Of a DNA stretch of 37,703 nt, positions 1 to 37,703 are shown piece by piece. The notes under the pieces are model-generated. The model had not been told where the DNA came from. It did not search any database and saw only the letters and a list, made by a program, of their open reading frames with translations. The stretch covers positions 1-37,703 of the forward strand of contig VHCW01000045.1 in NCBI GenBank assembly GCA_016871575.1, read 5' to 3'. Source of the DNA: Verrucomicrobiota bacterium. GTDB taxonomy: Bacteria > Verrucomicrobiota > Verrucomicrobiia > Palsa-1439. The translations under genes were made by a program, and so were the position numbers. Position 1 is the first letter of the stretch; each line of letters opens with the position of its first letter.

Positions 1-1
1 T

Positions 2-898
2 GCCACCAATTGGCTGAGTTCGGTCTGGATGGGCATGGTCGTCTATTTCGTGCTCGTCACGCTCGCCAGCGATTTGCTGCGGCTGATCATGTTCCGACAT
101 GTCTTCGATGGCCCGTCGGTGTCGGGTGCCGTCACGGCCATCGTCGTGCTGATCACCGTGTACGGCTTGATCGAAGCGCGGCGGGTCGGCGTGACGGAAC
201 TCCGGGTGCGCATGCCGAATCTGTCGAGCGACTTGCGCGTCGTCCAGATCTCGGATGTTCACATGGGATTGGTCGTGCGCGGCGCGCGGCTCGAACAGAT
301 CGTCAAGAAGGTCAACAGTCTCCAGCCCGATCTCATCGTCATCACCGGCGATCTGGTTGACGCGGAGGCGTTGCACATGGAAGACATGATTCCCCTGCTC
401 CGTCGGTTGAAGGCGCGGCACGGCGTCTTCGCCGTCACCGGGAACCATGAGTTCTTCGCGGGCGTCGGCAAGGTCGAGGCATTTCTCAAAGAGGCAAACG
501 TCACACTGCTGCGAAACCGCTCCGTCACCGTCGCCGGCGAATTGCAACTGGTCGGCCTCGACGATCCGTCTGCCTCTCGCTTCACCGGCGGGCAACCGCC
601 GCCCATCGCGGAGTTGGTCGAGCGCGGCAAGCCGACGATGCTGTTGTTGCACACGCCAGTTACCACGCTGGACCGGCTTCAGGCTGCCGGCATCCATCTG
701 CAACTCAGCGGACACACCCACCAAGGCCAGCTCTGGCCTTTCAATTACATTGTGAAATTGATCTACAAACATACGCCGTACGGCCTGTTCACCAACGACC
801 ACGCCACCATCTACGTCAGCCGCGGCGCGGGCACGTGGGGACCGCCCATGCGCGTTGCTGCGCCGCCGGAAATCACACTCATTACACTGGCACGATGA
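2..898 (+). CDS. Metallophosphoesterase, YkuE/YaeI-like, 5'-truncated
   Basis: Calcineurin-type metallophosphoesterase with a hydrophobic N-terminal segment. The frame is open to the window edge, so the ATG at 29 is probably internal and the true start lies upstream. The dimetal motifs appear in family order: SDVHMG (DxH), GDLVD (GDxxD), GNHEFF (GNHE), a later LLLHTP histidine and the C-terminal SGHTHQGQ (GHxH). Membrane-anchored relatives hydrolyse phosphodiesters or UDP/lipid pyrophosphates; the substrate here cannot be told. The stop overlaps the next start as ATGA, so the two genes are translationally coupled. Family is certain, substrate unknown. Confidence 0.9.
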   Translation, partial: ATNWLSSVWMGMVVYFVLVTLASDLLRLIMFRHVFDGPSVSGAVTAIVVLITVYGLIEARRVGVTELRVRMPNLSSDLRVVQISDVHMGLVVRGARLEQIVKKVNSLQPDLIVITGDLVDAEALHMEDMIPLLRRLKARHGVFAVTGNHEFFAGVGKVEAFLKEANVTLLRNRSVTVAGELQLVGLDDPSASRFTGGQPPPIAELVERGKPTMLLLHTPVTTLDRLQAAGIHLQLSGHTHQGQLWPFNYIVKLIYKHTPYGLFTNDHATIYVSRGAGTWGPPMRVAAPPEITLITLAR

Positions 899-1800
899 AC
901 ACACTTCTCGATTGGTTGCTCGCTCGATACCCCGACACGCCCCGGACGCGGGCAAAACAATGGATTGCCGCGGGCCGTGTCAGCGTTGCCGGTGTCGTCA
1001 TCCGCCAGCCGCACAAGCAACTTCCCGATCCGGGCAACACGCTCGCCTTGCTCGACCGAAACACCATCTCGCTCAACTGCGGCCCGAACGGCATGGCGAT
1101 TCACGAGAAGCTCATCCTTCTCCATCTCGACTCCTCGCTTGCCATCGTCAACAAAGCTGCCGGCCTGCTTTCCGTGCCCGCGCCCACCGGCGAAATCTCC
1201 GCGCAAGATATTCTCGCAGCGAAACTGCGCACGCTGCCGCCAGTGTATCGGCGGCTGGAGGCGCTCGTGGTGCATCGGATTGACTTTTACACCAGCGGCC
1301 TCTTTTGCATGGCGATGAACCCTTCGGCGCGCGCGAACCTGATCGAGCAGGTCAGCGAGCACACCATGCAACGCGAGTACATCGCCTTCGTGGAAGGCCG
1401 TCCCCGCCAGCCAAAGGGCACATGGCGTGATTGGTTGAAATTGAATCAAGACGAAACAGAACAAACCATCGTCACCGCCTCCACTGATGACGCGATGGAA
1501 TCCATCACCCACTACGAAGTGGTTGCCGAGTTCCCGCGCGCCGGCGTCGTGAAGTTGCGGTTGCGACTGGAGACCGGACGCCGCCACCAGATCCGCGTGC
1601 AGGCGACACACGCCGGTCTGCCGCTGGTGGGCGACCGCAAATACAATCGCCATCCCCGCTTGCGATTTCCGCGACAAGCTCTTCACGCCACATCGCTCGC
1701 GCTGACGCACCCGGAGTTGAATCGCCGCATGACGTTTACCGCGCCGTTGCCCGATGACCTTCGTCGGTTGGAAGACATGTTGAAACCAAGTCGAACATGA
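895..1800 (+). CDS. RluA-family pseudouridine synthase with S4 domain
   Basis: Converts uridine to pseudouridine in rRNA or tRNA. The 301-aa protein starts with an S4-like RNA-binding segment (residues 10-60, ending in VIRQPHKQLPDPG). The RluA catalytic motif HRIDFYTSG follows, with the nucleophilic Asp at residue 130; the usual Leu of HRLD is Ile. The C-terminal TGRRHQIRVQ...GDRKYN motif is intact. I chose the ATG at 895 because it overlaps the upstream stop (ATGA) and begins right at the S4 domain; upstream residues in the same frame do not look native. The target position in RNA cannot be predicted. Confidence 0.92.
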   Translation: MNTLLDWLLARYPDTPRTRAKQWIAAGRVSVAGVVIRQPHKQLPDPGNTLALLDRNTISLNCGPNGMAIHEKLILLHLDSSLAIVNKAAGLLSVPAPTGEISAQDILAAKLRTLPPVYRRLEALVVHRIDFYTSGLFCMAMNPSARANLIEQVSEHTMQREYIAFVEGRPRQPKGTWRDWLKLNQDETEQTIVTASTDDAMESITHYEVVAEFPRAGVVKLRLRLETGRRHQIRVQATHAGLPLVGDRKYNRHPRLRFPRQALHATSLALTHPELNRRMTFTAPLPDDLRRLEDMLKPSRT

Positions 1801-1842
1801 GCGCCGATGCGTTCACTGCAAGTCGCGGTGTTGAGCCACGAT

Positions 1843-3363
1843 TCAGAGCCACAACTGCCGGTCGAGGGAACGGTACTGGATCGCTTCACTGATGTGGTCG
1901 GGCTGGATGCGGGCGCTCCCGGCCATGTCGGCAATGGTGCGGGCGACTTTCAGGATGCGATCGTAGGCGCGAGCGCTCAGGTTCAACTCGGTCATCGCCA
2001 TCTTCAACAACTCCTGACAATCGTCATCCAGCGCGCAGTGCGCCTTGATCTCCTTGGGCGATAATCGCGCGTTGCACTTTCCCAATCTCTCACGCTGGAC
2101 GCTGCGCGCCTGCTCGACGCGCGCGCGAATCTTATCTGACGACTCGCCCGTGGCCTCGCCGGCCATCTCCTTGTATTTCACCGCCGGCACTTCGATGTGG
2201 ATGTCAATGCGGTCGAGCAACGGGCCGCTGATCTTGTTCCGGTAGCGCGTGATCATGTTCGGCGAACACCGGCATTCCTTCTTCGGATCCCCATAAAAGC
2301 CACAGGGACATGGGTTCATCGCCGCCACGAGCATGAAACTGGACGGAAACGTCATCGTGCCGGCGGCGCGAGAGATCACGACCTTCCCCTCCTCCAGCGG
2401 TTCGCGCAACGCCTCCAGCACGTCGCGGTGAAACTCCGGCAATTCATCAAGGAAGAGCACGCCGTTATGCGCGAGGCTGATCTCGCCGGGCGTGAGGTTC
2501 GACGAACCGCCGAGCAGTCCGGCGTTGCTCGTCGTGTGATGCGGCGAACGGAACGGACGCGTCGCCACCAACGCCTGCCCTTTGGCGAGGAGGCCGCTGA
2601 TGCTGTGAATCTTGGTGACTTCGAGCGCCTCCTCCAGTTCCAACTGGGGCATGATCGTCGGCATCCGTTTTGACAACAGCGTCTTGCCGCTGCCCGGCGG
2701 GCCGACCATGATGACGTTGTGGCCACCGGCGGCGGCCACCTCCAAGGCGCGCTTGGCCGACTCCTGTCCTTTCACATCAACAAAATCCGCGTCGTACCGG
2801 CGTTCCTGCTGGAAGATCAGCGCGGGATCTTCGCGCACGGGTGTAAGCTCACGCTTGCCGGACACAAAGTCGGCCACTTCACGCAACGTGCGGGCGGGAT
2901 AGACGTCCAAGCCCGCCACGACGGCTGCCTCGGCTGTGTTGTCTACCGGCACGATGATCCCGCGTTTGTTTTGCGCGCGCGCGCAAAGCGCAATCGGCAA
3001 CACGCCGTTGACGGAGCGGACTTCGCCGCTGAGCGCGAGTTCGCCGACAATGGCGTAGTCGCCAAGCTGCGGGGCGCTGATCTGCTCGGTAATCGCAAGG
3101 ATCCCAACCGCAATGGGCAGGTCAAAGCTCGGTCCTTCCTTCTTCACATCGGCTGGCGCGAGGTTGATCGTGGTGCAGCCCATGACGAATTTGTAGCCGC
3201 TGTTCTGGATGGCGGTGCGCACCCGGTCGCGGGATTCCTTCACGGCAGCGTCGGGAAGACCGACGATAATGACAGCAGGTTTGCCCATGCCGGAATTGAC
3301 TTCGATCTCGATGGGATACGCGTCAATCCCCAGCACCGCGGCAGAATGGACCTTGGCAAGCAT
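1843..3363 (-). CDS. comM: YifB/ComM family Mg-chelatase-like AAA+ ATPase
   Basis: 506-aa AAA+ protein of the Mg-chelatase-like family. In naturally competent bacteria ComM acts as a hexameric helicase driving branch migration during integration of transforming DNA. Seen: the N-terminal ChlI/Lon-like domain (residues 1-170, with [14 protein letters not shown]), Walker A GPPGSGKT at 221-228, Walker [12 protein letters not shown] near 300, and the conserved Cys-rich [10 protein letters not shown]...CRCSP insertion. Length is normal. It converges with the pseudouridine synthase gene and follows the kinase gene by 43 bp. A weak -10-like TGTAAG lies 8 nt before the ATG. No other competence genes are visible, so a role in transformation is inference. 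Confidence 0.93.
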
Positions 3364-3406
3364 GTCGTTCTCTTACACAAACCGACGGCACAAGTCGAAC
3401 CCGTTT

Positions 3407-4477
3407 TTATGCCAAATTGGCCACGACACGATTCATCTCCGGCTCCTGGGCAGCAATGGACTCGACGAGTCTGAACTGGGTGCGGCAACGGTCGAGGTTA
3501 TGGCCGTCGCGGTGCACCTTGAAATAGACGTCGCCCTGCAAGTAGTCGGTGAGGAAACGGACGCCGATTTCGAACGTGATGAGTGTGCCGGACGCGACCA
3601 GCAACGAACGCTCCGTCGGTGTAAGGAAACCGTTGGTCGCAGTGAGATAGCCGCTGGCGAGCGCCTCAAACAATTCCATCTCCATGTGAATCTTGCCGAG
3701 GTCGCGTTCATCTTCAGCGGCCCGGCAGGTGGCCGTGCGAACCATGTCGCCAAAATCGTACAGCGCAAGACCGGGCATCACGGTATCAAGGTCAATCACG
3801 CAGACGGCTTTGTTGGTTTTCTCATCAAGCAGGACATTGTTGATCTTCGTATCGTTGTGGGTAACTCGTTCCGGCAGGTTGGCGTCGAGAAGAATGTTGC
3901 AGAGCGGTTTATGTTCCAGCGCAAACTGGATTTCCATCTTGGCGTTCACGGCGCGGTGAACCGCATCCGCCCCGATGGCGCGCTCCAGCGCAGCGAATCG
4001 TTTCGGGGTGTGATGAAAATCCGGAATCGTCTCCAGCAACCGCGGCGGCGGAAAATCAGCGAGCAAACGCTGGAACTCGCCGAACGCCCGCGCGGCCTCG
4101 AATGCCTGTTGCGTTGTCTGGATCGTGTCGTAGCTGCGGGTGCCCTCGATGCAATGGTACGTGCGCCAGTAGTTGCCGTCTTCATCCCGGCAAAACGCCG
4201 CGCCATCGCGTGTTGGCACCAACGTCAATCCATGTCGCGCGGCGCGCGGGCCGAGTTTCTTCTTCAGATGGGCCGTCACGCGGGCGATGTTGTCCATCAT
4301 CGCCTCCGGATTGCGAAACACGTGGTGGTTGATCCGCTGGTGAACGTAGTGGATCACGGCGCCGTGGTGCTGGTAGGCGGCACGGTACGTGTCGTTGATG
4401 TGCCCGCTGCCCCACGTCTCCGCGCCGCAAAATTCGCCGTCAATCGCGAACTGCCCTGTGATGTATTCCAAACTCAT
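3407..4477 (-). CDS. APH-fold sugar kinase, N-acetylhexosamine 1-kinase (NahK)-like
   Basis: 356-aa aminoglycoside-phosphotransferase-fold kinase. The motif THNDTKINNV (catalytic Asp about 209), followed by VIDLDTVMPGLALYDFGD, is the pattern of bifidobacterial NahK. That enzyme phosphorylates C1 of GlcNAc, GalNAc or lacto-/galacto-N-biose-derived sugars with ATP; homologues are often mislabelled mucin desulfatase. The N-terminal GSGHINDTY is the glycine-rich nucleotide loop. The start overlaps the lutC stop by ATGA, so it is the last gene of the lutABC operon. Hexosamine phosphorylation is inferred from family resemblance; another hexose or amino-sugar is possible. Confidence 0.85.
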   Translation of the reverse strand: MSLEYITGQFAIDGEFCGAETWGSGHINDTYRAAYQHHGAVIHYVHQRINHHVFRNPEAMMDNIARVTAHLKKKLGPRAARHGLTLVPTRDGAAFCRDEDGNYWRTYHCIEGTRSYDTIQTTQQAFEAARAFGEFQRLLADFPPPRLLETIPDFHHTPKRFAALERAIGADAVHRAVNAKMEIQFALEHKPLCNILLDANLPERVTHNDTKINNVLLDEKTNKAVCVIDLDTVMPGLALYDFGDMVRTATCRAAEDERDLGKIHMEMELFEALASGYLTATNGFLTPTERSLLVASGTLITFEIGVRFLTDYLQGDVYFKVHRDGHNLDRCRTQFRLVESIAAQEPEMNRVVANLA

Positions 4478-5031
4478 CCGTTGATCAAATGGAGAGCCAA
4501 TCGTTTCGGCCCGTGCGCGCCGAGCACCAACACCTTTTCAATGTCCGCCGTGCGGCTCGGTCCGCTGATGACCGAGATGGTGCCCGGAAAATCGTTGCCA
4601 TAGCGCTCTCGCAACAATCCAAGCGCCGTGTCCAAGTCCAACACGATTTGCGAGCGTCGCGCCACGACCAGATGAACCGGCGGCAACGAGGACAACGCCC
4701 GTTCCTCCGCCGACCGGCAGGCAACGATGATCGAACCGGTCTGCGCCACGAGACATTCACACGCAGTCACGCCAAGATCCGCTTCACGCACAGAGGCATT
4801 ACCCGCACCCGCCAATTCGCTGCCGTCGGTGGCAATCTTCGCAAACCCGTCGAGAAATTCCGGTAGCGATTCGACGATTTCACCGCGCAACGCCGTGAAC
4901 TCCTCGCGGAACCGCGCCTCGGCCTCCCCGCTCAGCGGCCAGATGGCGGAAGCCGACGGCTCCGCTGGCCGCGGCGCTTTCACGCGCACGGCGTCACGAA
5001 CGCGACTCAGGATATTGTCACGCGCGCTCAT
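4474..5031 (-). CDS. lutC: LutC/YkgG-type lactate utilisation protein (LUD domain)
   Basis: 185-aa LUD-domain protein, third component of the LutABC L-lactate oxidising complex. Seen: the N-terminal helix MSARDNILSRVRDAV, the core GVTACECLVAQTGSIIV, and SLPPVHLVVARRSQIV followed by the ISGPSRTADIEKVLVLGAHGP ending typical of the family. The ATG at 5031 was preferred to longer starts because the first 92 residues of the long frame are out-of-frame lutB sequence. It overlaps the lutB stop by 14 bp and its own stop overlaps the kinase start. It is slightly shorter than many LutC proteins (200-240 aa), but the core is complete. Confidence 0.92.
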   Translation of the reverse strand: MSARDNILSRVRDAVRVKAPRPAEPSASAIWPLSGEAEARFREEFTALRGEIVESLPEFLDGFAKIATDGSELAGAGNASVREADLGVTACECLVAQTGSIIVACRSAEERALSSLPPVHLVVARRSQIVLDLDTALGLLRERYGNDFPGTISVISGPSRTADIEKVLVLGAHGPKRLALHLING

Positions 5032-6379
5032 TGGACCTCCACCAATCACGAAACGCCTGCCGGGGCGGATCGGGCAGATCGCGCCGTTCCGTCCAGAGCC
5101 GGGCCAACGGTTTGGCGATGCCCAGCCACATGCCGAGGCGGGCGAGTTTGCCGCCGAGCGCGTAGCAGCCCGGCGATTGCATCGCCCAACGCCAGATGCG
5201 AAACGCAAATCGTTGCAGCGGCGCGTCACAATGCCGCTGCACGCTGTTTCGCCGGTTGTGAAGAAGGTGATGATGAATCGGAATATGCGCGGGACAGACA
5301 TCGGCACACTTGCCGCACAGCGAACTGGCGTACGGCAAATGCGACCAATCCTCCCAGCCGCGCAGGTGCGGTGTGATCATCGAGCCGAGCGGCCCCTGAT
5401 ACGTCGTCCCGTAACTGTGGCCGCCAACCGTGCGATACACGGGACACGCATTCAGGCACGCGCCGCAACGAATGCAGTGGAGCGCGTCCCGTTGCTCCAC
5501 GTCGGCGAGCAGTTTGGTGCGTCCGTTGTCGAGCAGGATGACGTGGAAATTCTCCGAGCCGCCGATGAGCGTGTTATAGACGGTGAGAAACTGCCCGGTG
5601 CCGCGCGTGGCCAGCAACGGCCAGAACAACGCGAGGTCTTCGAGTCGCGGCACCAGCTTTTCGATGCCGACGATGGCAACGTGAAGGCGCGGCAGCGCCG
5701 TTGTCAGGCGCCCGTTTCCTTCATTGGTGCACAACCCAATCATGCCGGGATTGGCCACGGCAAAGTTGGCGCCGCTGATCCCCATGTCCGCGCTGAGGAA
5801 TTCCCGGCGCAGTTTCTCGCGCGCGATGCCGGCGAGTTGTTCGGCCGTGGCATCGAGCGGGGTGCCGAATTTCTCGTTGAACGTTCGAGCAATCTGTTCG
5901 CGGTTCAAGTGCATCACGGGCGTGACGATGTGATACGGCGGTTCGCCGCGAAGCTGGCAGATGTACTCGCCCAGGTCGGTCTCCAACACCGTCACACCGG
6001 CGGACTCCAGCGCGGGGTTGAGATGGATTTCCTCCGTGACCATGGACTTCGCCTTCACCACTTTGCGAACGCCGTGCTGGCGGGCAAGCGACACCACGAG
6101 TTCCGAGGCCTCGGCGCCGGTCTCGGCCCAGTGGACGTGGCCGCCGCGGGCGATGACGTTGCGCTCGAACTCTTCGAGGTAACGGTCGAGGTGGTTCATC
6201 ACCTCCCACTTGATGGCGGCGGCTCGACGGCGCGCCGTCTCCCAATCGGCGAACCGCGCAAGGCCGCGCGCCACGGCGGCGTGATAGGTGGCCGTGTTTT
6301 TGCCGACAATGGCACGGTGACGCAGGTCAAAAGCTTTCGCATCGGTGGCGCGACGGAACTGAAGCGCATTGGCGTTCAT
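5018..6379 (-). CDS. lutB: LutB/YkgF-type lactate utilisation iron-sulfur protein
   Basis: 453-aa protein with an N-terminal LUD domain and a C-terminal ferredoxin-like region with two Fe-S motifs: CIRCGACLNACP and CGKCADVCP. Characteristic stretches include KAKSMVTEEIHLN, TDLGEYICQL, GNGRL and the HIPIHHHLLHNRR segment. With LutA and LutC it forms the cytoplasmic or membrane-associated L-lactate dehydrogenase that feeds electrons to the respiratory chain. The start at 6379 overlaps the lutA stop by ATGA; the long upstream extension of the open frame is antisense-like and was discarded. Confidence 0.94.
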   Translation of the reverse strand: MNANALQFRRATDAKAFDLRHRAIVGKNTATYHAAVARGLARFADWETARRRAAAIKWEVMNHLDRYLEEFERNVIARGGHVHWAETGAEASELVVSLARQHGVRKVVKAKSMVTEEIHLNPALESAGVTVLETDLGEYICQLRGEPPYHIVTPVMHLNREQIARTFNEKFGTPLDATAEQLAGIAREKLRREFLSADMGISGANFAVANPGMIGLCTNEGNGRLTTALPRLHVAIVGIEKLVPRLEDLALFWPLLATRGTGQFLTVYNTLIGGSENFHVILLDNGRTKLLADVEQRDALHCIRCGACLNACPVYRTVGGHSYGTTYQGPLGSMITPHLRGWEDWSHLPYASSLCGKCADVCPAHIPIHHHLLHNRRNSVQRHCDAPLQRFAFRIWRWAMQSPGCYALGGKLARLGMWLGIAKPLARLWTERRDLPDPPRQAFRDWWRSNERA

Positions 6380-7074
6380 GTGCAGGCCAAGACCTCCGCA
6401 AGATGTTTCGTTTGCACGGGGAGATTCCGGCGGCGCAGCCAGCCGCCAATCTGCATCAGGCAACTGGAGTCCACACTCACAACGTACTGCGCGCCGGTGG
6501 CGACGATGGATTGGCATTTCACGTCGTCCATCGCGGTCGAGATGGTCGGGAACTTCACGGAGAACGTCCCGCCAAAACCGCAACAGGTCTCCGCCTCGGT
6601 CATCTCGATCAGTTCCAACCCTTGCACGGCATACAGAAGTTTGCGCGGCTCCTCTTTCAGGCGGAGTTCGCGCAGCGTGTGACACGAATCGTGATACGTG
6701 ACTTTCGCGGGAAACTTCGCGCCGACATCGGTGACGCCCAGTTTCTTCACCAGGAACTCGGAGAACTCGAACGTGTTGGCGCTGGCGCGACGCACTTCGC
6801 CAAGCAATTCAGGGTAGAAATTGCGCACCATCGCCGTGCAGGAGCCGGAGGGGCTGACAATGGCTTCGTACCCGTCGAAGATGTCGCAGTATCGTTTCGC
6901 CAGCGTCCGGGCTTCGTCCCAGTAGCCGGTATTGAAGGCCGGCTGACCGCAACAGGTTTGCTCCGATGGAAAACAGACCTCGACACCGACCCGGCGCAGG
7001 ACGGCAACCATCGCTTTCCCGACCTCAGGATAAAACTGGTCCACAAAACACGGAATGAACAGGGCGACACGCAT
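6376..7074 (-). CDS. lutA: LutA/YkgE-type (Fe)-S oxidoreductase
   Basis: 232-aa protein with two cysteine-rich CCG domains: TCCGQPAFNTGY near residue 45 and ETCCGFGGTFSVKFP near residue 170, preceded by the CFVDQFYPEVG and SGSCTAMV/HDSCHTLREL cysteines. These CCG motifs bind the noncubane Fe-S clusters of heterodisulfide-reductase-like subunits. It leads the lutA-lutB-lutC-kinase operon, with overlapping stop/start pairs throughout. A promoter lies directly upstream with its -10 box 8 nt before the ATG and there is no Shine-Dalgarno, so the mRNA should be essentially leaderless. No LutR or LldR regulator or lactate permease is present in the window. Confidence 0.94.
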   Translation of the reverse strand: MRVALFIPCFVDQFYPEVGKAMVAVLRRVGVEVCFPSEQTCCGQPAFNTGYWDEARTLAKRYCDIFDGYEAIVSPSGSCTAMVRNFYPELLGEVRRASANTFEFSEFLVKKLGVTDVGAKFPAKVTYHDSCHTLRELRLKEEPRKLLYAVQGLELIEMTEAETCCGFGGTFSVKFPTISTAMDDVKCQSIVATGAQYVVSVDSSCLMQIGGWLRRRNLPVQTKHLAEVLACT

Positions 7075-7082
7075 TAGTATTG

Positions 7083-7111
7083 AAAGTACGGGTTTGCGCT
7101 CGTGCAAACAA
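7083..7111 (-). promoter_or_regulatory. Sigma70-like promoter of lutA operon
   Basis: Reading leftward, TTGTTT (7106-7111), 17-bp spacer, TACTTT (7083-7088). Only 8 nt separate the -10 box from the lutA ATG, so transcription should begin at or next to the start codon. Confidence 0.6.
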
Positions 7112-7120
7112 GCGGGAAGT

Positions 7121-8098
7121 TCAACGCGATGCCGCCCCCACCGGCACGACCAGTCGCAGGCCATACACGACGCCACGGTATCCAAGCGCAGGCCGGCCGC
7201 GGTATGCGGAGCGAACATAAGATGCGCTGCTGTACCAGGATCCGCCCCGCGCGACGCGGTTCGTTGTGCCGCCTTCGATCCATGCGCTGCCATCGGTCGG
7301 CGCTCCTTCATAGGTGCCGTGATAAAAATCCTGACACCATTCCCAGACATTGCCGTGCATGTCATACAACCCCCACGCGTTCGGCTTCTTCTGGCCAACG
7401 GCATGCGGGCGCCCGGTCTCGTTGCCGATGTACCACGCGTATTCCCGCAGGACCGTCTCGCTGTTTCCGAAACAGTAATCATTGGTGCTGCCAGCCCGGC
7501 AGGCATATTCCCACTCCGCCTCCGTCGGGAACCGAAACGCACGGCCGGGAACCTTCTTGTTCAACTTCGCCAGAAAATCCCGGCAATCCTCCCAGTTCAC
7601 CTGCTCGACGGGATTTTTCGGGTCCTTGAAGTAGCTCGGGTTGTCGCCCATGATCTGTTCCCATTGCTCTTGCGTAACTTCATGCTTGCCCATGTAAAAC
7701 GGCTTTGCAATCGTCACCTCACGAACCGGCTTCTCATTGTCGGACCTCGTTGATCCCATCATGAACGTGCCGGGACGAACCGCCACAAACTCCATCTTCA
7801 CACCGCCGCCAAGATCCACCGTGAGATTCATCTTCGGCCCCGGCAACCCGCCCACGCGTTCCCGGAACCTGGCCATGCGCGCGTCCTTCGGAATCAACGC
7901 CTCCAACTCCGCCAACATGTCGCCGGCGACAAATTTGTCCTTGGCAGCGATGGCCGTTTCCAGTCGCGTGATGAGGGGAGCGGCCTTGAGCATGACGGGG
8001 TCGGGTTTGGTTTGTGCCTGACTGGCAAGGGCGAACCCGCTGAGCGCGACCACTGCAAGACCAACGCGAGCACCGGCAAATAGCGAAGGATATTTCAT
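7121..8098 (-). CDS. Exported SUMF1/FGE-sulfatase-domain protein lacking catalytic cysteines
   Basis: 325-aa protein with a signal peptide (about residues 1-29, ending ALASQAQ), a helical linker (30-85) and a formylglycine-generating-enzyme-type domain (about 95-325). Landmarks are PGTFMMGS, KPFYMGKHEVTQEQW, FRFPTEAEWEYACRAG, WGLYDMHGNVWEWCQD and RVARGGSW. True FGE has paired Cys after GGSW; here that place reads YSSASYVRSAYR with no Cys, and the closing GFR motif is GLR. It is therefore unlikely to make formylglycine; related domains bind sugars or mediate surface interactions. The ATG at 8098 was preferred to 8116 because the latter lies inside the -10 box. Confidence 0.85.
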   Translation of the reverse strand: MKYPSLFAGARVGLAVVALSGFALASQAQTKPDPVMLKAAPLITRLETAIAAKDKFVAGDMLAELEALIPKDARMARFRERVGGLPGPKMNLTVDLGGGVKMEFVAVRPGTFMMGSTRSDNEKPVREVTIAKPFYMGKHEVTQEQWEQIMGDNPSYFKDPKNPVEQVNWEDCRDFLAKLNKKVPGRAFRFPTEAEWEYACRAGSTNDYCFGNSETVLREYAWYIGNETGRPHAVGQKKPNAWGLYDMHGNVWEWCQDFYHGTYEGAPTDGSAWIEGGTTNRVARGGSWYSSASYVRSAYRGRPALGYRGVVYGLRLVVPVGAASR

Positions 8099-8111
8099 AA
8101 TGTGTTTGTGC

Positions 8112-8141
8112 AGCATACCGGCAGCCCATCCGAAAGCGCAA
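8112..8141 (-). promoter_or_regulatory. Promoter of the SUMF1-domain gene
   Basis: Leftward TTGCGC (8136-8141), 18-bp spacer, TATGCT (8112-8117). The -10 box ends 13 nt before the ATG at 8098, predicting a leader of about 6 nt without Shine-Dalgarno. Confidence 0.45.
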
Positions 8142-8172
8142 GCGGCAATTCCGTTTTGCCGCCAATGCCGGT

Positions 8173-8976
8173 TCAACTTTCCAAGGCAACGGGATTGGTG
8201 AGGACACCGATGTTTTCGATTTCCACGGCCACGATGTCGCCCAACTCCAAGTAACGTGGCGGCGTGCGCGCCATGCCGACGCCGCTCGGCGTGCCCGTGA
8301 AGATCACGGTGCCGGGCAACAACGTGGTGCTGCCGCTGAGGAATTCGATCAGCCGCGGCACATCGAAGATCATGTCGCTGGTATTGTTCTCCTGGAGCAC
8401 CTCGCCGTTCAGCAACGTGCGAATGCGAAGCGTGTTGGGATCGGGAATCTCGTCCGCCGTGACCAGGCAAGGCCCCAACGGCGCGAACGTGTCGAATGAT
8501 TTCGCCCGGCACCACTGGCCGCCGCTGCGGCGTTTCTGCCAGTCGCGGGCGCTGACGTCGTTGCCACAGGTGTAACCGAGCACATACTGAAGCGCTTTGT
8601 CGCGCGAAACATTCTTGCACCGTTTCCCGATCACCACCACCAACTCGCACTCGTAATCCACCTCGTCGCTGCGCAACTGTCGCGGAATCAGGATGGGGTC
8701 ATCCGGATGCTGCACCGCCGCAATGTTCTTCATGAACAACACGGGATAATCCGGGATTGGCGCGCTGGTTTCCGCCGCATGCTGCCGGTAATTCAAGCCG
8801 ATGGCGAAGATCGCCACCGGCCCGACGGGGGCCAGCCGTTTGCGCACATCGGCGACTGCAGCCGTCACTCGCCACTCCCCGAAAACATCGCCGTCAATGT
8901 GACGGGCCGATCCGTCGGCTTGCTCCGCCGCAAACCCAACCTGTCCGCGGGCATCTTGATATCGGATGATTTTCAT
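8173..8976 (-). CDS. Fumarylacetoacetate hydrolase-family protein
   Basis: 267-aa enzyme of the FAH superfamily, which splits or isomerises C-C bonds in 2-oxo/2,4-dioxo acids (2-hydroxyhepta-2,4-dienedioate isomerase, fumarylpyruvate hydrolase, oxaloacetate decarboxylase, 2,4-diketo-deoxysugar acid hydrolase). Seen: FAIGLNYRQHA, the metal-binding DEVDYECELVVVIGK (Glu-x-Glu and later Asp), GYTCGNDVSARDWQ, KSFDTFAPLGP, and FTGTPSGVGMAR. It is of the short single-domain type. It stands alone and is divergent from the Rrf2 operon, so context does not identify the substrate. The 8976 start is supported by a strong promoter ending 8 nt upstream. Confidence 0.93.
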   Translation of the reverse strand: MKIIRYQDARGQVGFAAEQADGSARHIDGDVFGEWRVTAAVADVRKRLAPVGPVAIFAIGLNYRQHAAETSAPIPDYPVLFMKNIAAVQHPDDPILIPRQLRSDEVDYECELVVVIGKRCKNVSRDKALQYVLGYTCGNDVSARDWQKRRSGGQWCRAKSFDTFAPLGPCLVTADEIPDPNTLRIRTLLNGEVLQENNTSDMIFDVPRLIEFLSGSTTLLPGTVIFTGTPSGVGMARTPPRYLELGDIVAVEIENIGVLTNPVALES

Positions 8977-8984
8977 GGGCCGAC

Positions 8985-9013
8985 AGAATACCCGCCGGCA
9001 GGTTGTTTGACAA
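8985..9013 (-). promoter_or_regulatory. Promoter of FAH-family gene
   Basis: Leftward TTGTCA (9008-9013), 17-bp spacer, TATTCT (8985-8990), close to consensus. The -10 box lies 8 nt before the ATG at 8976, with no Shine-Dalgarno, so a leaderless transcript is predicted. Confidence 0.65.
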
Positions 9014-9014
9014 C
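9002..9014. promoter_or_regulatory. Perfect palindrome over the FAH promoter -35
   Basis: GTTGT-TTG-ACAAC is a perfect 5-bp inverted repeat with a 3-bp centre covering the -35 box of the FAH-family promoter, in the region shared with the divergent rrf2 gene. It is a candidate operator, but the arms are short. Confidence 0.3.
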
Positions 9015-9041
9015 AAAGAGTGGTGTGGCCGGTGTGGGGCG

Positions 9042-9069
9042 TTGACTTTGCAGGTGCGCCCCGTATATT
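9042..9069 (+). promoter_or_regulatory. Promoter of the rrf2-mrp-mip18 operon
   Basis: TTGACT (9042-9047), 16-bp spacer, TATATT (9064-9069), a near-consensus sigma70 promoter. Only 7 nt separate the -10 box from the ATG at 9077, so the start codon should be at or very near +1. Confidence 0.7.
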
Positions 9070-9076
9070 CGCCACA

Positions 9077-9511
9077 ATGCAAGTCACACGCGCAGGCGAA
9101 TACGGAATCATCGGGCTGCTCTACCTCGCACGCCAGTCTGCCGGTCGCACGGTGATGGTGGACGAAATCAGCGAGTCGGAAAACATCCCGAAGAGTTTTC
9201 TCGCCAAAATTTTCCAGTCGCTCGTGAAGGGCGGATTTGTCCGCTCGGTGCGCGGCGCCCGCGGCGGTTTCCGCCTCGCCAAGCCCCCAGCGGAAATCAC
9301 GCTCCTGCAAGTCCTCCAATGCGTCGAGACAGGATTCGCGCTCCAGAAATGCGTGACCAATCATCCGGAATGCGTCGTGGCCGACCGCCGCGTGAGCGGC
9401 TGCGCCCTTTGCGGGATTTTTGGCGAGGCACAAACCCGTGTCAATGAGGTGTTCTCCAAGACCACACTGGAACAGTTGCTCCAACGCCAACACACCCATG
9501 CCACTCACTGA
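9077..9511 (+). CDS. Rrf2-family transcriptional regulator
   Basis: 144-aa winged-helix regulator. The N-terminus MQVTRAGEYGIIGLLYLA and the segment ENIPKSFLAKIFQSLVKGGFVRSVRGARGGFRLA are the Rrf2 DNA-binding domain (IscR, NsrR, RsrR, CymR). A C-terminal cysteine set (QKCVTNHPEC, then SGCALCG) could bind a [2Fe-2S] or [4Fe-4S] cluster, though the spacing is not exactly that of IscR. The gene overlaps mrp by 14 bp, so regulator and Fe-S carrier are coupled. Autoregulation through cluster status is the likely logic (inference). The 9077 ATG fits both the family N-terminus and the promoter position. Confidence 0.92.
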   Translation: MQVTRAGEYGIIGLLYLARQSAGRTVMVDEISESENIPKSFLAKIFQSLVKGGFVRSVRGARGGFRLAKPPAEITLLQVLQCVETGFALQKCVTNHPECVVADRRVSGCALCGIFGEAQTRVNEVFSKTTLEQLLQRQHTHATH

Positions 9512-10517
9512 ACAACAGGTCCGCGACGCGCTCCGCCAGGTCCATTTCCCCGGCTACAGCCGGGACATCGTCAGTTTTGGTTTCGTCAAGTCCGTGGCCA
9601 TCGCCGGTGGCGACGTCCGCGTGGCGGTGGAACTGACGACGCGCGATGCCTCGGTGGCCGCGCAGATTCAACGCGAGGCCGAGGCGGCCTTGCGCGCGTT
9701 GCCCGGTGTCGGAGAAGTGAGCATCCAGTTGGCACCAACCCAGCCGCCTCCCGCCGGTGTGCCGACGCCACAACGCATCGAAGGCGTCCGTCGCGTCATC
9801 GCCATTGGCAGCGGCAAGGGCGGCGTCGGCAAATCCACCGTGGCCGTCAACCTCGCCTGCGCGCTGCAGCAGCGCGGCTTGAAGGTGGGACTGTTGGACG
9901 CCGATATCTACGGGCCGTCAGCGCCGAAGATGCTCGGCACGCTGGCTCAACCCACCGTCACGGCTGACCGGATTGACCCGGTGGAAAAACACGGGTTGAA
10001 ACTGATCAGCATGGCGTTGTTGCTGGATCCATCACAAGCCGTGATCTGGCGCGGCCCGATGATCATGAAGGTCCTCCAGCAGTTCACCCACGAAGTCAAC
10101 TGGGCGCCGCTCGACGTTCTCCTCGTGGACCTGCCGCCGGGGACAGGCGACGCCCAGATTTCGTTGTCGCAACTGTTGGCGCTCGACGGCGCTGTCGTCG
10201 TGACCACGCCGCAGGAAGTGGCGATGGAGGTGGTGCGCCGCGGGTTGACGATGTTTGAGAAGGTCAACGTCCCCGTGTTGGGATTGATCGAGAACATGAG
10301 TTATTATGTTTGTCCACACTGCGGAGAGCGCGATGAAGTGTTCGGACACGATGGCGCGCGGCAACTGGGAGTCCCGGTGTTGTTCCGTCTGCCGTTGAAC
10401 ACGGAGATTCGCGCCTGCGGCGACCGGGGCGAGCCGATCGTTCTGGCGCGCCCGGACAGCGAAACAGCCGCCGCCTTCCGCAAGGGCGCGGAAACCCTTT
10501 GGAGGCGATTAGAATGA
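9498..10517 (+). CDS. mrp: Mrp/ApbC/NBP35-family iron-sulfur carrier ATPase
   Basis: 339-aa P-loop protein that binds and transfers [4Fe-4S] clusters to apo-proteins. The N-terminal MIP18/DUF59 domain (1-80) precedes the deviant Walker A GSGKGGVGKST near 112. Then come DADIYGPSAPKMLG, the LVDLPPGTGDAQ motif, and the ENMSYYVCPHCGE cluster-ligand CxxC near 268-271. Length and order are standard. The ATG at 9498 overlaps the rrf2 end, and the stop overlaps the next start as ATGA. No cysteine desulfurase or scaffold gene is adjacent. Confidence 0.95.
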   Translation: MPLTEQQVRDALRQVHFPGYSRDIVSFGFVKSVAIAGGDVRVAVELTTRDASVAAQIQREAEAALRALPGVGEVSIQLAPTQPPPAGVPTPQRIEGVRRVIAIGSGKGGVGKSTVAVNLACALQQRGLKVGLLDADIYGPSAPKMLGTLAQPTVTADRIDPVEKHGLKLISMALLLDPSQAVIWRGPMIMKVLQQFTHEVNWAPLDVLLVDLPPGTGDAQISLSQLLALDGAVVVTTPQEVAMEVVRRGLTMFEKVNVPVLGLIENMSYYVCPHCGERDEVFGHDGARQLGVPVLFRLPLNTEIRACGDRGEPIVLARPDSETAAAFRKGAETLWRRLE

Positions 10518-10813
10518 CGACGACCGAACAGGTGCGCGCGAAACTGCGCGAGTGTTACGACCCGGAACTGCCGTGCAACATCGTGGATCTCGGCCTCGTG
10601 TACGGCGTCGCGCTGGACGGGGAACGAGCGACCGTCACGATGACGTTGACGGCGCGGACGTGTCCGCTGGCGCGCCAGATCACCGCGCAAGTGCGCCAGA
10701 AACTGCTCGAACTGCCCGGCATCAGCGAAGCCGAGGTCGAACTCGTCTTCGATCCGCCGTGGGACGAATCCCGCATCAGCGATGAGGGCCGGCGTCAATT
10801 GCGCTTGCGCTGA
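10514..10813 (+). CDS. MIP18/DUF59-family Fe-S assembly protein (SufT/PaaD-like)
   Basis: 99-aa single-domain protein. DPELPCNIVDLGLVYGV and the LTARTCPLARQI motif, containing the conserved TCP cysteine, define the MIP18 (DUF59) family. SufT and eukaryotic CIA2 are members and help mature Fe-S proteins. The C-terminal VFDPPWDESRISDEGRRQL is also typical. It is translationally coupled to mrp by an ATGA overlap. It repeats the domain found at the N-terminus of Mrp itself, so the operon encodes the domain twice. Confidence 0.93.
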   Translation: MTTTEQVRAKLRECYDPELPCNIVDLGLVYGVALDGERATVTMTLTARTCPLARQITAQVRQKLLELPGISEAEVELVFDPPWDESRISDEGRRQLRLR

Positions 10814-10822
10814 AACTGCGCA

Positions 10823-10851
10823 TTGCATTTTACGCCGCGAACCGCTATTTT
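10823..10851 (+). promoter_or_regulatory. Promoter of the 287-aa exported protein gene
   Basis: TTGCAT (10823-10828), 17-bp spacer, TATTTT (10846-10851). The -10 box lies 14 nt before the ATG at 10866, predicting a leader of about 7 nt. Confidence 0.5.
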
Positions 10852-10865
10852 GACGTCGAGCGGTT

Positions 10866-11729
10866 ATGCTGGCCTGCGCGCGCAATCTATGTTTGCTGGG
10901 AATAGTGGTGGGAACGATCTTCTTCCGGTTTTCCGCAACCGGCGGAACGAATGTTGTCACTGTGTTGCCCAATCCAGAAGCGATCTTTGACGAGGCCAAC
11001 CGTTTTTTCACGCAGTACAAACAAGCCGCCCGCCAACTGCAGGAACGCCGCACCCCGGAAGCGGCCCTGACGATGGATCTGCTGGCGCGAAGCTTGAAAG
11101 GATCGCCGTGGTTGGAGATCGCGGTGCTCAAGCAGAGTGAGTTGATCGAACTCAGCAACGACCGATTTGCTATGGACAACTACGATCTGCTGCTGCAACG
11201 CGTCCAGCGGGCGCCCTACTTCCAGAGCCGCGCCGAGAAAGCGACGCTCTTTGGCGTCGCTCTGCAAGGCGCTTCCCGCAACGGCGTCAACCGTATCCGC
11301 GCCCGTCGCATCCGCGATGCGCTCGACCGTTATTTTGTCCGCTATCACGAGTACCCGGAATCGCTCGCCAAACTGGCCATTCTTGGCTACGTCGAAATGG
11401 AAAACATCCAGACCGCAGACAACAAACCGTTCCGCTACGTCCCCACCGGGCAGCAGCTTTCCCCGTTCCTCTCCTACAAACGCTACGAAGGACTCGAAAC
11501 AATCGCCGCCGAGGCGTTCCTTGTCGCCGCGCCGCGACTCGAAGGCACGTCCCGCGCCAGCGACGAACCGCTCAAGTACGCCGCCCTCATGCGCATGAGC
11601 GGCCAGCGCGAACCCGTTCGCATCGTCGAGGACCAGAATGTCGGCGGTTACGTCGTCCTCGCCATCGCGCCCAAGGGCGTTGTCCTTTGCAACGACCAAC
11701 GCATCATCGTCCTGCTGCCTTCCGACTGA
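10866..11729 (+). CDS. Exported protein of unknown function with pseudopilin-like segment
   Basis: 287 aa with a hydrophobic N-terminus (5-25) that looks like a signal peptide or anchor. I do not recognise a family. Residues 40-125 are helical and charged. Residues 147-200 (RRIRDALDRYFVRY, HEYPESLAKL, then NKPFRYVPTG) resemble the C-terminal half of type II secretion major pseudopilins, without the pilin N-terminus. The end (259-285, GGYVVLAIAPKGVVLCND) is a compact beta segment. It precedes the beta-CASP gene by 7 bp and probably shares its transcript. A secretion-system accessory role is a guess. Confidence 0.7.
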   Translation: MLACARNLCLLGIVVGTIFFRFSATGGTNVVTVLPNPEAIFDEANRFFTQYKQAARQLQERRTPEAALTMDLLARSLKGSPWLEIAVLKQSELIELSNDRFAMDNYDLLLQRVQRAPYFQSRAEKATLFGVALQGASRNGVNRIRARRIRDALDRYFVRYHEYPESLAKLAILGYVEMENIQTADNKPFRYVPTGQQLSPFLSYKRYEGLETIAAEAFLVAAPRLEGTSRASDEPLKYAALMRMSGQREPVRIVEDQNVGGYVVLAIAPKGVVLCNDQRIIVLLPSD

Positions 11730-11736
11730 TTGACCA

Positions 11737-13131
11737 ATGAGACTGACTTTCTTCGGCGCCGCCCAACGCACCACCGGTTCGAAATACCTCATCGAGGCCA
11801 ATGGCCGCCGCGTCCTCCTCGAATGCGGCATGTATCAGGGCCACCGCGACAAATCCACCGAGTACAACACCACGCTGCCGTTCGATGCCACCTCCGTTGA
11901 TGCGATGGTCCTCAGCCACGCGCACATTGACCACAGCGGCATCATCCCCGTGCTTTGCCGCGACGGTTTTCGCGGCTCCATCCACTGCACCGATGCCACC
12001 GCCGACCTCTGCAACTACATGCTCCTGGACAGCGCCCACATCCAGGAACAAGACGCTGTTTTCGTCAGCAAGAAACGCGCGAAAAAGGGACTGCCGCCGG
12101 TCAAACCGCTCTACACGCAAGCCGACGCCATCGAGAGTTTGAAACAGTTCGCCCCCATCCGTTATGGAACCCCGACGCAAATCCTCGACGGCGTCACCGC
12201 CACCTTCCTCGACGCCGGGCACATCCTCGGCTCCGCCATCGTCGTGCTCGATCTCGAAGAAAACTCGCGCCGCGTCCGCTTGGCATTCAGCGGCGACCTC
12301 GGCCGGGGGAACAACGACATCCTCCGCGACCCGGCAATTCCGCAGGACGTTGACTGCCTCATGATCGAGAGCACCTACGGCAACCGCGACCACGAACCGA
12401 TGGATGACGTCAACGACCATGTCTGCCGCATCATCCGCCACAGCGTCGAACGGCGCGGCAAGGTTATCATTCCTTCGTTTGCCGTCGGGCGCACTCAACA
12501 GATTCTTTACACGCTCTTCCAACTCACGCAGAGCCATTGCATCCCGCCGCTGAAAGTATTCGTGGACAGTCCCCTCGCCATCAATGCCACCGCCGTCTTT
12601 CGCACGCACCACGAATGTTTCAACGAAAAATTCCGCGCCGTCGCGCTCAATGGCAACAGCCCCTTTGCCATGCCGAACCTCACCTATGTCGGCGCCGTGG
12701 AACAAAGCATGGCCATCAACGACCTCCGCGAGCCGTGCATCATCGTCAGCGCCTCCGGCATGGCCGAGGCCGGACGTGTTCGCCATCACATCAAGAACAA
12801 CATCGAAGACCCCAACGCCACCATCCTCATTGTCGGCTGGTGCGCGGCCCACACGCTCGGCGGCCACCTCGCCAGCGGCGAAAAACGGGTCAACATTTTC
12901 GGCGAACCACACCGCGTGCGTTGCAAGGTCGAGGTCATCAACGCCTTCAGCGGCCACGCCGACCGCAACGAATTGCGCGCCTGGACATCGCAACTCACCG
13001 GCGCGCTGAAGAACATCTTCGTCATTCACGGCGAACCGGAACCCGCCGCGGCCTTCGCCGGTGTCCTCCGCCAGACGCGGCACCAATCCGACGTGCACGT
13101 TCCGGAATTCCAGGACAGCTTCGAGTTCTAG
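11737..13131 (+). CDS. Beta-CASP metallo-beta-lactamase RNA hydrolase (CPSF73/YSH1-like)
   Basis: 464-aa MBL-fold protein. The Zn motif SHAHIDHSG (HxHxDH, about residues 67-72) is followed by DAGHILGSA, SGDLGRG and the beta-CASP domain with FAVGRTQQIL, SASGMAEAGR and the C-terminal NAFSGHADR histidine. This is the bacterial family related to the mRNA 3'-end endonuclease CPSF73, predicted exo/endoribonucleases. It lacks a KH domain (present in archaeal relatives) and is not RNase J. The start 7 bp after the upstream stop suggests co-transcription. RNA as substrate is inferred from family. Confidence 0.93.
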   Translation: MRLTFFGAAQRTTGSKYLIEANGRRVLLECGMYQGHRDKSTEYNTTLPFDATSVDAMVLSHAHIDHSGIIPVLCRDGFRGSIHCTDATADLCNYMLLDSAHIQEQDAVFVSKKRAKKGLPPVKPLYTQADAIESLKQFAPIRYGTPTQILDGVTATFLDAGHILGSAIVVLDLEENSRRVRLAFSGDLGRGNNDILRDPAIPQDVDCLMIESTYGNRDHEPMDDVNDHVCRIIRHSVERRGKVIIPSFAVGRTQQILYTLFQLTQSHCIPPLKVFVDSPLAINATAVFRTHHECFNEKFRAVALNGNSPFAMPNLTYVGAVEQSMAINDLREPCIIVSASGMAEAGRVRHHIKNNIEDPNATILIVGWCAAHTLGGHLASGEKRVNIFGEPHRVRCKVEVINAFSGHADRNELRAWTSQLTGALKNIFVIHGEPEPAAAFAGVLRQTRHQSDVHVPEFQDSFEF

Positions 13132-13140
13132 AATCGCCTA

Positions 13141-13170
13141 TTGCCACGGCGCCACCGTCTGCCGTATAAG
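13141..13170 (+). promoter_or_regulatory. Promoter of argA
   Basis: TTGCCA (13141-13146), 18-bp spacer, TATAAG (13165-13170). The -10 box lies 12 nt before the ATG at 13183, giving a leader of about 5 nt and no Shine-Dalgarno. Confidence 0.55.
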
Positions 13171-13182
13171 TGCGCTCCTGTT

Positions 13183-14466
13183 ATGAAACCAACCGATCTG
13201 CGGGGCATCCTGCATTACATCCCACAATTCCGCGACCGCGTGTTCGTCTTGGCGGTGGACGGCTCGATTGTCGCTGACGACAATTTTGGCAACATCCTCC
13301 TCGATGTCGCCGTGCTCCGCAGCCTCAACATCCGCGTCATCCTCGTCCACGGCGCAGGGCATCAGATTCAACAGCTTGCCAGCCAGCTTGGCCAGCCCAT
13401 CAGCAACAGGGACGGCACCGGCGTAACCGACGCGAACACGCTCCGCCTCGCCATCATGGCAGCCAACATGGTCACGCACGAGATCCTGGAGGGACTCTCG
13501 CTGAACAATCTCCGCGCCGCCCACACCAACTGCATCGAGGCGGTGCCGCTCGGCATCCGCAAGGGCGTGGACCACCAGCACACCGGCAAAGTCCATCAAG
13601 TGGACGTGAACATGCTGCGCACGCTGCTCGACGAAGGCATCGTGCCGGTCGTCTCGCCGCTCGGTTTCGACGGCAACGGCCACACCTACCGGATCAACTC
13701 CGACGCCGTGGCAACCGAACTGGCGCGCGAACTCAGCGCCGTCAAGCTCATGTTCGTCGGCCCGCGCCCCGGCCTGGAACTGGACGGCACACTCACCGAA
13801 CAACTCAGCGTCGCCGAACTCGACAACCTCCTGAAGGCCGCGCCGGAAAAGTTGCGGCCGGAAATGCTCTCCAAGGCGGCCCACGCCCTGCTCGCCTGCC
13901 AGAACGGCGTTCCCCGCGTTCACATCATCAGCGGCGGCGTGGACGAGGGACTGTTGGCGGAAGTGTTTTCCAACGAGGGCATCGGCACACTCATTTACGC
14001 CAACGAATACCAAGCCATCCGTCCCGCGCGCCGGCGCGATGTGCGCTCCATCATGGCGTTGATCAAAGAGTCCGTCCAGGAGGAGCAACTGGTGAAGCGA
14101 AACCGCGCCGACATCGAGAAGCACATCGGCGAGTATCACGTCTTCGAGATTGACAACAACATCGTGGGCGTCGTCGCCGTCCGCCCCTACCCCGAACAGA
14201 AGCAGGCGGAACTGGCCTGCCTCAACGTGAACGAAGCGCACGAACACCGCGGCATCGGCACGAAACTGGCACTGCGGGCGGAAGTGGTGGCGCGCGAAAC
14301 CGGCGCGCAAACGATCTTTGCGCTCTCAACGCAGGCGTTCACGTTCTTCCAGCACAAACTCGGCTACACGGAAGGCGACGCCAGCGATTTGCCGGTGGCA
14401 CGACGGGAGAAATACGAGCAGAGCGGGCGCAACTCGAAGATTCTGGTGAAACAGCTTACCCCTTGA
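13183..14466 (+). CDS. argA: Amino-acid N-acetyltransferase (N-acetylglutamate synthase)
   Basis: 427-aa ArgA-type enzyme making N-acetylglutamate from glutamate and acetyl-CoA, the first step of arginine synthesis. An amino-acid-kinase-fold domain comes first (residues 1-290; VILVHGAGHQIQQLA, then NSDAVATELARELSA), then a GNAT domain (about 285-427; CLNVNEAHEHRGIGTKL, FALSTQAFTFFQHKLGY). The kinase-like domain is normally the arginine-sensing module. No other arginine gene is nearby. Its last 11 bp overlap, tail to tail, the zinc-ribbon gene on the other strand. The ATG at 13183 fits the domain start and the promoter. Confidence 0.95.
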   Translation: MKPTDLRGILHYIPQFRDRVFVLAVDGSIVADDNFGNILLDVAVLRSLNIRVILVHGAGHQIQQLASQLGQPISNRDGTGVTDANTLRLAIMAANMVTHEILEGLSLNNLRAAHTNCIEAVPLGIRKGVDHQHTGKVHQVDVNMLRTLLDEGIVPVVSPLGFDGNGHTYRINSDAVATELARELSAVKLMFVGPRPGLELDGTLTEQLSVAELDNLLKAAPEKLRPEMLSKAAHALLACQNGVPRVHIISGGVDEGLLAEVFSNEGIGTLIYANEYQAIRPARRRDVRSIMALIKESVQEEQLVKRNRADIEKHIGEYHVFEIDNNIVGVVAVRPYPEQKQAELACLNVNEAHEHRGIGTKLALRAEVVARETGAQTIFALSTQAFTFFQHKLGYTEGDASDLPVARREKYEQSGRNSKILVKQLTP

Positions 14467-14884
14467 AGTTGGCTTGCGAATTCCCGGCGGCACCGGTGCC
14501 CGGCCTCAGGTCGGCCAGCACCCGGTTCCATTCCTGCATCACCTGCTGATGGGTATTCTCAAGCCGCGCCAGCAAGACCATCTGACGATTGATGTCGTTG
14601 AGGCGCGCGACAATGTTCGTGCTGATCTCCGTGCGTTGCGTCTGAAGTTCCTTCAGTTTGCTGATCAATGCGGAGAGTTTCGAATCCGTGCTCGCAGGCG
14701 CGGGAGCAGAAGTTTCCACGCTCGTGTTCGCTTTCGCCGGCACAATCACCGCGCCGCCACAACCGGGACATTCCACGGTCAACCCCTCGGCTACCTCATC
14801 CACGACCATGTTCTTCTGGCAGACAGGGCAACTAAACACAATGTCGCGCGGTCCAATCTCCGGGGCTTTGTTGGTGTCACTCAT
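14456..14884 (-). CDS. Small zinc-ribbon/coiled-coil protein
   Basis: 142-aa hypothetical protein. The N-terminal half has a zinc ribbon, CPVCQKNMVV (about residues 19-22) and CPGCGGAVIVPAK (about 39-42). An Ala/Thr/Ser-rich linker follows, then a long amphipathic helix (about 70-128), probably a coiled coil. The end is Gly/Asn-rich. No enzyme motif is visible; zinc-ribbon/coil proteins of this build are common uncharacterised genes in Verrucomicrobiota. Its 3' end overlaps argA. A weak promoter-like TTGCAA-17-CATTGT precedes it. Confidence 0.8.
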   Translation of the reverse strand: MSDTNKAPEIGPRDIVFSCPVCQKNMVVDEVAEGLTVECPGCGGAVIVPAKANTSVETSAPAPASTDSKLSALISKLKELQTQRTEISTNIVARLNDINRQMVLLARLENTHQQVMQEWNRVLADLRPGTGAAGNSQANFKG

Positions 14885-14943
14885 GGTTTGTGGTTGTACA
14901 ATGCGGCGGGCGCGCCGTTATTGCAAGCCGGAAACAATGTCCG

Positions 14944-15423
14944 TTACGGGCTGACCTTGAGGCGCTCCGCATCTTCGCCTTCCTGCATCAGCACGCCTTG
15001 TTCCTTGTACGTGCGCAACATGAAATGCGTCGCCGTGCTCGTGACGCCCGGCAGCGTGGCGAGCTTCTCCGCCACAAACTGCGCCACCTCGCGCAGCGAA
15101 TGACCCTCGACGAAAATCAGCAAGTCGTACCCGCCGCTCATCAGGAACAACGACGTGACTTCGTCGAACTTCCCGATCCGCTGGGCGATCCGATCAAAGC
15201 CGCCTTCGCGTTCCGGCTGGATCTTCACCTCGATGACCGCCTTCACGAGGTCAGTGTCAACCTTGTCGTCGTTGATGACGGCCTTGTAACCGAGAATGAC
15301 CTTGTCGTTCTCGTATTGTTTGATGCGACGTTTCACATCGGCGGGCTTCGCGTCGAGCATCTTCGCCAGGTCTTCCGGCGAGCGCAGCGCGTGTTCTTCG
15401 AGCAATTTCAGCAGCGGGTCCAT
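14944..15423 (-). CDS. Lrp/AsnC-family transcriptional regulator
   Basis: 159-aa regulator. The N-terminal HTH (residues 1-50: MDPLLKLLEEHALRSPEDLA, with the recognition region KPADVKRRIKQYENDKVI) leads to the RAM ligand-binding domain (65-150: AVIEVKI, LFLMSGGYDLLIFVEG, then TATHFML). It is divergent from an aminotransferase gene, a classical Lrp target arrangement, so it probably senses an amino acid and controls that gene and itself (inference). A strong Shine-Dalgarno GGAGG (15430-15434) lies 6 nt before the ATG, unlike most neighbours. The longer open frame upstream was rejected for this reason. Confidence 0.93.
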   Translation of the reverse strand: MDPLLKLLEEHALRSPEDLAKMLDAKPADVKRRIKQYENDKVILGYKAVINDDKVDTDLVKAVIEVKIQPEREGGFDRIAQRIGKFDEVTSLFLMSGGYDLLIFVEGHSLREVAQFVAEKLATLPGVTSTATHFMLRTYKEQGVLMQEGEDAERLKVSP

Positions 15424-15429
15424 GTGGTT

Positions 15430-15475
15430 CCTCCAAATTCGCCAGCATCGTACCCGATAACCCGCTGCGCAGCAA
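15430..15475 (-). promoter_or_regulatory. Promoter and Shine-Dalgarno of the Lrp-family gene
   Basis: Leftward TTGCTG (15470-15475), 17-bp spacer, TACGAT (15447-15452), then GGAGG at 15430-15434, 6 nt before the ATG at 15423. The predicted leader is about 16 nt. This is one of three conventional SD-bearing leaders in the window. Confidence 0.6.
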
Positions 15476-15509
15476 GCTTCACTTGTCCGCGACAGCTTCA
15501 CTTGTCCGC
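15475..15509. repeat. 16-bp direct repeat between lrp-like and aminotransferase promoters
   Basis: AGCTTCACTTGTCCGC occurs twice, at 15475-15490 and 15494-15509, a period of 19 bp. Both copies lie between the two divergent -35 boxes. A following imperfect palindrome GTCCGCC-GAC-GGTGGAC spans 15504-15520. Likely a regulator-binding region, plausibly for the adjacent Lrp protein. Confidence 0.6.
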
Positions 15510-15520
15510 CGACGGTGGAC

Positions 15521-15548
15521 TTGATTTTGTCGTGGGTGCTGTTAGGAT
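15521..15548 (+). promoter_or_regulatory. Promoter of aminotransferase gene
   Basis: TTGATT (15521-15526), 16-bp spacer, TAGGAT (15543-15548). The -10 box lies 11 nt before the ATG at 15560, so a leader of about 4-5 nt is predicted. Confidence 0.5.
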
Positions 15549-15559
15549 GCGCCGCCGTT

Positions 15560-16738
15560 ATGCCCCCGAAATCGCAACAACAGAACCGTTTGCTCGCTGA
15601 CCACGTGCGCGACATCCCGCGCTCGGGCATCCGCGATTTCTTCGACATCGTCCAGTCCATGGACAACGTGATTTCCCTTGGCATCGGCGAACCGGGCTTT
15701 GTCACGCCGTGGCACATCCGGGAAGCCGCCATCTACGCGCTGGAACGCGGACGCACCAACTACACCTCCAACTACGGCCTCATCAAACTGCGCCGCGCCA
15801 TCAGCCGGTATGTCGCCGCCAACTACAACGTCACCTACAATCCAGACAACGAGATCCTCGTCACCGTGGGCGTCAGCGAGGCGATGGACATCGCCCTGCG
15901 CGCCATCCTCAATCCCGGTGACGAAGTCCTGTACCACGAACCGTGCTACGTCTCCTATCACCCCAGCGTCAATCTCTGCCACGGGATTCCCAAATCCATC
16001 CCGACGCACGCCAAGAACCAGTTTGCACTCACCGCCGCCGGTGTTGCGGCTGCGATCACCAGGAAAAGCAAAGCGCTCCTCCTCAGTTTTCCGACCAACC
16101 CGACCGGCGCCGTCCTGCACGGCGACGAACTGGACAAAATCGCCGCGCTCTGCGTCAAACACAACCTCATCGTCATCACCGATGAGATTTACAGTGAATT
16201 GACCTACAGCGGCCAGCACCGCAGCATCGCCGCGTTGCCCGGCATGAAAGAGCGTACAATCTTCCTGCATGGCTTCTCGAAGGCGTTTGCCATGACCGGT
16301 TTCCGCATCGGATACGCCTGCGCTCCACCCGAGTTGCTGGAAGGAATGCTCAAAGTCCACCAATACGCCATGATGTGCGCCCCAATCCTCAGCCAGGACG
16401 CCGCCATCGAGGCGCTCGAACACGGCGCGGAAGATGTCATCGCCATGCGCGAACAATACCGGCTCCGCCGCAACTTCATCGTGAAATCATTCAACGAACT
16501 CGGCCTGACCTGTCACATGCCGCAAGGCGCATTCTACGCCTTCCCCTGCATCCGCAGCACCGGCCTTACCTCGAAAGAGTTCGCCGTGAAGTTGCTGGAG
16601 CAACAACGCGTCGCCATGGTCCCCGGCACCGCCTTCGGCCCCGGCGGCGAAGGCTACTGTCGCGCCAGCTACTGCGCGACAATGCCCGACCTGGAACAAG
16701 CTGTCGAGCGAATCGGGAAACTCGTGCGCAACTTATAA
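15560..16738 (+). CDS. PLP-dependent class I/II aminotransferase
   Basis: 392-aa fold-type I aminotransferase. Seen: SLGIGEPGFVTPWHIREA, TNYTSNYGL, the cofactor-site Asp/Tyr in VITDEIYSELTY, the PLP lysine K241 in HGFSKAFAMTGFRIGY, and the C-terminal substrate carboxylate region CRASYC, with Arg. It resembles AlaT/AspC-like enzymes of the Ib subgroup (aspartate, alanine or aromatic transaminases). Pairing with an Lrp-family regulator suggests amino-acid-responsive control. The amino-acid specificity cannot be fixed from sequence by eye. Confidence 0.93.
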   Translation: MPPKSQQQNRLLADHVRDIPRSGIRDFFDIVQSMDNVISLGIGEPGFVTPWHIREAAIYALERGRTNYTSNYGLIKLRRAISRYVAANYNVTYNPDNEILVTVGVSEAMDIALRAILNPGDEVLYHEPCYVSYHPSVNLCHGIPKSIPTHAKNQFALTAAGVAAAITRKSKALLLSFPTNPTGAVLHGDELDKIAALCVKHNLIVITDEIYSELTYSGQHRSIAALPGMKERTIFLHGFSKAFAMTGFRIGYACAPPELLEGMLKVHQYAMMCAPILSQDAAIEALEHGAEDVIAMREQYRLRRNFIVKSFNELGLTCHMPQGAFYAFPCIRSTGLTSKEFAVKLLEQQRVAMVPGTAFGPGGEGYCRASYCATMPDLEQAVERIGKLVRNL

Positions 16739-16894
16739 GCTAACGTTTTGCCCGGCTGCGGGAGCACCAGATTCCTTGAAGTAAGTTTCTGGGTTTGACG
16801 ATGGTGTGGGTGAACGTCTCATGTTCCAATCACTGTCACTTCAATTTCCAGACTCAAGCGCTGCCCCCTTCATAGACATGCGTGAATCTCCCCT

Positions 16895-19336
16895 TCACTG
16901 CGGCTTATGCCAGAATGACTCCCAGTAACGGCAGTCGAGCGCGTAAGGATCGACGGGGGTGTCATCTGAAAAATTTTTGGGCAGGAATCCGTAGAGCTGC
17001 ATTTCGCGGATATAGTGTCGGTTGGGACGGAAGCCCGGCATATCGAAGCGTTTGATCCGGTCGAGATACTCTTTTGTTTTCCCGATGGCAGCGAGCAGAA
17101 CTTGATAGTCGGGGTCCGCCATGTCTTTAAAAACGATGAAGTGGCCATCCTTGCTGTCCTTGTCTGCGGAATCCGCATAGCCCCCGGCGCTCTTTGCCAG
17201 GGGGGCCAGCAGCATCAGAGATTTGTCCGGACGGGTGAGGTTCATCAGAATATTGGGATCGAAACGATATTTACGATCTTGGGTGTTGATGTGAATGCCG
17301 CCCATGGAGAAGGTGTATTGATCAGGCGCAGCCGGGATTGTCCTTTCCTTCCCGTGACATTCGGCACAGCGCCGGAGGGCGTTTTGAGTGGCTGCGCCCC
17401 ATGCGCTTCGGTACTCCCGGTTGCCTGACACATCGGTGGCGCCCACCATCCCGGAGCCAAGCGCCGCATAGGTTCCGGGGTAGGAGGCGCTGGTTTCGAT
17501 CCACAGCCAGATCATCCGCTTTTCATGCTCTGAGAGTCTGACCTTGTGATGCGCGCCGTCAAGCTTCTTGAGTATGGCGCTTGCCGAGGATCCGATGGTG
17601 CGAGGTGCGCGGTTGCCATTCAGGTTCTCTCCATCGGCGAACTGGTTTTTGAGACGCAGCATGTAATAGCTGTGCGAGTAGATCGGGCCGCGATCACCTG
17701 AAAGGATCATGCCTCCTGAACGGGGTCCACCCTTATCTGTTTTGACATAATCATGACATCCCACGCAGTGTTTATCGAAGATCGGCTGAATGTCGCGGGG
17801 GAAATCAATAATAGATGGCGCGCCGGGTAGGGGCTCTATCTTGCTGGCGGGCCTTGTCATCGCCGTAGGCAGTTTGTCGGGGCGGGGGGCTTCACCTCTG
17901 GTTTCATGACAGCCGACGCAGCTCACTTGCTCGCCTGGCTGGAAAGTTGCAAAACTCTGCATGCGTTTCACAGACATCTCATTTTCGTCAAGCGCCACAA
18001 AAAACAGGCTGCGTAGCGCGGGGAGTTCCATGTGCGCCGATCCGTCGGGATCGACCGGAACCGTGCCCAGAGCGCGTGTAAGTGTAAATGTGCCGCCGAA
18101 GGATACGGGCTCCCATCCGCCGGTAAAGTTGACAGGTTTGGGTAAAACTTCGAGGATGAGGAGCTTCTTGATCTCGCCTCGCTCTACGCCTGCCATGTTT
18201 CGTCCGACATAAACATCGGTCAGGAAGACGGAGGCGCTGGCTTTCTTCAGGTCAACTTGCGTCGGGATTATGCGTTCGCGCTTTCTTGCGCGCAGAGGGC
18301 GCGGCTCCTGGGGGCGCATATTCTGTTTGGCCAGCTCTTCGGGGAGCTGGTGGATCTGGAGTGTCCTGCCGGTGGCGTCGACAAGGTAGATGCCGCCCTC
18401 GGAGGCGGCCAGAAAAAGGTCTTCGGCAAGCGGATAGGGATCGCGGTATAATGTTTTCGGATCGGTCACGGCCTTTGCCATGCTCTTGTCGTCGGGACCG
18501 TTGGAGGGGTCGACAATGGTGATGACGCCTTCATGTTCACGCCGGCCGTGTCCGGGCGAGAAGGAGGCGACAACCTTGCGCGTTCCCGGGACGGGTTTGG
18601 CATCGATCATGAGCGTGCCGGGATGCATGTTGCCGTAGTAGACCATCTGGCCGGTGCCGTCGGGATTCATGGTCCACAGGTGATGGAAGCGCACCTGGCT
18701 GCGGTCGATGTACTCCCAGCGCTGGTAGATGACACGGCCGTCCGGCAGCATCCACGGTGTGTTGTCCTGCTCGATGTTGGCCGAGAGCGGTCGCATATTC
18801 CTGCCATCCTTGTCACAGCGGTAGATCACGGCCACGCGGGTGTGCCAGCAGTTGACCATGCGGTTACACCGGCTCGAACAGAAGATGATATTGCCGTCGG
18901 GAAGATAGGCAGGCTCAACATCGTCGAAGGGTCCGTCGGTCAGAGGTCGCAGGCCGGAGCCGTCGATATTGATTTCATGGAGATGATAGAACGGCTGGCC
19001 AGGGGTGCGGTATGAAAAAAGAATTTTCTGCCCGTCATAGTGGACCTGCGGGTCGCGCACTCCGCCCTCCGGCGCGTCCAGAATGGTTTTCAGTTCCCCG
19101 GTTTTGATGTTGAGGCGCACGAGTCTGCCGCCGTCGCTGTAGAGTTTTCTGTCGGGGTTGGAGGACCAGTAACTGAAGTTCGCGTACCAGTGTCCGTCCT
19201 TGCCGTCCTGGCGGGCGGCATAGACGATCTCGTCAAAATCGAGCCCTTTCAGCCGCTGCCTGAGAGGATCGACATCCGCTGCCATGAGGGAGAAGGTCAG
19301 AGCCGTCAGGGAACAGATAATAACTGCGTTAGCCAT
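16895..19336 (-). CDS. Hydrazine-synthase-alpha-like beta-propeller protein with three c-heme motifs
   Basis: 813-aa exported protein with a signal peptide (MANAVIICSLTALTFSLMAA). Residues about 25-330 form TolB/PD40-type propeller blades (DGSGLRPLTDGPFDDVEP, LPDGNIIFCSSRC), followed by a second propeller-like region. Three CXXCH heme motifs follow: CVGCH 473-477, CVGCH 524-528, CAECH 657-661. The layout matches the HzsA-like family common in Planctomycetes and Verrucomicrobia, most members of which do not make hydrazine and are uncharacterised periplasmic redox proteins. No HzsB/C genes are nearby. Codon use and G+C look lower than neighbours and an IS91 remnant lies just upstream, suggesting acquisition. 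A GTTATA (-10 on this strand) sits 6 nt before the ATG. Confidence 0.88.
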   Translation of the reverse strand: MANAVIICSLTALTFSLMAADVDPLRQRLKGLDFDEIVYAARQDGKDGHWYANFSYWSSNPDRKLYSDGGRLVRLNIKTGELKTILDAPEGGVRDPQVHYDGQKILFSYRTPGQPFYHLHEINIDGSGLRPLTDGPFDDVEPAYLPDGNIIFCSSRCNRMVNCWHTRVAVIYRCDKDGRNMRPLSANIEQDNTPWMLPDGRVIYQRWEYIDRSQVRFHHLWTMNPDGTGQMVYYGNMHPGTLMIDAKPVPGTRKVVASFSPGHGRREHEGVITIVDPSNGPDDKSMAKAVTDPKTLYRDPYPLAEDLFLAASEGGIYLVDATGRTLQIHQLPEELAKQNMRPQEPRPLRARKRERIIPTQVDLKKASASVFLTDVYVGRNMAGVERGEIKKLLILEVLPKPVNFTGGWEPVSFGGTFTLTRALGTVPVDPDGSAHMELPALRSLFFVALDENEMSVKRMQSFATFQPGEQVSCVGCHETRGEAPRPDKLPTAMTRPASKIEPLPGAPSIIDFPRDIQPIFDKHCVGCHDYVKTDKGGPRSGGMILSGDRGPIYSHSYYMLRLKNQFADGENLNGNRAPRTIGSSASAILKKLDGAHHKVRLSEHEKRMIWLWIETSASYPGTYAALGSGMVGATDVSGNREYRSAWGAATQNALRRCAECHGKERTIPAAPDQYTFSMGGIHINTQDRKYRFDPNILMNLTRPDKSLMLLAPLAKSAGGYADSADKDSKDGHFIVFKDMADPDYQVLLAAIGKTKEYLDRIKRFDMPGFRPNRHYIREMQLYGFLPKNFSDDTPVDPYALDCRYWESFWHKPQ

Positions 19337-19342
19337 GGTTAG

Positions 19343-19348
19343 GTTATA
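19343..19348 (-). promoter_or_regulatory. Candidate -10 box of the three-heme propeller gene
   Basis: TATAAC on the minus strand ends 6 nt before the ATG at 19336. No convincing -35 is seen at 16-18 bp. It fits the short-leader pattern of the window. Confidence 0.35.
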
Positions 19349-19607
19349 AGACATCAAAAATGTTGGGAAATTGCTTTTCAGAGGCGCTTCGCATCGGCGA
19401 CAGCAGGGGGTTAAGGGGGGAGTCCCGAACCTCTCCTGACCGGCCGAAGCGTCGGCGAGGCTTGCGAACTTCTCCTCTCGTTGCATTTCCGTTCCTTTCG
19501 GGGCGCATCTTGACGGAAGTCCTATTCATTGTCAAACCGGCCTGACGGGAAAGCGCGTGGCTCTCCCATCACCGGTGAGCGGCGGGTTGCCTGAGATCGC
19601 GATTGTT
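19349..19607. other. Non-coding stretch upstream of the three-heme gene
   Basis: About 260 bp with no convincing gene on either strand; the short open frames have no family-like sequence. It contains a G-rich run (ggggttaagggggg, near 19407-19420) and imperfectly repeated CGAAC(C/T)TCTCCT segments. Together with the transposase remnant it forms about 650 bp of decayed DNA, likely the residue of an insertion. Confidence 0.5.
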
Positions 19608-19835
19608 CTACGCGGCGCAGGCATCCGGGCTGAAAGGGAGGTCGTCGTAGAACGGTTCCCAGATGTATTCTGATTCGAGCCGCAGCGGCAGGGCCAAGCC
19701 TTCCCAGAGATCGAGATGGCGGAGAATCTTCTCGATGACCGGAGCGTCCTCAATGAGCGAGATCAGCCGCATCTGGCCGCCGCATTTCGGGCACAGGAGC
19801 GGGTCAACGCCCCACGCTCGCTTGATCAGTTCGCG
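19608..19835 (-). pseudogene. IS91-type transposase C-terminal remnant
   Basis: About 75 codons encode the end of an IS91-family (Y2/HUH) transposase. The recognisable part is RELIKRAWGVDPLLCPKCGG, then QMRLISLIEDAPVIEKILRH and LDLWEGL. The CxxC and the VIEKILRHL segment are hallmarks of the common 3' fragment of these transposases. The catalytic HUH and two-Tyr domains are absent; sequence upstream in the same frame (to about 19990) has no family likeness and runs into the stop of the next gene. It is a dead fragment marking past insertion between the two propeller genes. Confidence 0.75.
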
Positions 19836-19991
19836 CTGAGCTATGGGAGGAGGCGGGCGATTCCCCACACCGGCCATGTCGTGCACAACGCCGAAGAACT
19901 GCGCCGGGTGGTGGAACAACAAGAAGCGGCAGCCCATGCCGTCCGTGAGACTCCGCCCCAGTATGGCAAAGATTGAGTCAGCTTGCCGCTC

Positions 19992-22900
19992 TCATCGCAA
20001 CAAGACACGACGCGTGGAAATGTCCGGGTAATTTGCCGCGAGTTTCCGCATCTCGGTCTGCGCGCCCAACTGCGACAACGCCACGGCCGCGGCGTTTCGC
20101 GTGTCTGGCGCGTTCTGGAAATCGCTGACTGTTTTCAGCAAAACCGGGACACAACGCTTGTCGCCAATCCGCCCCAGCGCCCACGCGGCGCACGCGCGCC
20201 AGCACGGCGTCAGGTCGTTGTGCAGGAACAACACGCCGGGACCGAGCGGATCGGGCGAGCCGTCGGCGAACTCCGTCGGGAATTTCTCCAGCGACGCCAC
20301 CAGCGTGTCCACCGACGCCGGTTGCGCCAGGTAGCCGAGCAGACGGGCGAGATAGAAACAAACCCAATGACGCTCCGGCAAGGCGTCCACGATGGGGATA
20401 CCGGTGGCAAAGACCCGCTTGATGGTGTTTGGTTTCTCGCGGTAACGCTCGTACGCGGCGCGGATGCGCGGCTCGTATTTCGCGTCGCGACAGGCCAGCG
20501 AGATAATCTGCGCCGCGCGAATTTCCGGCGTCGGCTTGCCGCCCCACGCGCCGTGGACTTTGCCGATGGCCGCTTCGATTTCTGCTGTGCGCTTCGCGGA
20601 AGCATCCCCAAGAATCGCCAAGCAGGTCTCGACAACCGCCGCCTCGGCGCCGGCGCGTCGAATCATGCGGCCGGTCAGCATCTCATGGTCGTCGTTCTCC
20701 GGGAACAATCCGCGGTCGAAGTCGGTCGGCACTGATTCGACGAGTTTCGTCACGTTCCCCTTTGTCGAGCCGAGCGCGTCGAGCGCCTCCATGATGAGAT
20801 AATGAACCGGCGATGAGTGGCACGCGATCAATGCGGGATGGTCGCCGTACCAGAGCGAATAGTGCTGGTAGTCGCCCAGTCCGGCAAACGCCTTGTGCAA
20901 CACCGCTTCGGCCTCGGTCGTGCCGATTCGACCGAGCGCCTCGACGGCCGCCTCCGCGAGGAACAGATTCCCGTTGGTCGGGCACGAGTGCCGGCTGATC
21001 GTCTGCGCCAGCAACGAGACTGACGACGCGTCCTGGAGATAACCGAGCGAACGCGTCACCGCCTGAATGGTTCGCGGATTCACGTCCGCCAGCGAGTTGA
21101 AGCGTTTGCCGTCGCCGCGGTGCGTCTTGTGCCATTCCGGGAACGGGTTTGTGTTGTATTCGCGCGCCAGGTAATCCCGGAACGGCGACGGGTCGCCACC
21201 GGAGCGGCTCATGGCAACAGCAGCGCGACGGGCCATGTCGCGGTTGCCGGCGTCGAATGGACGAACGGTGAGGTTCTCGACCGCGATTTTCGCGGCCTCC
21301 GCGACGATGGCGGAATCCCCGGAACACAGGGCCTTCAATGCCGGGACATTCTTCGGCGTTCCGCACGCCGCCAACGCGAAGGCTGCGGCCACGCGCACTT
21401 CCCGTGATTCGTCGCGCAACAATTCTTCCAGCGCCGGCGCGGCGGCCGGGTCGCGGAAGATGGCGAGCCGTTGGGCTGCGGTGATCTTCATCCCTTCGTC
21501 TTTCGATTTCAGCCGGGCGACGAGCGAGGGGACACTTTGTTCGTGACGGTTGATGCCGGCGACTTCGCGAAACCGGTCAAACTGCAACTCCATCAGCCCG
21601 GTGACGGCAGCGTTGTTGCCGCGAAACCGGTGCGGGTCGCCCTTGCCGAGCAATTTCAACGGCGGCTCCCTCAACGCCTGAATGACGCCCCGCGCCGGCA
21701 CGGGCGTCGCTTGACGGGGTTGATGGCAACCGATACAGCCGCGAACTTCTTTCGGGCGAACGTAAATCCATGACATCTCGTTGAGTTCGCTGCGCCCCTC
21801 GGCGTCCACCGCCTGAAATGCAACGGCCATGTCAGCGGGCACTTCGACGGCAAACGAACCGTCCGGCATCAATGGCACGGTGCCAAGTTCGACGACGTCA
21901 GTGCCGGTGTGGACGATGTAGGAGTGCGAGGATCGGTAGTTCAGGCCGCGGCTGCCGATGACACGCATCGCGCGGACGTGTTGCCAGCCGGCGGTCGTGT
22001 TCTTCGTGAAACGGGCGTTCTGGCAAAACAGAATCCCGGTGGCGTTCGGGTCATCCGCGTCCTTGGGCCGTACATTTTGCGGCATGAGCGGCGGACGCTT
22101 TCGGGCGCCCAAAAACACCGGCGAATGCAGCGGTTCTTCCGGCGAATCGAAGATGATGACCGGCGTCGCGTCCTTGCCCTGCGGATCAAGCACGCCGATT
22201 TTCTCGTAGCTGTACTCGGCGACCTCGCGTTTCTGTTTTCTCACCATCTTGATGGACGAAGTCTTGCGCGGCACGGTGCAGAGCAAACGCCCGTCCGGCA
22301 ACGCGGCCACGTCGCCGGCCTCGACGCGGAGGTGTTGGATGTCGCTCTGCGGGCTGCCGAGTTTGCCGACGGCGATGCCGGAGGCGGTCACATACGCGAC
22401 GCGGCCATCGGGCATCGGCGCGGGGCTGCCGCAACTGAACGCGCGGAGCCGCGCTCCGTACTCGGGGCCGAGATCGAGCCCGAATTCGGTGTAGCCGTGC
22501 GTGCCGTCGGGATGGATGGCGTGCAGCAACGTCTCGACCTTGCCGCGGTCAAAAAAGTTGTCGGTGCGAATGAAGAGAATCCGCCCGTCGGCCAGCACTT
22601 CCGGTTCGTTGTCGAAAATGAACGTGTAGGTGAGCGGCCGGATATCGGTGCCGTCGGGTTGCATCGCAAAGAGCGAGCGCGACGGCGGATTGTGGTATTC
22701 CTCGAACGTGCCGATGCGCGTCGAGGTGAACACAATCCGTCCATCGGGCAGTTCGACGGGATCAATGTCGTGAAACGGCCCGCTCGTAAGCCGCTGCGGT
22801 TTTCCTCCTTCGGCAGGGAGACAATAGAGGTGATAGAACGAGCCGCCCTCGGCGACCATCGAGAAGTAAATCCATTTCCCGTCGAACGAGACGCTCGGCG

Positions 22901-23744
22901 AACCGATGGCGCCCTTCCCCGCATCGTAGAGCAACTGCGGTTTCGCGCGCGGTTTGAGCACAAACAACTTCCGGCCAACCTTCATCGGCGCGGGCAGGTC
23001 GTGCTCGGGGAACGCCCGCGAGTTGCGCGGATTGAAGATGGTGACGTTCAGGCTCTGATAACCCTCGCCCGTTTGTCCCCGGTACAGGCTGCAATCGTCG
23101 CCAACGAAAATCACGGCTTCGGGCCACTCAAAAGTGGCGGACGGCGGCACGCCGACTTCCGCGGCAACGGTCTCGCGCGGTCCCGGTTTCTCGGTGCCGG
23201 CGGCCGCGGCGAGTTTGCGCCAGGGCGCGTCGCCGAAATTTGCCACGATGCCGGCGGTTTTCCACGCCTGATCGTTGAAGTCGGGCTGCTGCCAGTTCTT
23301 CTCCTCGTCCAGGCTGAATTTCCACGTCGAATCCGTGACGAGCGCGACTTCCTGGCCGTCCGCCAACTTCACGACCAGTTTCATCAAGAGTCCCGCCGGG
23401 CCGGGAGCAGTGTTGGCGGCCTCGATGGCAATCGTGTTGTCGCCGGCGTTCAGGAGGTTGGCGACGTCAAACTTCTTCGGCTTATTCCACTCGTTCGGGT
23501 TGCGCGAGCTTTCGCCGACGAATTTGCCATTGAGATAGACTTCGTAAAGGTTGTCGGCGGTGACGTGGAGATCGGCGGACTTGATTTGCGCCTGCTCGGT
23601 CACGGCCACACCGGCGCGGAAACAAACCGTGCCCTTCGGCTGCGACTTGTCCGAAGACGACCAGATCCATTTCGCGCCGTCAAACGCGCGCACCGGTCCG
23701 TACGCTGCCGTCAGCCCCAAAAAGAGTATGAAGAATCGTTTCAT
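19992..23744 (-). CDS. Giant exported protein: lectin-like domain, HzsA-like propeller, one c-heme, HEAT repeats
   Basis: 1250 aa with a signal peptide (residues 1-20, MKRFFILFLGLTAAYGPVRA). Residues 21-170 resemble the galactose-binding-like N-terminal domain of bacterial rhamnosidases (KWIWSSSD, VTADNLYEVYLNGKFVG). Residues about 200-640 are an HzsA/TolB-like propeller (YHLYCLPAEGGKPQRLTSGP, ELPDGRIVFTSTR). One CIGCH heme motif lies at 670-674, in the WIYVRPKEVRGCIGCHQPRQ context. From about 720 to the end are HEAT-type helical repeats (DESREVRVAAAFALAACG, ACAAWALGRIG). The start overlaps the upstream stop (ATGA). No enzymatic activity can be assigned; a periplasmic redox or sensing scaffold is inferred. 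Confidence 0.88.
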   Translation of the reverse strand: MKRFFILFLGLTAAYGPVRAFDGAKWIWSSSDKSQPKGTVCFRAGVAVTEQAQIKSADLHVTADNLYEVYLNGKFVGESSRNPNEWNKPKKFDVANLLNAGDNTIAIEAANTAPGPAGLLMKLVVKLADGQEVALVTDSTWKFSLDEEKNWQQPDFNDQAWKTAGIVANFGDAPWRKLAAAAGTEKPGPRETVAAEVGVPPSATFEWPEAVIFVGDDCSLYRGQTGEGYQSLNVTIFNPRNSRAFPEHDLPAPMKVGRKLFVLKPRAKPQLLYDAGKGAIGSPSVSFDGKWIYFSMVAEGGSFYHLYCLPAEGGKPQRLTSGPFHDIDPVELPDGRIVFTSTRIGTFEEYHNPPSRSLFAMQPDGTDIRPLTYTFIFDNEPEVLADGRILFIRTDNFFDRGKVETLLHAIHPDGTHGYTEFGLDLGPEYGARLRAFSCGSPAPMPDGRVAYVTASGIAVGKLGSPQSDIQHLRVEAGDVAALPDGRLLCTVPRKTSSIKMVRKQKREVAEYSYEKIGVLDPQGKDATPVIIFDSPEEPLHSPVFLGARKRPPLMPQNVRPKDADDPNATGILFCQNARFTKNTTAGWQHVRAMRVIGSRGLNYRSSHSYIVHTGTDVVELGTVPLMPDGSFAVEVPADMAVAFQAVDAEGRSELNEMSWIYVRPKEVRGCIGCHQPRQATPVPARGVIQALREPPLKLLGKGDPHRFRGNNAAVTGLMELQFDRFREVAGINRHEQSVPSLVARLKSKDEGMKITAAQRLAIFRDPAAAPALEELLRDESREVRVAAAFALAACGTPKNVPALKALCSGDSAIVAEAAKIAVENLTVRPFDAGNRDMARRAAVAMSRSGGDPSPFRDYLAREYNTNPFPEWHKTHRGDGKRFNSLADVNPRTIQAVTRSLGYLQDASSVSLLAQTISRHSCPTNGNLFLAEAAVEALGRIGTTEAEAVLHKAFAGLGDYQHYSLWYGDHPALIACHSSPVHYLIMEALDALGSTKGNVTKLVESVPTDFDRGLFPENDDHEMLTGRMIRRAGAEAAVVETCLAILGDASAKRTAEIEAAIGKVHGAWGGKPTPEIRAAQIISLACRDAKYEPRIRAAYERYREKPNTIKRVFATGIPIVDALPERHWVCFYLARLLGYLAQPASVDTLVASLEKFPTEFADGSPDPLGPGVLFLHNDLTPCWRACAAWALGRIGDKRCVPVLLKTVSDFQNAPDTRNAAAVALSQLGAQTEMRKLAANYPDISTRRVLLR

Positions 23745-25321
23745 GATTTCAGTTTCTGGTTTTCTGCCAAATCGAAATACGCCAATCGCGTTGGCGACGC
23801 CGTTTGCAGCGTGAACTCTACACGATTCAGACCGTCGCGCAACAACCCCGCCGGCACTGTCCACGCCCGCAGCTCATCGGGTTTTCCAAGCATTGGCGGA
23901 TACGGGTTGGGAAACGGCTCTGACAAATCATTGGTCGGCACGAGTTCGACGCCGTTCAGCCGGGCATGCCAACGACTCTCGCCGAGCGATGACTCGCCTT
24001 GAATGCGCAAGCGTCCCCCACCCTTCTGATGCGGCGCAAGATCAAGCGTGAACACTTCCGTTTCGCCAACAACCATTTTTCGCGGCAAGGGATACTCTTT
24101 CGTGTACGGATGACGCCAGTTGGGCGCGAGAAACCAGTGCTGGGGCTGTCGCGCGAGCCAAGCGCGGTCGCCGAGCCGTTTCAACACCTCGAAGGGCGGT
24201 TCGTTGAACGGGCCGCGCCCCGGCCCGCCGTGCTCGCGGTAATAAACGAAGTTGAACAAGCTGACGCCGTCCGCTCCCTGCTCATAAGCCAAGTGCGCCG
24301 CCGTTTGCATCTGCTCCGCCGTCGCGCGACGAAACGGGAACGAGTCGTAGGCTGTGACTCCCGGCGGTTTTGACCCGTTCCAAATCGAGTGGCACAACTC
24401 CAAATACACTGCCGCATGGGGGACCAGTTTACGGATCGCCGCAAGGTCGGTCTGCTGGACGGTAAAATAACTGGCGGAGAGATTCACCATGTCCAGCCCC
24501 GTCCCGACCATCGCCGGTAAATCAATGCCGAGCGGATCATGTGCAACGAGTTGACACGGCACCCGCGCGCAAAGCCAGCGACGCGGACCGAGCGCCGCGC
24601 GAACGTCACGCACGAAACCAGTCATGATGTCGCGGCGTTGGGCGCTGGTGGTTTTATCGAGTTGGAAGAAACTGTAGAACCGCATGAAATCCATCTCGAA
24701 CCCCTCGAAGTCGTAGTTTTCGCAAAGCTCGCGGATCAACGCGAGCTTGTGGGCGCGGACTTCGGGAACGGCCCAGTTCAGCACGCGCTGTTCCCCTCTC
24801 GTCACATCGGGGCCGAGACGATATTCGGGATGCCCGGCGACGAACCGGCTGATCCAGACCGAGCCAGGTTTTTCGAGATGATGCGCGTCGTTCATGCGAA
24901 GCGAGATGAAAGGCGACCGACCTTTCGCGCGACAGCGATCAATAAACACGCGCACTATGTCGCCGCCGTCGAGAACGTACTTGCCGAACGAATCCGGTTT
25001 GGTGCCGAATTGTTTTTCAACCCACCGATAATGTTCCTCGGCGGGATAGACTTTGCTTTTCCACCACGGAATCCAACCCAGCCCCGGTTGCAACAGGTGC
25101 GCGTCCACACCCGCCGCCTCGTCCACGGTCGCCTCTAACATCTGCGGACGGAACGGTTCGCGCTTCTTGTGCCACGGGCTGACGCAGGAAACGATGTTGG
25201 TCGTGTCGTTGCTGTAGAGAACGCGGAACGGCGGCTTGCGTTGCGCCGCAGACAACGACCGGCAACCGGCGGCAAACAACACCGCGCTGCCAGTGACTTG
25301 AAGAAACTCTCGCCGGTTCAT
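23741..25321 (-). CDS. Tat-exported glycoside-hydrolase-like TIM-barrel protein
   Basis: 526 aa. Tat signal MNRREFLQVTGSAVLFAAGC (twin Arg; the final Cys could be lipidated). The core resembles the planctomycete/verrucomicrobial family-10-like putative glycosidases: VSCVSPWHK, HLLQPGLGWIPWW, SPFISLRMNDAHH, NYDFEGFEMDFMRF and AYEQGADGVSLFNFVYY, with acidic residues in FEMDFMRF as possible catalytic groups. A C-terminal beta-rich region (430-526; RWHARLNGVELVPTND) looks like a carbohydrate-binding module. I chose the ATG at 25321 over 25330 because it overlaps the upstream stop as ATGA. Its stop overlaps the giant propeller gene. Substrate unknown. Confidence 0.82.
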   Translation of the reverse strand: MNRREFLQVTGSAVLFAAGCRSLSAAQRKPPFRVLYSNDTTNIVSCVSPWHKKREPFRPQMLEATVDEAAGVDAHLLQPGLGWIPWWKSKVYPAEEHYRWVEKQFGTKPDSFGKYVLDGGDIVRVFIDRCRAKGRSPFISLRMNDAHHLEKPGSVWISRFVAGHPEYRLGPDVTRGEQRVLNWAVPEVRAHKLALIRELCENYDFEGFEMDFMRFYSFFQLDKTTSAQRRDIMTGFVRDVRAALGPRRWLCARVPCQLVAHDPLGIDLPAMVGTGLDMVNLSASYFTVQQTDLAAIRKLVPHAAVYLELCHSIWNGSKPPGVTAYDSFPFRRATAEQMQTAAHLAYEQGADGVSLFNFVYYREHGGPGRGPFNEPPFEVLKRLGDRAWLARQPQHWFLAPNWRHPYTKEYPLPRKMVVGETEVFTLDLAPHQKGGGRLRIQGESSLGESRWHARLNGVELVPTNDLSEPFPNPYPPMLGKPDELRAWTVPAGLLRDGLNRVEFTLQTASPTRLAYFDLAENQKLKS

Positions 25322-26268
25322 CCGTGCCATGGGCGGGAGCGGTTCTTGATGCCGCCGAGCACTTCCGTCACAATCCGCGCGTCCTCGGCGATCTCGAAAT
25401 CAAACATCCCGGCAAGGATGAAATCAACGCCGTGCTCGTAGGCGTACTGGAACGCGTTGTGCGGCGGAATCGCCCCGGCGGCCATGACCTTGAAACCGAT
25501 CCACGGCTTCGTGACGGGCTTCATGAACTCGGCCGTTTCTTCCGGACAGGAGCACCAGTAGCCGTGTGGCGCTTCGGCGTGCGGCCCCTTGATGTCCTTC
25601 GCTTCCGGCGCGGTGGGATACTTGTGATGATGAAACGTCTTGAAATAAAAATCGCACGAGAGCTTGGCGGCCTCGCACGCCTTGACGACTTCCAGGTCGT
25701 GCGCGCCCACGCCGGTCGGCAAACCGGTCGCCTGCATCATCGCCACGAGCTCGCTCAGGAACGAAAACTGTTTTCTCTTGATCAGCGGGTCGCCGGTCGC
25801 GCCGTGCAGGTAGAACGCATCCGCCCCGGCGTCCACCAGTCGTTGCACGACGACGCTGAACACCTGCGCTTCCCGGCTCTCCTTGGGGTCGGGCGCGATG
25901 ATCCAGTTCATCTTGCCGCCGCGCCTGCGAAAGTCACGGAACAATCGCACGACCGTCTCGTCGTTGTGGGTCATGAATGTGTTGACGCCGCGCGCCTGCG
26001 CCTCCGCAAACGTCGCCATCACCCGCTCCTCGCTGTTGTAGTGGCGAGAGAGATTGCGAACAAAGTTCAGGTCGCGCGCGTGGACGTGGTGCGTGATGAT
26101 GTTGGTGCCGAGCATCAGCCGCGAAACTTCCAGTTTCCCGATTCGCCCCTTCGGCAACGAGGTGGTGGTGGTGGCCGGGGATGTCTGCGCTGTCGTCATG
26201 CCGGCGGCCAGCACGCCTCCTCCTGCGACCTTGAGAAAACTACGACGGGTGTATTCGATGTTGCTCAT
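25318..26268 (-). CDS. Tat-exported aldo/keto-reductase-like TIM-barrel protein
   Basis: 316 aa, Tat signal MSNIEYTRRSFLKVAGGGVLAAG. The beginning of the mature part, KGRIGKLEVSRLMLGTNII, is like aldo/keto reductases, followed by alternating beta/alpha segments (GVNTFMTHNDETV, WIIAPDPKE, GADAFYLHGATGD, GVGAHDLEVVKACEA, PWIGFKVMAAGAI, GVDFILAGMFDFEI). I do not see a clear NADP-binding motif near the C-terminus, so it may be a non-catalytic or differently specific barrel. It is the first gene of the three-gene operon leading to the glycosidase-like and giant propeller proteins. Confidence 0.75.
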   Translation of the reverse strand: MSNIEYTRRSFLKVAGGGVLAAGMTTAQTSPATTTTSLPKGRIGKLEVSRLMLGTNIITHHVHARDLNFVRNLSRHYNSEERVMATFAEAQARGVNTFMTHNDETVVRLFRDFRRRGGKMNWIIAPDPKESREAQVFSVVVQRLVDAGADAFYLHGATGDPLIKRKQFSFLSELVAMMQATGLPTGVGAHDLEVVKACEAAKLSCDFYFKTFHHHKYPTAPEAKDIKGPHAEAPHGYWCSCPEETAEFMKPVTKPWIGFKVMAAGAIPPHNAFQYAYEHGVDFILAGMFDFEIAEDARIVTEVLGGIKNRSRPWHG

Positions 26269-26276
26269 GCTTGAGA

Positions 26277-26305
26277 TAGGTATGCGTTCTGCGCCTCCTC
26301 CGCAA
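26277..26305 (-). promoter_or_regulatory. Candidate promoter of the Tat-TIM-barrel/propeller operon
   Basis: Leftward TTGCGG (26300-26305), 17-bp spacer, TACCTA (26277-26282), with 8 nt to the ATG at 26268. The boxes are weak individually; the position fits the short-leader pattern. Confidence 0.35.
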
Positions 26306-26348
26306 GCGGATTCTGTCTCTACACTCTCACACGGGTGCATGGGCAAAG

Positions 26349-26408
26349 AGCCGCCGAGACGGCGGCTACTACACCATTTGCTGGTGTAGTGGCGTCCGTC
26401 CCGGACGC
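26349..26408. repeat. Three consecutive perfect hairpins (REP-like array)
   Basis: Between two divergent genes, 60 bp hold three abutting inverted repeats. AGCCGCCG-AGA-CGGCGGCT is at 26349-26367, ACTACACCA-TTTGC-TGGTGTAGT at 26368-26390, and GCGTCCG-TCC-CGGACGC at 26392-26408. All arms pair perfectly (8, 9 and 7 bp). There is no T-run, so a simple terminator is unlikely. It could be a REP/BIME-type mobile palindrome or a structured RNA. Confidence 0.8.
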
Positions 26409-26463
26409 TCTCTCGCCTTGCACTGCCCAAAGGTTTGAACCGCCCCCTTCTCCCAAGGACAGC

Positions 26464-26491
26464 TTGACTTGCCACTTCAACCTGCCAGAAT
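26464..26491 (+). promoter_or_regulatory. Promoter of lipoprotein-hydrolase pair
   Basis: TTGACT (26464-26469), 16-bp spacer, CAGAAT (26486-26491). The -10 box lies 9 nt before the ATG at 26501, with no Shine-Dalgarno. Confidence 0.5.
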
Positions 26492-26500
26492 TGTTCTGCC

Positions 26501-27235
26501 ATGAAAACGTACCGGTTCATTATTGTGGCGATGGCAATGATCATCGTCAGCGGATGCGCAACCTACATTCCGCCCAGCGGTCGCGCTGACTTCTCCGCCT
26601 TTCAAAGCCAATCCATGCAGGAAAGTTTCGCGGCAAAACCCGCCGCCGCCTTCCCTGCGAGCATCGCGGCGGTGCGCATCCAGGCATCGCGTTATCGCAG
26701 CCATTTCACCGAACGCGAAGGCGGCGTCCATGGACGGGGACGCTACTCGGTCATCACGGTCAAGGAAGTGGAGGACGCTGCCGATTTTGAGCGCATTGCC
26801 CGGCTGCCGCAAGTGGGCGGCCTCATCAGCATCAGCACGCTGTTGCTGCCGGAGAACCTGACATCGGACCGCGAGTTGCGCGAATCAGCCGCGCGCCTGA
26901 AAGCCGACATGCTGTTGCTCTACACATTCGACACCTCGTTTCATGAAAATGACGCCTCGGTGGCGCTCAACATCGTGACGCTGGGGCTGTCGCCGACACG
27001 CAGGGTGTTTGTGCGCGTGGCCGCCTCGGCGCTGCTCATGGATACCCGCACGGGATTCATCTACGCCGCGTTCGAGGCCAACGAGAAACGGCAGACCCTC
27101 ACCAACGCCTGGGAATCGCGCCAGAGCGCCGACCGCGCGCGACAGGACGCCGAGAAAGCGGCGTTCAAACAGTTGATCGCGGAGTTCGAGAAGAACTGGC
27201 CCAAGATCGTCGAACGCGCCCACAAGGGAGCCTGA
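26501..27235 (+). CDS. Predicted lipoprotein of unknown function
   Basis: 244 aa. The N-terminus MKTYRFIIVAMAMIIVSGCA is a lipoprotein signal with lipobox VSGC (Cys19). The mature protein has alternating beta/alpha segments (FPASIAAVRIQAS, RLKADMLLLYTFDTSF, FVRVAASALLMDTRTGFIYAAF), and the C-terminal 45 residues form a charged helix. The fold pattern resembles outer-membrane-associated lipoproteins of the LpoB/CsgG type (a conserved beta-alpha core with TGFIYA), but this is only a resemblance. It is followed after 5 bp by the hydrolase gene. Confidence 0.8.
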   Translation: MKTYRFIIVAMAMIIVSGCATYIPPSGRADFSAFQSQSMQESFAAKPAAAFPASIAAVRIQASRYRSHFTEREGGVHGRGRYSVITVKEVEDAADFERIARLPQVGGLISISTLLLPENLTSDRELRESAARLKADMLLLYTFDTSFHENDASVALNIVTLGLSPTRRVFVRVAASALLMDTRTGFIYAAFEANEKRQTLTNAWESRQSADRARQDAEKAAFKQLIAEFEKNWPKIVERAHKGA

Positions 27236-27240
27236 CACCC

Positions 27241-28167
27241 TTGTCCACCGTCACCCGCGCCACACTCCTTCGCTGTCTCGGCGGCCCGTGGCCGGAACCT
27301 TGTTCGTTGCGCCCGAAGCTTCGCAAGATAATCCAAAAGGACGGCTACCGGATCGAGTCGGTGACCTACGAAGTCGAACCGGGTGACCGCGTGCCGGCGT
27401 TTGTCTTGATTCCGAATGGCGTGGACGCGAAACATCCCGCGCCGGCAGTCGCCGTCTGGCACCAGCACAACGCTGAGTGGCACATCGGCAAAGCCGGGCC
27501 AGCCGGCCTCGCTGGTTCGACGGAGCACCACACCGGCGTCGCACTGGCCAAGGAAGGCTACGTGGTGATTTGTCCCGATGCGCTTTGTTTCGGCGAACGC
27601 CAGAGTCAGCACTTGAAGGGCGGCGACTACGAGCGGTTCGAGTTTTTGCGCTACGTCGTGGCCGGCAAAAGCATGGCGTGGAAAAACATTCTCGATATGC
27701 GACGCGCGATTGATTACCTCGTGTCGCGTCCTGAAGTGAATCCGGACCGCATCGGTTGCTACGGGCATTCCATGGGTTCAACATTCACATGGCTGGTCGG
27801 CCCGTGGGAGCCGCGCCTGAAATGTCTCGTCGGCAATTGCTGTCTCCCAACCTACGCCTCCATCCATCGCACGCACATCCTCCACTGCTTCCCGAATTTC
27901 ATCCCCGGCTGGGGCCAGTTCGGCGACACGCCCGACATCGCTGCGCTCATCGCGCCGCGCCCGTTACACTTGAATTTCGGCGAAAAGGATGAAGGCAGCC
28001 CGATCAAGGAAGTCCGCGCCGCGATCAAGACCATCGCAACCGCCTACCGGAAAGCTGGCGCCGCCAAGAATTTCACCTGCTTCATCGAGAAAGGCGCCGG
28101 CCACGCGCTGTCCGAAGCGATGTGGAAACTCGTCCGCGCCCGGTTCGCCCAGTATCTTTGCGTGTGA
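27241..28167 (+). CDS. Alpha/beta hydrolase (dienelactone hydrolase-like, Abhydrolase_7 type)
   Basis: 308 aa. The nucleophile elbow GCYGHSMGS contains the Ser, GEKDEGSP is a candidate acid site, and GAGHALSEAMW supplies the His. The middle carries long inserts typical of the verrucomicrobial/planctomycete acetyl-xylan-esterase-like group (AVWHQHNAEWHIGKAGPAGL, CPDALCFGERQ). There is no signal peptide, so it is likely cytoplasmic. The start is a TTG at 27241, 5 bp after the lipoprotein stop; no ATG fits the domain start. An ester substrate such as acylated sugars is plausible but not shown. Confidence 0.87.
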   Translation: MSTVTRATLLRCLGGPWPEPCSLRPKLRKIIQKDGYRIESVTYEVEPGDRVPAFVLIPNGVDAKHPAPAVAVWHQHNAEWHIGKAGPAGLAGSTEHHTGVALAKEGYVVICPDALCFGERQSQHLKGGDYERFEFLRYVVAGKSMAWKNILDMRRAIDYLVSRPEVNPDRIGCYGHSMGSTFTWLVGPWEPRLKCLVGNCCLPTYASIHRTHILHCFPNFIPGWGQFGDTPDIAALIAPRPLHLNFGEKDEGSPIKEVRAAIKTIATAYRKAGAAKNFTCFIEKGAGHALSEAMWKLVRARFAQYLCV

Positions 28168-28183
28168 AATCAACAGCCCCACA

Positions 28184-28750
28184 TCAGCCCACGTATTCGG
28201 CCATGTCGTAGAGCTTCGGGTCACGAGTCGGCGCGGCGCGACGGCGAAGTGAGCGAAACGACGCCTTCTTGCCATTTTCCTCGCTTCCTTCATCTGGCTT
28301 GGCCGTCATGTCTTCCGATCCCGGTTCTCCGAACTGATCGCCCAGTTCTTCTTCGAGCTTCTCCGGGGATTCGCCCGCTTCAAGGCGACGGGTCATTTCT
28401 TCCATCTCCGACGGCATTTTCTCGCCGGTCAATTCCGACATCCGCCGCATCATTCGTCCCAGTTGGCGCGGATCGGGGTTCTCCGTGTCCATGTTGCCGA
28501 ACTCGCGTTCCATCGTCTGCATGGCCGCGTCCATCCGCGGATCGTCGGCGCCCGTGGGCGCGCCCGTCACGGTCTCGGAAGGTTGTTTCGTTTTGCCGCC
28601 ACCCAGCACGGCAAACGACGAGATCAACTTCTGCATCCGGTACTTTGCGCCGTCAGGACAACGCGGCGTCCTGCCCGCATACGCAATGCTGCGGGCATGG
28701 AACGCGTAAATCCTGTTCGTGTCCGGCGAGAAGAACTCATAAATCGGCAT
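28184..28750 (-). CDS. FmdB-like small protein with degenerate zinc ribbon
   Basis: 188 aa. The N-terminus MPIYEFFSPDTNRIYAFHAR matches FmdB/CxxC regulatory proteins, which normally bind zinc through two CxxC pairs. Here only one Cys remains (TPRCPDG), so metal binding is probably lost. The C-terminal 120 residues are acidic and methionine-rich (EREFGNMDTENPDPRQLGRM, RRLEAGESPEKLEEELGDQF) and are probably largely disordered or helical. A Shine-Dalgarno AGGAG (28759-28763) 8 nt before the ATG at 28750 rules out the TTG 6 nt further upstream. Own promoter; lies 77 bp after the S9 peptidase gene. Function unknown. Confidence 0.8.
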   Translation of the reverse strand: MPIYEFFSPDTNRIYAFHARSIAYAGRTPRCPDGAKYRMQKLISSFAVLGGGKTKQPSETVTGAPTGADDPRMDAAMQTMEREFGNMDTENPDPRQLGRMMRRMSELTGEKMPSEMEEMTRRLEAGESPEKLEEELGDQFGEPGSEDMTAKPDEGSEENGKKASFRSLRRRAAPTRDPKLYDMAEYVG

Positions 28751-28758
28751 ACGCAAGT

Positions 28759-28798
28759 CTCCTGCGCCAAATGATAACCAACTTCACGCCGTCTGCAA
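28759..28798 (-). promoter_or_regulatory. Promoter and Shine-Dalgarno of fmdB-like gene
   Basis: Leftward TTGCAG (28793-28798), 16-bp spacer, TATCAT (28771-28776), then AGGAG at 28759-28763. The predicted leader is about 14 nt. Confidence 0.6.
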
Positions 28799-28827
28799 CT
28801 ACTCACCTTGGGGGGCGCCTCACGAGT

Positions 28828-31028
<2,201 letters not shown>

Positions 31029-31032
<4 letters not shown>

Positions 31033-31910
31033 GACTTGTTCTTCAGCGTCTGGTACAGGTCGAAGGCGTCCTTCGGCTTCTTGTTGTCGTGCACGACGGC
31101 ACGCACGGCCTGAATCATCGCAACGGGGTGCTCGGCTTGGAAGACGTTGCGGCCCATGTCAACGCCCGCGGCGCCCTGGTCAATCGCCTCGTAAGCCATT
31201 TGCAGCGCCTCAAGCTCCGGCAACTTCTTGCCGCCGGCGATGACGATCGGGACGGGACACGCGGCGACGATCTTCTCGAAATCAGGCTTGCAGTGGTAGG
31301 TCTTGATGACGTGCGCGCCGTTCTCGGCGCAGACGCGCGTGGCGAGGCCGAGGTAGCGGGCGTCGCGAACCAATTCCTTGCCGACGGCGGTGACGCCGAG
31401 CGTGGGGATGCCGAAGCGGGCGCCCTCGTCAATCGTTTTGGTCAGCGTGCGAACCGTGTCGGCCTCGAACTTCTTGCAGCCGATGGCGACCATGATGGCG
31501 AGCATCGAGGCGTTGAGGCGGACGGCTTCTTCGATGCTCATCACGCACTCGTCGTTGAGGTCGGTCAACACCGTCGAGCCGGCGGAGTAGCGCAGCGAGA
31601 TCGGCTTGTTGCTGGTCGGCGGCACAATCTGGCGGAGCGCGCCGCGCGTGCACATGATGCAGTCAGCATAGGGGATCAACGGCACAATCGTCAGGTCCAT
31701 CCGCTCCAGCCCGGAGGTCGGCCCCATGATGTAGCCGTGATCGAACGCGAGCATCACCGTGCGACCGCTCTTCGGATTGAAGATCCGGGAGAGCCGGTCC
31801 TTGATGCCCCAGTCCACGTGGGCGTTGCCTTTGAGAAAGTAGCCTTCCGACTTCTGCGGAATGCCAATGCCATAGTCTTTTGCGTCTTGATTGCCTGTTG
31901 CTTCAGCCAT
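31029..31910 (-). CDS. LsrF-like class I aldolase/thiolase (DhnA/DeoC superfamily)
   Basis: 293 aa. Close to LsrF (3-hydroxy-5-phosphonooxypentane-2,4-dione thiolase): WGIKDRLSRIFNPKSGRTVM, LAFDHGYIMGPTSGLER, MCTRGALRQIVPP, the lysine region HVIKTYHCKPDFEKIV, and PVPIVIAGGKKLPE, ending GVDMGRNVFQAEHPVAMIQAV. LsrF transfers acetyl from an AI-2-derived phosphate to CoA; relatives are class I fructose-bisphosphate aldolases using a Schiff-base lysine. A Shine-Dalgarno AAGGAA (31919-31924) lies 8 nt upstream. It is 4 bp after dhaL, not beside lsrK/G/R or Lsr transport genes, so AI-2 breakdown is doubtful. Aldol cleavage or formation with a DhaKL product is likelier. Confidence 0.88.
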
Positions 31911-31914
31911 GATG

Positions 31915-32529
31915 TTATTTCCTTTCGTTGATTGCTTCTGCGAAACCTTGAAACATGAACGCCACCGATGTGGCCCCGGGATCTTGGTGGCCTTTGGTGC
32001 GGTCGCCAAGATTGCGCGCGCGTCCGAACTTCGCGACCATGTCCTTCGTCGCCTCCGCGCCGCGCGTCGCGGCCTCGGCGGCGGCCCGCAACGCGGCTGT
32101 CGGCGAATCACCAGAACACGCAGCCACGGCGGGCAGCAGCGCGTCCATCATCGTCTTGTCGCCGATTTGCGCCTGCGAATGCTCGCGCATCGCTTTCACG
32201 CCGCCTTGAAACGCTGCGGCCAGATCGAGACTGTCTGTGCCAGTGGCTCCCTCGGCCATGCCAGTGAAGAATGAGCCGAGCAACGGCGGCGCGGACCCGC
32301 CGTCCACGCACATCACGTCCCATCCCACCCGGTGTAATAATTCTGCAATGCTACCGGCATCCACGCTCGCAGCAGCAACGGCGGCGTCCATCACTTTGCA
32401 AATCGTTGTGCCGTGATCGCCGTCGCCCGTGGCGGAATCAAGCGTGGAAAGAAGCTTCTCGTTCGCTTGAATCTTCGCCGCCGCAATGCGGATCATCCGC
32501 ACGACATCGTCATAACCAATCGTCTCCAT
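31915..32529 (-). CDS. dhaL: Dihydroxyacetone kinase subunit DhaL-like
   Basis: 204 aa, all-helical nucleotide-binding subunit of the Dha kinase family. Seen: LLSTLDSATGDGDHGTTI (the DxDxH Mg-ADP binding Asp/His cluster, about residues 34-39), DVMCVDGGSAPPLLGSFFTG, KTMMDALLPAV and the C-terminal GRARNLGDRTKGHQDPGA motif. No DhaM (PTS) gene is in the window, so ATP probably comes from exchangeable nucleotide rather than PEP. The start is within the TGATG junction with dhaK (1-bp overlap). Confidence 0.92.
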   Translation of the reverse strand: METIGYDDVVRMIRIAAAKIQANEKLLSTLDSATGDGDHGTTICKVMDAAVAAASVDAGSIAELLHRVGWDVMCVDGGSAPPLLGSFFTGMAEGATGTDSLDLAAAFQGGVKAMREHSQAQIGDKTMMDALLPAVAACSGDSPTAALRAAAEAATRGAEATKDMVAKFGRARNLGDRTKGHQDPGATSVAFMFQGFAEAINERK

Positions 32530-33530
32530 CAGGATTCGCCCCAATACGGCGTGTCGCACGGCGCGTCGAGCAACGCCGCCAACTCGTCATCCACCTTCGC
32601 GACGTGCATCTGGAACCCGGCCATTTCCTGCACGGTGAGATATTCGCCGACGCGCGCGCGCGCGAGCGTGATCCCCTTCTGTTCGAGCACCTGACCGACG
32701 CGCCGCATGATGATGTACTGTTCCATCAATGTCGTCCCGCCGGCGCCGTTGATCATCACGAACACCTTGTCGCCCTTCTTCGCCTTCACGGCTTCGAGCA
32801 ACTGCGTCAACATGATGTCGGTGGTTTCATCAGCGGTCTTCATCTTCGAGCGGCCGGTGCCGGCTTCGCCGTGCTGGCCCATGCCGACTTCCATTTCGTC
32901 GTCGGCGAGATCAAAGATGGACTGGCCGCTGGCCGGATGCGTCGCCGTCTTCAACGCGACCGCGAGCGTTGCCATGTTGTTGTTGTACTTCTCGGCAACG
33001 GCGAACACTTCATCGAGCGACTTCCCCTGCTCCGCCGCCGCGCCGGCGACTTTGTAGAGCGGAATGCAACCGACAAGGCCGCGTTTGTCGGCGGCGGGAA
33101 CATTCGCACCGGGCGCGATGTCCTCGTGCGTCAAAATCATCTTCACATTCAACCCGGCCTTCTTGGCCATCTGCATCGCGATGTTGGAAGCCATCACGTC
33201 GCCTGCGTGGTTGAGCACGACGAACAACACGCCTGCGGGACGATTGGCGAGCTTGAGCGCCTCGAACACCTTCGGCCCCGCTGGCGCGGCGAAGATGTCG
33301 CCGGCGACGCTGATGTCGAGCATTCCCTGCCCCACGAACCCGCTCAGCGCCGGTTCGTGGCCGGTGCCGCCGAGCGTGACGAGTGCGACCTTGTTGGCGT
33401 CCTTGGGCTGGGCGCGACAAACGAGCTTGTCGGAGACGAGCTTGACCTTGTCGGAATACGCGAGGGCGTAGCCTTCGAGCAATTCCTTCGTGAGGTTCTT
33501 GGGGTCGTTGATAAATTTCTTCATCGGCAT
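32529..33530 (-). CDS. dhaK: Dihydroxyacetone kinase subunit DhaK-like
   Basis: 333 aa, substrate-binding subunit. GGTGHEP (54-60, His58), NHAGDV (Asp111) and GMGQHGEAG (His220) match the E. coli DhaK residues His56, Asp109 and the covalent hemiaminal His218 with identical spacing, so binding of a short ketose by a covalent bond to His is expected. The family also includes erythrulose kinases, so substrates other than dihydroxyacetone are possible. I chose the ATG at 33530 because the Shine-Dalgarno AGGAG (33540-33544) lies 9 nt upstream. First gene of the dhaK-dhaL-lsrF-like-S9 operon and divergent from the giant exoprotein gene. Confidence 0.93.
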   Translation of the reverse strand: MPMKKFINDPKNLTKELLEGYALAYSDKVKLVSDKLVCRAQPKDANKVALVTLGGTGHEPALSGFVGQGMLDISVAGDIFAAPAGPKVFEALKLANRPAGVLFVVLNHAGDVMASNIAMQMAKKAGLNVKMILTHEDIAPGANVPAADKRGLVGCIPLYKVAGAAAEQGKSLDEVFAVAEKYNNNMATLAVALKTATHPASGQSIFDLADDEMEVGMGQHGEAGTGRSKMKTADETTDIMLTQLLEAVKAKKGDKVFVMINGAGGTTLMEQYIIMRRVGQVLEQKGITLARARVGEYLTVQEMAGFQMHVAKVDDELAALLDAPCDTPYWGES

Positions 33531-33539
33531 GGGGTGGTT

Positions 33540-33590
33540 CTCCTGTGTTGAAGTGTGCGCGGTTATACCGCCCCACCCCGCAGATGCCAA
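33540..33590 (-). promoter_or_regulatory. Promoter and Shine-Dalgarno of dhaK operon
   Basis: Leftward TTGGCA (33585-33590), 17-bp spacer, TATAAC (33562-33567), then AGGAG at 33540-33544. The predicted leader is about 24 nt. It is back to back with the exoprotein promoter, the two -35 boxes being 9 bp apart. Confidence 0.65.
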
Positions 33591-33599
33591 GCGCGGATT

Positions 33600-33628
33600 T
33601 TGTTACCGGCGCCCTTTGGTGTTATGAT
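33600..33628 (+). promoter_or_regulatory. Promoter of the giant exoprotein gene
   Basis: TTGTTA (33600-33605), 17-bp spacer, TATGAT (33623-33628). The -10 box lies 13 nt before the ATG at 33642, giving a leader of about 6 nt. An in-frame ATG at 33624 falls inside the -10 box, so 33642 is the start. Confidence 0.6.
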
Positions 33629-33641
33629 AGAAGCACCTGCA

Positions 33642-36600
33642 ATGAGTAAAGCCTTGTCGCGCGTTTTCGCCCTTTCCGTCGTGGGCCTGGCTTGCGCTGT
33701 TGACGCCCGTGCCGCCGGCACCGGTCTGACCGGCGAGTATTTCACCACCAACAACTTCACGGGCACAAAAACCACCCGCGTTGATGCGACAGTCAATTTT
33801 AGCTGGGGCGCCGGGGCGCCGGGCATCGGCGGGTTGGCCACCAACAACTTCTCCATCCGCTGGTCGGGACAGGTGGAGCCGCGCCACGATGAGACCTACA
33901 CGTTTTACGTCACGGCCGACGACGGCGCGACACTCTGGGTCAACGACCGCCTGATTGGCTCGCGATGGTACTCGGCGACACCGGCGCAGATGGCAGCTCA
34001 GATTGCACTCAAAGCCGGCCAGCGAGTCAACCTCCGCCTCGAATACATGGAGACGACCGGCAACGCCAGCATCCAACTCGAATGGGCCAGCGCCAGCCAG
34101 CCGCGCGAGGTCATCCCGCAATCGCAACTGTACCCGGCGACGATGCCCGCCGAGCGCGGCACGATTCTGCGGGAACATTGGGAGAACCTGCCGGGCACCG
34201 CCATCAGCGCGTTGACCAGTTCGTCGAATTACCCCCTCAAACCCGATGGACGCGAGATGTTGTTGAGCTTCGAGTGTCTTCAGACGAATTGGGCGGGCAA
34301 CATCGGCACGCGAGTCCGGGGGTATCTCACACCACAGACAAACGGACTTTTCACGTTCGCCGTCGCGGCCAGCGACACGGCGGAATTGTGGTTGAGCACC
34401 GACACGAACGCCGCGAACAAACAACTCATCGCGTCCGTCGCGTCCGCCACCGGTTTTCGCGACTGGTCGAACCAAGTCTCGCAAGTCTCCACCGGTCGCC
34501 CGCTGGTCGCGTGGGAAAAATATTACGTCGAACTGCTCCACAAGGCCGGCTCGAACAATCATCATTATTCCGTCGCATGGAAACCGCCGGGCGCGTCGCC
34601 ATTCCAAGTCATCGGCGCCGACCACCTGGTTCCAGCGCGGCTGAAGGAGGCATTGCCGGAGCAGACGAACATTTTCGACACGCTCGCGCCCTCGCATCCG
34701 CGCCTGTTTGCCACCGCAGAGCGGTTTGCCTGGCTGCGCCAGCAGATCACCGACAATCCGACGGGGCAACCCGCGCAGTGGTACGCCTCGCTTTACCGGA
34801 GCGCCACCAACCTGTTCACGGCTGCGCCGGTAACGTATGTCTTGGATAATCGCGGCACCATTCTCTCGCAAAGCCGGACAGTGGCGAACCGCATGTATCA
34901 ACTTGGGCTGGCGTGGAACATGTCCGGCGACTCCAACTTCGCCGAGCGGGCATGGATCGAGTTGACGGCTGCGGGCAATTTCCCGAACTGGAACCCGTCG
35001 CACTTTCTGGACACCGCCGAAATGACTCATGCCTTCGGTCTCGCTTACGACTGGTTCCACGGATATTGGACGCCTGCTCAACGAACGTTTCTTCTCACCA
35101 ACATCACAACGAAGGGATTGTCGCCCGGGCTATCGGCGTTCAGCAACAACGTCGGTTGGACGCGTTCGACCGCCAACAACTGGAACATGGTCTGCAACGG
35201 CGGCCTCACCGTCGGCGCGCTGGCGGTGGGCACTGATGCGGAAGCGATTGCCGAACAGGTCGTGAGCAAGACAGTCGTTTCGCAAGCGCCCGTGATGCAG
35301 CGATGGACCGCCGACAACGGAGCATGGTTTGAAGGCCCCGGCTATTGGGATTACACCAGCGATTACAATTTCCGGATGCTGGCCGCCTTGCAGTCGGCGC
35401 TCGGCTCGGATTTCGGCCTCAGCGCCACGGAAGGACTCAACAACGCCGGGCTGTTCGCGATGCTGCTGACCAGCGCAAACCGCCGGAACTTCAATTTCGC
35501 CGACGCCAGCATGGGCGCTTCCAGCGGCCCGCAAATGACCTGGTGGGCGCGCCGTTTCAACGTGCCGGCGTATGCTTGTCACGAACGCACGAACAACATC
35601 GCGGACGTGCTTGGCCTGCTGTGGTGGGACCCGCGCGGCAGCGATCCAGCCAGCGAAGGCATCGGCGCCGATCTGCTGTTTCTCGGACCGACCGGCGCCA
35701 CGCCGTTCAAGTCGCAGCATGTCGGCGTCTTCCGCTCGTCTTGGGGCGACAACAACGAAACGATGCTCGCGTTCAAGGGCGGCGAAATGGGCGCTGCGCA
35801 CGGCAATCTCGACGCCGGCACATTCGTCCTCGAAGCGCTCGGCAAACGCTGGGCGTGGGACCTCGGCGCCGACGACTACTCGCTGCCCGGCTATTTCAAC
35901 TCAAGCCCCACCGCCCCGATCAACCGCTGGCAGTATTACCGAATGCGCGGCGAAGGCCAGAACACCATCATCATCAATCCCGGCGCCGGGCCGGATCTGA
36001 AGTATGGCGCGGTGGCGCCGGTGTGGCTCTTCCAAAGCAAGGAAAACGCCCGTGCCATGTCCATCGTGGACCTGACACCGGTGGCGACCAATGTCACGCG
36101 CCTCTGGCGCGGATTCCAGTTGTTCGGCCCGCAACGCAAACAAGCCCTGGTGCAGGACGAAATCGAGGGCGCGAGCAGCGCCGATGCCTGGTGGTTCCTG
36201 CACTACCGGAGCGACCTCACCGACCTGACCATTTCGTCCGATGGCGCCAGCGCGACGATGACGCAGGGCGACCACCGGCTCTGGGCGAGAATCCTCAGCA
36301 GCAACGGCACGTTTCAAATCATGGACGCGCGACCGTTGCCGACATCTCCTGATCCCGACGGGCAAAACCTGAACAAAACGCACCGAAAACTCGCCATTCA
36401 TCTCACTGCCGTCACCAACACGACCATCGCCGTCTGGTTCGTGCCGCTTGCGCCCGGTCAGAATCCCCCCATCGTGCCGCCGGCCATCACGCCACTGTCG
36501 CAATGGCACATTCCCGAAAACGACCCGCCGCTGGCGCTCGACGGCTACGTCACCACGCCGCAAAACACCGCCGCGGACGTGGACCTTTGGACGCTGGCCA

Positions 36601-37607
36601 GCGACACCGCCACGCCAACAATCAACCTCGCGTTCAACGTGAGCAGTGCGACCAACGGCGCCGTCGTGTTGTTGGCCGACGGCCACACGGCGCGATTCAC
36701 TCCCGCCGCAAATTTTCACGGCACCGGCCTGTTCCTCTACTCGGTCACCGATGCGGGAAACAACACGGCCACCGCCGGCGTTTCGGTTACCGTTCTGCCT
36801 GCGACGTGGTATTGGGACGGCTCGGCCGCCGCCGGGCTGCAACCCACCAACGGCAACTGGGACAGCACAACGCCGACTTGGTCGTCCACGCCTTCCGGCA
36901 CAGGCTCGCTTCTGGCTTGGCCGCCGCTTGGCAACGACGCCGCCTTCATCGGCGCCGGCGGCGCGTACAGCATCACCGTCATCGCTACACAACAAGTCAA
37001 TCATCTCCTCACCACCAACGGCACATGGACGTTCACCGGCGGCGTGTTGCACCACGCAAAAGGAACGATGACCCTCACCATTGCGGCCAACACAACCATC
37101 AACACTCCGATTCTGGCCGACACCGGATTAATCAAGGACGGCCCGGCCACGCTCACGCTTGGCGCGACCAACGTTTACAGCGGCGTCACCGCCATCAACG
37201 CCGGCACCCTCACCATCACCGCTGACAACGCGCTGCCCATCACCACCGACCTTCTCATCGGCAACACCAACCACACGGTTGGACATCTCAACCTCAGCAA
37301 CTGCAACCAGACCGTTGCCAGCCTCCATTGCCAATCGCTCAGCGCCGCAACTAACACAGTGAAGATTGCGCCCGGCAAAACACTCACCGTCACCAACGCC
37401 GCCACCGGCATCGCCTGCGGCGTCGGCAACTACGGCAGCAGCATCGGCAACCTCGCCGCGACAACCCGCGTCTGGTTCGCCGGCGGCGGAAATCTGGAAG
37501 TGAACGCCCCGCGCGGCGCGTTCTCCATCGAGCCGTGCGGCACCAACAGCGGCGTGGCGCTCCTCGATCTATCTAGCCCATTTGTTTCACCGTACGAAAG
37601 GTTGTGA
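33642..37607 (+). CDS. Giant exported PA14/heparinase II-III-like/autotransporter-repeat protein, 3' end interrupted
   Basis: 1321 aa to the present stop. Signal peptide 1-25 (VVGLACAVDARAAG). PA14 domain 1 is at about 28-165 (ETYTFYVTADDGATLWVNDR) and a second PA14-like domain at about 175-335. A heparinase II/III-type alpha-toroid runs from about 345 to 640 (PSHPRLFATAERFAWLR, NNWNMVCNGG), and its beta domain from about 650 to 950 includes KGGEMGAAHGNLDAGTF near 712. A cadherin-like beta module is at about 966-1050, and autotransporter-associated beta-strand repeats from about 1052 (GTLTITADNAL). After VALLDLS the sequence abruptly changes to SPFVSPYERL-stop, without the usual repeats or C-terminal sorting signal, so the original 3' end seems cut by inserted DNA. 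Polysaccharide lyase activity on a uronate polymer is inference. Confidence 0.85.
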   Translation: MSKALSRVFALSVVGLACAVDARAAGTGLTGEYFTTNNFTGTKTTRVDATVNFSWGAGAPGIGGLATNNFSIRWSGQVEPRHDETYTFYVTADDGATLWVNDRLIGSRWYSATPAQMAAQIALKAGQRVNLRLEYMETTGNASIQLEWASASQPREVIPQSQLYPATMPAERGTILREHWENLPGTAISALTSSSNYPLKPDGREMLLSFECLQTNWAGNIGTRVRGYLTPQTNGLFTFAVAASDTAELWLSTDTNAANKQLIASVASATGFRDWSNQVSQVSTGRPLVAWEKYYVELLHKAGSNNHHYSVAWKPPGASPFQVIGADHLVPARLKEALPEQTNIFDTLAPSHPRLFATAERFAWLRQQITDNPTGQPAQWYASLYRSATNLFTAAPVTYVLDNRGTILSQSRTVANRMYQLGLAWNMSGDSNFAERAWIELTAAGNFPNWNPSHFLDTAEMTHAFGLAYDWFHGYWTPAQRTFLLTNITTKGLSPGLSAFSNNVGWTRSTANNWNMVCNGGLTVGALAVGTDAEAIAEQVVSKTVVSQAPVMQRWTADNGAWFEGPGYWDYTSDYNFRMLAALQSALGSDFGLSATEGLNNAGLFAMLLTSANRRNFNFADASMGASSGPQMTWWARRFNVPAYACHERTNNIADVLGLLWWDPRGSDPASEGIGADLLFLGPTGATPFKSQHVGVFRSSWGDNNETMLAFKGGEMGAAHGNLDAGTFVLEALGKRWAWDLGADDYSLPGYFNSSPTAPINRWQYYRMRGEGQNTIIINPGAGPDLKYGAVAPVWLFQSKENARAMSIVDLTPVATNVTRLWRGFQLFGPQRKQALVQDEIEGASSADAWWFLHYRSDLTDLTISSDGASATMTQGDHRLWARILSSNGTFQIMDARPLPTSPDPDGQNLNKTHRKLAIHLTAVTNTTIAVWFVPLAPGQNPPIVPPAITPLSQWHIPENDPPLALDGYVTTPQNTAADVDLWTLASDTATPTINLAFNVSSATNGAVVLLADGHTARFTPAANFHGTGLFLYSVTDAGNNTATAGVSVTVLPATWYWDGSAAAGLQPTNGNWDSTTPTWSSTPSGTGSLLAWPPLGNDAAFIGAGGAYSITVIATQQVNHLLTTNGTWTFTGGVLHHAKGTMTLTIAANTTINTPILADTGLIKDGPATLTLGATNVYSGVTAINAGTLTITADNALPITTDLLIGNTNHTVGHLNLSNCNQTVASLHCQSLSAATNTVKIAPGKTLTVTNAATGIACGVGNYGSSIGNLAATTRVWFAGGGNLEVNAPRGAFSIEPCGTNSGVALLDLSSPFVSPYERL

Positions 37608-37703
37608 TGGTTTTTCGATTTGATTGAGGCTCTGAACCCTCTGCCCAAGAGTCATCAGCAGTTTCAAAGGACGACGGCCTCTGCGGAGGCCGCGTCGGGC
37701 GGG
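37570..37703. other. Abrupt change of sequence at window end, with hairpin
   Basis: From about 37570 the repeat-rich coding character stops and a more AT-containing segment begins. After the stop at 37605-37607 the same frame stays open to the edge (DLIEALNPLPKSHQQFQ), possibly the start of another gene from TTG 37620. A 7-bp perfect hairpin CGGCCTC-TGCG-GAGGCCG lies at 37675-37692. It may be the edge of an insertion element; no terminal repeat is recognised. Confidence 0.4.

Follow-up and report, generated by a model that had tools for sequence, protein, structure and literature searches.

Are three overlapping genes for exported proteins in a Verrucomicrobiota genome the parts of one conserved machine, or a local arrangement of genes that also exist apart, and what do their products do? 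The genes lie in a 37,703-nucleotide stretch of contig VHCW01000045.1 (GenBank assembly GCA_016871575.1), the whole of which we call the window. An earlier note on this DNA had proposed an extracytoplasmic oxidative glycan-processing complex, possibly of an undescribed kind. With moderate confidence, we instead read the locus as an operon specific to this lineage and probably assembled by horizontal transfer, which links the expression of a GH156-like glycosidase to that of a glycan-binding cytochrome resembling the alpha subunit of hydrazine synthase (HzsA).

Gene arrangement and export signals

All three genes are on the minus strand, at the positions given in the earlier note: gene A (25318..26268) encodes a 316-aa Tat-exported TIM barrel with an aldo-keto-reductase fold; gene B (23741..25321) a 526-aa protein with a Tat-type N terminus, a GH156-related TIM barrel, and a C-terminal beta domain; and gene C (19992..23744) a 1,250-aa protein with a Sec leader, a jelly roll, a PD40 propeller, an HZS_alpha domain, and HEAT repeats. 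The B stop and C start share a clean ATGA at 23741..23744 (ATG, 23744-23742; TGA, 23743-23741). The A/B junction is an ATGA (25318..25321) only when B is read from its second Met, internal to the longest open reading frame (ATG, 25321-25319; MNRREFLQVTG...); the longest frame starts at 25330 and overlaps A by 13 bp. We prefer the internal start because the protein then begins on a twin-arginine motif, as do most of its closest orthologs, (M)MNRRQFL.... From the overlaps we infer translational coupling; the fixed proportion of products that had been claimed does not follow from 4-bp overlaps.

Export signals are found in all three proteins, as had been noted. A matches the Tat signal model TIGR01409 (18.2 bits versus a cut-off of 16.7), C has an ordinary Sec-type leader, and B has the Tat-type start MNRREFL; the Pfam Tat model has no match in B itself and matches 5 of 10 members of its family.

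A divergent gene begins at 26501, leaving a 232-bp gap to A, and a scan for promoters and terminators gave signal at background. Within the presumed promoter region of A lies a roughly 100-bp interspersed repeat (26330-26440), of which this genome has more than 20 copies, mostly at 80 to 96% identity. Downstream of C and on the same strand, gene D (16895..19354, about 819 aa) encodes a second HZS_alpha protein, with three CXXCH motifs; its open reading frame (16895-19486) lies 506 bp from that of C. The first 44 residues of this frame (19354-19486) match other short genomic copies (56 to 86%), and D therefore probably starts near 19354, its apparent leader being a second interspersed repeat. 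The interval from C to D holds an open frame of 109 aa (19608-19937, minus strand) that contains GVDPLLCPKCGGQMRLISLIED; it has no Pfam match and resembles a transposase remnant. Elsewhere in the window, genes for a DeoC/LacD-type aldolase and a Dak1 dihydroxyacetone-kinase domain lie close together (31029-33590, minus strand), upstream of a giant PA14/heparinase-like/autotransporter-repeat gene (33555-37607, plus strand).

Gene B is related to GH156 sialidases

Single-protein Pfam and NCBIfam searches returned nothing useful for B. Compared with the structure of the GH156 exosialidase EnvSia156 (6rzd), B gave an E value of 2.4e-27 as a single sequence and its family profile one of 2.7e-59 (chain residues 24-490). 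Judged from these alignments, B is homologous to the GH156 inverting sialidases, which bears out its earlier description as glycosidase-like. The match to EnvSia156 (PDB 6RZD, 6S00; PMC6811678) covers most of the length of B, including the C-terminal domain, but the sequences are distant and B differs in its Tat-type start. In EnvSia156, His134 is the acid catalyst and Arg129, Arg202, and Asn346 form the carboxylate-binding triad (PMC6811678); these correspond to His147, Arg142, Arg214, and Asn357 of B, all four of which are invariant among 14 homologs. The general base of EnvSia156, Asp14, falls outside the alignment. A candidate for that role in B is Asp39, located just after strand 1; it does not vary among close family members and is replaced by Glu in divergent ones. 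Trp164 of the EnvSia156 aglycone pocket is Gly in B and is retained as Trp in several close orthologs.

Gene C encodes a relative of hydrazine synthase alpha

The giant protein had been described as a lectin-type domain, a propeller, a single c-type heme, and HEAT repeats. Pfam matches and the motif count agree with that order, but the identity of the heme domain had been missed: it is of the HZS_alpha type. C contains Bac_rhamnosid_N (residues 53-144), a PD40 propeller, HZS_alpha (PF18582; residues 619-675, 60.1 bits versus a cut-off of 26.6), and a HEAT region of about 500 aa from around residue 738 to the C terminus. HZS_alpha encloses the one CXXCH in the 1,250 aa of C (C670-H674), which lines up with the CXXCH of heme alpha-I in hydrazine synthase (5c2v). 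A model of the C core (residues 18-735) has HzsA (5c2v) as its best PDB match (E = 5e-16), with TolB at 9e-8; its confidence is low (mean pLDDT, 53), so the heme pocket cannot be read from it. The N-terminal domain is a jelly roll closest to a Pleurotus lectin and to rhamnosidases. The rhamnosidase match is limited to this domain, the GH78 six-hairpin catalytic domain being absent from C; a full GH78 enzyme is encoded by a separate gene beside C orthologs in another family (f4).

C thus shares with HzsA (PDB 5C2V) and with HZS_alpha homologs (PMC12758564) the propeller and a middle HZS_alpha domain that carries the CXXCH of heme alpha-I; unlike HzsA, it adds a lectin-like domain and HEAT repeats. 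An equivalent of the heme ligand Tyr591 was not found near the heme in C or its orthologs (QPRQATPVPARG follows His674), and the second heme, alpha-II, is absent from the protein. Since both are missing, we regard C as a relative of HzsA and not as a hydrazine synthase. Genes for the beta-gamma subunit are likewise absent among the annotated genes of the window. Many HZS_alpha homologs have been reported outside anammox bacteria, none with a confirmed function (PMC12758564), and our search of the literature on HzsA in Verrucomicrobia returned anammox work only. The same general idea has already been described for planctomycete-type (PSCyt) cytochromes: He and colleagues (PMC5615132) reported Verrucomicrobia cytochrome c proteins with carbohydrate-binding modules, including Bac_rhamnosid_N, near sulfatases, and suggested a role in carbohydrate metabolism. 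In contrast to those proteins, C has an HZS_alpha heme domain and no match to PSCyt or PSD Pfam domains.

This genome holds 29 HZS_alpha domains, so that here the heme-plus-propeller arrangement belongs to an expanded family and is no isolated case; most f4 genomes hold 13 to 35. That abundance, together with the placement of C in a hydrazine-synthase-related family, is what might be expected if C and other HZS_alpha proteins served nitrogen or general periplasmic electron transfer, with sugar-enzyme neighbors reflecting no more than the abundance of both families. One genome (G356) also places the C ortholog before a propeller/MauG-type/cytochrome c protein that resembles HZS beta-gamma homologs (PMC12758564). 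We nevertheless consider this explanation improbable: C has a sugar-binding-type N-terminal domain and recurring carbohydrate-related neighbors, and the single heme and lack of a Tyr591 equivalent make hydrazine chemistry unlikely (PMC12758564).

Gene A has an aldo-keto-reductase fold without the catalytic residues

Apart from the Tat signal, single-protein Pfam and NCBIfam searches assigned A to no sequence family; seven homologous matches occur in this genome, A among them. Its AlphaFold model (pLDDT, 83.5) has an aldo-keto-reductase (AKR) fold, as do all 50 entries listed in a structure comparison (Z = 21.4 and rmsd 2.7 over 228 residues for 4exa). A resembles PA4992 (4EXA) and L-galactose dehydrogenases in fold (Z = 20 to 21, about 230 residues) but differs from them in sequence (13 to 17% identity), in its Tat-dependent export, and in lacking the catalytic Asp, Tyr, and Lys. 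Of the Asp-Tyr-Lys-His tetrad, a weak profile alignment places Met at Asp, no Tyr, and Ala or Pro at Lys, while His155 of A is not invariant in the family. With these residues missing, NAD(P)H-dependent reduction of the ordinary kind is unlikely. Weak profile matches to N-acetylneuraminate lyase/DHDPS (E = 0.02 to 0.1) had suggested an aldolase, an assignment that we dropped given the uniformly AKR-fold entries in the structure comparison. Two lysine positions on strands 6 and 7 of the barrel, Lys210 (invariant in the family) and a Lys260-type position (nearly invariant), do follow a pattern known from class I aldolases, whereas the fold comparison points to AKRs. A, an exported AKR-fold protein devoid of the AKR catalytic set, may act by binding or isomerizing a sugar.

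The three genes are not found together in other genomes

A scan of 84,980 species yielded 79 B-family loci with flanks of up to 10 kb, and neither tblastn nor a six-frame profile search found an A homolog or a C ortholog in the vicinity of any of the 79; at 52, the flank was long enough on both sides to show A or C. The conserved co-occurrence of the three families that a neighborhood search might have revealed is therefore lacking, and at this sampling the trio is known from this genome only, the outcome that the earlier note had named as refuting its proposal. Among the 93 related genomes that we compared, close orthologs are found in f4 (67 to 74% identity for B, 60 to 62% for C), and those f4 genomes that hold all three carry the A, B, and C homologs far apart or on different contigs. 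No B match or C ortholog was found in 10 relatives from the window's own family (f1), one congener included. This absence, combined with the high identity to f4 proteins, suggests on sequence grounds that B and C were acquired horizontally from relatives of f4.

C orthologs were found in 10 other genomes of the 384 sampled from the class, with neighbors that differ from genome to genome. They adjoin a GH78 rhamnosidase in four genomes; in f4, they adjoin GH78 and other HzsA-like or esterase genes; and in one genome (G243) the neighbor is a microcompartment-like cluster. In locus L192 (6378-16016), a C ortholog adjoins an apparent bacterial microcompartment cluster, read by eye from translations, with shell-type proteins and acetate-kinase-like and aldehyde-dehydrogenase-like genes. 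The link to sugars made in the earlier note thus holds for C, through its sugar-binding-type domain and the frequent company of GH78, esterase, and microcompartment-type genes; it does not extend to a three-family system. Orthologs of D elsewhere (about 50 to 58% identity) sit apart from C orthologs, and we rejected C-D as a conserved unit; in two genomes (G028 and G052) the HzsA-like neighbor of C is not an ortholog of D but another paralog. Some B genes neighbor a canonical AKR (cluster 7), whose homology to A is too weak for it to be counted as an A homolog.

GH156-like and HZS_alpha genes as neighbors

Of 48 B-family genes in nine genomes, 10 have an HZS_alpha domain no more than 5 kb away, versus 2.0 expected (Poisson, 5e-5), all pairs being on the same strand. 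Restricting the count to one genome per genus weakens the association (p = 0.004 to 0.5), several pairs being the same locus in sister species, and the crowding of both families into glycan-degradation islands may explain it. A homologs showed no enrichment near HZS_alpha genes (4 of 49, versus 2.0 expected), and in the same neighborhood count the window is the only place where A and B homologs lie no more than 5 kb apart. Locus L073 (5048-10917) has an HzsA-like three-heme gene between two GH156-like genes on the same strand, with the second junction overlapping.

Parallel layouts exist. In three genomes of genus g10, an A homolog is located upstream of a gene for an HzsA-like protein. At L095, the only one of these loci read from end to end, the two are separated by a gene for an exported sugar-isomerase-like TIM barrel, and the HzsA-like protein bears a LamG lectin domain. 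In locus L107 (650-6085), a B ortholog follows, after a 3-bp gap, a gene whose giant product fuses domains of five kinds: 3-keto-disaccharide hydrolase, GDSL lipase, DUF7133, HEAT, and cytochrome c. These layouts fit a loose glycan-redox theme and not a fixed complex. Along with the coupling of genes for an exported glycosidase-like protein and an exported sugar-binding heme protein, they nonetheless count in favor of the dedicated oxidative glycan-processing complex first proposed for A, B, and C. We think such a complex unlikely in view of the 79 B-family loci without A or C, the dispersal of the three genes in f4, and the changing partners of C. A conserved A-B-C system is not supported; as the trio was found in no other genome, it looks like expanding families combined locally rather than the parts of a conserved machine. 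An assembly artefact might be suspected in a draft of 257 contigs with an arrangement seen nowhere else, but we give it almost no credence, because both junctions are 4-bp start-stop overlaps with frames intact on either side, which a chimeric join would be very unlikely to produce.

A probable lineage-specific glycosidase-cytochrome operon

In the lineage-specific operon that we favor, A, B, and C would be translationally coupled, their genes having been recruited in this lineage from three Verrucomicrobial families that expand separately. B is most likely an exo-glycosidase of the GH156 type, inverting and His-catalyzed, judging by its conserved active-site residues; we infer that it would remove the end sugar of a polysaccharide, either a sialic-acid-like 2-keto-3-deoxy sugar acid or a different carboxylated sugar. 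C is most likely a periplasmic or surface HzsA-like cytochrome, with a putative glycan-binding jelly roll and a HEAT solenoid as putative docking scaffold. Its single heme, the equivalent of heme alpha-I, could donate or receive electrons as either the released sugar or the polymer is oxidized or reduced. A would be an exported barrel that binds or converts sugar.

The operon, now more precisely identified, is a lineage-specific grouping of families that are known or partly known, and its giant protein is re-identified from a lectin-propeller-heme protein to a relative of hydrazine synthase alpha. A broader and tentative possibility, to which we give rather low probability, is that the HzsA-like cytochromes of Verrucomicrobia amount to a large and so far undescribed set of tools for the redox processing of glycans in the periplasm, in which paralogs with their own sugar-binding modules are co-transcribed with a matching exported TIM-barrel protein or glycosidase. 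If so, the trio would be one swap-in instance, with a GH156-like partner here and an isomerase-like or GH78 partner elsewhere. The locus offers a testable link between GH156-like glycosidases and HZS_alpha cytochromes, two expanded families in polysaccharide-degrading Verrucomicrobia.
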